64,000 nucleotides of DNA from assembly GCF_040364665.1 (NCBI RefSeq), contig NZ_BAABWX010000005.1, positions 124,001 through 188,000 on the forward strand, in the 5' to 3' direction. The first letter of the stretch is position 1. Each line of letters begins with the position of its first letter. The DNA comes from Cognatishimia sp. WU-CL00825. Its GTDB lineage: Bacteria > Pseudomonadota > Alphaproteobacteria > Rhodobacterales > Rhodobacteraceae. The position numbers and the translations under genes were made by a program. Below, in pieces: positions 1-64,000 of this stretch. Under the pieces are notes generated by a model, which was not told the origin of the DNA, searched no databases, and saw only the letters and a list, made by a program, of their open reading frames with translations.

Positions 1-61
1 TGTCACGGCAGTTTGTCTTAGGCACAGCGTCTAAAACGCTTAAAATCTTCTGATTATGACC

Positions 62-90
62 AAAAGGGCGCCACACCGGCGCCCTTTTTT
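62..90 (+). terminator. Rho-independent terminator of an upstream gene
   Basis: A 7-bp perfect stem (GGGCGCC at 66-72, GGCGCCC at 78-84, loop ACACC) is followed by six T and preceded by four A, so it could end transcription from either side. It closes whatever transcript enters from the left; bases 1-61 hold no gene I can recognise. Confidence 0.85.
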
Positions 91-140
91 CCGTTCAGTT
101 TGGTGCAAAGGTTAACGCGTGATTGAAAGGGGACACCCCC

Positions 141-1127
141 ATGAAGTTGAATGCCGTAAGTCGAAGAGTCGCCCTAACCATCTTTACCCTCAGCAGCGCA
201 GCGGCTGTTGGGTTTGTGATGCAATCTGGCACACCGATACAGGCCTCAGTGGCTGCTGGCCCAAAGGTCACAAAAATTGTCGATTCTGTTGAAGCTAGAG
301 CAGCAAGTGCAGTTGGGCAGCTCGCCACGCCCTCTGACGCTGATATGCGCGCAGAAGCTGTGTTGCCAGCCTCGCCCATCGTATTGGCGGTTGCGCAAGA
401 CCTTCCAACCCTAGAGATGCCGACCGAGACCCCGTCGCCGCGGCTTGGATGCGCCACAGCACTGTCTTCAGAGATTGCAGCTGTAGCTATGGCCAATTTG
501 ACGGTGACAGCGCCGTGCCTTCCAGAGGCGCGCATTGTCATCAGCCATTCGGGGCTGCGTTTCACCGAAGTTTTGAACGCAGAAGGCACGCTGGAGATTT
601 CAGTGCCTGTTCTGGCAGAAGCCGCTGAATTTTCGGTGACATTCCCGGACGGATCCAGCGAACAATCCACTCTCTCGGTGCCTTCACTGCGGTTTTATGA
701 TCGCGTGGCATTGCAGTGGACCGGTGAAAGCGGTCTGCAAATCCATGCCCGCGAATTTGGTGCCGATTATGGCGCGTCTGGTCATGTCTGGTTTAACAGT
801 GAAAATGATTTGATGGACGTGATCAGCGGCAAACAAGGGTTTATGCTGCGACTTGGTGATGGGCGAAACGAAATATCTCAGATGGCAGAAATCTATACGT
901 TCCCACGCGCCAATGCAACACGCAGTGGCGAGGTGATATTGTCCGTCGAAGCAGAGGTGAATGGCAGCAATTGTGGACGGTCTATTCGTGCCCAGTCTTT
1001 TCAGGTGATTGCGGCGCAACCTTCCGTCACCCGGTCGCTGGAAATGTCAATTCCAGAATGTTCTGCAACTGGTGACTTTCTGGTGTTGAAAAACCTGCTA
1101 CAAGACCTGACAATCGCGCAGAAATAG
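141..1127 (+). CDS. Secreted protein of unknown function
   Basis: I do not recognise this 328-residue protein. The chosen start is the ATG at 141; an in-frame TTG at 123 lies inside the purine-rich ribosome-binding stretch and is less likely. The N-terminus has basic residues (RR at 8-9) followed by a hydrophobic segment of about 17 residues and an Ala-rich stretch, which is a probable signal peptide, so it should act in the periplasm or envelope. Residues 40-100 are Ala/Pro-rich and probably flexible; residues 104-310 look like two beta-rich segments and contain four Cys (104, 126, 278, 307) that could form disulfides. It lies 20 bases upstream of a periplasmic binding/OmpA fusion gene on the same strand, so the two are probably co-transcribed and may share an envelope role. 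Confidence 0.8.
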   Translation: MKLNAVSRRVALTIFTLSSAAAVGFVMQSGTPIQASVAAGPKVTKIVDSVEARAASAVGQLATPSDADMRAEAVLPASPIVLAVAQDLPTLEMPTETPSPRLGCATALSSEIAAVAMANLTVTAPCLPEARIVISHSGLRFTEVLNAEGTLEISVPVLAEAAEFSVTFPDGSSEQSTLSVPSLRFYDRVALQWTGESGLQIHAREFGADYGASGHVWFNSENDLMDVISGKQGFMLRLGDGRNEISQMAEIYTFPRANATRSGEVILSVEAEVNGSNCGRSIRAQSFQVIAAQPSVTRSLEMSIPECSATGDFLVLKNLLQDLTIAQK

Positions 1128-1147
1128 ACGCAGGTCAGGGCAACACA

Positions 1148-2707
1148 ATGGTTCATTTTCGTGCGGTGGTTCTCGCCGCACTTTCCCTTTTGTTTGGCGG
1201 ATTTTCTGTTTTAGCACAGGATGTTACGCTTACTTCGGCTGACGGTGCTGTCGAGATAAATGGCACTTTGATGGGGTTTGATGGCGAATTCTATCGGGTT
1301 CAAACCGTTTATGGTCAGTTGACCGTTGACGGCACGGGCGTGTCTTGTGACGGACCGGGCTGTCCAAATCTGACGGATTTCGTTGCCAATGTGGCTATAT
1401 CCGGCGCGGCGGGGATGGCCGAAGTGCTGATGCCCGCCCTGATTGATGCCTTTGCGCTGCGCAATGGCTATGCGGTTTCGCGCAGAACGCTCGATAAAAC
1501 TCATTTTGTCTATGCGCTGTCAGATCAGGTCACGCGCGCGCCAATAGCAGTGTTTAATTTTCGTGCGACGTCGACCAGCGAAGGTTTTGCGGACCTTTTG
1601 GCGGACGAAGCTGACATTGCAATGTCGTTGCGTGAAATCCGCGATTCCGAGATCAAACGCGCCTATGACGCCGGTTTGGGAAACATGCGCGAAAAAAACC
1701 GTAGTCGGGTTTTGGCTCTTAATGCCCTTGTGCCAATTGTGTCACATGACAACCCAATTGACCGTGTTTCACCGGCGCAATTGGCGCAGATATTCTCTGG
1801 CCAGATTGATAATTGGCAAGACTTGGGAGGGCCGGATGCGCCAATCGCGCTGCACGCGCCCGGCCAGGGGTCAGGTATGCTGCAATCGCTCGAAGATCGT
1901 TTGATGCGACCGGCTGCGCGCCAGTTCAGCCCTGATGTTGAATTCCATGCGCAAATGGAGGTTCTCGTGAACGCCGTGCAGCGCGACCCGTTTGCGATTG
2001 GTATTGCGACCTATGCCAGCGCGGGGGCCGCGACGCGCTTGCCGTTGTCGGGGGGCTGTGGGTTTTCGGTGCACGCGACGCGCCGTGGTATCAAAACCGA
2101 AGATTATCCGCTGACCGCCCCGATGTTTTTGTATTTGCCTGCGCGCCGCTTGCCCAAAGTCGCGCGAGATTTCCTGGCCTATACGCGCGGTCCTGCTGCG
2201 CAGATTGTGATTCGGCGTGCCGGGTTTGTGGATCAGGCGCCAGAGGAAGTTCCAGTTGCTTTACAGGGTGAAAGGTTTGTGAATGCCATTTCACAGGCTG
2301 GCTCTGAAGTTGCTTTGGCGGATCTGCAAACCATGGTTGCGCGGCTAAGCGGACTAAAACGCCTGTCCAAGACGTTTCGGTTTGAACCTGGAATGTCGAC
2401 GCTGGACGCGCAGTCAAAATCCAATGCCACGCAACTTGCCCGTGCCATCGAACAAGGGATTTATGACGGTCGCGAGTTGGTTTTTGTGGGCTTTAGCGAC
2501 GGCGAAGGGTCAGCGCAGGCGAATCGCAACATTGCAATACGGCGTGCCGAAGCTGTGAAAAAGGCCGTGTTGAATTCGGCAGAGGCGTTAAATGCTGACC
2601 GGTTGGATATTCAGGTCGAGGGTTTTGGAGAAGCGCTGCCCATGGCCTGCGATGAGAGCGCCTGGGGGCGTCAGGTGAACCGCCGGGTCGAGGTTTGGTT
2701 GCGTTGA
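1148..2707 (+). CDS. PstS-like binding protein fused to an OmpA domain
   Basis: This 519-residue protein begins with a signal peptide (cleavage likely after VLA at 21-23). Residues about 80-345 resemble the phosphate-binding PBP-like domain (PstS family): a typical substrate-binding protein fold with motifs such as VSHDNPIDRVS and PAQLAQIFSGQ. Residues about 405-519 form an OmpA C-terminal peptidoglycan-binding domain (FVGFSDGEGSAQANRNIAIRRAEAV and the terminal NRRVEVWLR). The pairing suggests a periplasmic ligand sensor or scavenger held on the cell wall rather than a subunit of an ABC transporter, since no permease or ATPase is nearby. It follows the unknown secreted protein by 20 bases and ends 6 bases from the convergent radC. 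Ligand is not predictable; phosphate is only a family-based guess. Confidence 0.85.
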   Translation: MVHFRAVVLAALSLLFGGFSVLAQDVTLTSADGAVEINGTLMGFDGEFYRVQTVYGQLTVDGTGVSCDGPGCPNLTDFVANVAISGAAGMAEVLMPALIDAFALRNGYAVSRRTLDKTHFVYALSDQVTRAPIAVFNFRATSTSEGFADLLADEADIAMSLREIRDSEIKRAYDAGLGNMREKNRSRVLALNALVPIVSHDNPIDRVSPAQLAQIFSGQIDNWQDLGGPDAPIALHAPGQGSGMLQSLEDRLMRPAARQFSPDVEFHAQMEVLVNAVQRDPFAIGIATYASAGAATRLPLSGGCGFSVHATRRGIKTEDYPLTAPMFLYLPARRLPKVARDFLAYTRGPAAQIVIRRAGFVDQAPEEVPVALQGERFVNAISQAGSEVALADLQTMVARLSGLKRLSKTFRFEPGMSTLDAQSKSNATQLARAIEQGIYDGRELVFVGFSDGEGSAQANRNIAIRRAEAVKKAVLNSAEALNADRLDIQVEGFGEALPMACDESAWGRQVNRRVEVWLR

Positions 2708-2713
2708 CCCTGC

Positions 2714-3481
2714 CTAGGCGAGCAGCCCTTTAGAACGAAAGCTAAGCGCTTGTGATTTGCCGATGACAAGATGGTCGTGCAGCGTGATCGATAACACGCC
2801 GCAGGCCCGCTGGATTTGGGCAGTCATGTCCAGGTCTGCCTGCGACGGCGTTGGGTCACCTGATGGATGATTGTGCACCAAGATTAAAGCACTTGCGTTT
2901 AATTCCAGGGCGCGCTTGACTACTTCTCTGGGATAAACAGGTACATGGTTCACGGTGCCTTGTGCCTGTTCTTCATCGGCAATAAGCGTGTTTTTAGTGT
3001 CTAAAAACAGCACTCTGAACTGTTCCGTCTCACGATGTGCCATTGCGGTCTGGCAATAGTCCAACAAGGTTTCCCAGGAACTTAGCACGGGTCGCTGCAT
3101 GATTCTGGATCGTGCAAGGCGATGTGCTGCAGCTTCGACAATTTTGAGTTCGCAGATAACCGCGTCACCTACGCCTGCGACTTGGCTTAGCCGGGTTGTG
3201 GACGCCGACAGTGTGGCGTTGAAACTGCCAAAGGTCTTCATCAAGCGATGGGCAAGTGGTTTCACATCTTGGCGTGGAATGGCCCTGAACAGAACCAATT
3301 CCAAAAGCTCATAGTCAGGCATGGCATTGGCCCCACCTTGAACAAACCGTTCGCGCAATCGTTTGCGATGATCTTTGAGGTAAGAGGGGGTTTTTGTTTG
3401 CGGCCTTGGGCACGAATGCCCAGTAGTCTCGCCCTCAAATAGGGGAAGCGCCAGTTCGGAAAATGTATTTTCGTCCGCCAT
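2714..3481 (-). CDS. radC: RadC-family JAB/MPN domain protein
   Basis: The 255-residue protein has the helix-hairpin-helix-like N-terminal part (residues about 65-110, VAGVGDAVICELK) and the C-terminal JAB metalloprotease-like domain with the HNHPSGDP motif and the Asp of QADLD, as in RadC (UPF0758). The family was named for DNA repair but its biochemical role is unresolved. I chose ATG at 3481; the frame stays open to 3556, but that extension runs through the dnaJ terminator at 3521-3549, so a start there is unlikely. It lies 85 bases downstream of dnaJ on the same strand and probably has its own promoter. It converges on the PstS/OmpA gene. Confidence 0.93.
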   Translation of the reverse strand: MADENTFSELALPLFEGETTGHSCPRPQTKTPSYLKDHRKRLRERFVQGGANAMPDYELLELVLFRAIPRQDVKPLAHRLMKTFGSFNATLSASTTRLSQVAGVGDAVICELKIVEAAAHRLARSRIMQRPVLSSWETLLDYCQTAMAHRETEQFRVLFLDTKNTLIADEEQAQGTVNHVPVYPREVVKRALELNASALILVHNHPSGDPTPSQADLDMTAQIQRACGVLSITLHDHLVIGKSQALSFRSKGLLA

Positions 3482-3520
3482 AGTTTTAGGCTGGGACCAA
3501 GGTGTAAGGAAATCGTTAAC

Positions 3521-3549
3521 AAAAAAGGCGCACCCGATGGTGCGCCTTT
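3521..3549 (-). terminator. Terminator after dnaJ
   Basis: An 8-bp perfect stem (3527-3534 with 3539-3546, loop CGAT) is followed on the minus strand by six T. It ends the dnaK-dnaJ transcript and separates it from radC. Confidence 0.88.
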
Positions 3550-3565
3550 GTCGCAAATTCTTGCG

Positions 3566-4711
3566 TTATTTTGCTTTCATAGAGTCCCAAAACCCTTTGA
3601 CCGACTTAAAGAAGCTGCTGCTTTCAGGGCTATTTTCCTCTGAGAGTTTTTCAAACTCTTTCAGCAATTCTTTTTGCCGGCTGGTCAGATTCACAGGGGT
3701 TTCCACGGCCAATTCAATGAACATATCACCCTGTCCGCCACCGCGTAGTGCAGGCATGCCTTTAGAGCGCAGGCGCATTTGGCGACCAGATTGGCTGCCA
3801 GAAGGGATCTTAACGCGGCTGCGACCACCATCCAGCGTCGGCACCTCGATATCACCACCCAACGAGGCTGCGGTCATTGACACAGGCACGCGGCAGAACA
3901 GGTTAGTGCCCTCTCGCTCAAAGATGCTGTGTTTGGAGACTTCGATAAAGATATACAGATCGCCAGTTGGCCCGCCCCGTAAACCCGCCTCACCTTCGCC
4001 AGCCAGACGAATGCGCGTACCAGTTTCAACTCCCGCAGGGATGTTGACCGACAGGGAACGATCTTTTTCGGTTCGTCCAATGCCGCCACAGGTGCCGCAA
4101 GGGTTTTTGATGATCTGCCCTAGGCCAGAACAGGTTGGACAGGCGCGTTCGACCGTAAAGAAGCCTTGTTGCGCGCGTACTTTGCCCATGCCAGAGCAGG
4201 TTGGGCAGGTCGTGGGTTCGGCTCCGCCTTCGGCCCCAGATCCGTTACAGGAGCCGCAGGACACCGAAGTTGGCACCTGAATGGTCTTTTGCAAACCGGC
4301 ATAAGCATCTTCTAAAGACACCCGCAGATTATAGCGCAAGTCAGAGCCGCGCGCTGCGCGTTGACGTCCACCGCCGCCACGCTGGCCGCCCATAAAGTCG
4401 CCAAAAAGGTCGTCAAACACGTCTGAAAACGCGCTCGCAAAGTCGCCCTGTCCGGGATGACCACCGCGTTGACCGCCCATGCCACCTTCGAACGCGGCAT
4501 GACCATATTGATCGTAAGCGGCCTTTTTATTCTCGTCCTTTAAGACGTCATAAGCCGCGGCTGCTTCTTTGAATTTCGCTTCGGCGTCAGGATTATCTGC
4601 ATTTCGGTCTGGATGAAATTCTTTGGCCTTCTTGCGATAGGCTTTTTTAATTTCGTCCGCAGAGGCACCTTTGCCCACACCCAGCACGTCATAAAAGTCG
4701 CTTTTTGCCAT
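3566..4711 (-). CDS. dnaJ: Co-chaperone DnaJ
   Basis: DnaJ (Hsp40) stimulates DnaK ATPase and hands over unfolded clients in the cytoplasm. The 381 residues show the full type I layout: J domain with the HPDR motif (residues 33-36), a Gly-rich G/F region with several GGQRGG repeats (about 75-120), a zinc-binding domain with four CxxCxGxG repeats ([32 protein letters not shown]) and the C-terminal client-binding domains. Length is normal. It follows dnaK by 78 bases, with a strong hairpin in the gap, and is followed by a terminator, so dnaK-dnaJ form one heat-shock operon. Confidence 0.98.
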
Positions 4712-4740
4712 GGGTTACTCCTCTGAGCCGGAAAGATGAA

Positions 4741-4767
4741 GGGCCGGTCCGGCGAGCGGACCGGCCC
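4741..4767 (-). other. Hairpin between dnaK and dnaJ
   Basis: A perfect 11-bp GC-rich inverted repeat (4741-4751 with 4757-4767, loop GCGAG) sits in the 78-base gap. There is no T-run on the minus strand, so it is more likely an mRNA-stabilising or processing element that lowers dnaJ relative to dnaK than a full terminator. Confidence 0.75.
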
Positions 4768-4789
4768 CTATCGTCATCCGACCGCGCAA

Positions 4790-6703
4790 TTAGCGCTTGT
4801 CGTTGTCCAGATCTTCAAAGTCAGCGTCGACGATATCGTCTTCGACTGGCCCACCTTCGTCAGCTGCTGCAGGCTCGTCGCCTGCTTCTTCTGCAGAGGC
4901 CTTATAGATCGCTTCACCCAGCTTCATTGCTGCTTCGGTGACGTTCTGTACGCCAGACTTAAGCTTGTCAGCTGTCGCCTTTTCGTCTTCCAGATCGTCT
5001 TTCAGCGCTGCGATTGCCAATTCGATGGCTTCCACAGTTGTTGGGTCAACCTTGTCAGAATGCTCTTCCACAGACTTTTCAGTCGAGTGGATCAGGCTTT
5101 CCGCTTGGTTGCGGGCTTCGACCAGTTCTTTGCGATCTTTATCCGCTTCAGCATTTGCTTCCGCGTCTTGAACCATCGCTTCGATGTCTTCGTCAGACAA
5201 ACCGCCAGAGGCTTGGATTGTGATCGACTGCTCTTTGCCGGTGCCTTTGTCTTTGGCACCAACAGACACGATGCCGTTGGCATCGATGTCAAAGGTCACT
5301 TCGATCTGCGGCATGCCGCGTGGAGCCGGTGGGATTTCTTCGAGGTTGAATTGACCCAAGATTTTGTTGTCAGCAGCCATCTCACGCTCACCCTGGAACA
5401 CGCGCAGTGTCACAGCGTTTTGGTTGTCTTCTGCTGTCGAGAAAGTCTGAGACTTTTTCGTTGGGATCGTTGTGTTGCGGTCGATCAAGCGTGTGAATAC
5501 GCCGCCCAAAGTTTCGATACCCAAGGACAGTGGAGTCACGTCCAACAGAACAACGTCTTTGACGTCGCCTTGCAGAACACCGGCTTGAATAGCTGCGCCC
5601 ATGGCCACAACTTCGTCTGGGTTCACACCCTTATGAGGCTCTTTGCCAAAGAACTTGGTCACTTCCGCGATGACTTTTGGCATACGTGTCATGCCGCCAA
5701 CCAAAACGACTTCGTCGATGTCAGACGCAGACAAACCCGCATCTTTCAACGCCGCGGCGCAAGGTTTCATCGACGCTTTGATCAGGTCGTTGACCAGAGA
5801 TTCCAACTTGGCACGTGTCAGTTTCATGACCATGTGCAACGGCGCGCCGTCTTTACCCATAGAGATAAACGGTTGGTTGATTTCTGTTTGTGACGCAGAA
5901 GACAGCTCGATCTTGGCTTTTTCGGCAGCTTCTTTCAGGCGCTGCAGGGCCATCTTGTCTTTTGACAGATCAACGCCGTGCTCTTTTTTGAACGTATCCG
6001 CAAGATAGTTCACAATGCGCATGTCAAAGTCTTCACCGCCAAGGAAGGTATCGCCGTTGGTGGATTTAACTTCGAACAGGCCGTCGTCGATTTCCAGGAT
6101 AGTTACATCGAATGTACCGCCACCAAGGTCATAGACCGCGATGGTTTGGGTTTCTTCTTTGTCCAGGCCGTAAGCCAGCGCGGCGGCTGTTGGTTCGTTG
6201 ATGATCCGCAGAACTTCCAGGCCAGCGATTTTACCGGCGTCTTTGGTCGCCTGACGCTGCGCATCGTTAAAGTACGCAGGCACGGTGATAACCGCCTGTG
6301 TCACTTCTTCGCCTAGGTAGGATTCGGCGGTTTCCTTCATTTTGCCCAATGTGAAAGCAGAGATTTGCGACGGGGAGTATTTCTCACCCTTAGCTTCAAC
6401 CCATGCATCCCCATTGCCACCATTTACGATGGCGAATGGCACCATTTTCTTGTCTTTTTCGACAGCTGCATCATCAACCCGACGACCGATCAGGCGCTTG
6501 ACGCCATATACGGTGTTTTCTGGGTTTGTGACGGCCTGGCGTTTTGCCGGCTGGCCTACTAGGCGCTCGTCGTCTGTGAATGCTACGATCGAAGGTGTTG
6601 TGCGTGCACCTTCTGCGTTTTCGATTACGCGTGCTTGAGAGCCATCCATGATGGCCACGCAAGAGTTTGTTGTACCGAGGTCGATACCAATGACTTTACC
6701 CAT
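4790..6703 (-). CDS. dnaK: Chaperone DnaK (Hsp70)
   Basis: DnaK is the ATP-driven Hsp70 that binds exposed hydrophobic peptides; it works with DnaJ and GrpE. The 637-residue protein starts with the signature [12 protein letters not shown], has the phosphate motifs [11 protein letters not shown] and [10 protein letters not shown], the linker [17 protein letters not shown] leading into the substrate-binding domain, and an acidic C-terminal lid tail ending EDLDNDKR. Length and order are standard for alphaproteobacteria. The start has the expected [11 protein letters not shown] sigma-32-like promoter lies about 105-135 bases upstream. It is divergent from alkB. Confidence 0.99.
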
Positions 6704-6808
6704 TTCTGATCCCTTCTAACTTAAGGCGATTATCCGAACGCGGACCCATATAGGCATCCGGCCCGATCCTGAATTGCAGCAACCCGCAGATTACTACGCT
6801 TCGCAGGG

Positions 6809-6838
6809 TATATAGGGAGGCGAAAAAGCTGCTGCAAG
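6809..6838 (-). promoter_or_regulatory. Predicted heat-shock (RpoH) promoter of dnaK
   Basis: Read on the minus strand, CTTG (6838-6835) is followed after 18 bases by CCTATATA (6816-6809). This matches the alphaproteobacterial RpoH pattern CTTG-N17/18-CYTATNT. It leaves about 100 bases of leader before the dnaK ATG. The match is seen directly; the sigma factor is inferred from the consensus and from the gene served. Confidence 0.65.
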
Positions 6839-6904
6839 CATCAGTTTGATTTGGGTATGGCAAATTTTGCTCTATTTTTGTCTGTATGTGGCATGGAGGC
6901 CGAA

Positions 6905-7543
6905 ATGAAGGCAATTAAACCGCTGATGATCAACGGATTTGAGATCCACAAAGGGTTTCTGAGTCGCGCAGACCAAGCCAAGGTGGTGCAAAGCTTGCGC
7001 CACGTTGTGTCACAGGCTCCGTTGGTATCGCCAGTAACGCCCAGCGGAAAGCCGATGACCGTGCGCCAGACTTCGGCTGGAAAGCTGGGCTGGGTCACAG
7101 ATACATCTGGATACCGATATCAAGCCACCCATCCAAACGGTACGCCATGGCCCGCTGTGCCATCGCAGATCACCGCGATATGGCAAGAGGTGACCCAATG
7201 TATGCGTGCGCCAGATAGTTGTCTTGTCAATTTTTACACCGAGCATGCCAAAATGGGGCTGCACCAAGACAAGGACGAGGGCAATTTCGACTTTCCCGTG
7301 GTGTCCATTTCATTGGGGGATGACGCGCTGTTTCGCATGGGCCACGTAGAGCGTGGTGGCAAAACAGAATCGATTTGGCTCAGCTCTGGGGACGTTGTGG
7401 TGATGGGCGGCGCGGCGCGTCTCGCCTATCACGGCATCGACAAGTTGCGGTTTGGAAGCTCTGGGCTGCTGACGCAAGGAGGGCGGGTCAATGTGACGTT
7501 GCGGGTGGTTGATCAGGGGGCCAGCGAGCAGCAGCCCTCATAG
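6905..7543 (+). CDS. alkB: AlkB-type 2-oxoglutarate/Fe(II) DNA dioxygenase
   Basis: AlkB removes alkyl lesions such as 1-methyladenine and 3-methylcytosine from DNA by oxidative demethylation. In the 212-residue product the iron ligands are visible as HQD (H120, D122) and H176 (AYHGI), and the 2-oxoglutarate-binding arginines lie in GGRVNVTLR (R194, R200). NFYTEHAKMGLHQDKDE is the characteristic core. The start at 6905 is set by GGAGG at 6895-6899, five bases upstream; the frame is open further upstream but lacks such a site. The gene is divergent from dnaK and its last 31 bases overlap, tail to tail, the 3' end of the next gene. No adaptive-response regulator (Ada) is next to it. Confidence 0.95.
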   Translation: MKAIKPLMINGFEIHKGFLSRADQAKVVQSLRHVVSQAPLVSPVTPSGKPMTVRQTSAGKLGWVTDTSGYRYQATHPNGTPWPAVPSQITAIWQEVTQCMRAPDSCLVNFYTEHAKMGLHQDKDEGNFDFPVVSISLGDDALFRMGHVERGGKTESIWLSSGDVVVMGGAARLAYHGIDKLRFGSSGLLTQGGRVNVTLRVVDQGASEQQPS

Positions 7544-8139
7544 CCGGCAGTGTGACCGTTGTTGTGAATGAACAAATGCAATTGCAGGGCATATTCGCGA
7601 TCTGACATGCCGTCATTGCACATCTCATTGTTGATCACCGCCGAGAAACCCGCCGCTGTGTCGCCGGCTCCCAAGCCCATCGTGCCACCCAATCTGGCGT
7701 GGATGTCAGACGTCCAAGTGATGCCATATGGTCTGGCTGGGTCATGGAAATCCTCAAAGACAGCCTTTGTGGCGGTCTGGTTGATTGTTAGCGACCAAAA
7801 GGGTTCGGTCCCGCCACAGCGCAGGGGCGTTTGAAAGGCATGCCATTTAGCTTGCTTTGCCGCATGTAGATAGGTCAGCCGTACCCAGCCGCTGACCTCA
7901 TTGCTGTTAACCAACCCCCATCGGCCGCTGGGGTCATGATCGACAAGTTCAATATCCGAGGCGTCTGGTGGCAACACTCCTAAGATCTCAGAGCTTGGGT
8001 CAGGGTCAATGCGAATATTTAAAACATCGTTGTTTGCCACATTGATCACATTTGCCAAAATCGGAAAGCTGTCGCGCTCGTAGGGGTTGGCAAACAGAAG
8101 TGTGGGCGACAAGCACAGGACGGCCAGAAAAGGCTTCAC
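7513..8139 (-). CDS. Secreted SH3-domain protein with COG3650-like C-terminus
   Basis: A 208-residue protein with a short signal peptide (MKPFLAVLCLSPTLLFA), a bacterial SH3-like domain at about residues 25-95 (NVANNDVLNIRIDPDPSSEI, SGRWGLV, GWVRLTYL) and a C-terminal domain from about 105 that resembles the uncharacterised COG3650 family (CGGTEPFWSLTI, CNDGMSDREYAL). Cys residues at the end could be disulfide bonded. SH3b domains in such proteins usually contact cell-wall material; exact role unknown. The start is GTG at 8139, which overlaps the TGA of the upstream ABC permease by four bases (GTGA), so the two are translationally coupled, linking it to the polysaccharide export region. Confidence 0.82.
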   Translation of the reverse strand: MKPFLAVLCLSPTLLFANPYERDSFPILANVINVANNDVLNIRIDPDPSSEILGVLPPDASDIELVDHDPSGRWGLVNSNEVSGWVRLTYLHAAKQAKWHAFQTPLRCGGTEPFWSLTINQTATKAVFEDFHDPARPYGITWTSDIHARLGGTMGLGAGDTAAGFSAVINNEMCNDGMSDREYALQLHLFIHNNGHTAGYEGCCSLAP

Positions 8140-8957
8140 CGTTTTGAGGCCCAGCTAAGTGATGCCTGACGGCGCGTGTAAAATTCGCCCATCAAGCCCA
8201 ACATCAACAGGACAAGCCCGACATAAAGCGGGTATTCCGCGCTGCTGTTGCGCGGTGCATAGTTGATAAAGGCATAGCCGCGTGCCTGATCGATGGTGTG
8301 AAACAGCGGGTTCCAGTCAAACATTGCCAACATAAAGCTGGGCAACGTATTGGCGACAAACATCTTGCCCGAGGCAATCATATTGACCCGCGCATAGATC
8401 GTATTGGCGATAGAAACAAAGGTTGGATACCAGGGTTTGATGGCCAAAAACACCAGCCCGACGCCTGCGCCTGTAAACCAAGCCAGCATTAACATTCCAA
8501 GCGCGCCAATTGGATCGTCGATCACAACCGGCTGCACGGCAACGTGATAGACAAACAGGATGCCAAGCAGGGACAGCATTTGGATATACAAGGTGCCCAA
8601 CGCGGCTGCCATAATTGCAATGGCGGTATTCATTGGGGCGTGTTTCATCATGGGCGATGACGGCCCTTCGGCCCCCACAACCGCGCCCATGGTCTTGGTA
8701 TGGGTCATGAACAAAAAGATGCCGGACATGATATACAGCAAAAAGTCGCCGCGAATGGCCGCGCCTTTTAGCCCAAGTATCGAGAACATCAAAAAGAAGG
8801 CCAAAACAAAAATGGCCGCCTGCATCATGTTTAAAAGAATCGACATAACGGCGTTGCCGTGGGTCTTTCGCACTTTGCGCACAATCGAATGATAGACCAA
8901 TTCGGATATAGCAATTGCTGATTGAAGCGCCGTTTTGGGCCCAGTTTGTTGAAACAT
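8136..8957 (-). CDS. ABC-2 type permease for surface polysaccharide export (KpsM-like)
   Basis: The 273-residue product has about six hydrophobic segments and the general shape of capsule/LPS O-antigen ABC-2 permeases. ATG at 8957 is chosen (MFQQTGPKTAL) with a GAAAGGG site upstream; the frame is open to 9026 but the extra residues are not membrane-like. It would move a polysaccharide or glycolipid across the inner membrane, but the ATPase partner (KpsT-like) is not in this window, so the permease is an orphan here. It is divergent from cysQ and coupled to the SH3-domain gene. Export of polysaccharide is the family role; the actual glycan is inferred from the glycosyltransferases downstream. 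Confidence 0.85.
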   Translation of the reverse strand: MFQQTGPKTALQSAIAISELVYHSIVRKVRKTHGNAVMSILLNMMQAAIFVLAFFLMFSILGLKGAAIRGDFLLYIMSGIFLFMTHTKTMGAVVGAEGPSSPMMKHAPMNTAIAIMAAALGTLYIQMLSLLGILFVYHVAVQPVVIDDPIGALGMLMLAWFTGAGVGLVFLAIKPWYPTFVSIANTIYARVNMIASGKMFVANTLPSFMLAMFDWNPLFHTIDQARGYAFINYAPRNSSAEYPLYVGLVLLMLGLMGEFYTRRQASLSWASKR

Positions 8958-9074
8958 GACCGTTGCTGCCCTTTCTGCCACTGTTTGGTGCACGGAATTC
9001 TTGCCGTTCCGCGTCGCGCACAGCATAAGAGGACAAAGCTAAATTTTCAACAAATGCCTAGGCAGGAGTTTCCA

Positions 9075-9872
9075 TTGGACTACGATACACTTATCCCTGT
9101 GATGCGCAGCCTTGCGATTGAAGCAGGCGCGAAAATCATGGAAATCTATAATTCCGACGATTTTGACGTGAAACTTAAATCAGATGACAGCCCGGTAACC
9201 GTTGCTGATGAAGCGGCAGATGCAATCATTTCTGCTGGTTTACGCGCCGCATTTCCCGGTGTGATGCTGGTCACCGAAGAGCAATCAGAAAGCCACAAAG
9301 CCAAGGGTGATACATTTTTGATTGTCGACCCGCTTGATGGCACTAAAGAGTTTATTCACCGTCGTGGCGATTTTACGGTCAACATTGCTTATGTTGAAAA
9401 AGGTGTGCCGCAACGCGGTGTTGTTTATGCGCCTGCCAAAGACCGGATGTTCTTTACATTGGCCAATGGCCAATCTGTCGAAGAAACCGGCGATTTTGCG
9501 GTAGATACTATTGGCGCGACCTCTGACATCAATGTGTCAGATGCCGATAATGCAGGCCTGATGATTGTTGCGTCCAAGTCGCATCGTGATCAGGCAACCG
9601 AAGATTACATCAACAAATACAACGTCAAAGACAGCAAAAGCGCGGGTTCGTCGCTAAAGTTCTGTTTGGTTGCAACCGGTGAGGCGGATATATATCCGCG
9701 CGTTGGTCGCACAATGGAATGGGACACAGCAGCAGGTCATGCGGTTTTGTTGGGAGCCGGTGGCGACGTGGTACGGTTTGATGACCACACACCGTTGACC
9801 TATGGCAAAGAGGATTTCGCGAACCCGTTCTTTATCGCTTACGCCCCAAGCGTCGAGCTGAAAAAAGCATAA
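9075..9872 (+). CDS. cysQ: 3'(2'),5'-bisphosphate nucleotidase CysQ
   Basis: CysQ hydrolyses 3'-phosphoadenosine 5'-phosphate (PAP) to AMP and phosphate, removing the by-product of PAPS reduction and of sulfotransferases. The inositol-monophosphatase fold is clear: metal-binding EE at 68-69, VDPLDGTKEF at about 84-93, and the C-terminal WDTAAGHAVLLGAGG. I take the TTG at 9075 as start because AGGAG (9064-9068) lies six bases before it and the protein then has 265 residues, the usual length; an in-frame ATG at 9054 has no ribosome-binding site. It is next to a polysaccharide permease and about 7 kb from a sulfotransferase, which suggests a link with glycan sulfation. Confidence 0.95.
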   Translation: MDYDTLIPVMRSLAIEAGAKIMEIYNSDDFDVKLKSDDSPVTVADEAADAIISAGLRAAFPGVMLVTEEQSESHKAKGDTFLIVDPLDGTKEFIHRRGDFTVNIAYVEKGVPQRGVVYAPAKDRMFFTLANGQSVEETGDFAVDTIGATSDINVSDADNAGLMIVASKSHRDQATEDYINKYNVKDSKSAGSSLKFCLVATGEADIYPRVGRTMEWDTAAGHAVLLGAGGDVVRFDDHTPLTYGKEDFANPFFIAYAPSVELKKA

Positions 9873-9895
9873 GCGGAGTTTCTGAAAATTGTATA

Positions 9896-9922
9896 AAGCG
9901 GGCCATTAGGGCCTGCTTTTTT
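9896..9922 (+). terminator. Terminator between cysQ and the dehydratase gene
   Basis: A 9-bp stem with one G-T pair (9896-9904 with 9910-9918, loop ATTAG) is followed by T4. It ends cysQ and lies at the 3' end of the convergent gene, where it may act less strongly. Confidence 0.75.
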
Positions 9923-11852
9923 ATTGGTTTACCAAGTTGGCGCTGTCTTGGTTTTCAAAGTTTGCTTCGACCCATTTGTGTATGACTTGCAGCGCCTGTT
10001 CCTCGTTGCGCAACTCAATAGCCTTGCGCAGTTCTTGCAAAATATTTGCAACTTCGATTTCCGACGGGTGAAATTCTTGCGCACGTAAAATTTTGGGGTG
10101 AGGCGTAGTCAGCATATCTTTGCCGATCAGCAGCTCTTCGTGCATTTTTTCACCAGGGCGCATGCCAATGAATTCAATTTCGATGTCGCCGTCTGGTGTT
10201 GCTTCGTCGCGTACTTTAAACCCTGCGCCTTCGATCATTTGCCGGGCCACATCATAGATCAGCACAGGTTTGCCCATGTCCAAAACAAAGACATCGCCAC
10301 CACGCGAATAGGCACCGGCCAATAGTACCAACCGCACCGCTTCCGGTATCGTCATGAAATAGCGCGTGACATCAGAGTGGGTCACAGTCAAAGGACCGCC
10401 GCGGCGAATCTGTTTTTCAAACAGCGGGATGACCGAGCCAGAAGACCCGAGAACATTGCCAAATCGGACCATTGCAAACCGGGTTGTGGTGCTGCGCGTG
10501 GCAAGGTCTTGGATGACCATTTCTGCAAGCCGCTTTGAGGCCCCCATGAAAGATGTTGGGCGGACGGCTTTGTCAGAGGAAATCAGAATAAACCGTTCGA
10601 CGCCAGCGACGCGTGCGGCCTCGGCAACGATCTTGGTCCCAAGCACATTGTTTTGCAGACCCTGAAGGCAGTTTTGCTCGACCAATGGCACGTGTTTATA
10701 GGCCGCAGCATGCAGCACCACATCGATATCATAGGTTTCCAGGGTTTCTTTCACTAATGGCACGTCGGTGACCGACCCTAGTATTGCGATCACAGGCACG
10801 CCGTTTGCCAAGTCTTCCAGTTCCGCTTGGATCTGATATAGCGCCAACTCGCTGTGATCGATCAGCACGAGGCAACTTGGCGGGCAGGTGAGGATTTGGC
10901 GGCACAGCTCAGAGCCAATCGACCCGCCTGCGCCCGTGACAAGGATACGTCGACCCTTATAGGCTTGGGCTTGCTGGGGCATGTCAGCTTCAAATTTGTC
11001 ACGTCCAAGTAGCGAAGACAGTTTGACCGGGCGCAGGTCTGGCGCAATGTTTTTGCCTTTTACAACCATTTCAGCAAAGGAGGGCACAGCAAGTACTTCG
11101 CATTCCAGGTTTTTCAGCCTGCGACGTATCCGGTTGAGCTTGAATTGGGTTGCAGAAGGCATGGCAACCACCACACGATCGATCTTTTCACGGCGTACCA
11201 AAGTTTCAATGCTGTTGGGAGCATAAACACGAAGTCCGCTTATCGTGAGTTTGCGCAGGGCTGTATTGTCATCAATAAATGCAAATGCAATGAATTCATC
11301 ATCGGTCATCAAAGCGGCTGCCAACTGTTGTCCAGTCTGGCCTGCGCCGTAGATCAATACCTTTTTACGTGTCCGAACAGAGCTGTACGCCTGCATCACC
11401 ATTTCGCGCAGAACAATACGTGCGCCCACACAAAAAGCAAAAAATGTCAGCGCATAGACAACCAGTGTAGCGACGGGCAAATCGCGTGAAAACCCAGGAA
11501 GCATGTTGCAAATCAAACCACAGATGCCGACAACTGAAGCAACCGTGGCTGTTTCTGAAACACCTTGAAGTGCATAGGAATTCAATTTGACGCGGTGAAG
11601 GCCAAAAAACCTAATAATTGCTGCACCAAATGGCAGGATTAGCACAAGATAAACGCTGTTTTGCAGCAGAATTTGTGCAGAAAATGGCGGCGAAAGCGTC
11701 AACAACTGCGCGACCCAGAAGGCCAGAATCATCATTAATAGGTCGACAACAAACAGTAGCGCGCCCTTTTGAGAGCGGTTTAAAGTTGTGCACAGTCGGT
11801 AAATAAAATGATTACTTTCAGCGCCTTTGAGGATGGGAAGTGAATTTTTCAT
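9921..11852 (-). CDS. Membrane nucleotide-sugar 4,6-dehydratase (PglF/WbpM/CapD family)
   Basis: A 643-residue protein with four N-terminal membrane segments (about residues 25-140), a first Rossmann-type domain (GAGQTGQQLAAAL) and a C-terminal extended SDR domain with GAGGSIGSELCRQI and SSDKAVRPTSFMGASKRLAE. In this family the usual catalytic Tyr is replaced by Met (MGASK), as seen here. Known members dehydrate UDP-GlcNAc to the 4-keto-6-deoxy sugar, the first step to bacillosamine- or QuiNAc/FucNAc-type sugars. ATG at 11852 is used; a TTG at 11891 is possible. It lies downstream of an initiating sugar transferase on the same strand, so the two may supply and attach the first sugar of a surface glycan. 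The exact substrate cannot be read from sequence. Confidence 0.9.
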   Translation of the reverse strand: MKNSLPILKGAESNHFIYRLCTTLNRSQKGALLFVVDLLMMILAFWVAQLLTLSPPFSAQILLQNSVYLVLILPFGAAIIRFFGLHRVKLNSYALQGVSETATVASVVGICGLICNMLPGFSRDLPVATLVVYALTFFAFCVGARIVLREMVMQAYSSVRTRKKVLIYGAGQTGQQLAAALMTDDEFIAFAFIDDNTALRKLTISGLRVYAPNSIETLVRREKIDRVVVAMPSATQFKLNRIRRRLKNLECEVLAVPSFAEMVVKGKNIAPDLRPVKLSSLLGRDKFEADMPQQAQAYKGRRILVTGAGGSIGSELCRQILTCPPSCLVLIDHSELALYQIQAELEDLANGVPVIAILGSVTDVPLVKETLETYDIDVVLHAAAYKHVPLVEQNCLQGLQNNVLGTKIVAEAARVAGVERFILISSDKAVRPTSFMGASKRLAEMVIQDLATRSTTTRFAMVRFGNVLGSSGSVIPLFEKQIRRGGPLTVTHSDVTRYFMTIPEAVRLVLLAGAYSRGGDVFVLDMGKPVLIYDVARQMIEGAGFKVRDEATPDGDIEIEFIGMRPGEKMHEELLIGKDMLTTPHPKILRAQEFHPSEIEVANILQELRKAIELRNEEQALQVIHKWVEANFENQDSANLVNQ

Positions 11853-12005
11853 ATGTAAATTTCGATGGTAAATTGAAGCCCGTTCGGCCAATGCAAGCTA
11901 GTATAATCACGCCTACAAAGCAACCAGTGCTAAACCTATGCGTGTGTCATTTCTATCTAAAATTTCATCTAATTGCTGAATAAACCGGCGAATGTCTGCC
12001 TGTAG

Positions 12006-12635
12006 TCAATGTTTTGGGCGCTTTGGTGCCGCACGCAAGCGTTTGTTCAAAGTTGCAAAAATTATATACAGATCTAGCATCACTGATTGATGTTGCCGAT
12101 AAATCAAATCGATGTGGGCCTTGCGCGGAACGCAGCGGTTCAAATAGATCGCATCATTTTCGGCACCTGTTGAGCTGCCTTGCAGCAACCGTGTTTCTTC
12201 TTTGTTGTAAACAATTGTTGCTAACCCCGTCACTCCGGGGCGACATTTGAGGACTTCTTTGTACAGGTCAGGTCGCAATTCCACATAGCGACGCAGCGGC
12301 GGTCGTGGACCAACGTAAGTCATGTCCCCACGGAAAATGTTCCAAAGCTGGGGCAATTCATCAATGCGATATTTGCGGAGCTTTTGGCCCAACGGGGTGA
12401 TGCGTGCCGCTTTGTGACCACCACTCGCGCCAGTATCAGATTGGTCAGCGGTCATGGTTCTGAATTTCCATAGGGCAAAACCTTGATCCGCAGTTTTCAT
12501 CCGTTCTGAAACGTAAAAAATCGGCCTGCCCTGCAGGATCAAAACTGCGATGGCTGTAACGATCATCACCGGCAGCAAAAATGGCAACATCAGCAGCACA
12601 AGGGTCAGGTCGAAAATTCGTTTTGAAAGGGTCAT
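12006..12635 (-). CDS. Initiating sugar-1-phosphate transferase (bacterial sugar transferase family)
   Basis: A 209-residue enzyme with one N-terminal hydrophobic segment (residues about 10-35) and the diagnostic motifs of polyprenyl-phosphate sugar-1-P transferases: LWKFRTMTAD, DELPQLWN, GPRPPLRRY and CRPGVTGLATI. It is the short form, lacking the multi-span N-terminal domain of WbaP/WcaJ. It would place the first sugar phosphate on undecaprenyl phosphate at the inner membrane. The gene is upstream of the 4,6-dehydratase (153-base gap), which could make its donor, like PglC with PglF. It is divergent from the glycosyltransferase operon. Confidence 0.92.
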   Translation of the reverse strand: MTLSKRIFDLTLVLLMLPFLLPVMIVTAIAVLILQGRPIFYVSERMKTADQGFALWKFRTMTADQSDTGASGGHKAARITPLGQKLRKYRIDELPQLWNIFRGDMTYVGPRPPLRRYVELRPDLYKEVLKCRPGVTGLATIVYNKEETRLLQGSSTGAENDAIYLNRCVPRKAHIDLIYRQHQSVMLDLYIIFATLNKRLRAAPKRPKH

Positions 12636-12794
12636 GGATCTTCAAATTTGGCAATGGATCGAACTGCTATGCCACGTCAGCGCGCATGTCTCAATAGAGG
12701 CCGAGGGCGCTTGTCAGATTCCGCGTCAAAGCACCGTTGGCCAAAGCCGCGCTTACATGGCATGAAAGGTATGCTGCACCAAGGAGCTGTGTTC

Positions 12795-13811
12795 ATGTCG
12801 CCGTCTTCATTGCTGACCGCTTATCGGATGCGCCTAAAGCGTCGTCGCCTTTTGTGGCGCTCGTTTCGGGCGCGTCGTCAGTTGCAGACGGTTTCGGACC
12901 GGACAGGAGTCGTCCAGGGCGACATGGTTCTGGCGGTTTGCGTATTGCGCAACGAGATTTCCCGTCTGCCATATTTTCTCGAACACTATCGGGCGCTGGG
13001 CGTGGGGCATTTTCTTTGTGTTGATAACAACAGCGATGATGGCACCACTGACTATCTTGCTGCGCAGGCAGATGTTTCACTTTGGTCGACTTCGGCGAGC
13101 TATCGCGCGGCCCGTTTTGGGCTTGATTGGCTTACCTATTTGCAGATGAAATATGCTGTGGGCCATTGGTGCCTGATGGCTGATGTAGACGAGCTTCTTG
13201 TCTACAAAGACTATGAGACGCGCGGACTTACAGAACTGACCGCTTGGCTAGACAAGCAAGGCATAGCTGCCTTTGGCGCGCTGATGCTTGATCTGTTTCC
13301 AAGGCAGTCCCTTAGTAAACAACCCTATGAACCGGGGCAAAACCCGATTGAAATTTTGAACTGGTTTGATCCAGGGCCCTATCGGGCAACGCGCCAAATG
13401 CCGCTGCAAAACTTGTGGGTTCAGGGGGGAACCCGTGAAAGGCTGTTTTTCCAAGATACGCCACAGCGATCACCCACATTGAACAAGCTGCCGTTGGTGA
13501 AGTGGCGGCGTGGCTATGCATATGTGAATTCCTGCCATTCTATGCTGCCACCGGTGATGAACCATTGCTATAATGGCCCAAGGGGGCAGCAGCCTTCAGG
13601 CGTATTGTTGCATACGAAATTTCTGCCGGAAATTGTTTCCAAATCAGAAACGGAAAAGCAACGAGCACAACACTTTCACACACCGAAAAACTTTGATGAT
13701 TATTATGACCACCTCGTTGCTGATCCCGTTTTATGGCACGAAGGGGCCGTGCAATACCAAGGTCCAGCACAACTGGAAAAATTGGGTTTAATGCACGGCG
13801 GAGGTTGGTGA
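12795..13811 (+). CDS. Family-2-like glycosyltransferase, copy 1
   Basis: A 338-residue predicted cytoplasmic glycosyltransferase of the Glyco_tranf_2_4 type: RNEISRLPYFLEHYRALGV and FLCVDNNSDDGT form the nucleotide-sugar fold and ADVDELLV gives the acidic metal motif. The start at 12795 is supported by AAGGAG at 12781-12786 and by collinearity with its paralogue (SLLTAYRMRLKRRR against SLLDSYRMRLSRKR). An earlier in-frame start would add a low-quality basic leader. It is first of four co-directional genes ending in a sulfotransferase. Donor and acceptor sugars are unknown. Confidence 0.87.
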   Translation: MSPSSLLTAYRMRLKRRRLLWRSFRARRQLQTVSDRTGVVQGDMVLAVCVLRNEISRLPYFLEHYRALGVGHFLCVDNNSDDGTTDYLAAQADVSLWSTSASYRAARFGLDWLTYLQMKYAVGHWCLMADVDELLVYKDYETRGLTELTAWLDKQGIAAFGALMLDLFPRQSLSKQPYEPGQNPIEILNWFDPGPYRATRQMPLQNLWVQGGTRERLFFQDTPQRSPTLNKLPLVKWRRGYAYVNSCHSMLPPVMNHCYNGPRGQQPSGVLLHTKFLPEIVSKSETEKQRAQHFHTPKNFDDYYDHLVADPVLWHEGAVQYQGPAQLEKLGLMHGGGW

Positions 13812-13996
13812 CCTACACGCTGAAGTTGAAAGTCCGGCTAAAGTTTTAAGTAAAATTAAAGCGCAGCGTAACGCGATCTAAATTCATTGATTTCATGAAG
13901 AATTTTGTGACATATTGCCAAGAAACGAGCAAAACAAATGGGTCATCAGATCCGCAACATCGCAGCGCTTCGGCATCAACTTCGTGAGGAACAGTC

Positions 13997-15007
13997 GTGA
14001 GCCTTTTGGACTCATATCGGATGCGTCTGAGCCGCAAGCGTCGCATTGTTCGTTCGGTCCGCAAAGCAAGGCAGCTGCGGTGCAAGCAAGACAACACAGG
14101 ACGCATTCAAAATGATGACGTCCTTTTGGTCTCGACCATTCGGAACGAAGCCATCCGCATGCCGTATTTCTTGCAGTATTACCGAGATATGGGCGTCAAT
14201 CATTTCCTATTCGTGGACAATGACAGCACCGATGGCTTGATGGATCTTGTTGGCGATATGCCCGATGTATCAGTGTGGTTCACAAAAAGTAGCTATAAAT
14301 CTGCGAATTATGGTGTGGACTGGATGAACTGGATCAAACGCAAATACGCGCATGGTCATTGGACTCTGGTGGTCGACCCGGATGAGTTTTTTGTTTACCC
14401 GTTTTGTGACAGCCGCCCCATTCGTGCATTGACCGATTGGCTGGATAATTCTTCGCTGCGCAGCTTTTCAGCCATGTTGCTGGATATGTATCCCAAAGGC
14501 AGGCTTGATGAATTCCCCTATGCCCCCGGGCAGAACCCGATGGAAATCGCGGCTTGGTTTGATGCCGGCAACTACACTATCTCTAAGAACCCGCAGTATG
14601 GAAACCTTTGGATCCAAGGGGGACCAAGGGCGCGTGCGTTCTTTGCAGACGCACCCAAAAAAGCACCGGCTTTGAATAAAATCCCGCTCGTGAAATGGGA
14701 TCGCGACTATACCTATGTCAGCTCGACCCATAATTTGCTGCCGCGTGGTTTGAACCTGACATACGAAAAATGGGGGGGCGAAAAGGCCAGCGGCATTCTT
14801 TTGCACGCCAAGTTTCTGGATACTTTTGCCGCAAAAGCCGCAGAAGAGCTTTCGCGCAAACAGCATTATGCAAACAGTGTTGAATATACGACCTATGCAG
14901 CTCAGCTAAAAGACAACCCAGACCTTTGGTGCAAATGGTCGGAAAAATATATCAACTGGCGCCAGTTAGAGATTTTGGGCCTGATGTCCAAAGGAAACTG
15001 GGCATGA
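13997..15007 (+). CDS. Family-2-like glycosyltransferase, copy 2
   Basis: A 336-residue paralogue of the preceding gene, collinear over its whole length: FLVDND-type core (FLFVDNDSTDG), acidic motif VDPDEFFV, GQNPMEIAAWFDAGNY, NLWIQGG, LNKIPLVKW and GILLHAKFL all have counterparts. Start GTG at 13997 with GAGGAA about eight bases upstream. The 185-base gap to copy 1 contains no gene. Its stop overlaps the start of the next gene (ATGA at 15004-15007), so it is coupled to the branching-type transferase. The pair arose by tandem duplication and probably adds different or successive sugars. Confidence 0.87.
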   Translation: MSLLDSYRMRLSRKRRIVRSVRKARQLRCKQDNTGRIQNDDVLLVSTIRNEAIRMPYFLQYYRDMGVNHFLFVDNDSTDGLMDLVGDMPDVSVWFTKSSYKSANYGVDWMNWIKRKYAHGHWTLVVDPDEFFVYPFCDSRPIRALTDWLDNSSLRSFSAMLLDMYPKGRLDEFPYAPGQNPMEIAAWFDAGNYTISKNPQYGNLWIQGGPRARAFFADAPKKAPALNKIPLVKWDRDYTYVSSTHNLLPRGLNLTYEKWGGEKASGILLHAKFLDTFAAKAAEELSRKQHYANSVEYTTYAAQLKDNPDLWCKWSEKYINWRQLEILGLMSKGNWA

Positions 15008-16701
15008 CATTAGGCGTTCTCATGTTGGTGCACACGGATCTGCAACGGGCAGAGCAGGTGGCGCGCCATTGGATTGCCGCAGGTTGCCCAGTTGTGATCC
15101 ATGTGGACGCGGCGGTTGATCGTCAGACGTTCAAAGCATTCAAAGCCAACCTGAGCGACGCGACATTGGTCCGGTTTTGCAAACGTCACAAGTGTGAGTG
15201 GGGTATGTGGGGCTTGGTGGCAGCGTCGCAGTCGGCTGCAGAGCTGATGCTGGCGTCGTTTGAACAGGTGCGGCACGTGTTTCTGGCCTCTGGTTCTTGT
15301 TTGCCTCTGCGGCCCGTTTCAGAACTGACCTCATATCTTGATGCAAGGCCCAGAACGGATTTCATCGAGTCGGCCACCACCGCTGATGTGCCCTGGACTG
15401 TCGGTGGGCTGGAAGCAGAACGGTTTACACTGCGATTTCCATTCTCTTGGAAAAAGCACCGCTATATCTTTGATAAATATGTTAATTTGCAACGACGTCT
15501 AGGGTTCAAACGCAGCGTACCCAAGGGATTGGTGCCGCATATGGGGTCGCAATGGTGGTGTTTGACGCGGCAAACCTTGTCGGCCATTCTGCAAGATCCA
15601 GACCGTTCAACCTATGATAAATACTTTAGAAAAGTATGGATCCCAGACGAAAGCTATTTTCAGTCTTTGGCGCGGCTATATTCGACCAGTATCGAAAGCC
15701 GCTCGCTGACGCTGTCGAAATTTGATCATCAGGGCAAGCCACATATTTTCTATGATGATCACCTGCAATTGTTACGGCGGTCTGATTGCTTTGTGGCACG
15801 CAAAATCTGGCCACGTGCGGATCGGCTGTATCAGGCCTTTTTAGATCAGGCACAGCGCGAACCGCGTCATGCAGAGCCCAATCCAGCCAAAATTGACCGA
15901 ATTTTTGCAAAAGCTGTCGAGCGGCGCACAATTGGTCGGGCGGGGCTGTATATGCAATCGCGCTTTTTGGACCAATATTGGGAGAACGGCGTGTCGGCTG
16001 CCCCCTATTCGGTATTCCAGGGGTTTGCAGAATTATTTGAGGACTTTGACACCTGGCTGACCGCGGCATCAGGCTGTCAGGTGCATGGGCATCTATTTGC
16101 ACCAGAGCGGGCCGAGTTTGCAGGTGGGCAAAAAATTATCAACGGCGCTTTGTCAGACAGCGCAAAATTACGCGATCATAACCCGCAAGGTTTTTTGACA
16201 AATTTGATCTGGAACACGCGCGGGGGACGCCAGTGCTTTCAGTACGGTCCAAGTGATTTGCAGGCCAACAATTGGTTTTTTGCCAAAGACCCGAATGCGC
16301 AGATTTCTATCATTTCGGGTGCCTGGGCGATCCCGTTGTTTAAATCCAATCGAAATTTTGCAGAGATCCGCAAGCAAGCGGCGAAACTGCAAAAGATAGA
16401 GACTGACTTTTTGGATGTAATGCGCTCGCCTTGGGCCAAGGCCCGTGTTCGTATTTGGACGATGGCCGAATTCATCGAGGCCCCTATGGAGCCTTTGCAA
16501 ACCGTGATTGATGAAATTGGCAAGCAAACACCGCGCCGCTTGTCCGAGGCCCCGCGCATGACGGATTTGACAGGTTTTGGTCAATTTCTACAAAATCTCA
16601 AGAACCAGGGCATGCACCCGTATCTTATGGGGGATTTTTCGGTATCGTCTGGTGAAACAAGCGACGGTAAGCCGCCGCGCAAACCCTATTTGGTACAGTG
16701 A
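15004..16701 (+). CDS. Core-2/I-branching-type glycosyltransferase with extra C-terminal domain
   Basis: The 565-residue protein starts with LGVLMLVHTDLQRAEQVARHW and contains HVDAAVDRQTF, FLASGSCLPLRP and HMGSQWWCLTRQT, the pattern of the Core-2/I-branching beta-1,6-N-acetylglucosaminyltransferase fold (GT14, also related to peptide xylosyltransferases). Residues beyond about 310 form a further domain seen in alphaproteobacterial relatives (DUF5927-like), whose role is not known. ATG at 15004 overlaps the TGA of the previous gene, which fixes the start; the frame is open upstream to 14926 but that lies inside the previous gene. The sulfotransferase starts five bases after its stop. A branching role is only a family inference. 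Confidence 0.86.
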   Translation: MTLGVLMLVHTDLQRAEQVARHWIAAGCPVVIHVDAAVDRQTFKAFKANLSDATLVRFCKRHKCEWGMWGLVAASQSAAELMLASFEQVRHVFLASGSCLPLRPVSELTSYLDARPRTDFIESATTADVPWTVGGLEAERFTLRFPFSWKKHRYIFDKYVNLQRRLGFKRSVPKGLVPHMGSQWWCLTRQTLSAILQDPDRSTYDKYFRKVWIPDESYFQSLARLYSTSIESRSLTLSKFDHQGKPHIFYDDHLQLLRRSDCFVARKIWPRADRLYQAFLDQAQREPRHAEPNPAKIDRIFAKAVERRTIGRAGLYMQSRFLDQYWENGVSAAPYSVFQGFAELFEDFDTWLTAASGCQVHGHLFAPERAEFAGGQKIINGALSDSAKLRDHNPQGFLTNLIWNTRGGRQCFQYGPSDLQANNWFFAKDPNAQISIISGAWAIPLFKSNRNFAEIRKQAAKLQKIETDFLDVMRSPWAKARVRIWTMAEFIEAPMEPLQTVIDEIGKQTPRRLSEAPRMTDLTGFGQFLQNLKNQGMHPYLMGDFSVSSGETSDGKPPRKPYLVQ

Positions 16702-16706
16702 ACTGA

Positions 16707-18134
16707 ATGTCTGACACTTTTGACTATTTTGTTGTTTTCGCCGAAATGCGCACCGGTTCCAATTTTCTGGAGGCCAACATCAATGCGATCGATGGGTTGG
16801 CCTGCCATGGCGAGGCGTTTAACCCGCATTTCATCGGATACCCCAACCACACGACAATATTGGATGTGGACTTGGCTGAGCGCGAAGATGATCCGCAGGC
16901 TTTGGTTGATGCCATCAAGGCAGATTCGACCGCTTTGGGAGGCTTTCGGTTTTTTCATGACCACGACCCGCGTATCTTGGAAAGCTGTTTAAACGATCCT
17001 CGCTGCGGAAAGATCATCCTGACACGCAACCCAATGGACAGCTATGTCAGTTGGAAAATCGCTCAGGCGACAGGACAATGGAAATTGACCGACGTGCGCA
17101 AACGTAAAGACAGCCAGGTGGTATTTGACGCCGAAGAATTCACGGTTCATGTCGCCAAGCTGCAGGCTTTTCAGGTATTCTTGCTGAACACATTGCAGAA
17201 ATCGGGGCAAACCGCGTTTTATGTCGCCTACGAAGACCTGCAGGACGTCGATGTGATGAATGGCTTGGCAAAATATCTTGGGGTTTCTGGGCGTATTGAC
17301 GCGCTGGACAGCAAGCTAAAACGGCAAAACCCAAGCCATATCTCTGATAAAGTCGCCAATTTTGAAGCCATTCCGGCCGCTATTTCGGATCTTGATCAGT
17401 TTAATCTGTCGCGGACGCCAAATTTTGAACCGCGACGGGGCGCGGCGGTGCCTACTTATGTGGCGGCACCTGATACCGGTTTGATGTTCTTGCCGATAGC
17501 GGGTGGGCCGGATCAAGAAATAATATCCTGGCTGGCAAATTTGGATGGCAAAGATCCCGCGGATTTGGTGACAAAGATGAACCAGAAACAACTGCGGCAA
17601 TGGAAACGTGGGCATCAACCACATCGCGCCTTTTGCGTTTTGCGTCACCCGGTTGTTCGAGCTCATCACACGTTCTGTACCAAGATCCTCTCGACCGACG
17701 CTGGCAGCTATAAAAAGATCCGTCGTACGCTGCGCAATCGTTATGGATTACCAATACCAGACACCCTGCCCGATGTGCTGTATGACGCCAACGCGCACCG
17801 CATGGCTTTTGCTGAATATCTGAAGTTTGTACGGGCCAATTTGGTTGGACAAACCGCGATTCGCCAAGACGCTTTTTGGGCTTCGCAGGCTAGCATTGTG
17901 ACCGGGTTCTCTGGATTTGCCCTACCCGATGTCATTTTGCGCGAAGACGAAGCTGAGCAGGGGCTGAAAAATCTGGCCAATCAGGTGGGGCGCGAGGAGG
18001 TGCCGGAATTGACGAAAGGTCTCGACAGCGCTCCGTTTTCGTTAGACGAAATCTATGATGACGCCATCGAAGCGCTGACCCGTGAGGCCTATCAGCGGGA
18101 CTATGTCACATTTGGTTTTGAAAATTGGCGCTGA
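16707..18134 (+). CDS. Two-module sulfotransferase
   Basis: The 475-residue protein appears to hold two sulfotransferase-like modules. Module 1 (about 1-235) has the 5'-phosphosulfate loop RTGSNFLE (15-22) and the 3'-phosphate motif ILTRNPMDSYVSW (104-116), as in NodH/Stf0-type enzymes that use PAPS. Module 2 (about 250-475) has FCVLRHPVVRAHHTF (309-323) and the terminal YQRDYVTFGF typical of the Sulfotransfer_2 family, but its phosphate loop region reads FLPIAGGPDQE and lacks the usual Lys. Module 1 is therefore the likely active unit. It is the last gene of the glycosyltransferase operon, and cysQ upstream could remove PAP. The acceptor is presumably the glycan made by this cluster, not proven. 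Confidence 0.85.
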   Translation: MSDTFDYFVVFAEMRTGSNFLEANINAIDGLACHGEAFNPHFIGYPNHTTILDVDLAEREDDPQALVDAIKADSTALGGFRFFHDHDPRILESCLNDPRCGKIILTRNPMDSYVSWKIAQATGQWKLTDVRKRKDSQVVFDAEEFTVHVAKLQAFQVFLLNTLQKSGQTAFYVAYEDLQDVDVMNGLAKYLGVSGRIDALDSKLKRQNPSHISDKVANFEAIPAAISDLDQFNLSRTPNFEPRRGAAVPTYVAAPDTGLMFLPIAGGPDQEIISWLANLDGKDPADLVTKMNQKQLRQWKRGHQPHRAFCVLRHPVVRAHHTFCTKILSTDAGSYKKIRRTLRNRYGLPIPDTLPDVLYDANAHRMAFAEYLKFVRANLVGQTAIRQDAFWASQASIVTGFSGFALPDVILREDEAEQGLKNLANQVGREEVPELTKGLDSAPFSLDEIYDDAIEALTREAYQRDYVTFGFENWR

Positions 18135-18144
18135 TGTTACGGGA

Positions 18145-18609
18145 CTAGGCCGCTTGAACTGAATCAGCTTCTGTCAAAATTGCATAGAGTGTCGAGGCTT
18201 CTGGATTGGCCCGAAGCTTGGTGCAAATGCTTTGCTCGCGCAGGGTACGCGAAACATGCGCCAAGGCTTTCAGGTGCTCAACGCCCGCATCATGCGGGGC
18301 AAACAATGCAAAAGCCAAGTCAACAGGCTGCCGATCTACAGAGTTGAAATCCAAAGGTTTTTCCAAAAGGATAAAAGCACCGGATACCCCTTGCAGACCC
18401 GGAAGTCGGGCGTGGGGCAAAGCCAATCCCTTGCCAACACCTGTTGGGCCTAGGCCTTCACGTTCTTGCAGAGCCTCCACAACACGCGAACTGTCCAGCC
18501 CATAGGCTGTCGCAGCAAGATCACCAAAATCTTGCAGCAAACGCTTTTTGCTGGAGGCAGCCGAAATCACTTTGACTGCCTCTGGGCTTAGGATCGTTGA
18601 AAGGTCCAT
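18145..18609 (-). CDS. ptsN: Nitrogen-regulatory PTS EIIA-Ntr protein
   Basis: PtsN is the EIIA component of the nitrogen phosphotransferase system, phosphorylated on His by NPr, with regulatory roles in nitrogen and potassium balance. The 154-residue length is standard from the ATG at 18609 (MDLSTILSPEAV); the frame remains open to 18663 but that would overlap hpf. The phosphorylated His is in ALPHARLPGL. It follows hpf by 40 bases, the usual order hpf-ptsN, and converges on the sulfotransferase gene with a 10-base gap. Confidence 0.95.
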   Translation of the reverse strand: MDLSTILSPEAVKVISAASSKKRLLQDFGDLAATAYGLDSSRVVEALQEREGLGPTGVGKGLALPHARLPGLQGVSGAFILLEKPLDFNSVDRQPVDLAFALFAPHDAGVEHLKALAHVSRTLREQSICTKLRANPEASTLYAILTEADSVQAA

Positions 18610-18649
18610 TGTGCCTGTGTCCTTGGACAGGGCTTTCGCCCTATTCCCG

Positions 18650-19216
18650 TTATTGCGGGTCAATCCAGCCTATGTTGCCGTCTTCGCGGCGATAGACAAC
18701 ATTTAGCCCGTCTTTTCCCTCATTGCGGAACACCAAGACCGGTGCTTCCGCTAGCTCCATCTGCATAACAGCCTCGCCAACTGACAAAGCCGGGATCTGT
18801 GTCTGCATTTCCGCCACAATAATGGGCTGCAGAGTTTCCGGTTCTGACTCGCTAGCTGCGCTTTCAGTGGCGAGGATATAAGATGCCGCACCTGAAAGTT
18901 CAACCGGTTCTGCCCGGTCTTTATGATGGTCTTTTAGGCGGCGTTTGTAGCGGCGCAGCTGCTTTTCCATTTTGTCGCTGCAATTTTCAAAAGCGGCATA
19001 AATTTCTGTTGCACGGCCTTTGGCCTGTGCGGTCAACCCAGTGGAAAGGTGGACTGTTGTTTCACAAACGTATTCATGAGCGCTTTTGGAAAAGACGACT
19101 CCGGCGTCAGTTGGCCTTTCGGCATATTTGCCCACAACGCCGTTCAATTCGTCCTGAACGTGCTTTTGCAGGGATTCGCCAATGTCGATTTGTTTTCCGG
19201 TAATTTGGTAGCGCAT
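18650..19216 (-). CDS. hpf: Ribosome hibernation promoting factor, long form
   Basis: Long HPF dimerises 70S ribosomes into inactive 100S particles in slow growth. The 188 residues comprise an N-terminal HPF/RaiA domain (MRYQITGKQIDIGESLQKHV to about 110, with the basic RRYKRRLKDHHKD) and, after a variable linker, the C-terminal dimerisation domain (APVLVFRNEGKDGLNVVYRREDGNIGWIDP). Start ATG 19216 is preceded by AAGGAGACAGG. Normally rpoN sits between lptB and hpf; here the 248-base gap upstream has no gene. Confidence 0.96.
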   Translation of the reverse strand: MRYQITGKQIDIGESLQKHVQDELNGVVGKYAERPTDAGVVFSKSAHEYVCETTVHLSTGLTAQAKGRATEIYAAFENCSDKMEKQLRRYKRRLKDHHKDRAEPVELSGAASYILATESAASESEPETLQPIIVAEMQTQIPALSVGEAVMQMELAEAPVLVFRNEGKDGLNVVYRREDGNIGWIDPQ

Positions 19217-19433
19217 CCTGTCTCCTTTAGTTGGAACATAGCTGATCACACCTAATAAACGCCTAGGCGCTTAGGTTTTTTAGATCAGAATGTAGGTATT
19301 AGACGTATGTTCCGGTTTGCAGGTACTGGCCCCTTCAACAAGAGGCGACATGTTTAGCAAAGCGAAGGTCACATGCGTCATGCCACTATTGGGGCAGGCC
19401 AAGCAAAGATTGTCAATGATCTGAGACAAACTT

Positions 19434-19466
19434 AAGCCAAAAACGGCTGATTCAGGTTTTTGGCTT
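19434..19466 (-). other. Hairpin at the end of lptB
   Basis: A perfect 11-bp inverted repeat (AAGCCAAAAAC at 19434-19444 and its complement at 19456-19466, loop 19445-19455) begins at the lptB stop codon. On the minus strand it is followed by TTAAGTTTG, so termination would be weak; it may cut down read-through into hpf. Confidence 0.6.
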
Positions 19467-20223
19467 ATGAAATGCGGAAACTGTCGCCAAGATAGACGCG
19501 GCGCACATTTTCGTTTTCGACGACCTCGTCGGGGCTGCCTGACATGAGAACTTTACCATCGTGTAAAATATAGGCTCGATCCACAATTTCGAGTGTCTCG
19601 CGCACATTGTGATCGGTGATAAGAACGCCGATGCCACGTTTTTTGAGGTCTGAAACCAAATGACGAATGTCGCCGACCGAGATCGGATCAACCCCGGCAA
19701 AGGGTTCGTCCAACAGCAAGTATTTTGGATCAGCGGCTAGGCAGCGGGCGATCTCGACGCGTCGTCGTTCGCCACCAGAAAGCGCCAGGGCTGGCGCGCG
19801 CCGCAGGTGCTCGATTGAAAACTCAGACAACAGTTCTTCCAGCCGCTCGCGGCGTTTGTGCCGGTCTTTTTGCGCAATATCCAAAATCGCCATGATGTTG
19901 TCTTCGACATTCAGACCACGGAAAATGGACATTTCCTGTGGCAAATAGCCAATGCCCAATTTGGCGCGCCGATACATCGGCATAGTGGTCACATCAACGC
20001 CATCGATCAAAACGCGGCCACCTTCGGGGACGACTAAACCGGCGATCGAGTAAAACGATGTGGTTTTGCCACTGCCATTTGGCCCCAGTAAGGCGACCAC
20101 TTCACCGCGCTTCAACTCGAGCCCGACATCGCGGATGACCACGCGTTTGCGATAGCTTTTGCGAAGTTTTTCAACGCGCAACCCCGAAGAACCCTCGGTG
20201 ACCTCAAATTTTGGCTGGGTCAT
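19465..20223 (-). CDS. lptB: LPS export ABC ATPase LptB
   Basis: LptB is the ATPase of the LptB2FG complex that extracts lipopolysaccharide from the inner membrane. In 252 residues it has Walker [11 protein letters not shown]-loop LPQEMS, signature LSGGERRR, Walker [13 protein letters not shown] and the switch His in ITDHNVRET. The ATG shares its A with the TGA of lptA (TGATG at 20221-20225), so translation is coupled. LptF and LptG are not in the window, as is usual. Confidence 0.97.
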
Positions 20224-20711
20224 CAGTTCGCCTTTGGCCTTAAAACGGTTTTTACACGGCCGTGTAATTCTGCCGTTGAATTGTTTAAATTCACAGTCAT
20301 GCGTTCAGAGGTGATGGAATTGATGCCCTGCACCAGTTGCACGCTGCCTGACATGTGGATCAAGCCGCTGTCGACGTCATATTCTGCGTCATCTGCTTTG
20401 GCGGTATCTTTGCCGCTGACAATAAACACCCCGCCAGAGCCGACAAGCCGTGCGATGCCATCTGCATTTGCGGTATAAAACACATTTACCAATGGCGCTT
20501 GCATACGCATTTCGCCTTGGATGATTTCCACATTGCCCTGAAAGGCGGCGCTGCCGGTTTCCTGATCAACGGACAAGCTGTCAGCCGAGACCTCGACAGG
20601 TGCGTTGGGGTCCTGAGTTGAAATGCCAAAGTCGACTTTGAATTCCTGCGCTGACGAGCTGGCTGGAAGCGTCATTAACACTGCAAAACAAATCGTTTTT
20701 AACCCAAACAA
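20223..20711 (-). CDS. lptA: Periplasmic LPS transport protein LptA
   Basis: LptA forms the periplasmic bridge that carries LPS from LptC to LptD. The 162-residue protein has a signal peptide ([22 protein letters not shown]) and the OstA-like beta-jellyroll repeats ([43 protein letters not shown]). It lies 16 bases downstream of lptC and overlaps lptB by one base, in the conserved order lptC-lptA-lptB. Confidence 0.94.
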
Positions 20712-20727
20712 AGCAGACCTCGTGTAT

Positions 20728-21330
20728 TTACTGTGGCGTGTATAGCAGGTTCACGCCATTAGTGAAAAGGAAACGCGTGCGGGCCCCATCGTCAGACTGT
20801 GACATTTGCATCGCTCCGGCACGAAACTGTCCCGCTGGGCCGGATCCTGCGATTTCGTGGGTGGCGCTGGCAGTGCCTGTGTCCATATCCACCAGCAACT
20901 CTTGAGTGGTGATTGTATAGCCCGTTGTCGACTCGATCATCACATGCCCTTTCAGGGTTGCCCCCAAAGTCAGGCTGTTGATGGTTGCCGCATCCGAGGC
21001 AAATGCCACCGTTGATCCATCTGTGAAATCCAGTTGCGCAGATATGTCTGAGGCATGGGTGACCCGCGGGTTGTCTAGATCGGGTTTGGCCGATTCTGCG
21101 GTGACAGAAATTGAATCGCCGGCCAAGGTTTGGCCCGCAAAAAACGGCGCGCTAATACGTTGATCGCGCGCACGTTCTTCAAGCTCGCTTTTGGCAAAGG
21201 GTATTGAACTGGTTGGCGCAACTGATCGTGCAAACAGGAACATCGTGGACAACAGCATAAGTGCAATCAGTGGCAACAGTACTTTGAGCCAGGCAATCAC
21301 TGTTGAATATGTCAGTCCACGTCGTGCCAT
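20728..21330 (-). CDS. lptC: LPS export protein LptC
   Basis: The 200-residue product starts MARRGLTYSTVIAWLK, has one membrane anchor at about residues 13-36 and a periplasmic OstA-like domain (STVAFASDAATINSLTLGATLKGHV). Within the Lpt machine it receives LPS from LptFG and passes it to LptA. The start at 21330 is four bases after the rnd stop; a TTG at 21345 inside rnd is less likely. Sequence is poorly conserved in this family, so the call rests on both domain pattern and position. Confidence 0.88.
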   Translation of the reverse strand: MARRGLTYSTVIAWLKVLLPLIALMLLSTMFLFARSVAPTSSIPFAKSELEERARDQRISAPFFAGQTLAGDSISVTAESAKPDLDNPRVTHASDISAQLDFTDGSTVAFASDAATINSLTLGATLKGHVMIESTTGYTITTQELLVDMDTGTASATHEIAGSGPAGQFRAGAMQMSQSDDGARTRFLFTNGVNLLYTPQ

Positions 21331-21334
21331 TGTA

Positions 21335-21946
21335 TCAATGCGCAAAGATGTCGGTTTCGGGCCAGCCAGCTAGGTCTAGTTTTGCCCGGGTCGGAAGAAA
21401 GTCAAAGCAGGCCTGGGCCAATTCTGAGCGCCCTTCACGCGCAAGCCGCTGATTCAGCTTTTCGCGCAGCTCGTGCAGGTACAAAACATCGCTTGCAGCA
21501 TAAGACAGTTGCGCATCGCTTAGGGTTTCAGTGCCCCAATCGCTCATTTGTTGTTGCTTGGAAATATCGATGTTCAATAGTTCTTGCAGCAGGTTCTTAA
21601 GCCCGTGCCGGTCCGTATAAGTGCGGATCAGTTTGGAGGCAATTTTTGTGCAATAGACTGGGGCAGTTAGGGCCCCAAAAGCATTGTACATTGCGGCGAT
21701 GTCAAACCGTCCAAAGTGAAACAATTTCAACACCTTGGGATCTTCAAGCATTTTGCAGAGGTTGGGGGCTTCGGTTTGGCCTTTTTCTATTTGAACCAAA
21801 TAGGCTTCGCCGTCTCCGCTGGACAGTTGCACCACGCACAGGCGGTCGCGGTGCGGGTTCAGGCCCATGGTTTCACAATCGATCGCAACGATTGGTCCCA
21901 GGTTAAGCCCGTCGGGCAGGTCGCCCTTAAAAAGATGGTTTGCCAT
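21335..21946 (-). CDS. rnd: Short RNase D-type 3'-5' exonuclease
   Basis: The 203-residue protein is a DEDDy exonuclease: Exo I VAIDCETMGL, Exo II FHFGRFDIAAMYN, Exo III YAASDVLYLHELR with the catalytic Tyr. It lacks the HRDC domains of E. coli RNase D, so it is the short alphaproteobacterial form and may trim structured RNA ends. It is first in the run rnd-lptC-lptA-lptB. Confidence 0.93.
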   Translation of the reverse strand: MANHLFKGDLPDGLNLGPIVAIDCETMGLNPHRDRLCVVQLSSGDGEAYLVQIEKGQTEAPNLCKMLEDPKVLKLFHFGRFDIAAMYNAFGALTAPVYCTKIASKLIRTYTDRHGLKNLLQELLNIDISKQQQMSDWGTETLSDAQLSYAASDVLYLHELREKLNQRLAREGRSELAQACFDFLPTRAKLDLAGWPETDIFAH

Positions 21947-22133
21947 GTTTGCCTCAATGTTCGGATACCCTCCGATCTACGGCTTCACTCGTTTGGTTTC
22001 AATCTTAAGCTCGGGGGGAAATGCGCAAAAATAGTCGCAAAGCCACAAATAACGGCGATTAAGTGCGCTGGGAGAAGTCAAATACGCGTGTTACGTTGGA
22101 AAAAAAGCGCCCAGAATTCAGAAGGAACGCCAT

Positions 22134-22694
22134 ATGACAGACCGACTTCAACAGGTTTTATCCGACATTGATCAAGCAAATGCCAAGGACCCGCGTGAGG
22201 ATGAGGGAAAACCCGAAGCCCTGTTGTATGGGCAACGCATGAGCGAAGAATGTGCCAGATTGTTCCCTAATGCATTGGAAACGTTACAGATTGCAGCTCG
22301 AGGGCAGCATGTTGAGCGTTGGGTTTTGTTGCGTGCAGATTATCCTGAAGGACGGGCTGGATATTTAACCTGGCGGAAAGATCTTGCAGCACATCACGCC
22401 AAAACCGTCGCGGGGTTTATGACAAGCGCCGGATATGAGGCGGAAGACATTGAAGAGGCGGAAAAGATGCTGCGCAAAGAAGGCATCAAACGCAACGAAT
22501 TGGTGCAATCGCTCGAAGACGTGATCTGTTTTGTGTTTCTCAAGTGGTATTTTGCGCCATTTGCGGCAAAGCACCCGCAAGATAAAGTCCAGCGCATCGT
22601 TGAGAAAACCGCTCGAAAAATGTCGGCAGAGGGACGCGCGCGGGTCCTGAGCGAGTTTGAGTTGCCGCCGCAATTGGCCGCCGCCTTTGGATAA
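22134..22694 (+). CDS. DUF4202-family protein
   Basis: A 186-residue soluble, mostly helical protein matching the DUF4202 pattern as I recall it: RLQQVLSDIDQANAKDPR at the start, LQIAARGQHVERW, YLTWRKDLAAHHA and VQSLEDVICFVFLKWYF. Several conserved His/Glu residues suggest a metal-binding HD-like helical fold, but no function has been assigned to the family. Start ATG 22134 follows AGAAGGAACGCC. It is divergent from rnd and 34 bases upstream of a thioesterase gene, so the two may be co-transcribed. Confidence 0.85.
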   Translation: MTDRLQQVLSDIDQANAKDPREDEGKPEALLYGQRMSEECARLFPNALETLQIAARGQHVERWVLLRADYPEGRAGYLTWRKDLAAHHAKTVAGFMTSAGYEAEDIEEAEKMLRKEGIKRNELVQSLEDVICFVFLKWYFAPFAAKHPQDKVQRIVEKTARKMSAEGRARVLSEFELPPQLAAAFG

Positions 22695-22728
22695 CCACGT
22701 TAAGAATTAATGCGAACAGGGTAGAGAT

Positions 22729-23121
22729 ATGACCGACAAGACAGATGGCGAACAGTCTGAAATTCAAGGGGAATTGGTGATCCGAACCATTGCAATGCCT
22801 TCAGATACTAACCCGGCGGGGGATATTTTTGGGGGCTGGCTGATGGGTCAGATGGACCTGGCGGCAGGCAACTTGGCCGCTAAGATTGCCGGGGGGCGAT
22901 GCTCGACTGTGGCCGTTGATGGCATGCAGTTTGTGCGTCCGGTGCGGGTTGGCGACGAAGTGTCGATCTATGCGGATCTGATCAAGACTGGCCGATCATC
23001 AATGAGCATTCAAATCCAGGCATTGCGACGGCGGCGGGATCAGAGTCATTCAGAAACAGTGACACAAGCGCGGTTTGTTTTTGTGGCATTGGACGAACAG
23101 GGTAATGCACGCGCGCTTTGA
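22729..23121 (+). CDS. Acyl-CoA thioesterase, YciA-like hotdog fold
   Basis: A 130-residue hotdog-fold protein: IRTIAMPSDTNPAGDIFGGWLMGQMDLAAGNLAAK carries the family catalytic/active-site region, followed by VDGMQFVRPVRVGDEVSIYADL. YciA-type enzymes hydrolyse acyl-CoA to free acid and CoA with broad specificity, acting as hexamers in the cytoplasm. Length is normal for the family. It follows the DUF4202 gene. Confidence 0.92.
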   Translation: MTDKTDGEQSEIQGELVIRTIAMPSDTNPAGDIFGGWLMGQMDLAAGNLAAKIAGGRCSTVAVDGMQFVRPVRVGDEVSIYADLIKTGRSSMSIQIQALRRRRDQSHSETVTQARFVFVALDEQGNARAL

Positions 23122-23182
23122 TACGACTGCAAACCCTCCTTTTTGCATCCCAGCAGCGCGCCGCGTTAAGAAAGCGTTATTT

Positions 23183-23216
23183 GTACAATTTGTACGTTTC
23201 AAGCGCTGAAACGTAC
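23183..23216. other. Composite overlapping palindromes in a gene-free stretch
   Basis: Two dyads share bases 23192-23195. The first is GTACAA-T-TTGTAC (23183-23195). The second has perfect 10-bp arms GTACGTTTCA (23192-23201) and TGAAACGTAC (23207-23216) around AGCGC. There is no gene immediately downstream on either strand that they obviously control; the region from here to the terminator at 23297-23329 could hold a small RNA. The dyads are certain; function is open. Confidence 0.7.
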
Positions 23217-23296
23217 GATTCGAAAGGCTTGGTATTGAATAAGCTGCTGCCTGCGAACTGCCGGTTGAAATGGTAAACACATGCCGCAAGGCAAAC

Positions 23297-23329
23297 AAAA
23301 ACGCCCGTGCTGTTGCACGGGCGTTTTTT
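23297..23329. terminator. Strong bidirectional terminator
   Basis: A 10-bp GC-rich stem (23301-23310 with 23315-23324, loop TGTT) is flanked by A5 on the left and T6 on the right. On the minus strand it ends the ABC ATPase gene; on the plus strand it would end the thioesterase transcript or a small RNA. Confidence 0.9.
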
Positions 23330-23345
23330 AGAAAGTTAACGCAGA

Positions 23346-24410
23346 TTAACGGATGCGCAGCTCTGTTTTTGCGTCAAAGAACATGACTTTTTCCGTCTGA
23401 TAGCTCACCTTGACCGAAGAGCCCTTTGGCAGAACGTCTTCTTCCTTGGATTCCACCACAACCCGTTCGCCGGTTGCGGCGCGAAGGTACTCGTAAGACA
23501 CGCCGCCCAGCTGCTCTGCCAGATCCACTTTGACAGTGGATGTGTCAGACGCTGAAACAGTAAGGTGCTGCGGGCGCATGCCCACCAGTACTTCGCTGCC
23601 ATTGGCTGGCAGGCTGACGGGGGCGTCGATCAATTCGTCATCCAGCGCTGGAACGCGCACTTTGCCGTCTTGAACCACACCATTTAGGAAGTTCATGGAT
23701 GGGGAGCCAATGAAGCCCGCAACAAATTTGTTGTCTGGATTGCGGAACAGATCCATCGGAGCGCCGACTTGTTCGATGTGACCTGCGCGCAGAACCACGA
23801 TTTTATCGGCCAAAGTCATCGCTTCGACCTGATCGTGGGTCACATAGATCATGGTTGCACCAATTTCGCTGTGCAGACGCGCGATTTCAACACGCATGTC
23901 GACACGCAATTCGGCGTCAAGGTTGGACAGCGGTTCGTCAAACAAAAAGACCTCTGGGCCACGCACAATGGCACGACCAATTGCCACACGTTGACGCTGA
24001 CCACCCGAGAGCGCTTTGGGTTTGCGCTTGAGATAGTCGTCCAATTGCAAAATCTGGCTCGCCTCGCCGACCTTACGATCGATTTCCGCCTTTGGCACGC
24101 CGTTCATCCGTAGGCCAAAACCCATGTTTTCTTCGACGGTCATATGTGGGTAAAGCGCATAGGTTTGGAACACCATGGCGACACCGCGATCTGACGGGTC
24201 CGCGTGGGTCACATCGTTTGTTCCGATTGTGATCTTGCCGCCGGTTGTCTCCTCTAGACCGGCAACCATCCGCAACAGTGTGGATTTACCACAGCCTGAC
24301 GGACCAACGAAGACGCAAAACTCGCCTTCTTGAATTTTCAGGTCCACTCCGTGGATAACCTGAGTTTCGCCATATTTCTTGATGACGTTCGTTAGCTCAA
24401 CACCTGACAT
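23346..24410 (-). CDS. Sugar ABC transporter ATPase, UgpC/MsmK type
   Basis: A 354-residue ATPase with Walker A GPSGCGKS, signature LSGGQRQR, Walker [13 protein letters not shown], switch His THDQ, and a C-terminal TOBE-like regulatory domain ([12 protein letters not shown]). It powers a CUT1-type sugar importer. The binding protein and two permeases of such a system lie divergently at 25344-28509, with the IclR gene between, so it very probably belongs to the galactoside importer. Gap to the IclR gene is 18 bases and they share a strand. Confidence 0.95.
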
Positions 24411-24428
24411 TAAAGCTGATCTCCCAAT

Positions 24429-25214
24429 TTAACTCTGAACGGGGAACTGCCACGCTTTGGCTTCGTCCCCTATGTCTTGAACACATTTCAAGAGAATGGG
24501 CCGGAAATCGTCCAGCTCTTTCAATGTGTGTTTTTCTTTCGTGGTTGTGACTGATAGAGCGCCGATCACTCTATTTCCCCCGGAGCGGATCGGCGCTGCT
24601 ATGCAGATAATCCCCGGTTCGTGTTCTTCTCGGTCATAGGCAAAGCCCTCGGCGCGAATTTTGTCGAGCTCGGCGCATAGGGCTTGGGGTGACGTGAGGG
24701 TGGTAGGCGTATATTTTAAATAGGCTTGTTGGGCCAAGGCCCGTTCTAGGGCTGGTTTTTCCATAAAAGCTAAAATGGCTTTGCCGACGCCCGTGCAATA
24801 GGCCGGGCCAACTTTGCCCGCAGCCGCAAACATTTCGACCGTCGAAAACTGATTGCGCTTGTCGACATACAGCACCTGACCATTGTCCATTTGCGCTAGG
24901 TGGATGGTTTCGCCGGTGCGTTCAGCCAAAAGATCAAGATGACGGCGGGCAACAGGCGCCAATGAGGATTGACCCCAAGCGGCATGGGCCAAGCGCACCA
25001 GACGCAAACCCAGGCTATAGGTCTGGCGATCCATGTCGTAGGACAACATCCCCTGATTCGTCAGGGTTTGTAGGAATCGGTAAAGGGTCGCTTTCGGATG
25101 CGGGCTGTTTGCCAGCAACTCGGAAAATCTGATTGGGCGCCCTACCTCTGCGACCAAATCCAATATTTCCAACGCCTTACCGACCGTGCCGTCCTTTTTT
25201 TCCGGCTTGGTCAT
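24429..25214 (-). CDS. IclR-family transcriptional regulator
   Basis: A 261-residue regulator with an N-terminal winged helix (GKALEILDLVAEVGRPIRFSELLANSPHPKATLYRFLQTL, residues 10-50) and a C-terminal effector-binding IclR domain (YCTGVGKAILAFMEKPALER, EEHEPGIICIAAPI). It lies between the ABC ATPase, which it precedes on the minus strand, and the divergent galactoside operon. It is therefore the likely local regulator, responding to a sugar or sugar acid from the pathway. Whether it represses or activates is not visible. Confidence 0.93.
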   Translation of the reverse strand: MTKPEKKDGTVGKALEILDLVAEVGRPIRFSELLANSPHPKATLYRFLQTLTNQGMLSYDMDRQTYSLGLRLVRLAHAAWGQSSLAPVARRHLDLLAERTGETIHLAQMDNGQVLYVDKRNQFSTVEMFAAAGKVGPAYCTGVGKAILAFMEKPALERALAQQAYLKYTPTTLTSPQALCAELDKIRAEGFAYDREEHEPGIICIAAPIRSGGNRVIGALSVTTTKEKHTLKELDDFRPILLKCVQDIGDEAKAWQFPVQS

Positions 25215-25260
25215 TCAATTCTCCTCCTAAGTCCCGTTGCTTTGCAGCTTTCGAAACTTG

Positions 25261-25326
25261 TTGACAACCCTAGGGACTCGGCGCATTGTTTTCAATAGTT
25301 AAAACTCGGTCTCAATATTTGGAACC
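25261..25326 (+). promoter_or_regulatory. Promoter and possible IclR site of the galactoside operon
   Basis: TTGACA (25261-25266) is followed after 17 bases by CATTGT (25284-25289), a fair sigma-70 promoter. An imperfect dyad at 25308-25326 (GGT..CAA...TTG..ACC, six of nine pairs) lies just after it and before the ribosome-binding site, a suitable position for a repressor such as IclR. The dyad is weak. Confidence 0.5.
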
Positions 25327-25343
25327 TAATGGGGAGGAAAACC

Positions 25344-26609
25344 ATGGTCCTTAAATCGAAGTCCATCCTGGCGACGCTCGCTACCACTGTTGCGCTTACA
25401 ACTGGCGCTTTTGCGGGTAGTCATGCCAAGCTTTCTGGCGATCTTGTCATTTTCTCAGACATGTCTAACCCTGCACCGCGCGCGGTCATGGAAGGCATGG
25501 TAGAGCGTTTTGGCGCGATGCATCCTGATCTGAACATCGAGCTGACGGTGATTGACCGCGAAGCTTATAAGACTCAGATCCGTAACTTTTTGACAGCAAA
25601 CACACCTGACGTTGCAAACTGGTATGCGGCAAACCGCATGAAGCCATATGTTGATGCGGGTCTGTTCGAAGACATCTCTGATGTTTGGGAAGATCCAGCG
25701 ATGGCTGATCTGGCATCCACCAAAGGTGCGATGACATTGGACGGCAAACAGTGGGGTGTTCCATACACTTACTACCAATGGGGTGTTTACTACCGCAAAG
25801 ACATCTATGAAGAGCTGGGTCTGAACGAGCCTGCGAACTTTGATGAGATGAAGTCTAACTGCCAGACCATCATCGATTCTGGTCGTGCTTGCTATACAAT
25901 CGGCACCAAGTTCTTGTGGACTGCCGGTGGTTGGTTTGACTATCTGAACATGCGGACCAATGGTTATGACTACCACGCAAAGCTGACTGGCGGCGAGATC
26001 GCTTGGACAGACGACGGTGTGAAGGCGACATTTGCGAATTGGCGTGAGCTGATCGACATGGGCGCGTTCATCGACAACCACACAGCCTATAGCTGGCAAG
26101 AATCTCTGCCATTCATCGTTTCCGGTGACGCAGCAGCGATCCTGAAAGGCAACTTTGCGGTTCCACCTCTGCGTGAAGCGGGTCTGGATGACAGCAAACT
26201 GGACTTCTATCAGTTCCCAGCGATCACTGAAGGTGTTGCACTGGCGGAAGACGCGCCAACAGATACATTCCACATCCCATCAGGTGCGAAGAACAAAGAC
26301 GCGGCCAAAGCGTTCTTGAAGTTCGTTGTTTCTGCGGACAACCAGACACTGATCAACAACGGTGACAACCTGGGTCAGCTGCCTGTGAACGCTAAATCCT
26401 CTGTAGATAACGACAAGTTCCTGCAGGAAGGTTTCACAATGTTGTCTTCCAACAGCCCTGGCGGTGTTGCACAGTTCTTTGACCGTGACGCTCCTGCTGA
26501 AATGGCGAAAGTTGCCATGGAAGGTTTCCAAGAGTTCATGGTGAAGCCTGACAATCTGGACAAAATCCTGGATCGTCTGGATCGCTCTGCAAAGCGTATC
26601 TATAAATAA
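25344..26609 (+). CDS. Sugar ABC transporter substrate-binding protein (CUT1)
   Basis: A 421-residue periplasmic binding protein of the SBP_bac_1 type. ATG 25344 follows GGGGAGGAAA; signal peptide MVLKSKSILATLATTVALTTGAFA. Motifs such as VIDREAYKTQIRNFLTANTPDVANWYA and WGVPYTYYQWGVYYRKDIYEELG are typical. The gene opens the galactoside operon and is followed by a hairpin that would give it higher mRNA levels than the permeases. From the downstream enzymes the ligand is probably an alpha- or beta-galactoside. Confidence 0.94.
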   Translation: MVLKSKSILATLATTVALTTGAFAGSHAKLSGDLVIFSDMSNPAPRAVMEGMVERFGAMHPDLNIELTVIDREAYKTQIRNFLTANTPDVANWYAANRMKPYVDAGLFEDISDVWEDPAMADLASTKGAMTLDGKQWGVPYTYYQWGVYYRKDIYEELGLNEPANFDEMKSNCQTIIDSGRACYTIGTKFLWTAGGWFDYLNMRTNGYDYHAKLTGGEIAWTDDGVKATFANWRELIDMGAFIDNHTAYSWQESLPFIVSGDAAAILKGNFAVPPLREAGLDDSKLDFYQFPAITEGVALAEDAPTDTFHIPSGAKNKDAAKAFLKFVVSADNQTLINNGDNLGQLPVNAKSSVDNDKFLQEGFTMLSSNSPGGVAQFFDRDAPAEMAKVAMEGFQEFMVKPDNLDKILDRLDRSAKRIYK

Positions 26610-26619
26610 TCCATCTCTG

Positions 26620-26651
26620 AAAGGTGCAGCACGCCCGTGCTGCGCCTTTTT
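26620..26651 (+). terminator. Intra-operon terminator/attenuator after the binding protein gene
   Basis: A 13-bp stem with one G-T pair (26620-26632 with 26637-26649, loop GCCC) is followed by a T-run. Partial termination here would keep permease expression below that of the binding protein. Confidence 0.85.
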
Positions 26652-26741
26652 CTCTGAAAATTCGCAGAGATTGCAGGTCCCAAAACTTTCGACGACCTTG
26701 GCATTTCTGGCTGCGAATCCCTCACATATCGGAGATTGACT

Positions 26742-27659
26742 ATGTCTTCATCCACCGAAGCTGCGACGCAAACGTCGTGGTATAAGCGGAATGAGATAGC
26801 GGTCACCCCTTGGCTCTTTCTTGTGCCAGGTGTCGCCTTCTTTCTGCTTTACGTTATCTATCCTATCTTTTCATCGATCAACGTCTCTTTCTATGACTGG
26901 GACGGTCTGGGCGAAGCCTCTTGGGTCGGCCTTGGAAACTACGAAGAACTGTATTGGGACGATGCGTTTTATACATCGTTGCGCAACAACCTGATCTGGC
27001 TGGTCCTGTATCTATTGGCCATTCCGGCTGGTTTGTTTATCGCGTTATTCCTGAACCAGACAGTGACAGGCATCCGCCTTTATAAATCGCTGTTTTTCTT
27101 CCCCTTCGTGATTTCTCAGGTCGTGGTTGGTCTGGTGTTCACTTGGTTTTATGATCCAAGTTTTGGCCTGCTGAACCAGTTCCTTGGCGTGTTTGGCATT
27201 GATCCTGTCAACGTGCTGGGCGACGAAAGGTTTGTGACCTACGGCATTATCGCGGCCGGTCTGTGGCCACAAACGGCCTATTGCATGATCCTGTATCTTA
27301 CAGGTTTGAATGCGGTTGATCCTGAACAAATCGAGGCCGCGCGTCTTGATGGGGCAAAGGGCTGGCGCATGTTGTGGCACATCATTGTTCCACAGTTGAA
27401 ACCAGCGACATTTATTGCCTTTGTTGTGACCATCATTGGCGCGTTGCGGTCGTTTGACCTGATTTCGATCATGACAAATGGTGGCCCGTTTGGCGAAAGC
27501 CGCGTGTTGTCATTCTATATGTTTGAAGTTGCACTGTCCGAATATGGCTTCCGCATGGGCTATGGTGCGTCTATCGCCGTTGTTCTGTTCATGATCATGC
27601 TCTGCTTTATCGCGTACTTCCTGTACTCGATGTACCAAGACGACAAAGGGGGCCGCTGA
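26742..27659 (+). CDS. Sugar ABC transporter permease 1 (MalF-like)
   Basis: A 305-residue membrane protein with about six segments and the EAA motif EAARLDGAKGWRMLWHIIVPQLKP in the cytoplasmic loop that docks on the ATPase. ATG 26742 is chosen because GGAG (26731-26734) lies seven bases upstream; the TTG at 26736 is too close. One base separates its stop from the second permease. Confidence 0.94.
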   Translation: MSSSTEAATQTSWYKRNEIAVTPWLFLVPGVAFFLLYVIYPIFSSINVSFYDWDGLGEASWVGLGNYEELYWDDAFYTSLRNNLIWLVLYLLAIPAGLFIALFLNQTVTGIRLYKSLFFFPFVISQVVVGLVFTWFYDPSFGLLNQFLGVFGIDPVNVLGDERFVTYGIIAAGLWPQTAYCMILYLTGLNAVDPEQIEAARLDGAKGWRMLWHIIVPQLKPATFIAFVVTIIGALRSFDLISIMTNGGPFGESRVLSFYMFEVALSEYGFRMGYGASIAVVLFMIMLCFIAYFLYSMYQDDKGGR

Positions 27660-27660
27660 T

Positions 27661-28509
27661 ATGTTTCCGACACCTATCGATAAAACATCGCGCAGCTGGC
27701 AGCTGTCTTATCAGGCGCTTTTGCCTGTTGCTTTGATCTTTTGGCTTTTGCCGCTGTTGGCGGTTGCGGTCTTTTCGATCAAACCGGGCGCGGATTTCAC
27801 CACGGGTAACTACTGGGGATTTCCAACGTCTTTTGAGTTTGCCACCAACTATGGCAAGGTGTTCTTTGCCTCGGATATGCCGCGGTATATGCTGAACTCT
27901 GTGATGATCACGGTGCCCACCATGATCGGTTGCGTGGTTCTGTCTTCGATGACGGGCTTTGCCTTGGGCGTTTATAAGTTCAAATCGAACTTATGGATCT
28001 TTTTCATGTTTGTGGCGGGTAACTTTGTGCCGTTCCAAATTCTGATGGTTCCGGTCCGTGACCTGACATTGGATATGGGGCTGTATAATACCATTCCTGG
28101 ACTTGTATTGTTCCATATCGCGTTCCAAACTGGGTTCTGTACTCTGTTCATGCGGAACTTTATTCGTGCGTTGCCTTTCGATCTGATCGAAGTTGCACGG
28201 GTTGAAGGCGTCGCAGAATGGCGGATCTTTTGGTATGTGGTCTTGCCGCTTATGAAGCCTGCTTTGGCAGCTATGGCGGTGCTGATCTTTACCTTTATCT
28301 GGAACGATTTCTTCTGGGCGATTGTCCTTACGCAGGGGGCTGAAAGTCAGCCGGTCACCGCTGGTATCACGAGCTTTAACGCTCAGTATCGTGCGGCGTA
28401 TCACCTGATGAGTGCAGGGTCCATTGTCGCCGCTTTGCCTCCGGTTGCTATGTTCTTCCTGATGCAAAAGCACTTTATCGCTGGCCTCACTTTAGGAGCC
28501 GTTAAATGA
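27661..28509 (+). CDS. Sugar ABC transporter permease 2 (MalG-like)
   Basis: A 282-residue partner permease with six predicted membrane segments and the EAA loop EVARVEGVAEWRIFWYVVLPLMKP. It overlaps the alpha-galactosidase gene by four bases (ATGA at 28506-28509), tying transport to hydrolysis. Confidence 0.94.
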   Translation: MFPTPIDKTSRSWQLSYQALLPVALIFWLLPLLAVAVFSIKPGADFTTGNYWGFPTSFEFATNYGKVFFASDMPRYMLNSVMITVPTMIGCVVLSSMTGFALGVYKFKSNLWIFFMFVAGNFVPFQILMVPVRDLTLDMGLYNTIPGLVLFHIAFQTGFCTLFMRNFIRALPFDLIEVARVEGVAEWRIFWYVVLPLMKPALAAMAVLIFTFIWNDFFWAIVLTQGAESQPVTAGITSFNAQYRAAYHLMSAGSIVAALPPVAMFFLMQKHFIAGLTLGAVK

Positions 28510-30590
28510 TCCAATGTTGGCGTCTTGATGACTCGCGTCAAACGCTCGTACTTGGGTCCCAAAATGACCACCTCGCTGAGGTGGTCTATTGGGGCCCAAG
28601 GCTTTCTGATACCGAAAACTTGACCACCCTTTATCAAGCACAGCTGATTGATGTGACGGGTGGCATGCTGGACCAAAACCCAGAACTTTCTATATGCCCC
28701 GAGGCGACGCGTACGTTTCCTGGGCAGCCGGGGATGTCTCTCCGTGGCGCAGGCGGCAAGCCGCTGTTGCCAAAATTCTGTTTTGAAAAAGCTGAACAAA
28801 AACCCGGCAAATTGACGCTGACGTTCAGTGATAAATCTGAGAAATTGACCTATACGGCCCGTTTTGCCATTGATGAACGCACCCATGTCATCGAAGCGCA
28901 GGCGTTTGTCGACAGCGACGCGCCGGTGCATTTGCATTGGCTGTCCGCGCCGGTGTTCCCGGCAACGCAATTCTCGGATGAGATGATTGATTTTGCCGGT
29001 CGGTGGTGTGGCGAGTTCCAGATGAACCGCACACCTTGGTCGGCTGGCATGCGCTATCGGGAAAACCGCACGGGGCGCACGGGCCACGAGCATTTCCCCG
29101 GTCTGATCGTGCCCTGTCGTGGGGCAACCAATACCTCTGGCCATGCCTATGCTTTCCATTACGGATGGTCCGGTGGGCACCGAATGGCGGCCGAAGAGCT
29201 GCCGGATGGGCGTCGCCAGATTCAGTTTGGCCATGCCACGCGAGTTGAAATGGAGGCCGGACGGCATTTCGAAACAGCCAAGCTTTATGCGATGTTTTCG
29301 GATGATGGCATCAATGGCTGCGCGATCGCGTTTCAACGGCATTTGCGCGACAATGTGGTGACATGGCCGGATGCGGATCGTCCGCGGCCGGTGCATTACA
29401 ATTGCTGGGAAGCGGTCTATTTCAACCACAACCTGCCAGAGTTGAAAGACATTGCAAATCGCGCTGCTGATTTGGGTGCGGAACGTTTTGTGCTGGATGA
29501 CGGTTGGTTTGGTGAGCGTGATGACGACACACAGGCGCTGTCAGATTGGGAAGTTGATCCGCGCAAATACCCAGATGGGTTAAAGCCGTTGATCGATCAT
29601 ATTCACAGTTTGGATATGACCTTTGGCATCTGGTTTGAGCCAGAGATGATTAACGAGAATTCCAACATTCACCGCGCGCATCCTGATTGGGCGCTGGGCG
29701 GCGAAGATCAGATTTTGGGGCGTCAGCAAAAAGCGTTGAACATGGCGCTGCCCGAGGTGCGGGACTTTTTGTTTGACCGTATCAGTGCGATTTTGCGCGA
29801 CCACGATATCGAATATATCAAATGGGATCATAACCGGGTTCTGCCGTCGCCGGATGCGGCGCAGACGCGGGGCTCTTATGCGCTGATAGATCGTTTGCGT
29901 GAAGCGTTCCCGCATGTGGAAATAGAAAGCTGCGCCTCTGGTGGGGGACGGATCGACTTTGGTATTCTCAGCCGGACGCAACGTGTTTGGTTGTCAGATT
30001 CAAACGACGCGCTGGAACGGTTGCGGATGCAGCATAATGCAGCGATCTTTTTACCGATGGCCGTCACCGGCAGCCATGTTGGCCCACGGGAATGCCACAC
30101 CTCTGGACGGGTCTTTGACATTCGCTATCGCGCTTGGGTGGCTGCCCAGCGTCATATGGGGTTTGAAATGGACCCGCGCGAGCTGACCGAGGAAGAGGTG
30201 ACTGTTCTAAAAGAGGTCACGCAGTGGTGGAAAGACAACCGTCATTGGACCATCGGCGCAGATATTTTGCGGTTGGACAGTGCTGATCCTGCGGTGATTG
30301 CAGAACAGCAATTGGCTGATGGCGGCGGACGTTTTGTGGTGTTTGCGGGCAAGGCCGACACCTCGGCCCAAATTGCACCACGTCCTCTGTGTCTGACCCG
30401 TTTGACCGCTGATGCGACCTATCGGATTGAGTTGATCAACCGCGCAGACGCGCCAGAACTTTCGCGCGGCAACCCCTTGCTGAAAACAGAAACGCTGGAA
30501 GTGAGCGGCGCTTACTTAATGAACCACGGCCTAACCCTGCCTTGGAACTTTCCGGGGACGATGTGGGTGATTGAAGGAACCAAGGTATGA
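28506..30590 (+). CDS. Alpha-galactosidase, GH36
   Basis: The 694-residue enzyme has the three-part GH36 layout: N-terminal beta-supersandwich (1-280), catalytic barrel (about 290-590) and C-terminal beta domain. The nucleophile is D441 (YIKWDHN) and the acid/base D498 (WLSDSND); FVLDDGWFG and GIWFEPEM are further family motifs. No signal peptide is present, so it cleaves imported alpha-galactosides (for example melibiose-like sugars or galactosylglycerol) in the cytoplasm, releasing galactose. It overlaps both neighbours by four bases (ATGA), within the coupled galactoside operon. Confidence 0.96.
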   Translation: MIQCWRLDDSRQTLVLGSQNDHLAEVVYWGPRLSDTENLTTLYQAQLIDVTGGMLDQNPELSICPEATRTFPGQPGMSLRGAGGKPLLPKFCFEKAEQKPGKLTLTFSDKSEKLTYTARFAIDERTHVIEAQAFVDSDAPVHLHWLSAPVFPATQFSDEMIDFAGRWCGEFQMNRTPWSAGMRYRENRTGRTGHEHFPGLIVPCRGATNTSGHAYAFHYGWSGGHRMAAEELPDGRRQIQFGHATRVEMEAGRHFETAKLYAMFSDDGINGCAIAFQRHLRDNVVTWPDADRPRPVHYNCWEAVYFNHNLPELKDIANRAADLGAERFVLDDGWFGERDDDTQALSDWEVDPRKYPDGLKPLIDHIHSLDMTFGIWFEPEMINENSNIHRAHPDWALGGEDQILGRQQKALNMALPEVRDFLFDRISAILRDHDIEYIKWDHNRVLPSPDAAQTRGSYALIDRLREAFPHVEIESCASGGGRIDFGILSRTQRVWLSDSNDALERLRMQHNAAIFLPMAVTGSHVGPRECHTSGRVFDIRYRAWVAAQRHMGFEMDPRELTEEEVTVLKEVTQWWKDNRHWTIGADILRLDSADPAVIAEQQLADGGGRFVVFAGKADTSAQIAPRPLCLTRLTADATYRIELINRADAPELSRGNPLLKTETLEVSGAYLMNHGLTLPWNFPGTMWVIEGTKV

Positions 30591-32296
30591 CCAAGAAAAG
30601 ACGCAACCGTGATTGGTACGGGATGCTGGACAAAGATGGATTTATTCGCCGTAGCTGGATGAAAAATCAGGGTTTTCCAGATCATGTTTTTGATGGTCGT
30701 CCGGTGATCGGGATCTGTAACACCTGGTCGGAACTCACACCGTGCAATTCTGGTCTGCGCGAGCTGGCCGAAGGCGTGAAACGCGGCGTCTGGGAGGCCG
30801 GTGGCTTTCCAGTGGAGTTTCCGGTGATGTCGTTGGGCGAAACCCAGATGAAGCCAACAGCGATGTTGTTTCGCAATTTGTTGGCGATGGATGTCGAGGA
30901 ATCCTGCCGGGCCTATGGCATGGATGGTGTTGTGCTGTTGGGTGGCTGTGACAAGACAACTCCGGGTCAGCTGATGGGGGCCGCCTCGGTCGATTTGCCG
31001 GCAATTGTTGTGTCTTCTGGACCAATGTTGAACGGCAAATGGAAGGGCAAAGATCTTGGCTCTGGCACCGATGTGCGCAAGTTCGCGATGGACGTTAAAG
31101 CCGGCGACATGACGTTGAAAGACTTTATGGCCACGGAGTCGGGCATGAGCCGTTCCAAAGGCGTGTGCATGACCATGGGCACGGCGTCCACGATGTCTTC
31201 GATTTCCGAAGCGATGGGTCTGTCCTTGCCAATGAACGGCTCGTTGCCTGCGGTTGATGCGCGACGTATGGCGCTGGCGCATATGACTGGCAAGCGCATC
31301 GTTGAGATGGTTGAGGAAGATCTGAAAATCTCTGACGTGTTGACCAAGGAAAGCTTTGAAAACGCTATTCTGGCAAATGCGGCCCTGGGTGGATCGACAA
31401 ATGCTGTGGTGCATCTGCTGGCGCTCGCAGGGCGTGTTGGCATTGACCTGACGATGGAAGATTTTGAAATCGGAGGTGAAATTCCTCTGCTGGTCAACTG
31501 CATGCCGTCGGGCAAATACCTGATGGAAGACTTTTGTTATGCGGGCGGGGTGCCTGTGGTTCTCAAAGAGATCCAGCACAAGCTGCGCAAGGCCAACACC
31601 GTGATGGGCAAAGATATCTCGCATTATTACGAAGAGGCCGAGTGCTATAATCGCGATGTGATTCACGCCTATGATGCGCCGCGTAAACCCGCAGCAGGAT
31701 TGCGGGTATTACGGGGGAATGTCGCGCCAAATGGTGCCATTGTGAAGCCGTCCGCCGCCAGCGATCATTTGCTAGAGCATGAGGGCGAAGCCTATGTGTT
31801 TGAAAGCATCGAAGAATTGAAAGCCAATATCGACCGCGATGATTTACCCGTGACCAAAGACAGCATTCTGGTGCTGAAGCACTGCGGTCCCAAGGGCTAT
31901 CCGGGCATGCCAGAGGTGGGCGATATGCCCGTACCAGGCAAGCTGGTGAAACAGGGTATTCGCGATATCGTGCGGATTTCTGATGCGCGCATGTCGGGCA
32001 CGGCTTTTGGCACGGTGATCTTGCATGTGGCCCCAGAGGCGACAGCGGGTGGGCCGATTGCGCTGGTGAAAACCGGGGATCGTATCAAGGTGTCTGCGTC
32101 GACCGGTGTTTTGGAACTGCTGGTCTCTGCAGAGGAACTGGACGCGCGTCGCGCCGTTTGGGTGGCTCCAGAGCCGTATTATACCCGCGGGTATGCGAAA
32201 ATGTATGTTGATCACGTCTTGCAAGCCGATAAGGGCGCTGATCTGGATTTCTTGGTCGGGAAAGATACCCGCCCAGTTACACGGGAGAGCCACTGA
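30587..32296 (+). CDS. Sugar-acid dehydratase, IlvD/Edd family (galactonate/arabinonate type)
   Basis: A 569-residue iron-sulfur dehydratase. The three cluster cysteines are C53 (SELTPCN), C121 (LLGGCDKTTPG) and C194 (KGVCMTMGTAST); the family DK pair is at 122-123. The sequence is close in pattern to L-arabinonate dehydratases, which also act on D-galactonate and D-fuconate, and differs from true IlvD. In this operon, with dgoK and dgoA, its likely job is D-galactonate to 2-keto-3-deoxygalactonate. It is not the enolase-type DgoD. TGATG overlap with the next gene. Confidence 0.9.
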   Translation: MTKKRRNRDWYGMLDKDGFIRRSWMKNQGFPDHVFDGRPVIGICNTWSELTPCNSGLRELAEGVKRGVWEAGGFPVEFPVMSLGETQMKPTAMLFRNLLAMDVEESCRAYGMDGVVLLGGCDKTTPGQLMGAASVDLPAIVVSSGPMLNGKWKGKDLGSGTDVRKFAMDVKAGDMTLKDFMATESGMSRSKGVCMTMGTASTMSSISEAMGLSLPMNGSLPAVDARRMALAHMTGKRIVEMVEEDLKISDVLTKESFENAILANAALGGSTNAVVHLLALAGRVGIDLTMEDFEIGGEIPLLVNCMPSGKYLMEDFCYAGGVPVVLKEIQHKLRKANTVMGKDISHYYEEAECYNRDVIHAYDAPRKPAAGLRVLRGNVAPNGAIVKPSAASDHLLEHEGEAYVFESIEELKANIDRDDLPVTKDSILVLKHCGPKGYPGMPEVGDMPVPGKLVKQGIRDIVRISDARMSGTAFGTVILHVAPEATAGGPIALVKTGDRIKVSASTGVLELLVSAEELDARRAVWVAPEPYYTRGYAKMYVDHVLQADKGADLDFLVGKDTRPVTRESH

Positions 32297-33066
32297 TGTC
32301 AGTGAATGCCACCTTTCATGATCTGAAAGACAAATCTGTTTTTATCACTGGAGGCGGCGCTGGGATCGGTGCCTTCCTGACCGAGGGATTTTTGCAGCAA
32401 GGCGCGAAAGTGGCCTTTGTGCAGCGGTCGGATTCCACAGAATTCTGTGATGAGATGGAGCAAAAGCACGGTGTGCGGCCCTTGTTTATCAAGTGTGACA
32501 TCACCGATATTGCGGCGCTTAAAGCGGCGATGCAGCAAGCCACAGCGGCGCACGGGCCGATCACCGCGCTGGTGAACAATGCCGCCAATGACAAGCGCCA
32601 CGAAACGCTAGAGGTCGAAGAAGAGTTTTGGGACTGGATGCAGGACATCAACCTGAAAGCCTATTTCTTTGCGTGCCAAGAGGCGATCAAGGGCATGAAG
32701 GACGCCGGAGGTGGGTCGATCATCAACTTTACCTCGATTTCCTATATGATGGGCAATGCGGGATATCCGGCCTACACCACTGCCAATTCTGGCATCAATG
32801 GCATGACTCGCAGTTTGGCGCGCGAATTTGGCCCGGACCGGATTCGGGTGAATGCGCTGGCCCCTGGCTGGGTTTTGACCGATAAGCAAAAAGAAATGTG
32901 GGTCACACCCGAAGCCTTGGACGAGCATCTTGGCCGTCAGTGCCTGAAAGACACATTGGGTCCGGAAGACATTGTTGGCACAACGCTGTTCATGGCATCA
33001 GATGCCAGCAAAATGATGACAGGCCAGGCCATGGTCGTAGACGGAGGCGTTGTAGTCACAGGATGA
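32296..33066 (+). CDS. SDR sugar dehydrogenase (probable galactose 1-dehydrogenase) with altered active site
   Basis: A 256-residue short-chain dehydrogenase with cofactor loop TGGGAGIG (18-25), NNAA at 94-97, Ser147 and Tyr160. The residue four after the Tyr, normally the catalytic Lys of YxxxK, is Asn164 (AYTTANSG; codons tac acc act gcc aat). The sequence resembles xylose/arabinose/galactose dehydrogenases of Proteobacteria. By position it should oxidise D-galactose to galactonolactone with NAD(P). The Lys loss may lower or change activity, or another residue may substitute. It overlaps dgoK by four bases. Confidence 0.85.
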   Translation: MSVNATFHDLKDKSVFITGGGAGIGAFLTEGFLQQGAKVAFVQRSDSTEFCDEMEQKHGVRPLFIKCDITDIAALKAAMQQATAAHGPITALVNNAANDKRHETLEVEEEFWDWMQDINLKAYFFACQEAIKGMKDAGGGSIINFTSISYMMGNAGYPAYTTANSGINGMTRSLAREFGPDRIRVNALAPGWVLTDKQKEMWVTPEALDEHLGRQCLKDTLGPEDIVGTTLFMASDASKMMTGQAMVVDGGVVVTG

Positions 33067-33986
33067 ATGACACAACACGGCAAAAACTGGCCCTTGTGGC
33101 AGTGGATTGGGGCACCAGCAATCTGCGTTTGACCCTGCTGGATAATTCCGGCGAGGCCATCGGAGAGCGGTCTTCGGATCGTGGCATGGGCTCTTTGGAA
33201 CCGTCGGAATTTGAAGATGCGTTGCTTGAGCTGATCGACGAGGATTTGCCGCAGGACAAGGTGACCCCGGTGATCTGCTGCGGCATGGTAGGGTCGCGAC
33301 AGGGTTGGCAAGAAGCGTCGTATTTGACCGTGCCTTGCGCCCCGCCGGATGGGACCCGCGCCACAAGGGTTGCCGTGAATGATCCGCGCCTGTCGCTTTG
33401 GATTTTGCCGGGCGTCAAACAAGCGCGCCCTGCGGATGTGATGCGCGGCGAAGAAACCCAAATCGCCGGCTATCTGGCACAAAATCCCGAGTTTGACGGC
33501 GTGTTGTGCCTGCCGGGCACCCACACCAAATGGGCGCGCATCAGTGCGGGCGAAATTGTCAGTTTTCAAACCTTTATGACGGGCGAATTGTTTGCGCTTT
33601 TGTCCAAGAATTCTGTGCTGCGCCATACGGTGAATGGCGCAAATTGGGATGCGCAGGCCTTTGAAGAGGCCTTGTCAGACGCCATGTCGCGCCCGCAAGG
33701 CATCGCCAGCAAATTGTTTGGGCTGCGGGCCGAAAATTTGGTGGGTGATATGAGCCCAACACAGGGCAAAGCGCGGCTGTCAGGCTATTTGATTGGTCTG
33801 GAACTGGCCGGTGCGCGGCCCTATTGGCTGGGCATGGAGATCGCGATGATCGGCGCGCCTGCGCTGTCGAAACTATATCAAGACGGACTGGCGGTGCAGG
33901 GTGTTTCTGCGTCGGTGCATTCCGTGAAAGACATGACATTGAGCGGCCTGAAAGCCGCCTATTCCGTAGTAAAGGATTCGAACTGA
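33063..33986 (+). CDS. dgoK: 2-dehydro-3-deoxygalactonokinase
   Basis: A 307-residue sugar-acid kinase that phosphorylates 2-keto-3-deoxygalactonate at C6 using ATP. The start ATG at 33063 overlaps the upstream TGA (ATGA); the frame open to 32898 lies within the SDR gene. Family motifs are VAVDWGTSNLRLTLLD at the N-terminus, ICCGMVGSRQGWQEA, VLCLPGTHTKW and FMTGELFALL. TGATG overlap with dgoA at 33984-33988. Confidence 0.95.
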   Translation: MNDTTRQKLALVAVDWGTSNLRLTLLDNSGEAIGERSSDRGMGSLEPSEFEDALLELIDEDLPQDKVTPVICCGMVGSRQGWQEASYLTVPCAPPDGTRATRVAVNDPRLSLWILPGVKQARPADVMRGEETQIAGYLAQNPEFDGVLCLPGTHTKWARISAGEIVSFQTFMTGELFALLSKNSVLRHTVNGANWDAQAFEEALSDAMSRPQGIASKLFGLRAENLVGDMSPTQGKARLSGYLIGLELAGARPYWLGMEIAMIGAPALSKLYQDGLAVQGVSASVHSVKDMTLSGLKAAYSVVKDSN

Positions 33987-34591
33987 TGGGCCGTGAAATA
34001 ATTGCCATTCTGCGTGGCGTGAAACCGGACGAAGTTGTCGAAATTTGTGAGGGTATTCTTGAGGCGGGCATAGACCGCATCGAAGTGCCGCTGAACTCTC
34101 CACAGCCGTTTGACAGCATCGCCAAGATTGTCGACGCCTATGGCAAAGATGCATTGATCGGGGCGGGCACGGTCCTGACCCCTGAAAATGTACAAAAGGT
34201 CAAAGACGCGGGCGGCGATTTGATCGTTTCCCCAGATTGCTGCGTGCCGGTGATTGAAAAGACCAAAGAACTGGGCATGCAGTCTTGGCCAGGTGTGATC
34301 ACACCAACCGAATGTTTTGCGGCGCTGCGTGCGGGTGCGGATGGGCTGAAGATTTTCCCAGGCGATTTGCTGGGCGTGAACGGTGTGAAAGCCGTGCGGG
34401 CTGTGTTGCCGCCAGAAACTGCGGTTTACGCGGTTGGCGGGGCTGGTCCTGACAATTTTGCCGATTGGGTGGCTGCGGGCATCACGGGGTTTGGCATTGG
34501 CTCTGGCATCTATAAGGTCGGCATGAGCGCCGCAGAGGTGCGCATGAAAGCAGACGCTATTGTGGCGGCTTATGATCGGGTGATGAGCTAA
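33986..34591 (+). CDS. dgoA: 2-dehydro-3-deoxy-6-phosphogalactonate aldolase
   Basis: A 201-residue class I aldolase splitting KDPGal to pyruvate and glyceraldehyde 3-phosphate. The Schiff-base Lys is K122 (GLKIFPGD); IEVPLNSP and GAGTVLTPENV are typical of the KDPG/KDPGal family, with IAILRGVKPDE at the start favouring KDPGal. Start 33986 is fixed by the overlap with the dgoK stop. Its TAA overlaps the ATG of the lactonase gene. Confidence 0.95.
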   Translation: MGREIIAILRGVKPDEVVEICEGILEAGIDRIEVPLNSPQPFDSIAKIVDAYGKDALIGAGTVLTPENVQKVKDAGGDLIVSPDCCVPVIEKTKELGMQSWPGVITPTECFAALRAGADGLKIFPGDLLGVNGVKAVRAVLPPETAVYAVGGAGPDNFADWVAAGITGFGIGSGIYKVGMSAAEVRMKADAIVAAYDRVMS

Positions 34592-35436
34592 TGACTTCGG
34601 CGGTTTTTGATGAACGTGTTTGTGAATTGGGCGAGGGGCCGTTGTGGCACCCAACGCGCCAGCAGTTGTTTTGGTTTGACATCTTGGGCCGCCGATTGCT
34701 GACCCGCAAGGGCGATGAGGCCCAGGAATGGGTATTTGACGAATATGTATCAGCCGCGGGTTGGGTTGATGACAATACGCTGATGATGGCCTCTGAATCG
34801 GGCCTATATCGCCTGAATTTGATCAATGGTGCGCGTAAAAAGCTGGCTGACATTGAGGCAGATAACCCGGTGACGCGGTCAAATGATGGCCGTGCCGATC
34901 CGCAGGGTGGATTTTGGATTGGCACCATGGGCATAGATGGTGAGCCACAGGCGGGTGCGATCTATCGCTATTATAAGGGTGAAGTGCGCAAGCTGTTTGG
35001 CGATATCACCGTGTCCAATTCGATCTGTTTTGCCCCCTCGGGGGATCTGGCTTATTTCTGCGACACACGCGCCAATAAAATAATGAAAGTGGCGTTGGAT
35101 TCGCTTGGCTGGCCCGTTGGTACGCCAGACGTCTTTATTGACGTGAGCGCTGAGGGCCTGAACGCGGACGGCTCTGTTGTGGATGCCGAGGGCAACCTGT
35201 GGAACGCGCAATGGGGTGTCAACCGCGTGGCGTGTTATGCGCCAGATGGTACGTTTTTGCGCGCTGTATCCTTTGCAGGAGAGCAGACCAGCTGCCCGGC
35301 ATTTGGCGGGGCTGACCTGAGGTCACTCTTTGTAACAACTGCCGCTGTTGGGTTAGATGGCCCGAACGAAGGCAAAACCTATGTCTGCGAAATGTCCGAT
35401 GTCAAAGGGCAGGCAGAGCATCAGGTCATCCTGTGA
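34591..35436 (+). CDS. SMP-30/gluconolactonase-family lactonase
   Basis: A 281-residue six-bladed beta-propeller of the SMP-30/LRE family: LGEGPLWHP at the start, SNDGRADPQGGFWIGTMG, NSICFAPSGDLAYFCDT and GLNADGSVVDAEGNLWNAQWG carry the divalent-metal ligands. It probably opens galactono-lactone to galactonate, the step between the dehydrogenase and dehydratase in the same operon. TAATG overlap with dgoA; eight bases before the beta-galactosidase. Confidence 0.93.
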   Translation: MTSAVFDERVCELGEGPLWHPTRQQLFWFDILGRRLLTRKGDEAQEWVFDEYVSAAGWVDDNTLMMASESGLYRLNLINGARKKLADIEADNPVTRSNDGRADPQGGFWIGTMGIDGEPQAGAIYRYYKGEVRKLFGDITVSNSICFAPSGDLAYFCDTRANKIMKVALDSLGWPVGTPDVFIDVSAEGLNADGSVVDAEGNLWNAQWGVNRVACYAPDGTFLRAVSFAGEQTSCPAFGGADLRSLFVTTAAVGLDGPNEGKTYVCEMSDVKGQAEHQVIL

Positions 35437-35444
35437 GTTAAGAC

Positions 35445-37343
35445 ATGAAAAGAACACTTGGCACCTGCTATTACCCAGAACATTGGGAGAAATCCCTGTG
35501 GGCCGATGACGCGCGGCGGATTGTCGAGGCGGGCCTGACATGGGTGCGTATCGGCGAATTTGCCTGGTCACAATTAGAGCCTAAACCAGGCGAATTACGC
35601 TTTGAGTGGCTGGATGAAGCCATCGAGGTGCTGGGGGCTGCGGGGCTGAAAGTTGTGTTGGGCACGCCCACCGCAACGCCACCGCGCTGGATGATCGACA
35701 AACACCCTGATATGATTGCGGTGGATGTAGACGGCAGGCCGCGCAAGTTTGGTTCACGGCGGCATTATTGCTTTAGCCATACGGGCTATCGCAAGGAATG
35801 CGCGCGTATCGTGACGCTGTTTGCCGAGCGTTACGGCAAAAACCCTCATGTGGGGGCCTGGCAGACCGATAACGAATATGGCTGTCACGACACCACCATT
35901 TCCTACAGCGATGCAGCGCGTGATGCCTTTCGGGCTTGGTGTGCGGATCGCTATGGATCAATCGAGGCGCTGAACACGGCCTGGGGCAATATTTTCTGGT
36001 CGATGGAATATAATAGTTTTGACCAGATTGATTTGCCAAACCTGACCGTAACAGAGCCTAACCCAGCCCATGCGCTGGCCTTCCGTCGCTTTACCAGCGA
36101 TCAAGTTGTATCCTTCAACCGCTTGCAGACCGATATCATCAAGGCACATTCCAAGGCACCAACCTCGCACAATTACATGGGGCGGATCACTGATTTTGAC
36201 CACTATAAGGTGGGCGATGATCTGGAGATTGCCACTTGGGACAGCTACCCCATGGGGTTCCTTGAGGATCGGGTTGGGGCGGATGCGGCACATCAAAAGA
36301 CCTTTGCCCGTCAGGGGGACCCGGATTTTCAGGCCTTTCACCATGATCTTTATCGTGCGGTCGGTAAGGGCCGTTGGTGGGTAATGGAGCAGCAACCCGG
36401 CCCAGTGAACTGGGCACCCTATAATCCGGCCCCCTTGCCCGGCATGGTGCGTTTGTGGAGCTGGGAAGCCTTTGCCCATGGGGCCGAGGCGGTGTGTTAT
36501 TTCCGCTGGCGTCAGGCCCCGATGGCCCAAGAGCAAATGCACGCGGGCATGTTGCGCCCCGATGGCGTGGATGCGCCGGCGATTGTCGAGGCACGTCAGG
36601 TGCGCGACGAAATCGCGGCGGCGCCAGATGTGCAGAATGTGCAGGCACCGGTTGCTTTGATCTTTGACTATGACGCGGATGCGGCCTGGGCGGTGCAGCC
36701 ACATGGGGCGGGGCTGAGCTATTTTGGTTTGGTGTTTGACACCTATAAGGCGTTACGCCGTATGGGTTTGTCGGTGGATATTCTGCGGCCCGAGCAGCGT
36801 GATTTTGACGGATACAAACTGGTGCTGGGCCCCGGGCTGATGCATATGGATGCGGGTCTAAAACAGGCTCTAACACAGGTAAAAGCCCAGGTTGTGATCG
36901 GTCCGCGCAGTGGTGCGCGCGATCAGAATATGAACATTCCGCTGCCGTTGCCGCCAGCCATTGACGGGTTGGATGTGGTGGTGGATCGTGTGGAATCCCT
37001 GCGACCGGATTCACCAGTGTCATTGGGCAATGCTGGGGCGTTTACCGGCTATCGCGAGTTGCTGGAAGGCACCGCGGATGTGGTGCTGCGCACTGCCCAG
37101 GGCGAGGCCGCCGTGATGAGCAATGGACACACCAGCTATGTTGCGGGGTGGGCTGACGTGGCTGGTTGGTGCGCGATCTTGACGCCGCTGCTGGAAAAGG
37201 CCGGGATAACCGTGATGGATCTGCCGGATGGGCTGCGCGTGCGTGACACCGCAACTGAACGGTTTTGGTTCAACTATGGGGCAGAGGTTGTTCAGTATGA
37301 TGGGCGCGCATTTGATGCGGCTTCTGTCACGCGAGATGCTTGA
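35445..37343 (+). CDS. Beta-galactosidase, GH42
   Basis: A 632-residue GH42 enzyme beginning GTCYYPEHW. The acid/base is E144 (TDNEYG) and the nucleophile E315 (WVMEQQPG). The catalytic barrel is followed by a trimerisation domain and a short beta domain. No signal peptide, so it acts on imported beta-galactosides. It is the last gene of the operon and lets the same pathway use both anomers. A terminator follows. Confidence 0.95.
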   Translation: MKRTLGTCYYPEHWEKSLWADDARRIVEAGLTWVRIGEFAWSQLEPKPGELRFEWLDEAIEVLGAAGLKVVLGTPTATPPRWMIDKHPDMIAVDVDGRPRKFGSRRHYCFSHTGYRKECARIVTLFAERYGKNPHVGAWQTDNEYGCHDTTISYSDAARDAFRAWCADRYGSIEALNTAWGNIFWSMEYNSFDQIDLPNLTVTEPNPAHALAFRRFTSDQVVSFNRLQTDIIKAHSKAPTSHNYMGRITDFDHYKVGDDLEIATWDSYPMGFLEDRVGADAAHQKTFARQGDPDFQAFHHDLYRAVGKGRWWVMEQQPGPVNWAPYNPAPLPGMVRLWSWEAFAHGAEAVCYFRWRQAPMAQEQMHAGMLRPDGVDAPAIVEARQVRDEIAAAPDVQNVQAPVALIFDYDADAAWAVQPHGAGLSYFGLVFDTYKALRRMGLSVDILRPEQRDFDGYKLVLGPGLMHMDAGLKQALTQVKAQVVIGPRSGARDQNMNIPLPLPPAIDGLDVVVDRVESLRPDSPVSLGNAGAFTGYRELLEGTADVVLRTAQGEAAVMSNGHTSYVAGWADVAGWCAILTPLLEKAGITVMDLPDGLRVRDTATERFWFNYGAEVVQYDGRAFDAASVTRDA

Positions 37344-37370
37344 TAACAGGCTCTAATTGGGCTGAAATTG

Positions 37371-37404
37371 AAAAAGCGCGGCAGCCTATTGGTGTCGCGC
37401 TTTT
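37371..37404. terminator. Bidirectional terminator between galactoside operon and phoX
   Basis: Arms AAAAGCGCG and CGCGCTTTT, with two further wobble/paired positions, enclose a loop of about 11 bases. It has A-tract on the left and T-tract on the right and lies between two convergent genes, serving both. Confidence 0.8.
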
Positions 37405-37423
37405 CTGTCTTTATTGGCCGGGT

Positions 37424-39316
37424 TTAGCCAAATGTTGCGCCGTCTTTGCGCCATACAGCCACAACAGAAGAACGTGGGTTGCCTGTCCCGTCGGGCCAGG
37501 ATCCGCCGGGGTGTTGCACCCCAACAAAGGCCACTGATTTATCCGCCGACCAGCACAGGCCCGTGACTTCGGCGCGGTTTGGGACGGTCATGAAACGTGC
37601 AATTTCGCCTGTTTCCGGGTCGCCAACCAGCATCTGGTTGTTGCCCATGCCTTCGAAGTCGCCCTTGTTCTTGTAATCGCCATCGGTTTGGATCCACAGC
37701 ATGCCGTCTGAGGAAAATGCCATGCCGTCTGGTGAATTGAACATGTTGCCCGCGTTGACGTTGTCTGACCCTGAATAGGCGTTGTCATAGACGGTTGGGT
37801 TGCCTGCCATCACGTATAGATCCCAAGCAAAGGTATCAGCTGCATGGTTTTCACCGGCTGGGGTCCAGCGTACAATTTGACCGTATTTGTTGGTTTCACG
37901 TGGGTTCACGGCATTAACAGATGTGTCATCGCCCCCCGCGTTTGGTTTGACGCCGCGGTTTTTATTGTTGGTCAGGGCGCAGTATGCTTCGGCCTTGAGC
38001 GGGTTGGCGGCAACCCATTCTGGACGGTCCATTGTTGTGGCCCCAACGGCAGAGGCGGCCAAACGGGTGAAGCACAGGATATCAGCCGCAGTCATTCCGG
38101 TTGTTTCCGGGGTCAGGGCCAGCCATTCGCCGGTTTGATCTTCGTTGAATTTGGCCACGAATAAGACACCATCATCGAGCAAACCATCTGTTGCGCGACC
38201 GGGCGCATAGGTGCCGTTGGACACATAGCGGTAGAGGTATTCGCCACGTTCATCATCACCCAGATACACAACGATACGCCCATCAAGCGCGTGCACCATT
38301 TCGGCGTTTTCGTGTTTGAAGCGGCCCAAAGCGGTGCGCTTTACGGGCACTGAATTTGGATTGCTCGGGTCAATTTCAGTGATGAAACCATGGCGGTGGG
38401 GTTCGTTTGGTTCGTTTGAAATGTCAAAGCGTGGATCAAACTTTTCGTAGCCATAGCGGCCTTCGCCACCGATGCCGTAACGCTTATAGCCCTCGCCAAC
38501 AGGCTCGGCACCTGTTGCGCCAAAATAGCCGTTAAAGTTCTCTTCGCAGGTCAGATATGTGCCCCAGAGCGTTTTGCCGGAACCGCAGTTGTTCATAGTG
38601 CCTTTGACAGTGGTGCCCTTAGGATCTGCCTTGGTTTGCACCAAAGCGTGGCCGGCCAGCGGACCCGCCAATGTCATTTTGGTTTCATGGGTGATGCGGC
38701 GGTTGTAAGGGCTGTCGACAACGACCTGGTATCCGTCGCCGCTGTTGGCCACTTCCATAACGGTCACGCCTTGCAGGTTTTTCAGCAGTTTTACCTCGTC
38801 CGCGGTGCGGGGGCTGCCGTCGGCTTCTTTGGGCAAGTTGATCTTTGGGTTCACATATTCCGAGTTTACCGCGATCAGCTGTTTACCGTCGACTTCAAAC
38901 AGTTCCATACCGTCGGTGTTTTCGCCAAATACCTTGTCAGACATGTCGACCGATACGCCAGCTTCAGCGGAATAGGCATCCTTGGCCTCGGACCACAGGG
39001 CGTCGCCCCAACGCACCAGTACCTTGTGATCATATTCAGCTGGAACATGCACCGCGTGGTCGGTTGCAATGTCGATGGGGGTAAAAGAGAATTTGGCGTG
39101 AGCGGTGGCTTTGGTTGCTTTGGCAGCGGTGGTCGAGCTCAGCAGGCCGGTGCCAAAAACCGCAGCGCCAGAGCCAAAGGCCAATGCGCCGCCCAGGAAG
39201 CCGCGCCGGGAAATTGCTTTGTCGACAACCTCGTCAAATTGGTTGCCCTCTGGGCGCGGGTCGCGGTGTTCATCAAAATCGTCCCAAGACAGATCGCTAA
39301 GCGTTTTATCAACCAT
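37424..39316 (-). CDS. phoX: PhoX-family alkaline phosphatase (DUF839)
   Basis: A 630-residue secreted phosphatase. The twin-arginine signal is SRRGFLGG (36-43) followed by a hydrophobic stretch, so the enzyme is folded and exported by Tat. The body matches PhoX: NNCGSGKTLWGTYLTCEENFNGYFG, ENAEMVHALDGRIVVYLGDDERGEYLYRYVS and SPDGMAFSSDGMLWIQTDG. PhoX enzymes hydrolyse phosphomonoesters using calcium and iron, and are common in marine bacteria under phosphate limitation. Three direct 7-bp repeats with 11-bp spacing lie 94-122 bases upstream of the start and look like a Pho box. Confidence 0.95.
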   Translation of the reverse strand: MVDKTLSDLSWDDFDEHRDPRPEGNQFDEVVDKAISRRGFLGGALAFGSGAAVFGTGLLSSTTAAKATKATAHAKFSFTPIDIATDHAVHVPAEYDHKVLVRWGDALWSEAKDAYSAEAGVSVDMSDKVFGENTDGMELFEVDGKQLIAVNSEYVNPKINLPKEADGSPRTADEVKLLKNLQGVTVMEVANSGDGYQVVVDSPYNRRITHETKMTLAGPLAGHALVQTKADPKGTTVKGTMNNCGSGKTLWGTYLTCEENFNGYFGATGAEPVGEGYKRYGIGGEGRYGYEKFDPRFDISNEPNEPHRHGFITEIDPSNPNSVPVKRTALGRFKHENAEMVHALDGRIVVYLGDDERGEYLYRYVSNGTYAPGRATDGLLDDGVLFVAKFNEDQTGEWLALTPETTGMTAADILCFTRLAASAVGATTMDRPEWVAANPLKAEAYCALTNNKNRGVKPNAGGDDTSVNAVNPRETNKYGQIVRWTPAGENHAADTFAWDLYVMAGNPTVYDNAYSGSDNVNAGNMFNSPDGMAFSSDGMLWIQTDGDYKNKGDFEGMGNNQMLVGDPETGEIARFMTVPNRAEVTGLCWSADKSVAFVGVQHPGGSWPDGTGNPRSSVVAVWRKDGATFG

Positions 39317-39409
39317 GGTGGTTATCCTTGCTAAGTGTTTTTTGCTAGGAATTGGCTGGGTAAGTCAGCCAAAATCACCGGGTTTATCTGCGCCTTTTGC
39401 TGCAGTTGC

Positions 39410-39438
39410 GTGACAGTTTGATGAATGGATTATGACGC
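39410..39438 (-). promoter_or_regulatory. Predicted Pho box upstream of phoX
   Basis: On the minus strand GCGTCAT (39438-39432), CATTCAT (39427-39421) and CTGTCAC (39416-39410) are spaced exactly 11 bases start to start. They match the PhoB consensus CTGTCAT at 5, 5 and 6 of 7 positions. A further CTGTCAG lies at 39452-39446, 14 bases out. Spacing and gene served support PhoB control. Confidence 0.65.
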
Positions 39439-39489
39439 TAGATTGCTGACAGATTGTGGCTAAGAAAGTGTTAATGCGCAGCTGGAAAT

Positions 39490-39522
39490 AAAAAACGGCC
39501 CGCCGAATGATCAGCGGGCCGT
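39490..39522 (-). terminator. Terminator after dctM
   Basis: A 9-bp stem (39495-39503 with 39514-39522) is followed on the minus strand by six T. It ends the dctPQM transcript. Confidence 0.87.
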
Positions 39523-39558
39523 ACTTGATTTTTTAGTGCTGAAACGCCTTATTAGGCT

Positions 39559-40953
39559 CTAATTCACTATGATCTCCGGCCCCATCAAGGCATTCGGCAA
39601 TGTGGTAGACAGCGCCGGTATATAGGTGACCATGATCAAGAAGATGAACAGCACACCCAGGAAAGGCAGCGCGGCGCGGACAACGCCCATCATTGGCATG
39701 CCTGCAACACCAGAGGTGACAAACAGGTTCAAGCCAACCGGTGGGGTGATCATGCCGATTTCCATGTTCACCACCATGATGATGCCCAGATGGATCGGGT
39801 CAATGCCCAGTTCAATCGCAATTGGGAACACCAGCGGAGCAACGATCACCAAGAGTCCTGATGGCTCCATGAATTGACCGCCGATCAGCAGGATGATGTT
39901 GACCACAACCAAGAACATGACGGGTCCGAAGCCAGCCGAAAGCATGGTGTTTGCCACAGCTTGCGGGATCTGTTCTTCGGTCAACACGTGTTTCAGGATC
40001 AGCGCGTTGGCGATGACAAACATCAAGGTGATGGTCAGTTTGCCTGCTTCAAACAGCGTCCGGCGTGTGTCTTCGTGAAAGAAGGCAGTGATCACAGCCA
40101 AGGGCTTTTGCATAAGCGAGGTGCGGTGACCGCCGTCCTTGGCAGCCAATGGACCCATGTCGCGGTAGATGAAACTTGCGACAAAGAAAGCATAGACCGA
40201 GGCAACGGCGGCGGCTTCGGTGGGCGTAAAGAACGCTCCGGTGACGCCGGGAATGCCATAGATGCCCACCATGATGATGACGATCAGCAACAGGCCCCAG
40301 GCCGCATCGCGGAAGCTGGTCCAGATTTCACCCCAGCCAAGCCATTCGCCCTTTGGCATATTCTTGATGCGCGCCATAACATAGATGGCCACCATCAGCA
40401 TGACCCCAGCCAGAATGCCTGGAATGACGCCAGCAAGGAACATCCGGCCAACCGACACTTCGACAGCTGCCGCATAAACCACCATCACAATCGAGGGTGG
40501 GATCAAAATGCCCAAGGTGCCCGCGTTACAGATCACACCAGCCGCGAATTCCTTGGAATAGCCAGCTTGGCGCATCGCTGCGATTACGATGGACCCAATG
40601 GCAACAACCGTGGCTGGAGAAGAGCCAGACAGGGCTGCAAACATCATGCAGGCAAAGACCCCAGAGATGGCCAGACCACCGCGTAGGTGCCCCACGCAGG
40701 CAATGGAAAAGCGAATGATGCGCTGGGCGACACCGCCGGTGGACATAAAGGAGGAGGCCAGAATGAAGAACGGGATCGCCAGCAAGGTGTAGTGGCCTTC
40801 AAAGGCCTCAAACAGGGTTTGTGCCACTGCGGCCAGAGACGTGTCGCTGAACCACAAGAGAAACAATACAGACGACATGCCCAAAGACACCGCGATCGGA
40901 ACACCGATCATCAGAAACCCAATGACCATGACAAATAGAATGATGACAGACAT
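39559..40953 (-). CDS. dctM: C4-dicarboxylate TRAP transporter large permease
   Basis: A 464-residue DctM-type permease with about 12 membrane segments and the family motifs ALSGSSPATVVAIGSIV and GTLGILIPPSIVMVVYA. It moves the substrate by sodium coupling after handover from DctP. A hydrophilic insertion at about residues 265-300 (DMGPLAAKDGGHRTSLMQKP) is longer than in many members. Its ATG shares an A with the TAA of dctQ (TAATG). Confidence 0.96.
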   Translation of the reverse strand: MSVIILFVMVIGFLMIGVPIAVSLGMSSVLFLLWFSDTSLAAVAQTLFEAFEGHYTLLAIPFFILASSFMSTGGVAQRIIRFSIACVGHLRGGLAISGVFACMMFAALSGSSPATVVAIGSIVIAAMRQAGYSKEFAAGVICNAGTLGILIPPSIVMVVYAAAVEVSVGRMFLAGVIPGILAGVMLMVAIYVMARIKNMPKGEWLGWGEIWTSFRDAAWGLLLIVIIMVGIYGIPGVTGAFFTPTEAAAVASVYAFFVASFIYRDMGPLAAKDGGHRTSLMQKPLAVITAFFHEDTRRTLFEAGKLTITLMFVIANALILKHVLTEEQIPQAVANTMLSAGFGPVMFLVVVNIILLIGGQFMEPSGLLVIVAPLVFPIAIELGIDPIHLGIIMVVNMEIGMITPPVGLNLFVTSGVAGMPMMGVVRAALPFLGVLFIFLIMVTYIPALSTTLPNALMGPEIIVN

Positions 40954-41624
40954 TAGATGTCCTCCCCGCGCTGTTCGCGGACTTCCGCAATTTCATCTTC
41001 GACTTCATGACTGGCCACAATGCGATCTGTTTGTCCGGTCCACACAGCCATACCGGCCTGCACAAAGCGAAGCAGCATCAGGGACATGGAAATAGGCAGA
41101 ACAGCATAGGGCAGCAAACGTGGTAGTTTTTCGTAGGATTCACCTTCGTTGAACACGTCTTCCATCCATTTCAGAAAACCCGGATGAGGGATGTCGTCGA
41201 CTTCGTACCAGCCTTTGGCCAGAAACTTGTCTTCAAAGCCCAAGGGGAACCAGCGGCCTTCGGTTTTTGGCAAGTTGGCAAAATTTGCCCAATAGTCCCA
41301 TGCGCCCTTGAGCAGCAAAAAGGTGAACATTATGCAGATCACAATCGAGATCAGCCCAAAAGTGCGCCGCATAGGGGCTGATACCATGTTCAAGATGGCA
41401 TCGACGCCCAGATGTGCGCCTTTTTTGACCGCATAGGATGCGCCCAACAGCACCAACCAGCCGAACATAAAGACGGTGAGTTCAAGGCCCCATAAAATGT
41501 TTGAATTAAATCCTTTGCGCGCAATCACGTTGGCAAAGGTCAGTAGTGTCATCGCGCCTAGTAGAAAGGCGATCAGGTTTTCTTCGATCTTGTCGATAAA
41601 GGATTCGCCTGGTTTCGGATGCAT
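40953..41624 (-). CDS. dctQ: C4-dicarboxylate TRAP transporter small permease
   Basis: A 223-residue DctQ-type protein with four membrane segments (LIAFLLGAMTLLTFANVIAR, LTVFMFGWLVLLGASYAVKKG, LISIVICIMFTFLLL, LLPYAVLPISMSLMLLRF). An extended periplasmic loop sits between segments three and four. ATG 41624 follows GGGAGGGGAA. Coupled to dctM by a one-base overlap and separated from dctP by a hairpin. Confidence 0.94.
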   Translation of the reverse strand: MHPKPGESFIDKIEENLIAFLLGAMTLLTFANVIARKGFNSNILWGLELTVFMFGWLVLLGASYAVKKGAHLGVDAILNMVSAPMRRTFGLISIVICIMFTFLLLKGAWDYWANFANLPKTEGRWFPLGFEDKFLAKGWYEVDDIPHPGFLKWMEDVFNEGESYEKLPRLLPYAVLPISMSLMLLRFVQAGMAVWTGQTDRIVASHEVEDEIAEVREQRGEDI

Positions 41625-41654
41625 TTTCCCCTCCCTCAGGTTTCATTTGCGCAT

Positions 41655-41690
41655 AAAAAAGGGCCCGCCGAATAGAGAGACGGACCCTTT
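41655..41690 (-). terminator. Intra-operon hairpin between dctP and dctQ
   Basis: A 12-bp stem with two G-T pairs is followed by six T on the minus strand. Placed after the binding protein gene, it should let part of the transcription continue, giving more DctP than DctQM. Confidence 0.82.
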
Positions 41691-41704
41691 GCAAGCGCCT
41701 GGAT

Positions 41705-42709
41705 TTACATCGCGTTGTTGATGGCTTGCGCCGCGTCGATGTTGTCTTGTCCCACGTCGTCAGCAAATTGCGCCCAGACCGGCTTCATGGTTTCAACCCA
41801 TGAGGCACGCTGTTCAGCGGTCAATTCACGGACAACGCCGCCGGCATCAATCACAGATTGGCGCGCGGCTTGGTTCACAGCAAAGGATTCGCTGTTCCGG
41901 GTTGCGGTGACCTCGTCCAGAATCGACAGGAATTGATCCCGCACATCTGCGTCCAGACCGTCCAGCCATTCGCCAGAGGTCACAACCAGATAGTCGATGA
42001 TCCCGTGGTTGGTTTCTGTGATACCATCCTGAACTTCGAAGAATTTCTTGCCATAGATGTTGGACCAGGTGTTTTCCTGACCATCCACAACGCCCTGTTG
42101 CAAGGCACCGTATACTTCGGAGAAGGCCATTTTTTGTGGGCTGCCACCGATGGCTTCCATTTGGGCCACAAGCACGTCAGAAGACTGCACGCGGAAGCGC
42201 AAGCCATTGGCATCTGTTGGCTCAAGCAAAGGTGTGTTGGCAGACATTTGCTTCATGCCGTTGTGCCAGAAGGCCAAGCCCTGAAGGCCACGGCGTTTCA
42301 TGCTGTCTTTCATCGCCTGCCCTGCGTCAGAGGCCTGGAACGCGTCAACTGCGTTGATGTCTTCGAACATGAAGGGCAGATCAAACAGACGGAATTTCTT
42401 GGTGAAGGCTTCAAACTTGGAAAGTGATGGTGCGGCCAGTTGAACGTCACCTTGCAGCAAAGCTTCGAGTACTTTGTTGTCGTCATAAAGCGTCGAGTTG
42501 CCGAACACTTCCATGCAGGCTTTGCCGTTCATCTCGTCGTTGACGCGCTGTTGCAGCAAAGAGGCGGCGATGCCTTTTGGGTGCTTGTCGGTGTTTGTAA
42601 CGTGGCTGAATTTGATAACAACTTCGCCGGCATCACAGGCATCGCTCGCTTGAGCAACGCCAGCGCCCAGCGCAACGGATGTGGCAAGTGCAGCAGTGAT
42701 AAATTTCAT
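41705..42709 (-). CDS. dctP: C4-dicarboxylate TRAP substrate-binding protein
   Basis: A 334-residue periplasmic protein with signal peptide MKFITAALATSVALGAGVAQA and the DctP pattern IKFSHVTNTDKHPKGIAA, LFDLPFMFEDINAVDAF, FWHNGMKQMSANTPL, GLRFRVQSSDVL (with the carboxylate-binding Arg) and GVVDGQENTWSNIY. It resembles Rhodobacter DctP, which binds malate, succinate and fumarate. Start follows AGGGAGGAAAGATC. Upstream lies the 243-base region with two palindromes next to dctD. Confidence 0.95.
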   Translation of the reverse strand: MKFITAALATSVALGAGVAQASDACDAGEVVIKFSHVTNTDKHPKGIAASLLQQRVNDEMNGKACMEVFGNSTLYDDNKVLEALLQGDVQLAAPSLSKFEAFTKKFRLFDLPFMFEDINAVDAFQASDAGQAMKDSMKRRGLQGLAFWHNGMKQMSANTPLLEPTDANGLRFRVQSSDVLVAQMEAIGGSPQKMAFSEVYGALQQGVVDGQENTWSNIYGKKFFEVQDGITETNHGIIDYLVVTSGEWLDGLDADVRDQFLSILDEVTATRNSESFAVNQAARQSVIDAGGVVRELTAEQRASWVETMKPVWAQFADDVGQDNIDAAQAINNAM

Positions 42710-42897
42710 GATCTTTCCTCCCTAGGTGATCCAAAATTTCGATTGAGGTCTCGTAGAACCCTCGCAACCCTAGAGGGACCCATGACGAAAATGTGATCAA
42801 GGGGAAGTGCGGAAAATATTCAAGATCTTTGAAAACGTATATTTAATAGGCACTTATGAAGCTTATTGCTCGGGCCAATTATGAACCTGATCCGCAA

Positions 42898-42917
42898 GTG
42901 TGCGAACCTTCGCACAC
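42898..42917. promoter_or_regulatory. Palindrome 1 upstream of dctP (probable DctD site)
   Basis: GTGTGCGAA and its exact complement TTCGCACAC are separated by CC. It shares the core TGTGCGRA-N2-TYCGCACA with palindrome 2; centres are 32 bp apart, three helical turns. It lies about 190 bases upstream of dctP. Confidence 0.75.
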
Positions 42918-42928
42918 GCCATCTGGGG

Positions 42929-42950
42929 GCTGTGCGGATTTCCGCACAGC
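42929..42950. promoter_or_regulatory. Palindrome 2 upstream of dctP (probable DctD site)
   Basis: GCTGTGCGGA and TCCGCACAGC are perfect 10-bp arms around TT, just after the dctD stop codon. No T-run follows, so a terminator is unlikely. The shared core with palindrome 1 and the helical spacing suggest two dimers bound on one face of the DNA. Confidence 0.75.
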
Positions 42951-42952
42951 TG

Positions 42953-44176
42953 TTAGCGGTATAACTCTGCGCGAATCTCGTGACGTGCCAATTTATCATA
43001 GAAAGTTTTGCGTGGCAGCTTGAGCGCTTTGGCTGCCTCGGTGGCATTGCCCGCGTGGCGTTTTAGGGCCGAGGTGAGCAACGAGCGTTCCACTCGGGCC
43101 ATTTGTTCGCTAAGGCCCAATTCTTCGGATGGGTCGCCATCATGGACACCCAGCACAAAGCGCGTGGCGGTGTTCATCAGGGCGCGGGCATTGCCGGGCC
43201 AGTCCTGAGCCATCAAGTCAGCCACCACATCCGGGGTCACCTCTGGTTCGGCCACACCTGTTTGTGTGCTGGCGATGCGCACATAGGCGCGAAACAGCAC
43301 CGGAATATCTTCGGGGCGCTCTTTCAGAGTTGGAATACGCACCTGCATGACATTGAGACGGTAAAACAGTTCTGCATTCAGCCGCCCCTGTTGCATCTCA
43401 AGTTGTAGATCGCGGTAGGAGCCGGCAATCACCCGCGTTTGGCTGTTGGTTTCCAGCCGGTTGAGCAGTGCAAATTGCACATCCGGGGCCATGGCGGCTA
43501 TTTCATCCAAAAACAAGGAACCGCCCGCGGCCCCATCCAAAGCAGCGACCAGCGCATCTTTGGTCAGACCGGCGGCGGATAGTTTTTCAAATGGGGCAGT
43601 GGTGCCATCGGCCAAAAGGTGAATGACCTCGGCGACTTTTGCGTTGCCAGAACCCGGTGCCCCCAGAACCAGAACATCCGTGCCAGCGGCGGCCGCACGA
43701 CGGGCTTGATTGCGTAGGGTTTCGGCCTGTTCTGAATGGCCAAACAGCATGCGCGCGGCGGCATCGCCGCTTTCCAACTGCTGGCGCATTTGCCGGTTCT
43801 CTAAAACCATAGATCGCGCCCGCACAGCCCCCGCGACCACCGCAAGGAAATCTTTGGTCTCGCAGGGTTTCTCTAGAAAATTAAACGCGCCGGACTGAAC
43901 GCCGCGCACCGCCATTGGGATGTCGCCCTCGCCGGTCAGCAAGACCACGGGCAGATCGGGGTCCACGGTTTTTGTAAAGGCCAAGAGCGCAAAGCCATCT
44001 TTGCCCGGCATGCGGATATCGCTGACAATCACCCCGTCCAGCGCGGCTGAAATATGGTCTTTGGCTTCGATATAGCTGCCCGCAGTGATCACGTCGTAAT
44101 CGGCCAGCATGAGGGTTTGGCTAAGCGCGTCGCGCACGGCGCGGTCGTCATCCACCAATAAGACTGTATTGGTCAT
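42953..44176 (-). CDS. dctD: DctD-type response regulator with degenerate AAA+ domain
   Basis: A 407-residue regulator: receiver domain with phospho-acceptor D53 (VSDIRMPG), T81 and K103; a sigma-54-activator-like AAA+ domain (about 140-345); and a Fis-type helix-turn-helix (GNATEAAKALKLPRKTFYDKL). The AAA+ domain is abnormal. Walker A reads GAPGSGNA (172-179) with Asn178 in place of the Lys, and the stretch that should hold GAFTGA is missing, so about 20 residues are lost before Walker B (GGSLFLDEI, 218-226). It probably cannot hydrolyse ATP or remodel sigma-54 holoenzyme. It lies two bases after dctB and beside dctP, so control of dctPQM is very likely. Confidence 0.93.
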   Translation of the reverse strand: MTNTVLLVDDDRAVRDALSQTLMLADYDVITAGSYIEAKDHISAALDGVIVSDIRMPGKDGFALLAFTKTVDPDLPVVLLTGEGDIPMAVRGVQSGAFNFLEKPCETKDFLAVVAGAVRARSMVLENRQMRQQLESGDAAARMLFGHSEQAETLRNQARRAAAAGTDVLVLGAPGSGNAKVAEVIHLLADGTTAPFEKLSAAGLTKDALVAALDGAAGGSLFLDEIAAMAPDVQFALLNRLETNSQTRVIAGSYRDLQLEMQQGRLNAELFYRLNVMQVRIPTLKERPEDIPVLFRAYVRIASTQTGVAEPEVTPDVVADLMAQDWPGNARALMNTATRFVLGVHDGDPSEELGLSEQMARVERSLLTSALKRHAGNATEAAKALKLPRKTFYDKLARHEIRAELYR

Positions 44177-44178
44177 GC

Positions 44179-45909
44179 CTACTCCATTTCATCTGTGTGC
44201 TCAGAGCGTGTCAGTGACACGGTGAATTCAGCACCTGCGTGATCGCGGTTGCGTCCGGTGATATTGCCGCCAAAACTTTGCACCAGACCATAAGAGATCG
44301 AAAGCCCAAGGCCCATGCCTTCGGATTGGCCGACCTCTTTGGTGGTGTAGAACGGGTCAAAGATCTTGTCAGCATCATGCAGGCCCGGACCGCTGTCTGC
44401 GACAATCACCTGCACCTGTGACCCGGCGGGTTGCACGATGATATCGAGTTGTTTTTCGTCGCTTTCCGCCATGGCGTCAGCGGCGTTGCTGACAAGGTTC
44501 ATCACCACCTGTTGTAGGCGCACGTCGCCACCGCGCACCCAAATCGGGGTATCGGGCTGGGTGCGGTTCACGATCACCTGTTCTGCGTGCAGGCGCGGTT
44601 GCAACAGCTCAAACACCGCGTCGATCACCGAGGTGATGTCCACATCGGTCACCGGTTCATGCTCTTGTCGGGCAAAGGCGCGCAGGTTCTTGATGATCCG
44701 GCCCATGCGGCGCGACAATTCGCTGATGCGATCCAGATTGTTGGCAGCTTCGGCCGGGCGATCGCGGTCCAGAAATTGCACGGCGTTTTCCGCAAAAGAG
44801 CGAATGGCCATAAGCGGCTGGTTTAATTCATGGCTGATCCCGGCGGACATCTGCCCCAGGGCAGAGAGTTTACCGGCCTGCACCAGATCTGACTGGGCTT
44901 TGCGCAGGGCCTCTTCGGCCTCGCGGCGTTCGGCGATTTCATGGCGTAGATTGACGTTGGCGTTTGTCAGCTGAACGGTGCGGGCGGCCACGCGAGCTTC
45001 GAGCTGGACATTGACGGCAGAAAGGGCACGGCGGCGTTCAGCCATGAAAAACAAGAACCCGCCAAACACCAGCGAGAGCGCGGCACCCACCAAGGCCTGC
45101 AATCCAGCAAGGCGCTGGGCAGGGGCCGTCGAAATTAGCGAATGCCCGATCATGCCAATGATGGGCTGTGGCAGTTCCAGATACAGCGCATTGCTGGGCA
45201 AAAACCGTTGCCCGGTTATTTGCCATTCGGTGTGACCTGCGGTTTGGGTAACGTTGTTGGGGGCAAATTCTGCGGCTCCGGTGGTGTCTGCAAAGGTCTG
45301 ATGCAGTATTTCAGAGCGGTTGGAGACAAAGATTTGTTTTTCGGTGTCGGTAAAGAAGACCACCTGGGGGGCGCTGCGCCAATCGGATTCCTCGACCGTC
45401 TCCATATCGACCCGCACCAAAACTGCGCCCGCAGCCTGCCCGCCAATATACACGGGGGCCATAAAGGCAAAGATCCGGGTGCCGTCGTTCAGGACAGAAT
45501 GGTCAAAACCCAATGCGCCGCTTTGGGCCCGTTGAAAATGCAGGGTTTGGGCAAAACTTTGCCCCACATGAGAGGGCTGCGAGCTGGCCAGCATGTTGCC
45601 TGCGTGATCCACATAAGCAATTTCCAGCGCACCCGAAGTATCTGACATTTTCAGCAGCAAAGGTAATAGGCTGTCGGCTGTTTCGGGCTGGCGTGCGATG
45701 GACCCTACATCTGGATGATCTGCCGTCAGTACCGCGAGTTGGCGAAACCTTGCCAATTGACCGACCAAGCGGTCTGCGGCCGAGCGCAGGTAAACCTGAC
45801 CTTGTTCAGACACGGGCCCTAGGGCGGCGCGATATCCAACGCTGAAAATTCCGGCTGCAAAGGCGGCTACGACGCTGATAAGACCCAATATCGCCAAAAA
45901 CCGCCGCAA
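44179..45909 (-). CDS. dctB: C4-dicarboxylate sensor histidine kinase
   Basis: A 576-residue membrane kinase: TM1 at about 3-24, a periplasmic Cache-like sensor domain (25-265), TM2 at about 269-289, a coiled-coil linker, HisKA with His360 (ISHELNQPLMAIRSF) and an HATPase domain (NLVSNAADAM, DSGPGLHDADKIFDPFYTTK, GLGLSISYGLV). I take TTG at 45909 as start because AAGGGAG lies six bases before it and the protein then opens directly with the first membrane segment; the frame is open to 46008 but that leader is not conserved-looking. It phosphorylates DctD. Confidence 0.93.
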   Translation of the reverse strand: MRRFLAILGLISVVAAFAAGIFSVGYRAALGPVSEQGQVYLRSAADRLVGQLARFRQLAVLTADHPDVGSIARQPETADSLLPLLLKMSDTSGALEIAYVDHAGNMLASSQPSHVGQSFAQTLHFQRAQSGALGFDHSVLNDGTRIFAFMAPVYIGGQAAGAVLVRVDMETVEESDWRSAPQVVFFTDTEKQIFVSNRSEILHQTFADTTGAAEFAPNNVTQTAGHTEWQITGQRFLPSNALYLELPQPIIGMIGHSLISTAPAQRLAGLQALVGAALSLVFGGFLFFMAERRRALSAVNVQLEARVAARTVQLTNANVNLRHEIAERREAEEALRKAQSDLVQAGKLSALGQMSAGISHELNQPLMAIRSFAENAVQFLDRDRPAEAANNLDRISELSRRMGRIIKNLRAFARQEHEPVTDVDITSVIDAVFELLQPRLHAEQVIVNRTQPDTPIWVRGGDVRLQQVVMNLVSNAADAMAESDEKQLDIIVQPAGSQVQVIVADSGPGLHDADKIFDPFYTTKEVGQSEGMGLGLSISYGLVQSFGGNITGRNRDHAGAEFTVSLTRSEHTDEME

Positions 45910-46099
45910 GCTCTGCTCCCTTTTTTTGCAGAATAGAAAGCCAGCCGCGGGATTGCCACTGAAATTGCCAAGAAAATTTTTGCCTCGGTACGGGGCAACG
46001 ACCAACATGCCGATGGAACCTTGGGGCGTCTTGCACTAACGTCCAAACGCAACCACATGGGTGGGGCAAGTTGGTCACTTCTGCGCAGGGGCAGCAAGA

Positions 46100-47878
46100 A
46101 TGCGCATCGCGATAGTAGCAAGTTTTTTGGCTGGGCTTTTCCTAAGCGCAGCAACTGTGCATGCTGATGTCAGTTTTGAGGTCGTTGGCGACGACAAGGC
46201 TTTGCGCAAGGCGCTAATGGGCAATTCTGCTTTGGCCGCCATCGAGACGGTTAGTGCCGTAGCGCCCCAGGATCTGGTGGCCACGGCGCAGGCCGATTAT
46301 CGCAAGCTTGCGGCCACCCTTTATGAGCGGGGATATTTTGGGCCCGTCATTTCCATTACACTTGATGGGCGTGAAGCCAGCAATGTGTCGCCGTTTAGAC
46401 AAGTCGCGCGCTATGACAGCGTGCGGATATCCGTAGACGCTGGGCGCAAGTATCAGCTGGGGAAAGTGTCCATTGCGCCAGTGGTGCCTGGCACGGATCT
46501 GCCAGAAGGGTTTGTGGCTGGGGCCGAGGCATCGACCTTGATCCTGCGCAAAACGGCAGAAACGGCGATTGATGCTTGGCGCGGCATGGGGCATCCAAAA
46601 GCCAAGATTGCGCGGCAGTCGATACGGGCCAATGCAGCAAAGGCCGTGTTGAACGCGGATCTGCAAGTTGCGCCGGGACCCCAAGCTCGCTTTGGCCAGT
46701 TGATGCCCCAAGGCCAAAGCCGGATGCGGGCCGAGCGGATTGATGCGATTGGTGGTTTGCCCCGTAACGCGCAATATCACCCCGACATTGTCACACGTGT
46801 GGCAGAACGGCTGCGCGACAGCGGAGGCTTTGCCTCGGTGGCGTTGACCGAGGGCGATGTGGCCGCAGATGGTATGATGGATGTCACGGCGGTGTTGGTC
46901 GAAGCCCCGCTTCGGCGGTTTGGTATTGGCGCAGAGCTGACCTCTGACGAGGGGCTGGGTCTGAGCGGTTTCTGGTTGCATCGCAATCTTTTTGGCGGGG
47001 CCGAGCGGTTGCGGTTTGATGCCGAGGTCACGGGGATTGGGGGCAACAGCGGCGGAGTAGACGCTGATTTTGGCGTGACTTATGCCCGTCCGGCAACCCT
47101 TACACCGGATACAAATTTGCAGATTGGCGCGCGGGTGACCCGACTGGATGAACCCACATTTTTGCAAGAAAGTGCCGAGTTGTCGTTTGGTTTTGAACAC
47201 CGGTTTTCCAAAACCAAAACCGGGTCAGTTTTTGCTGAAATTGCCCGATCTAAGATCACTGATAATTTCTCGACCCGGCACGTGACGCTGGTGTCGTTGC
47301 CGTCCACTATGGTGTGGGATAAGCGCGATGATCGGTTGGATGCACGGCAAGGCTGGTATCTTGCCACCGGGGCGCAGCCCTTTTTGATTTATGCTGACAG
47401 TGGAGGGCTGCGCGCAACCGTGGACGCGCGCGCCTATCGTGCCTTGGGGGCCAGCGGCAAAACTCGGCTGGCCGGGCGGGTGCAATTGGGCACCGTGGCC
47501 GGCGGATCTATCGGGTCTTTGCCACCGGACTGGCTGTTTTATTCTGGTGGGCCAGACACTGTGCGCGGGCTGAGCTATCAGTCACTGGGGGCGCTGCAAG
47601 GCGGCGTGGCCACTGGCGGGCGCAGTTTTGCGGGTGCTTCGTTTGAAATGCGCCACGACATTACCGGACCCTGGGGGGCCGCAGTTTTTGCAGACGCTGG
47701 GATGATTTCGGCGGGGGCTGGCTGGACCGGCAGCAGTGATTGGCATGCGGGTGTGGGCATTGGTGCGCGGTATAATACGCCAATTGGGGCCATTCGCGTT
47801 GATGTGGCCACCCCGGTGCGCAGCCCAACTGCCAGCAACAATCTGGCCTTTTATATCGGAATAGGACAGTCGTTTTGA
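46100..47878 (+). CDS. tamA: Outer-membrane translocation protein TamA (Omp85 family)
   Basis: A 592-residue Omp85-type protein. Signal peptide MRIAIVASFLAGLFLSAATVHA; POTRA-like repeats to about residue 270; C-terminal 16-strand barrel with GPDTVRGLSYQSLG near the conserved loop and the terminal FYIGIGQSF ending in Phe for BAM insertion. With TamB it helps move or insert certain outer-membrane proteins and has been linked to phospholipid transport. ATG 46100 gives the signal peptide; the frame is open to 46061. The stop overlaps the start of tamB. Confidence 0.93.
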   Translation: MRIAIVASFLAGLFLSAATVHADVSFEVVGDDKALRKALMGNSALAAIETVSAVAPQDLVATAQADYRKLAATLYERGYFGPVISITLDGREASNVSPFRQVARYDSVRISVDAGRKYQLGKVSIAPVVPGTDLPEGFVAGAEASTLILRKTAETAIDAWRGMGHPKAKIARQSIRANAAKAVLNADLQVAPGPQARFGQLMPQGQSRMRAERIDAIGGLPRNAQYHPDIVTRVAERLRDSGGFASVALTEGDVAADGMMDVTAVLVEAPLRRFGIGAELTSDEGLGLSGFWLHRNLFGGAERLRFDAEVTGIGGNSGGVDADFGVTYARPATLTPDTNLQIGARVTRLDEPTFLQESAELSFGFEHRFSKTKTGSVFAEIARSKITDNFSTRHVTLVSLPSTMVWDKRDDRLDARQGWYLATGAQPFLIYADSGGLRATVDARAYRALGASGKTRLAGRVQLGTVAGGSIGSLPPDWLFYSGGPDTVRGLSYQSLGALQGGVATGGRSFAGASFEMRHDITGPWGAAVFADAGMISAGAGWTGSSDWHAGVGIGARYNTPIGAIRVDVATPVRSPTASNNLAFYIGIGQSF

Positions 47879-50800
47879 GGCAGGTTTTTGTGATCTTGGC
47901 GGTGCTGCTTTGGGCTCCAATGGCTTTGGCACAGCAAGAGGCTCAAGAAGGCCAGTCGCGCATTGTCGCCTTTCTAGAGGAGGCTTTGTCAGATGGTGCA
48001 CGCACGGTGCGTATTCAGGGCTTTAAGGGCGCGTTGAGTTCTTCGGCAGAGCTGGATTTGCTGACGATTTCTGACGCTAACGGCGTTTGGTTTAAGCTAG
48101 AACAAGCCAAATTGGTCTGGCAACGCTCGGCACTGCTGCGCGGGGCATTGAACATCGAAAAGATATCCGCAAAGCGCATCGAGCTGATCCGCACGCCTGT
48201 GCAAAGCGCTGCAGCGCCAACCCCAGAAGCAACCCCGTTTGCCTTGCCTGATTTGCCTGTCTCAGTGGCGCTGGGCGCGTTGGAATTTGCTGAAATCAAA
48301 CTTGGGGACTCGCTGTTTGGTTTGGCGGCAACCGTGTCTGCGCGTGGCAATGCCAGCCTTAAAGATGGGGCGGGATCTGCGCGATTGGTGCTGACGCGGC
48401 TGGACGGGCCAAGCGGCACGTTTGATGTGGCGGCGACGTTTGACAATGTTGCGCGTGCCTTGGATTTGAACCTGAACGTCAGCGAAGATAGGGGCGGGGT
48501 GATTGCCACTCTGATTGATTTACCCGGCAAGCCCGCGCTGGAGGTAACCGCGCTGGGCAAGGGGCCCATCGATGATTTGGGCATTGACCTAAAGGTTGCA
48601 ACAGATGGGGTAGCGCGGTTTGGCGGCCGGATTGAAACCCAACGCACAGAAACCGAGGCACGGGTGTTTCGTGCGGACCTATCGGGCGATCTGAGCGCGC
48701 TTTTTCTGCCGGAATATCAAAACTTTTTTGGGGATGATGTTGCCCTGTCGGCGCGCGCATTGCGCGCTGCGGATGGTGCGCTGGATGTCAGCACGCTTAC
48801 GGTTTCCACGGCGGCGCTAGATATCAGCGGCTCGTTGGCGCTTGCACCAGGGGGGCAGCCAAAGCGAATAGCGCTGAACGGCAATCTGGGTCAGGGTGAC
48901 CGGTCAAAAACACGGCTTCCTATTGCGGGACAAGCGATTGACGTCACTTCTGCGCAACTTGCGTTGAACTATGATGCCGCCCGCGGCGATGCGGTGTATG
49001 GCGTGCTGCGCTTTGATGCTCTGGAAACGCCGGACCTGGAAATTGCGAGCGGCCAGCTGCGACTGGACGGACGGTTGGACCCGGTTGATGCCTCTGAACT
49101 TTCGGCCAGGGTTTCGGCTCAGCTGGCGGGATTTCAACCACAAGACAGCAAATTGGCATCCGCGTTTGGGCCCAATCTGGATGTGTCGTTTCAGGCGGAC
49201 TGGCAAAGGGGGGGGCCATTGCATCTTGGCGCGCTCGCGCTGCGCGGCCAGACGCTGAGTGTTACCGGGGATGCGGAAATTCTGACAGCGGATCGCAAGA
49301 TCGCGCTGACCACCTCACTTTCTGGCACGGTGCAAGACCTTGCTGCTTTTGCAGAGCTGAGCGGCATGGCGCTGGCAGGGTCCCTGAAGATGGACCTGAC
49401 CGCCGAAGCAGAGCTTTTGTCCGGAGCGTTTCAGGCCGATCTTGCGGCGACAGGGCAGGACTTGGCGATTGGCCAAGCGATGGCTGATAAAATGCTGCGT
49501 GGCTCAAGCCAGCTGACGCTTGCGGTGGCGCGGGATCACACTGGGGTGCAGTTAAAGTCACTGGCTGTTGAAAATCCATCGCTGTCGGTCACTGCACAGG
49601 GGGCCGTTTCGTCTGACGATGGGGCCTTGCATGTGAAAGCCCACCTGAATGATGCCGGACAGATCAGCACAGCTTTGGCGGGGGCGTTGTCGCTGGAGGC
49701 GGATTTGAACCGGGATGCGGCAGATGCCGCTTGGGTGCTAGATGCAAATGCGCAGGGAATTGCCGGATTGCAGGCACAAGTTAACGGGCAAGTGGGGTTG
49801 CCACAGGGGGCTGTGGCGCTGGATGTGTCAGGCACTGCACCTTTGGCGCTTGGCGACAGCTTTATTGCGCCCCGGTCTTTGCGTGGTGCTGCGCAGTTTG
49901 ATTTGGCAATCAATGGGCCGCCCACGCTGGGGGCTGTCAGCGGGCAAATACAGACCAGAAATGCGCGTCTGTTTGATCCGCAATTGGGCACTTCGCTTGA
50001 AAACCTGAACTTGCAGGCAGATCTGGCAGGCGCACAGGCGCGTATTCAAGCCAAAGGATCCGCCCGCGCCGGGGGCACTTTTTCCGCCGAAGGTTGGGTG
50101 GATCTGGCAAAACCCGGGCTGCCGGGGCAGATTGATATCGGGTTTCAAGACCTGCAATATGTCAGCGCGGCCTTTGAGACCGAGATCGCCACAGGTGACT
50201 TGCGCTTGGCCGGTCCATTGGCCACCAACAGTCAGATAACCGGCGTTCTACGCCTGAAGCAAACCGACATCATGCTTGACGATCTGTCCTCTGGTGGGGC
50301 GGAACCCATTCCCGACATCCAGTTTACCGGGCAAAGTGCCGCGCAAATTGCGACGCGCAAAAAGGCGGGATTGATCAAGAGGCCCTCTGGCTCTCGTGCA
50401 ACGCGGGTTGCTTTGGACGTGTCGGTGCAGGCCCCCAGTCGCATTTTTGTGCGCGGCAAGGGGTTGGATGTCGAGCTTGGCGGGGCCATTCGCCTGGGTG
50501 GCACAACCGACGACCTCGTGCCTTCGGGGGGCTTTGATTTGATCCGTGGTCGGTTTTCGCTGCAGGGGCAACGCTTTGATGTAGACGAAGCCTCTGTACG
50601 GTTGCGCGGCAGTTTTGATCCCTATATTCGCATTGTGTCCAGCGCATCAGCGGCCAATACCCGGATTACGCTGACGCTGGAGGGACCGGTGTCTGCCCCG
50701 GAATTATCGCTGACATCTGTCCCAAGCTTGCCGGAAGATGAAATTCTGGCGCGGCTATTGTTTGGACGTTCCGCTGCAAAGCTTTCACCGGTGCAGGCGC

Positions 50801-51093
50801 TACAGCTTGTCGACACCATTTCCAGTCTGGCTGGGGGGAAAACCCTGACCAGCGGCTTGCGCAAATCTTTGGGGGTTGATGATTTTGACCTGAGTACTGA
50901 TGAAACGGGTCAGGCCCAACTGCGGCTGGGGCGTTACATTTCTGAAAACGCCTATTCCAATGTCGAATTGGATGGCAACGGCGATGTCGAGATTCAGTTG
51001 AACTTTGATGTATCGCCCAATCTGACCCTGCGCGGGCGGGTCAACAGCCAGGGGCAAAGCGGCGTGGGTGTCTATTTGGAGCGGGATTATTGA
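47875..51093 (+). CDS. tamB: Translocation and assembly module protein TamB
   Basis: A 1072-residue periplasm-spanning AsmA-like protein. It has an N-terminal signal anchor (MRQVFVILAVLLWAPMALA), long repeats of beta-strand segments, and the conserved C-terminal TamB domain (DUF490) with APELSLTSVPSLPEDEILARLLFGRS, VQALQLVDTISSLAGG and the terminal GRVNSQGQSGVGVYLERDY. It spans from the inner membrane to TamA. The TTG at 47875 overlaps the tamA TGA. It is shorter than the E. coli protein (about 1260), mostly in the repeat region. Confidence 0.93.
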   Translation: MRQVFVILAVLLWAPMALAQQEAQEGQSRIVAFLEEALSDGARTVRIQGFKGALSSSAELDLLTISDANGVWFKLEQAKLVWQRSALLRGALNIEKISAKRIELIRTPVQSAAAPTPEATPFALPDLPVSVALGALEFAEIKLGDSLFGLAATVSARGNASLKDGAGSARLVLTRLDGPSGTFDVAATFDNVARALDLNLNVSEDRGGVIATLIDLPGKPALEVTALGKGPIDDLGIDLKVATDGVARFGGRIETQRTETEARVFRADLSGDLSALFLPEYQNFFGDDVALSARALRAADGALDVSTLTVSTAALDISGSLALAPGGQPKRIALNGNLGQGDRSKTRLPIAGQAIDVTSAQLALNYDAARGDAVYGVLRFDALETPDLEIASGQLRLDGRLDPVDASELSARVSAQLAGFQPQDSKLASAFGPNLDVSFQADWQRGGPLHLGALALRGQTLSVTGDAEILTADRKIALTTSLSGTVQDLAAFAELSGMALAGSLKMDLTAEAELLSGAFQADLAATGQDLAIGQAMADKMLRGSSQLTLAVARDHTGVQLKSLAVENPSLSVTAQGAVSSDDGALHVKAHLNDAGQISTALAGALSLEADLNRDAADAAWVLDANAQGIAGLQAQVNGQVGLPQGAVALDVSGTAPLALGDSFIAPRSLRGAAQFDLAINGPPTLGAVSGQIQTRNARLFDPQLGTSLENLNLQADLAGAQARIQAKGSARAGGTFSAEGWVDLAKPGLPGQIDIGFQDLQYVSAAFETEIATGDLRLAGPLATNSQITGVLRLKQTDIMLDDLSSGGAEPIPDIQFTGQSAAQIATRKKAGLIKRPSGSRATRVALDVSVQAPSRIFVRGKGLDVELGGAIRLGGTTDDLVPSGGFDLIRGRFSLQGQRFDVDEASVRLRGSFDPYIRIVSSASAANTRITLTLEGPVSAPELSLTSVPSLPEDEILARLLFGRSAAKLSPVQALQLVDTISSLAGGKTLTSGLRKSLGVDDFDLSTDETGQAQLRLGRYISENAYSNVELDGNGDVEIQLNFDVSPNLTLRGRVNSQGQSGVGVYLERDY

Positions 51094-51102
51094 CCGAGAT
51101 TT

Positions 51103-51894
51103 CTAGTCCAGGACCCGTTCTGGAAACACCGCAATGCGGCCCAGAGCTGTGGCCTCGCGCGCAACGCGGGTTTGTTCAGTCTCATAGGATTTGCGCACAA
51201 ACTCGATGTGGGCCACTGCGGCATCTGCAGCCCCGTCCGGGTCTCTGTTGATGATCGCATCACAGATATCATGGTGTTGCTGCAACAGGATTTCGCCGGT
51301 GCCATCAATCGACCGCAGCATTGCCCGGTTGTAAAAGATGTTCTGTTTGCTGAGCGCATAGATCGAAGACATCGTGTGCACCAGCAGGGAATTATGCCCC
51401 GCATCCACGATGGCGGAATGAAACTGAATATCTGCCCGTTCGGACGCAGCGGAATCTTGGTCCGCGTGGGCTTTGTCCAAGAGCTTCATCACTTCTGTCA
51501 GAATGGTGCGGTCATGTACCGTGGCCCGTTCCGCGGCCAATCTGGCGGCAAAGCGTTCTTGTTCTAATCTGAATTCAAGATAGTCGTGAAAGGCCGAAGT
51601 GTGGCGTGCATAAAGCTGGATCAGCGCATCTGACATGGCAGTGCCCAGCAATGGCGCGATGAAATTACCCTCGCCGTGCCGCACAAGGATCAGGCCATCA
51701 CTCTCTAACTGCTTGATGGCTTCGCGCACTTTGGGGCGCGATACATTCATGCGCTCGGCCAAGTCCCGCTCGGACGGTAGTCGCGCACCGTCCTTTAGGA
51801 TCCCATTCAAAATGAGCGTTTCGATCTGCTCTGTGACCGCCTGAACAACCGAAGATTGGTTGATGGGCTGAAACAATGTGTCATGCGAATTCAT
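51103..51894 (-). CDS. GntR-family regulator, FadR/FCD subfamily
   Basis: A 263-residue regulator with an N-terminal winged helix (LPSERDLAERMNVSRPKVREAIKQLESDGLILVRHGEGNFIAP) and a C-terminal helical FCD ligand domain (FRLEQERFAARLAAERAT, FHSAIVDAGHNSLLVHTM with metal-binding His/Asp). It is divergent from the TRAP-Dld genes and resembles LldR/PdhR-type regulators, so lactate or a related 2-hydroxy acid is the probable effector. The nonamer GTGGTAAAC is found near both divergent promoters. It converges on tamB with nine bases between. Confidence 0.93.
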   Translation of the reverse strand: MNSHDTLFQPINQSSVVQAVTEQIETLILNGILKDGARLPSERDLAERMNVSRPKVREAIKQLESDGLILVRHGEGNFIAPLLGTAMSDALIQLYARHTSAFHDYLEFRLEQERFAARLAAERATVHDRTILTEVMKLLDKAHADQDSAASERADIQFHSAIVDAGHNSLLVHTMSSIYALSKQNIFYNRAMLRSIDGTGEILLQQHHDICDAIINRDPDGAADAAVAHIEFVRKSYETEQTRVAREATALGRIAVFPERVLD

Positions 51895-52310
51895 GGCTGA
51901 TTCTTTCTGAAAAACCTATCCGGTTGTGGTGATCATTGAACGTCAGATGTGGTGACTGGTTGCAAAAATTGCCAGTGTGGTAAACATTCTAGTCCTTTTT
52001 TTTAAACTGACAACTCTGTTTGTGTTTGGTTTTGATAGCTTGAGGAATTTTTTCATAGAATGTTGATTTATAACGTTAAATTTTTAGGATGCGCATGTAT
52101 TCAGGGACAAAATTGGCGTTAGAGGTCCGCAAAATCTTGCAGGGATTTCAGAATAAATTGTCGCAGTGGTTACGAAATTGTTGACGAACCTAAGTGGTAA
52201 ACTTTATTAACCAGTATCAAGATTGCTGTTTTACGCTGACGCATCGCAGAGGAAACGATGCCGAGTTTGGCGGCGCCCAACGCCCAAAAGGCACCCTTAG
52301 GAGGAAGACT
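51895..52310. other. Divergent intergenic region of the lactate locus
   Basis: This 416-base stretch is AT-rich and has no convincing gene. The nonamer GTGGTAAAC occurs at 51977-51985 (regulator side) and 52194-52202 (transporter side). The second copy is part of an imperfect dyad at 52195-52213 (TGGT..AA...TT.ACCA) lying within a possible promoter, TTGACG at 52181-52186 and TTTATT at 52203-52208. Confidence 0.55.
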
Positions 52311-53363
52311 ATGAAATCGATCTTAACCGGACTTACCCTTGCTGCATCGCTGGTAACGGCCCCCGCAGCCTTTGCCGCAGACAAGCTGCTGCTTAAGACA
52401 CCCATTGCATTTTCCACAGCGTTGCCTGGATTGGGTTCTCCGATCCCACGTGTGGCTGAACAGCTTGGCCTGATGTCAGGTGGCTCGCTGAAAATGAAAG
52501 TTTATGAGCCCAGCAAACTGGTGCCGCCTTTTGAAATTCTTGATGCGGTTTCTTCGGGCAAAATCAATTCTGGTTATACGACTGCCGGATATTGGGCTGG
52601 TAAAATTCCAGCGGCACCCTTGTTCTCGGCTGTGCCATTTGGCCCAGAAGCCGGCGAATACATGGCTTGGATGTACTATGGCAACGGCTTAGCGCTGTAT
52701 CAGGAAATGTATGACCAAGCCGGCTTCAACGTGCATGTGATGCCCTGCGCGGTGATTGCGCCAGAAACATCTGGTTGGTTTGCAAAAGAAATCAATTCCC
52801 CCGAGGATCTGAAGGGTTTGAAAATGCGTTTCTTTGGCCTTGGCGGCAAAGTGATGCAGAAATTGGGTGTTGCAACGTCACTGCTGCCCGGCGGCGAAAT
52901 TTTCCCAGCGCTGGAAAAAGGCGCAATTGATGCGACCGAATTCTCGATGCCTGCGATTGATGCCCGTCTTGGGTTCCACAAGCTGGTCAAATACAACTAC
53001 TTCCCAGGCTGGCACCAGCAAGCGACCGTATTTGAGCTGATGATCAACAAAGACGTTTGGAACGAGGCGTCCGAACAGCACAAAGCGATCATCGAAAACG
53101 CTTGTAAAGCTTCGATGACAGATAGTTTTGCCGAAGGCGAAGCCATTCAGCACGCAGCCTTGATCGATAATGTTGAAAACAACGGCGTGATCATGAAGCA
53201 GTGGTCCCCGGAAATGTTGGACACTTTCAAGACAACATGGAACGAGATTGCCGCAGAAGAAGCCGCCGCTGATGCCTTCTTTGCTAAAGTTCTGACTGAC
53301 ATGAACGAATTCCGCGACGGCTATGCTCTGTGGAAAGAAAACGCCTTCTTGCCACGCAAGTAA
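52311..53363 (+). CDS. TRAP substrate-binding protein, TakP-like
   Basis: A 350-residue periplasmic protein; ATG 52311 follows AGGAGGAAG and begins a signal peptide (MKSILTGLTLAASLVTAPAAFA). It has the pattern of the TakP/TtuB branch that binds 2-oxo acids or lactate as dimers: SGKINSGYTTAGYWAGKIP, PEDLKGLKMRFFGLGGKV, GAIDATEFSMPAIDARLGFHK and FPGWHQQATVFEL. With a D-lactate dehydrogenase two genes on, lactate or a related hydroxy acid is the likely ligand. Confidence 0.92.
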   Translation: MKSILTGLTLAASLVTAPAAFAADKLLLKTPIAFSTALPGLGSPIPRVAEQLGLMSGGSLKMKVYEPSKLVPPFEILDAVSSGKINSGYTTAGYWAGKIPAAPLFSAVPFGPEAGEYMAWMYYGNGLALYQEMYDQAGFNVHVMPCAVIAPETSGWFAKEINSPEDLKGLKMRFFGLGGKVMQKLGVATSLLPGGEIFPALEKGAIDATEFSMPAIDARLGFHKLVKYNYFPGWHQQATVFELMINKDVWNEASEQHKAIIENACKASMTDSFAEGEAIQHAALIDNVENNGVIMKQWSPEMLDTFKTTWNEIAAEEAAADAFFAKVLTDMNEFRDGYALWKENAFLPRK

Positions 53364-53371
53364 GCACCAAA

Positions 53372-53399
53372 GATTGGGGCGCATTTAGACGCCCCAATC
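53372..53399 (+). other. Hairpin after the TRAP binding protein gene
   Basis: A perfect 10-bp stem (53372-53381 with 53390-53399, loop CATTTAGA) without a T-run. It probably protects the 3' end of the upstream mRNA segment. Confidence 0.75.
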
Positions 53400-53467
53400 G
53401 CCCATTCAATTTACCCGCAACAGATGACCATGACCGCATGTTCTGACGCGCATGCAAGGAGGGGACT

Positions 53468-55534
53468 ATGGCTCAGATCGACCAAAGAATTGACGATCCG
53501 GTTCACACGTACGAAGAAATCACCGAACACAACGACAATGACAATCAGGCGATTGCCGTTGGCTTGGACAACTTTGTTAAACTGATCGGCCACATTGTCA
53601 TGTGGGCAAATATTTTGCTCATCTCTGCCATCGTTGCGCAGGTTTCATTTCGCTATCTTGCCAATCAAAACTTTCCAAAACTGGATGAAATCCAATGGCA
53701 TTTCTACGGTTTGGTGACGATGGTTGGCATATCCTATGCCTTGGTCACTGACAGCCACGTGCGCGTCGATTTATTGCATATGCAGCTCAGCCGTCGCTCC
53801 CAGCGGGTCATCGAAGTGATTGGTATCCTAACCCTTCTAGTGCCATTCATTTACCTGATGATTGACCAAGGCTATGATTATTTCTCGGAAAGTCTGCGCG
53901 TCAATGAACGCTCTGACAGCCCAACCGGATTGCCGGGACGCTGGGCCTTTAAAGCGGTCATTCCGATCAGCTTTTTCTTGCTGGCCATCGCAGCGCTTGC
54001 ACGTTTGATCCACGACGGACATGCATTAATCGCAAATTATGCCGAAGAGCGTGCTGGCAAAGGATTGCGCATCATTGTCCTAGCGTTGCTGACCTTTGCG
54101 GTTGCCGCAACAGCTTTGACCTTCCTGGTGGAAACCACCGAGGAAAAACTGGTTATCGCGATGTTCATGACCTTTATTGCGTTGCTGTTCACCGGTTATC
54201 CCGTGGCGTGGTCTCTGGCAGGGGTTGGCGTGGCCTTTTGCGGGCTGGCCTATCTGTTTGACAACGGGTCGATGAATTGGACGGGACTAGAGGAAACCTT
54301 TACCGGACTTGATTATCTGACGCTGGGCGCAGTGGTGAACCGGGTCTATGCGACCATGTCCAACGCGGTTCTTGTGGCGCTGCCGATGTTCATTTTCATG
54401 GGGCTGATGCTGGACCAAAGCGGGGTTGCCGAACGGTTGATGACCGCGATGCAACGGTTGTTTGGCAAGACCCGCGGCGGATTGGCGATCACGGTCACCA
54501 TGATCGGGATCATCCTTGCGGCCTCTACGGGCATCATCGGCGCTTCGGTTGTTTTGCTGGGTGTCTTGTCGCTGCCATCCATGATGGAGCAAAAGTATTC
54601 GCCAACGCTTGCGGCTGGTGTTGTGTCAGCCTCTGGCACCTTAGGGATTTTGATCCCGCCGTCGATCATGTTGGTGATCATGGCAGACCAAATGGCCTTG
54701 TCTGTGGGGGACCTGTTTATGGCAGCCGTCTTTCCAGGCATCATCATTGGTGGTCTGTATCTGGTCTATATCTTTATCATCGCGATGGTCAAAAAAGACG
54801 TTGCACCGGTGCCCGAAGGGGCGGTGTCTCCGGATTGGGTGGCCATCAAGGATGTAATCATCGCGGTCTTTCCAACTTTGGGCCTGATTTTGGCTGTGTT
54901 AGGGTCGATTTTTGCCGGTATCACCACGCCAACCGAAGCCTCAGGTATTGGCGCTCTTGGCGCCACGTTGTTGGCTATCCTGTATCGCAAGCTGACGTTT
55001 CAAAAGCTGGTGAATGTGTTGATCTCGACCTTTAACACCACCGCCTATATCTTTGCGATCTTCCTTGGCGCGACCGTGTTTTCCTATGTTCTGCGTGAAC
55101 TGGGCGGGGACGAATTGATCGAACATATGATTGCGTCAACGGGCTTTGGGGCCACCGGCACAATCCTGTTCATTCTGTTTATTGTATTCCTGCTGGGATT
55201 TGTCTTGGATTGGATCGAAATCACCTTAATTGTGCTGCCGCTGATGCGCCCGATTGTGAATGGATTGGGGCTGGATATTCCGGGGTTTGGTGTGATTGAT
55301 GAACCTGCATTGGTCTGGTTTGTGATCCTGGTGGCCGTGACCTTGCAGACATCGTTCTTGACACCTCCGGTTGGCTTTGCGTTGTTTTATCTCAAAGGGG
55401 TCTGCCCGCCCGAGATCAAGTTGCTGGACATCTATAGAGGTGTTGTGCCTTTCGTCTTGCTTCAGCTCACCGGCTTGGCCCTGGTCTTCCTGTTGCCCCA
55501 ACTGGCCACATGGCTGCCTTCGGTTGCGTATTAA
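53468..55534 (+). CDS. TRAP transporter fused small-large permease (DctQM)
   Basis: A 688-residue membrane protein. Residues 1-200 are a DctQ-type module with four segments; residues about 210-688 are a DctM-type module with about 12 segments, carrying AASTGIIGASVVLLGVLSLP and GTLGILIPPSIMLVIMA. The same product seen as two genes in dctPQM is here one chain. ATG 53468 follows AAGGAGGGG. The D-lactate dehydrogenase gene begins 21 bases after it. Confidence 0.94.
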   Translation: MAQIDQRIDDPVHTYEEITEHNDNDNQAIAVGLDNFVKLIGHIVMWANILLISAIVAQVSFRYLANQNFPKLDEIQWHFYGLVTMVGISYALVTDSHVRVDLLHMQLSRRSQRVIEVIGILTLLVPFIYLMIDQGYDYFSESLRVNERSDSPTGLPGRWAFKAVIPISFFLLAIAALARLIHDGHALIANYAEERAGKGLRIIVLALLTFAVAATALTFLVETTEEKLVIAMFMTFIALLFTGYPVAWSLAGVGVAFCGLAYLFDNGSMNWTGLEETFTGLDYLTLGAVVNRVYATMSNAVLVALPMFIFMGLMLDQSGVAERLMTAMQRLFGKTRGGLAITVTMIGIILAASTGIIGASVVLLGVLSLPSMMEQKYSPTLAAGVVSASGTLGILIPPSIMLVIMADQMALSVGDLFMAAVFPGIIIGGLYLVYIFIIAMVKKDVAPVPEGAVSPDWVAIKDVIIAVFPTLGLILAVLGSIFAGITTPTEASGIGALGATLLAILYRKLTFQKLVNVLISTFNTTAYIFAIFLGATVFSYVLRELGGDELIEHMIASTGFGATGTILFILFIVFLLGFVLDWIEITLIVLPLMRPIVNGLGLDIPGFGVIDEPALVWFVILVAVTLQTSFLTPPVGFALFYLKGVCPPEIKLLDIYRGVVPFVLLQLTGLALVFLLPQLATWLPSVAY

Positions 55535-55555
55535 GAGTGAAAAAGGACTTGGCCC

Positions 55556-57310
55556 ATGACTGACACCCTGACGGAAACCCGGTCTGAAACCCTGCCCAGT
55601 ATTGGGGCTGACAGGCAGACGGGCACCACAAGCGACGCCGGTCTTTTGCAAAACTTTCGCGATATTGTTGGCAAGTCCAACGTCTTGACCGGGGCCAAAA
55701 AGACCGAGCGTTTCCGCAAGGGGTTTCGGTCGGGGCAGGGGGACGCGCTGTGTGTGGTGCGACCCGGCACCTTGATAGAACAGTGGCGGGTTTTACAGGC
55801 CTGTGTGGCGGCAGACAAAATTGTCATCATGCAGGCGGCCAACACCGGCCTGACCGAAGGTTCGACCCCAAACGGCAGCTATGATCGGGGGGTCGTTCTG
55901 ATCAACACGCGGCGGCTGGATGGGTTGCATTTGGTGCGTGATGGCCAGCAGGTACTGGCCTTGCCAGGGTCAACTTTATTTGATCTGGAAAAGCGGTTGG
56001 CCCCATTGGGCCGGCAACCGCATTCGGTGATCGGGTCAAGCTGTATCGGCGCGTCTGTGGTCGGCGGCGTGTGCAACAATTCCGGGGGATCGCTGATTGA
56101 ACGAGGCCCGTCTTATACCGAATTGTCGCTTTTTGCGCAGATCACGGCAGACGGCGAGCTGCAGCTGGTGAACCATCTGGGCATTGCGCTTGGGGATGAC
56201 CCCGAAACGATTTTACACAATGTGCAAATCGGGGCATTTACCGAGCACGATTTAGAGCCGACCAACAAAAAGGCCTCGGACACCGATTATGCCGAAAGGG
56301 TGCGCGATGTGGATGCCGAAACCCCGGCGCGCTTTAATGCGGACAGCCGTCGGCTTTATGAAAGTGCGGGCTGTGCTGGAAAACTTGCGGTGTTTGCGGT
56401 GCGTCTGGACACCTATCCCATCAACGAACAGGAACAGGTGTTTTATATCGGCACCAATGATCCCGACGATCTGACAGAGTTGCGCCGGCATATGCTGGCC
56501 AATTTCAAATCCTTGCCGGTCAGCGCTGAATACATGCAGCGCGAAATCTTTGATATCTCTGAAAAATACGGCAAAGACACGGTATTGATGATTGATCTGT
56601 TTGGCACAGATAAACTGCCCCTGTTCTTTTCCATCAAAGGCGCTGTTGATGCCCGGCTGAACAAGATCCCATTTCTGCGGGGGTTTACCGATAAATTCAT
56701 GCAGACCATTGGCAAGCTGTGGCCGCGCATTCTCTCCAAGCGTCTGATGGACTATCGTGACAGGTACGAGCATCACCTGATTCTGAAAATGCGCGATGGT
56801 GGGATCAAAGAAGCGGACAATTTTTTATCCGCATTCTTTGCGGAACGGGCAGGTGATTTCTTTGTGGCGGAAAAACGCGAAGGGAAATTGGCTGGATTGA
56901 ATCGGTTTGCGGCGGCGGGGGCCGCCATTCGCTATCAGCATATACACGCCAAAGAGGTCGAAGATATCTTGGCTTTGGATATTGCCCTGAAACGCAACGA
57001 GCGCGCCTGGCTGGAAGAACTGCCACCACGTATCGCCGATAAACTGGTGCACAAATTGTACTATGGCCATTTCATGTGCCACGTGTTGCATCAGGACTAC
57101 ATCGTTAAAAAAGGCGTCGACGTCAAAGCACTTAAAGCCGAGATGCTAGAGCTGCTGGATGCGCGCGGCGCTGAATATCCGGCAGAACACAATGTCGGTC
57201 ATATCTATGAAGCCAAGCCTGATTTAAGCGCTTTTTACAAATCGGTGGACCCGACAAATTCGATGAACCCTGGCATCGGCAAGATGTCGAAAAAGAAGAA
57301 TTACGCCTGA
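55556..57310 (+). CDS. dld: Quinone-dependent D-lactate dehydrogenase
   Basis: A 584-residue membrane-associated FAD enzyme of the E. coli Dld type (571 residues): FAD-binding part with TGLTEGSTPNGSYDRGVVLINTRRLDG and HSVIGSSCIGASVVGGVCNNSGGSLI, then the Dld C-terminal domain (LPPRIADKLVHKLYYGHFMCHVLHQDYIVKKG, AEYPAEHNVGHIYEA). It oxidises D-lactate to pyruvate, feeding electrons to quinone. It follows the TRAP permease and makes up the metabolic step of this locus. Confidence 0.96.
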   Translation: MTDTLTETRSETLPSIGADRQTGTTSDAGLLQNFRDIVGKSNVLTGAKKTERFRKGFRSGQGDALCVVRPGTLIEQWRVLQACVAADKIVIMQAANTGLTEGSTPNGSYDRGVVLINTRRLDGLHLVRDGQQVLALPGSTLFDLEKRLAPLGRQPHSVIGSSCIGASVVGGVCNNSGGSLIERGPSYTELSLFAQITADGELQLVNHLGIALGDDPETILHNVQIGAFTEHDLEPTNKKASDTDYAERVRDVDAETPARFNADSRRLYESAGCAGKLAVFAVRLDTYPINEQEQVFYIGTNDPDDLTELRRHMLANFKSLPVSAEYMQREIFDISEKYGKDTVLMIDLFGTDKLPLFFSIKGAVDARLNKIPFLRGFTDKFMQTIGKLWPRILSKRLMDYRDRYEHHLILKMRDGGIKEADNFLSAFFAERAGDFFVAEKREGKLAGLNRFAAAGAAIRYQHIHAKEVEDILALDIALKRNERAWLEELPPRIADKLVHKLYYGHFMCHVLHQDYIVKKGVDVKALKAEMLELLDARGAEYPAEHNVGHIYEAKPDLSAFYKSVDPTNSMNPGIGKMSKKKNYA

Positions 57311-57337
57311 CGCGTAGTCTGCTTTAACGCCACAGGG

Positions 57338-58579
57338 CTAGTCACACTTGGGTTTTGCCTGTGTCAGGCCCGGCAACAGATCCGGCAGCGCATCCAGATC
57401 TTGACCAAACCGCGGGGGTGGTCGGCGATAGGTGACTGGGGTTTTGGAAAACTTCAGCGGATTCCCAAGCAATTGCACCGACTTGGTCGTGGTGCCGTTG
57501 TGCGGCACACGCACCGTTGCGTCACGCGCTTGTGCTTGATCAGAGGCCAGCGCATCTGCCACCGAATGAATGGGGCCACAGGGCACTTTGACCTGTTGTA
57601 GCCTCGATAAAATGTCCTGCATTGGCCGCAGGATCAGTGTCTTTGCGATCTCGGCAGTCAGCGCTTGGCGATGGGTTATCCGACTGGAATTCGTGGCAAA
57701 CCGGGCGTCACCTCCAAGATCAGCACGATCAAGCGCGACGCAAAACCGCTGGAATTGAGCATCATTGCCCACAGCGATGATGACGTGGCCGTCTTTGGCA
57801 CCAAACACGTCATAGGGCACGATGTTGGGATGGGCGTTGCCGCGACGTTGGGGTGGCGAACCAGAGGTCAGAAAATTGGTGCCCTCGTTGATAAGCCAGG
57901 CCATTTGCGTGTCGACGAGCGCAAGATCAATGTGCTGTCCTTCGCCGGTTTGATCGCGGTGTCTTAGGGCTGCCAATACGCCAATGGTGGCGTACATGCC
58001 GCACATCACATCGGCAATTCCGACGCCAACTTTCATCGGCGGGCCATCAGCATCTCCGGTCAGGGACATGATGCCTCCATAGCCCTGTGCCATAAGATCA
58101 TAGCCGGGCTGATCCCGATTGGGGCCGGTTTGTCCAAAGCCTGAAATGGAACAATACACCAACTCTGGGTGTTTGGCGCAAAGGGTCGTGTGATCCAGGC
58201 CATATTTGCGCAATCCATCCGGTTTGTAATTCTCGACCACCACATCTGCCTGGGCGGCAATTGCTGTGACAAGCGCTTGTCCCTCGGGGCTGGAGAGGTC
58301 AGCAGGGATGGAATATTTATTGCGGTTTGCTGCCATGTAATAGGCGCTTAGGTCGCTGTTTTGGTCCGGGGTTTCGGCATAGGGCGGCCCCCAGGCGCGG
58401 GTGTCATCGCCCCCGGTTTTTGGGTTTTCAATCTTGAGAACTGTGGCCCCCAGATCCCCAAGCATCTGCGTCGCCGTTGGCCCTGCCAGGATGCGCGTCA
58501 AATCCAATATGATCAAACCATCCAAAGCCCCTTTGGTTGGCTTGTTGGCGGTGGGTTCATCTGTCATTGGGGCGGCCAT
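57338..58579 (-). CDS. Class III CoA-transferase (CaiB/BaiF family)
   Basis: A 413-residue CoA transferase: LDLTRILAGPTATQMLGDLGATVLKIENP at the N-terminus, NYKPDGLRKYGLD, SGFGQTGPNRDQPGYDLMAQGYGG with the catalytic Asp, and VADVMCGMYATIGVLAAL. It moves CoA between carboxylic acids in the cytoplasm; substrate unknown. It converges on dld and has no partner dehydrogenase or hydratase beside it. Start 58579 is the first Met; Met at residue 5 is an alternative. Confidence 0.92.
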   Translation of the reverse strand: MAAPMTDEPTANKPTKGALDGLIILDLTRILAGPTATQMLGDLGATVLKIENPKTGGDDTRAWGPPYAETPDQNSDLSAYYMAANRNKYSIPADLSSPEGQALVTAIAAQADVVVENYKPDGLRKYGLDHTTLCAKHPELVYCSISGFGQTGPNRDQPGYDLMAQGYGGIMSLTGDADGPPMKVGVGIADVMCGMYATIGVLAALRHRDQTGEGQHIDLALVDTQMAWLINEGTNFLTSGSPPQRRGNAHPNIVPYDVFGAKDGHVIIAVGNDAQFQRFCVALDRADLGGDARFATNSSRITHRQALTAEIAKTLILRPMQDILSRLQQVKVPCGPIHSVADALASDQAQARDATVRVPHNGTTTKSVQLLGNPLKFSKTPVTYRRPPPRFGQDLDALPDLLPGLTQAKPKCD

Positions 58580-59249
58580 TCATTGGGGAACACTCCGGCG
58601 AACTTGGCGGTATTTTTCGGGGCCGTCAAAGCGTTTTAGGGTAACGCTTGGGCAAGCGCAGTCTGAATGACCCAGGCGCGATAGGCCCAAGTTCAGACTA
58701 AGGGACCAAACCGCTTTGGGATTTGGACCTCGCGACACCATTGAGTGGTGCGGCGCGCCAGAGAGACGATTTCGAATGCAAAGTCTTGTCGTCCCAGGAC
58801 ACAAAGTAGCTTGTGGGACTGATAGTCAAATTCGTGAAACCTGGTGAGTCTTGCAAGCCGCCGATCAAGGGCGAAATGACTGCATGTCGTACATTCAAGC
58901 GTTCCCACGTTTGGTTTTTCTAACCTTAGGTTGACGCTAATTTTGCAGGATTGTGTCGAAAAAAAACGGACAATCGTGTGTGCTAGAAGGTTTTTTCTCT
59001 CTTTGTTTTCAACGAAAAATAGCAATTTTCTGGGAAACACCTAAAAATTATGTTGACTAGTATACCAGTTTTCGTGTTGATTGATGCCATAAACGAGGGC
59101 GGAACAATCGCATTTGCTGGAAGGAAAACAGGCCATCCAAAATAGGGTGAGCGCTGAACTGGCAACGCAACCCGTGAAGTTTTGAATTCCTGAATCGGCC
59201 TCGGTGGGCCGGTGGAGAACAAGATCTGAATCTATTCTGGGAGGATAGA
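58580..59249. other. Gene-poor intergenic region
   Basis: A 670-base stretch between the divergent CoA-transferase and TRAP genes. Short open frames exist on both strands (for example 58693-59040 minus), but none has a ribosome-binding site or a recognisable domain. The right part is AT-rich and carries an operator-like palindrome at 59056-59069; the left part could be decayed coding sequence. Confidence 0.5.
59056..59069. promoter_or_regulatory. GntR/FCD-type operator upstream of the uronate-type TRAP operon
   Basis: ACTAGTATACCAGT is a 14-bp palindrome with one mismatched pair and contains TAGTATACCA, a full match to the FadR/FCD pattern TNGTNNACNA. It overlaps TTGACT (59053-59058), a possible -35 box. 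The regulator is not encoded next to it. Confidence 0.55.
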
Positions 59250-60233
59250 ATGTTTAATTTTTCACTTAAATCGATGGCTGTGACGGCTGTATTGCTAAGC
59301 GGTGTTTCGATCGCGCAGGCAGACGTTACCCTGCGCGGTGCAAGCATGTTTGATGAAGAACATGCATTTACCAAAACTCTGCGCGAATTTGAACGACAAG
59401 TAGCGGCAAACTATTCCGGTGATGTCAGCTTTGATCTGCGTCTGAATGGTGAATTGGGTGTCGAATCTGACTATGTGACCTATCTCAACCAGGGCGTCGC
59501 AGTGGATTATACAATCCTTGCGCCCTCCAACATGGCGGTCTTCTCTGAATCTATTCCGCTGATGGATATGCCTTTTTTGTTCCGTGACCTTGATCACTGG
59601 AACGCTGTGCTGTCATCGGATGCGCTGAAGCCTCTCGAGGATGACCTGCGCGAAGCGGCTGGCATTGTGATTGTCGGTTACCACGGTGGCGGCGTGCGTA
59701 ACCTTGCCTCTGCTGCACCGATAACAAACATGGATGAACTGGCTGGGCACCGCATGCGTGTCATGGGCGCTCCTATTCAAGCGCAAACGTTTTCAGCGGT
59801 TGGTGCGGCACCGTCTGCCATTGCTTATAACGAAGTGTACAACGCCATCCAAACAGGCGTCATCGCCGGTTTCGAAAACGAAGCGGCTTCGATCCAAAAC
59901 CTGAAGTTTTACGAAGTTGCGCCGCATATCTCGCTGACCCAGCACACAATCACGGTGCGCCCAATCGTTATGTCGGCAAAGATCTTTGATGGACTTCCCG
60001 CAGACCTGCAGGCAGCTATCCTTGCTGCCGGAGCTGGCGCTGGTGCATTTGGACGTGCACTGGAAAGTGGCCAGGACGGTGAAAAACTGCAGGCGATGAT
60101 CAAAGCGGGGCAGATCGAAGTGCACGACTTTGCCGGACGCGAGAAGATGCTTGAATTGGTTCAACCGGTTCAAGACGCGTATGCAAAAGAGCTCGGTGCG
60201 ACCGAATTGCTCAATAACGTTCGCGGTATGTGA
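59250..60233 (+). CDS. TRAP substrate-binding protein (probable hexuronate)
   Basis: A 327-residue periplasmic DctP-type protein; ATG after GGGAGGATAGA; signal peptide MFNFSLKSMAVTAVLLSGVSIAQA. The core has the TRAP pattern MDMPFLFRDLDHWNAVLSS, GHRMRVMGAPIQAQTFSAVGAAPSAIAYNEVYNAIQTGVIAGFENEAAS, with the central Arg (MRVMG). With an SDR and uxuA downstream, glucuronate, galacturonate or fructuronate are the likely ligands. Confidence 0.92.
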   Translation: MFNFSLKSMAVTAVLLSGVSIAQADVTLRGASMFDEEHAFTKTLREFERQVAANYSGDVSFDLRLNGELGVESDYVTYLNQGVAVDYTILAPSNMAVFSESIPLMDMPFLFRDLDHWNAVLSSDALKPLEDDLREAAGIVIVGYHGGGVRNLASAAPITNMDELAGHRMRVMGAPIQAQTFSAVGAAPSAIAYNEVYNAIQTGVIAGFENEAASIQNLKFYEVAPHISLTQHTITVRPIVMSAKIFDGLPADLQAAILAAGAGAGAFGRALESGQDGEKLQAMIKAGQIEVHDFAGREKMLELVQPVQDAYAKELGATELLNNVRGM

Positions 60234-60325
60234 TCTCACAGCTGGCGGGCGATGCCTGCACCGACCCGCCAGTTGCCACTGCTATAACGTGGTTCGCCAC
60301 GTCAGACCGCGAAGCGAGGGAAACC

Positions 60326-60820
60326 ATGCTTGGAAATTATCTTGATACATTCTGCAAGGGGCTTCGCATTCTGCTTGGCGTGATGATGGGGGCCTTGGCG
60401 ATACCAGTCGCGATGCAAGTCGTCTCACGTTACACGCCCTTGATCCCCACCTATCTCTGGACCGAAGAGGTCGCAACATTCCTTTTTGTCTGGATTGTTA
60501 TGATTGGCTCCATTGTTGCCGTATGGGATGGCACGCATTTTGATGTCCGCATTACCCCCGATGCAGTCCGGCCCTTACCAAAACTTCTTCAGGACAGCGT
60601 TGTGCATATCGGCATCATGATATTCGGCGCAATGTTCCTGATCTATGGCATCGAATACGCCGCGTTTGGGGGCAATCAACGCTCTGTCATGATGCGCGCC
60701 AATCTGATGATCACACATATATCTGTTCCGATTGCGGGCGGCTTCTGGCTTCTCTTCGCAGGCTACCGGCTGTTCCAAGCAATCGCGCAATATCTGACCC
60801 GAAAGAACGGCCAGTCATGA
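60326..60820 (+). CDS. TRAP transporter small permease
   Basis: A 164-residue DctQ-type protein with four membrane segments and the family motif TYLWTEEVATFLFVWIVMIGS. ATG 60326 is set by GAGGG at 60316-60320; the frame is open to 60230, within four bases of the previous stop, but the added residues are not membrane-like. Overlaps the large permease by ATGA at 60817-60820. Confidence 0.92.
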   Translation: MLGNYLDTFCKGLRILLGVMMGALAIPVAMQVVSRYTPLIPTYLWTEEVATFLFVWIVMIGSIVAVWDGTHFDVRITPDAVRPLPKLLQDSVVHIGIMIFGAMFLIYGIEYAAFGGNQRSVMMRANLMITHISVPIAGGFWLLFAGYRLFQAIAQYLTRKNGQS

Positions 60821-62127
60821 TCCTTGATACCTCTACTGCAGCCACGATGCTGATCGCCGGATTTCTGATCCTGATATTCATTCGAATTCCAGTGGCCTTT
60901 GCCCTGGGCCTGTCAACTATTCCCGTCGTCTTACTTGAACTGCGTTTGACTCCTTTCATTGTGCTAGATCGCATGTTCCAATCGTATAACTCCTTCATTT
61001 TGCTTGCGGTTCCGTTTTTTCTTTTGGCCGCTAACCTGATGAATTCCGGTAAGGTAACGGACCGCCTGATTGAGCTGGCACGTGTCCTCACCGGGTGGAT
61101 GCCTGGCGGGCTAGGGCATGTGAATGTCGCGGTTTCAATGCTGTTTGCGGGCATTTCCGGGTCATCTACCGCAGATGCTGCGGGTATCGGGAAAATCCTG
61201 ATCCCAGCGATGCAAAAAGAAGGCTATGACACTCGCTTTGCCGTGGCGATAACCGCCTGTTCGTCGGTGATGGGCGTTATCATCCCACCCTCGATCTTGA
61301 TGATCGTCTGGGGCGGCGTGATGCAGGTCTCTGTAGGGGCCCTGTTCTTGGGTGGCGCGGTGCCGGGTCTGATGATTGCCTTTGCCCTGATGGCAACCGT
61401 CTATGGCTTTGCGAAAGCCCGCAACTATCCCGTAACAGCAACCCCTAACTGGGGTGAATTCTGGGCCGCTTGGAAAGGGGCCGCTCTTGCCCTTTTGACA
61501 CCGGTCTTTGTGATTGGCGGGATCGTTGGCGGCCTCGTCACGCCAACCGAAAGCGCCATCATTGCCGCAGGCTATGCGCTGATCCTTGGGATGTTTGTTT
61601 ATAAGACAGTAACACCCAAAGACCTGGGTAACATCCTCTATGATACCGCTCGCTTTGCTGCCATTTCGTTGTTTGCAATTGGCACGGCGTCGGCCTTTGG
61701 GTGGTTGTTGTCCTTTTATAATGCTCCGCGCCTGATCGTTAGCGTTTTGACCGCATGGCAGTTCGGCCCGTTTGGGACGGCCCTGTTAATCGCTGCATTG
61801 TTTCTGGTGTTTGGCCTGTTTATCGACGCTATTCCGACAATTATTATTCTTGGCACCGTGCTTATGCCCGTGGCGCAGGCCGGTGGCGTGGACCCGATTG
61901 CATTTGCAATCATTGGCATTGTTTCGCTGGCCTTTGGATTGGTGACGCCGCCCTATGGGCTTTGCTTATTGATCTCCGCTGCGATTGGCGGGCTGAATGT
62001 CGTGCACGTGCTGCGCGAGGTTGTCCTGATCCTCGCCCCAATGCTGGTCATCCTGATACTGCTGGCAGCATTCCCCGAAATCATTCTGTGGCTTCCCAAG
62101 GCTCTTATGCCGGGAGCGTTTCGATAG
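60817..62127 (+). CDS. TRAP transporter large permease
   Basis: A 436-residue DctM-type permease with about 12 membrane segments; AGISGSSTADAAGIGKILIPAM and SVMGVIIPPSILMIVWGG are the family motifs. Third large TRAP permease in the window. Coupled to the small permease by a four-base overlap; a 95-base gap follows before the SDR gene. Confidence 0.94.
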   Translation: MILDTSTAATMLIAGFLILIFIRIPVAFALGLSTIPVVLLELRLTPFIVLDRMFQSYNSFILLAVPFFLLAANLMNSGKVTDRLIELARVLTGWMPGGLGHVNVAVSMLFAGISGSSTADAAGIGKILIPAMQKEGYDTRFAVAITACSSVMGVIIPPSILMIVWGGVMQVSVGALFLGGAVPGLMIAFALMATVYGFAKARNYPVTATPNWGEFWAAWKGAALALLTPVFVIGGIVGGLVTPTESAIIAAGYALILGMFVYKTVTPKDLGNILYDTARFAAISLFAIGTASAFGWLLSFYNAPRLIVSVLTAWQFGPFGTALLIAALFLVFGLFIDAIPTIIILGTVLMPVAQAGGVDPIAFAIIGIVSLAFGLVTPPYGLCLLISAAIGGLNVVHVLREVVLILAPMLVILILLAAFPEIILWLPKALMPGAFR

Positions 62128-62222
62128 TGGCGTCTTTTGATGCGCCGTAAGCGCTTAAACAAATCGCCAACATTTACCCATAACAACAGCGAAGCTGCTG
62201 TTTCGCAAAAGGAAACTACGAC

Positions 62223-62966
62223 ATGAAACTTGCAGGAAAAACCGCAATCATTACCGGAGGCGGCCGCGATATTGGTAGCGCAGTGGCGATCAAACTTGCA
62301 TCCGAGGGGGCGAATGTTGCGATCAACTATTTTTCAAGCTCCAAGGGGGCAGATGAAACAGTTGGTGTGATCCAAGCGGCGGGCGGCAAGGCATTTGCCA
62401 TGCAAGGCGATCTCAACAACAAGGCAGATGTTGACGCTCTGGTGTCAGCAGCAGTTCAATCCTTTGGTGGCGTCGACATTCTGGTGAACAACGCTGGCGG
62501 GTTGATTGCACGCAAAACCATTGCCGAAATGCCGCTTGAACATTGGGAGGCCGTGATGCGCCTGAACGTGACAAGCATGTTCCTGATGACCCAGGCTTGC
62601 CTTGCCAATATGACCTCTGGGACTATTGTTAACCTGGCCAGTCAGGCCGGACGCGATGGCGGTGGGCCAGGTGCGGTCGCCTATGCGACGGCGAAAGGGG
62701 CGGTGATTACAATGACACGAGGTCTTGCCAAAGAACTTGGCCCAGACATTCGCGTGAATGCTCTGTGTCCGGGCATGATCGATACCGATTTTCACAATGT
62801 GCACACGCCAGACGCGGGTCGACGCGGCTTTGAGGCCAACGCGCCGCTGAAACGTCAGGGTGTTGTAGAAGATGCGGCCAATCTGGTGCTGTTTCTCGCC
62901 AGTGACGACAGCGCTTTCATCACGGGCACCAACATCGATATCAATGGTGGTATGCTGTTCTCGTAA
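62223..62966 (+). CDS. SDR oxidoreductase (candidate fructuronate/uronate reductase)
   Basis: A 247-residue short-chain dehydrogenase with an intact site: cofactor loop TGGGRDIG (11-18), NNAG (89-92), Ser140, Tyr154, Lys158 (YATAK), and DINGGMLFS at the end. ATG follows AAAAGGAAACTACGAC. Sitting between a TRAP importer and uxuA, it could be an SDR-type mannonate oxidoreductase (reducing fructuronate to mannonate), as in the Bacillus uxuB family, but other sugar reductase roles are possible. Confidence 0.85.
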   Translation: MKLAGKTAIITGGGRDIGSAVAIKLASEGANVAINYFSSSKGADETVGVIQAAGGKAFAMQGDLNNKADVDALVSAAVQSFGGVDILVNNAGGLIARKTIAEMPLEHWEAVMRLNVTSMFLMTQACLANMTSGTIVNLASQAGRDGGGPGAVAYATAKGAVITMTRGLAKELGPDIRVNALCPGMIDTDFHNVHTPDAGRRGFEANAPLKRQGVVEDAANLVLFLASDDSAFITGTNIDINGGMLFS

Positions 62967-63188
62967 GCAAAGGGTCGCAAGCTGGCTGACTATCCGATTT
63001 GTCCAATCGGCTAGCACATCACGCGTCAGGCGCTGTCTGATCACCCCGGATCTTATGGTCGTGGCGTTCAGGCTTGGTGCGAAACTATTGCAGCATGCGC
63101 TGTCTTCGAATGTCGTGTCGCGAGGCCAAGTTGCCGAATGCAATGGCGCGTTTGTCCCAGTCATATTGGATAAGAAAGAAGCAATACT

Positions 63189-64000
63189 ATGAAACAGACC
63201 TGGCGCTGGTTCGGCCCATCCGACGCGATAACGATCGCCGAGATCATGCAGACTGGCGCTTCGGGCATCGTATCCGCGTTGCATCAAGTTCCAACCGGGC
63301 ATGCTTGGCCTGTGACCGATATAAAGACCCGTCAGAAGCAGATTGAACAACCTAACGGCAGGCCATCAGGTCTGACTTGGGATGTCGTTGAAAGCGTCCC
63401 AGTATCGGAGGTGATAAAATCGCAAACCGGCCCGGTGAAACAGCATCTGCGAGCCTATAAACAAAGTCTGCGCAATCTGGCTGAATGCGGCATTCACACC
63501 GTCTGCTACAACTTTATGCCGGTATTAGACTGGACGCGCACCGATCTCTGTTCGGCATTGCCAAATGGCGGGCATTCGATGCGGTTTGACCTTGTAGATT
63601 TCGTTGCGTTTGATTGCTTTATTCTCTGCAGGCAAGGCGCGCGACACGACTATTTGGCAGAGACGGTCGAGGCTGCTTGGGCTCGGTTCGAAGACCTTGC
63701 CGATGCAGGACGACAAGCGTTGTCAAACAACATTGTCGCCGGCTTACCAGGAGCAAACGACAAGTGGTCGCTTGAGGATGTTCAGCGATGCCTTGATGCC
63801 TATGCGCATATGACACCTGAAACGCTCCGCTCTCACCTGATTGATTTCCTGTCCGAAGTTGTGCCAACCGCTGAAGCTCTTGGTATCAGGCTGTGTTGTC
63901 ATCCTGATGATCCCCCCTTTCCGCTGCTGGGCTTGCCACGCGTGATGTCGACACAAGACGACTATGCCAAGGTTTTGGACGCAGTGAAAAGCTCTGCGAA
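63189..64000 (+). CDS. uxuA: Mannonate dehydratase, 5' part (runs off the window)
   Basis: The frame from ATG 63189 stays open to the window end, giving 270 residues of a protein usually close to 400. KQTWRWFGPSDAITIAEI, VVESVPVSE, GIHTVCYNFMPVLDWTRTDL, NNIVAGLPGAND and CHPDDPPFPLLGLPR are hallmarks of UxuA. It dehydrates D-mannonate to 2-keto-3-deoxygluconate in hexuronate breakdown. The 222-base gap to the SDR gene is unusually long for this operon and contains no gene I recognise. Confidence 0.95.
   Translation, partial: MKQTWRWFGPSDAITIAEIMQTGASGIVSALHQVPTGHAWPVTDIKTRQKQIEQPNGRPSGLTWDVVESVPVSEVIKSQTGPVKQHLRAYKQSLRNLAECGIHTVCYNFMPVLDWTRTDLCSALPNGGHSMRFDLVDFVAFDCFILCRQGARHDYLAETVEAAWARFEDLADAGRQALSNNIVAGLPGANDKWSLEDVQRCLDAYAHMTPETLRSHLIDFLSEVVPTAEALGIRLCCHPDDPPFPLLGLPRVMSTQDDYAKVLDAVKSSA

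Follow-up and report, generated by a model that had tools for sequence, protein, structure and literature searches.

The window analysed here, a stretch of 64,000 nucleotides from Cognatishimia sp. WU-CL00825, carries on its minus strand a set of genes in the order dctB-dctD-dctP-dctQ-dctM. The stop codon of dctB, which encodes a sensor histidine kinase (positions 44179–46008), lies two bases from the start of dctD (42953–44176). The 407-residue DctD protein consists of a receiver, a remnant of an AAA+ domain and a Fis-type helix-turn-helix (HTH), and Pfam recognizes Response_reg, Sigma54_activat, AAA_lid_14 and HTH_8 domains in it, the best stretch of the Sigma54_activat match covering profile positions 89–167. 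Downstream of dctD lie dctP (41705–42709), the presumed target gene, which encodes a TRAP transporter binding protein, and dctQ (40953–41624), both identified by profile matches, and dctM (39559–40953), named from its position, length and sequence likeness, without a profile scan. At this locus DctD is paired with a DctB-type kinase and with dicarboxylate transporter genes. On the opposite strand, Omp85-family and TamB genes (46061–51093, plus strand), a TamAB-like pair by likeness, adjoin dctB.

Alignment of DctD with E. coli NtrC and AtoC placed Asn178 (43643–43645, minus strand, as are all features of this locus given below) at the position of the catalytic Lys in a degenerate Walker A motif, GAPGSGNA (residues 172–179, 43640–43663, from translation and alignment). 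It is followed, at the Walker A +2 position, by Lys180 (43637–43639), which is specific to the clade described below. The L1 loop and the pre-sensor I (L2) loop are the parts of these proteins that touch sigma-54. In a MAFFT alignment L1, which carries the GAFTGA motif, is missing at Leu209/Val210 (43547–43552), a deficit of 19 residues compared with E. coli NtrC and with 4l4u, a solved NtrC-family regulator; the pre-sensor I loop is missing at Thr243/Asn244 (43445–43450, alignment), a deficit of 12 residues compared with the same two proteins. Asn267 (43376–43378) occupies the position of the first arginine finger, which is the Arg of FREDL in NtrC. Walker B (SLFLDE), the second finger Arg, the sensor II Arg, the HTH and the receiver residues are intact, and the phospho-acceptor of the receiver is Asp53 (44018–44020). 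The earlier note had claimed an Asn in place of the Walker A Lys, a deficit of about 20 residues in the GAFTGA stretch and the retention of Walker B, the receiver and the HTH, all of which the alignments bore out. Its further claim that the arginine-finger region is kept holds for the region and for the second Arg, but not for the first finger. The loss of the pre-sensor I loop and of that finger, together with the paired operator and the sister clade without Walker B described below, go beyond what the note listed.

Using window DctD as the query, we searched a family sample of 199 genomes, an even draw from the larger group of the window's family in which the relatives with names are mainly Rhodobacteraceae and roseobacters. 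Two search rounds gave 110 DctD-like loci (30 + 80) for alignment. Ninety of them, one per genome and 52–64% identical to window DctD, form a group of compact DctD proteins that we call clade A. The Walker A Lys, GAFTGA and the first finger Arg are each found in 0/90 of these loci. The Lys position is instead filled by Ile (47), Thr (24), Val (11), Asn (3), Leu (3), Met (1) or Ser (1), and the +2 position by Lys in 89 and Arg in one. Asp53 is conserved in 88/90 loci, the other two lacking coverage; the second finger Arg is present in 73/90, and Walker B has its Asp in 86/90 and its Glu in 76/90. A second set, taken from named genomes, comprised the best 80 of 521 confirmed relatives and is thus biased to close ones, with possible genome overlap with the first; its genera include Ruegeria, Roseovarius, Sulfitobacter, Celeribacter, Phaeobacter, Leisingera and Salipiger. 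Here the counts were 0/80 for the Walker A Lys, GAFTGA and the first finger Arg and 80/80 for the +2 Lys. Because the Lys and GAFTGA are missing from all 90 orthologous loci, their loss is neither chance nor sequencing error. As to whether both losses are fixed across Rhodobacterales, they are so in clade A, but the Lys persists in other DctD-like clades of the same family.

Dividing mean dN by mean dS among the named loci gave 0.073 (receiver), 0.084 (AAA+ remnant) and 0.043 (HTH), dN/dS values which are rough because many dS estimates exceeded 1. They derive from 11 disjoint pairs of 80–97% identity, of which 9, 11 and 10, respectively, were usable. The AAA+ remnant is therefore maintained by purifying selection, about as strong as that on the receiver. 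One clade A locus (L108, genome G008) has a stop inside dctD; most of the length of its dctB and dctP is still matched, and its operator pair is intact.

A quick tree of 65 rows, including 22 of the 90 clade A rows and rooted on four outgroup rows, grouped the clade of window DctD with Sinorhizobium meliloti DctD, and not with NtrC, NtrX or AtoC; the branch of 61 DctD-like rows that includes both has an SH-aLRT value of 99. Two further groups lie close to clade A. Clade B comprises seven loci (L114–L118, L126 and L127) in which Walker B is lost (SLKNLE type, with Lys for Asp in 7/7), both finger Arg residues and L1 are absent, the Walker A Lys is kept in 6/7, with Arg in the remaining one, and dctP is divergent from dctB. 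Two intermediates (L111 and L112) possess the Lys, the fingers and Walker B, and GAFTGA is absent from both. Support was 99 for clade A, 100 for clade B and 98 for A, B and the intermediates together, the tree giving no order among the three. The simplest reading of these sequences would be that the sigma-54 loop was lost first and that two separate breaks of the motor followed, one in Walker A and one in Walker B. The 11 full-length loci of class C have both Walker motifs, and the fourth residue of GAFTGA is Pro in nine, Ala in one and Thr in one. GAFPGA, GSFPGA or GAFAGA replaces GAFTGA in L119–L125, L128, L129 and L131, which come from genomes with and without rpoN. The Pro substitution fits Francke et al. 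2011 (PMC3162934), who describe ~110 relatives that depart in minor ways from GAFTGA, with Pro preferred as the fourth residue.

In the window genome (3.62 Mb, 99.15% complete) neither of the profiles used to find rpoN, PF04552 and PF04963, had a match. By our own count rpoN is present in 62/199 family genomes, compared with 67 by E-value limit and 63 above the family cut-off; the count of 62 leaves out five genomes with short and weak matches only, G069 (just over the cut-off), G088, G101, G167 and G169, and includes the broken or split genes of G027, G024 and G023. By group, rpoN occurs in 18/90 clade A genomes, 1/2 intermediates, 0/7 of clade B and 7/11 of class C. A tight link between rpoN loss and degenerate DctD was rejected as a rule: the frequencies, 18/90 in clade A vs 44/109 in the other genomes, differ (Fisher p 0.002, kinship uncorrected), but because 18 clade A genomes have rpoN, the absence of sigma-54 is not required for this form of DctD. 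We scanned 95 dctP upstream regions (83 from clade A, 2 from intermediates, 7 from clade B and 3 from class C) with a weighted TGGCACG-N4-TTGCW model and found no clear −24/−12 site when each was compared with 100 single-base shuffles. The lowest shuffle fractions, 0.04 (L127, clade B, score 17.0) and 0.07 (L122, class C), are at chance level for 95 tests, and the best score was ≤16.5 in all 83 clade A upstream regions. In contrast, a score of 20.0, higher than in any of 1000 shuffles of the same region, was obtained for the positive control, S. meliloti dctA. The missing rpoN and the missing −24/−12 element at dctP strongly support the prediction that window DctD works without sigma-54. The earlier note had proposed this independence and had named a conserved −24/−12 promoter at the mapped dctP start as one of the observations that would overturn it; none was found in the clade A upstream regions.

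In the gap between dctD and dctP lie two copies of the palindrome TGTGCG-N6-CGCACA: a distal one, TGTGCGGAAATCCGCACA (42931–42948), 4 bp downstream of the dctD stop, and a proximal one, TGTGCGAAGGTTCGCACA (42899–42916), 32 bp from the distal copy. These are the only two exact copies in the 3.6 Mb window genome, where 15 more sites match with one mismatch, compared with 14 for a reversed control pattern. In clade A, dctB is beside dctD in 88/90 loci and dctP is downstream in 83/90 within the fetched stretch, so that gap analysis covered 83 loci, the other seven having no dctP in that stretch. The palindrome was found in 83/83 gaps, without mismatch in 69 and with one mismatch in 14, whereas shuffled gaps contained a site with up to three mismatches in 11.5/83 on average. 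A pair of palindromes spaced 32–34 bp is present in 69/83, its distal copy 223–268 bp before the dctP start. Among the named loci with dctP in reach (75 of 80), 74 have a site with ≤2 mismatches. Across the 199 genomes the exact pair pattern occurs in 74, comprising 73/90 of clade A (it is absent in 17/90) vs 1/109 of the others, with kinship uncorrected; the reversed pair pattern occurs in 4/199.

The palindrome also accompanies the gene pair outside clade A. In clade B, with its rearranged dctP-dctB locus, 6/7 loci have it, with ≤1 mismatch, where dctB is estimated to start, and both intermediates have an exact copy. Of the 11 class C loci, one (L124) carries two sites as a pair, each with one mismatch; L120, L125 and L128 have instead another palindrome, TGGGTGG-N4-CCACCCA, downstream of dctD. 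The assignment of TGTGCG-N6-CGCACA as an operator draws on conservation and co-occurrence, and we infer that DctD is its binder. Because the site follows the gene pair through rearrangement, there is good evidence for this predicted binding.

Anchoring 69 loci on the proximal palindrome revealed conserved columns at +60 to +84, an AT-rich, IHF-like stretch, and at +115 to +118 (CTTG). In the window the latter corresponds to a −35-like CTTGATC (42795–42801), spaced from the proximal operator as is usual in the clade; its position would put the transcription start near 42765. In 58/83 loci a two-box model located a [CG]TTGA-like box between +113 and +117, together with a weak and variable −10. 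STTGA occurs at +115 (±1) from the proximal site in 36/83, compared with a median of 0 elsewhere, and TTG[AC] at +116 (±1) in 49/83, compared with a median of 0.026. The best IHF-like score reached 12 or more in 56/83 gaps vs 183/1660 shuffles, and the best match lay at +59 to +61 in 36/83. However, because an exact IHF core stands at this common place in 16/83 loci only, and because an equal second peak overlaps the −35 element, a role of IHF is only a suggestion. The window's own AAN4TTGAWW element in an AT-rich tract (42818–42830) is tentative and lies off the common place of the clade. The window genome contains three HU/IHF-family genes.

With moderate confidence, we infer that DctD is a phosphorylation-controlled, ATPase-dead activator that drives sigma-70 RNA polymerase from enhancer distance. 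DctB would sense dicarboxylates and phosphorylate DctD at Asp53, a step proposed because the DctB/DctD pair is intact. DctD dimers would then occupy the two palindromes, which lie about three helical turns apart and, judged from the −35 element, some 140 and 175 bp ahead of the predicted dctP transcription start. With the Walker A Lys, both sigma-54 loops and the first arginine finger gone, the AAA+ remnant should no longer hydrolyse ATP; its most likely role would be to assemble the dimers bound at the two sites into a higher-order oligomer. At the −35 TTGA promoter DctD would make contact with sigma-70 RNA polymerase, and bending of the AT-rich, IHF-like DNA that separates the sites from the promoter might assist. 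On this reading the enhancer layout of a sigma-54 system would have persisted after the loss of sigma-54 itself and of the ATP motor.

The strongest competing explanation is a DctD that binds ATP but does not hydrolyse it. The pocket would bind ATP or another nucleotide, the +2 Lys would replace the lost one, and binding would set the active oligomer. The retention of Walker B in most of clade A is unexpected under a pure loss of nucleotide use, and the largely kept glycine loop, the Walker B Asp (86/90) and the +2 Lys (89/90 and 80/80) all agree with this rival, as does R. capsulatus NtrC, which needs ATP binding but not hydrolysis according to PMC10274813. The AAA+ domain may be only a scaffold, as the earlier note suggested, but Lys180 and the selection on the AAA+ remnant would also fit a pocket that binds a nucleotide or some other ligand. 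Nevertheless, the Lys position accepts Ile, Thr, Val, Asn, Leu, Met and Ser, and the VNCA Asn has disappeared together with the first finger Arg from 90/90 clade A loci. The sensor I Asn is absent from 87/90, although this position is His in E. coli NtrC as well, and sister clade B lost Walker B instead. We regard a nucleotide-binding activator as unlikely, if the most serious competitor of an ATPase-dead one.

We consider it less likely still that DctD is a repressor or anti-repressor, which would keep dctP expression low, either through looping or by obstructing another regulator, until released by phosphorylation. Activation by DctD is itself a prediction, and Caulobacter NtrC, likewise without GAFTGA, acts as a repressor at some sigma-70 promoters too (PMC10274813). 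However, a long and fixed distance separates the conserved upstream sites from the −35-like element, and the promoter has no conserved copy, the extra matches being weak, scattered and confined to a few loci. Furthermore, rhizobial DctBD pairs act as activators. The two remaining readings have next to no probability. A sigma-54 activator with a cryptic loop, which the Pfam Sigma54_activat match and the rpoN genes of 18/90 clade A genomes might suggest, is refuted for the window genome by the missing rpoN, the loss of both contact loops and the lack of a −24/−12 site, unless rpoN sits in the missing 1%. A decaying pseudogene, to which the several lost catalytic residues and the in-frame stop in 1/90 (L108) might point, is refuted by purifying selection on dctD: dN/dS of the AAA+ remnant is ~0.08, frames stay open at 52–64% identity and the operator is conserved with the gene. 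Our preferred reading remains that this family probably activates its target genes from afar, with no ATP motor involved.

Among solved structures, the DctD receivers 1l5y and 1qkk match the clade A profile, and the best solved match is 5m7n, a GAFTGA-less NtrC-family regulator which we take to be NtrX of Brucella and which, unlike clade A DctD, keeps the Walker A Lys. S. meliloti DctD (L237) resembles clade A in its dctB-dctD type pair, its dicarboxylate symporter neighbour and its domain order. It is 36.7% identical and has the Walker A Lys, the Walker B DE, GAFTGA and the first finger; a −24/−12 element stands upstream of its symporter gene, whereas none was found at clade A dctP. In lacking GAFTGA, window DctD belongs with NtrC-family proteins of the R. 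capsulatus NtrC/HupR type. R. capsulatus NtrC, reportedly the subject of a study by Bowman and Kranz in 1998, has tandem upstream sites. HupR has a distant palindrome with an IHF site between, its operator is a different one and its target is hydrogenase. Vibrio VpsR responds to c-di-GMP and, unlike DctD, is not part of a DctBD pair.

GAFTGA-less regulators of sigma-70 promoters are established, and PMC3162934 and PMC10274813 name R. capsulatus NtrC and HupR, TyrR and DhaR. As described in PMC10274813, R. capsulatus NtrC resembles DctD in its deleted GAFTGA; it activates sigma-70 polymerase and needs aspartyl phosphorylation. It also needs ATP binding according to the same paper, whereas window DctD has lost the Walker A Lys. 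HupR is GAFTGA-defective like DctD and is called sigma-70 dependent in PMC3162934. Caulobacter NtrC likewise lacks GAFTGA but needs its Lys, while VpsR, also GAFTGA-less, is reported to be ATP-independent (both PMC10274813). What is new here is accordingly the fixed loss of the catalytic Lys, GAFTGA-less sigma-70 activators being already known. Among the literature matches listed, in which subscription papers are thinly covered, there was neither a DctD or whole lineage without the catalytic Lys nor a report of this operator.

The widest form of the claim is one we hold at even balance: that a widespread DctD lineage has become a motor-less enhancer-binding protein, which would act from distant tandem sites, drive sigma-70 polymerase without ATP hydrolysis and use a repurposed AAA+ fold with a new, near-invariant Lys, its motor having been broken twice, in Walker A and in Walker B, after loss of the sigma-54 loop. 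The label 'sigma-54 dependent regulator' would be incorrect for this gene in Ruegeria, Sulfitobacter, Roseovarius, Phaeobacter and relatives. The loci form a graded natural series, with the motor intact, the loop lost, Walker A lost and Walker B lost, mostly on one operator type and one target operon; therefore the need of enhancer-binding proteins for an AAA+ domain can be tested in marine bacteria that are harmless. In addition, the finding supplies a strong, apparently single-target operator.

The window genome encodes five PF00158 response regulators, all without GAFTGA: DctD, an NtrC-like and an NtrX-like protein, L150 and L151. The NtrC-like, NtrX-like and DctBD-like labels are given by likeness, and three weaker PF00158 matches (L008–L010, 21–24 bits) fall outside the five. 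The NtrC-like protein keeps its Walker A Lys, in contrast to DctD of the same genome. L150 (G000:C1:746000-756500) belongs to a third DctBD-like pair, has ED for the Walker B DE and has as neighbours a glutamine amidotransferase-domain gene and an RNase E/G gene, with no transporter. L151 (G000:C9:33000-42000) belongs to a second, GAFTGA-less DctBD-like pair, next to which Pfam identifies DctP and DctM of a further TRAP transporter.
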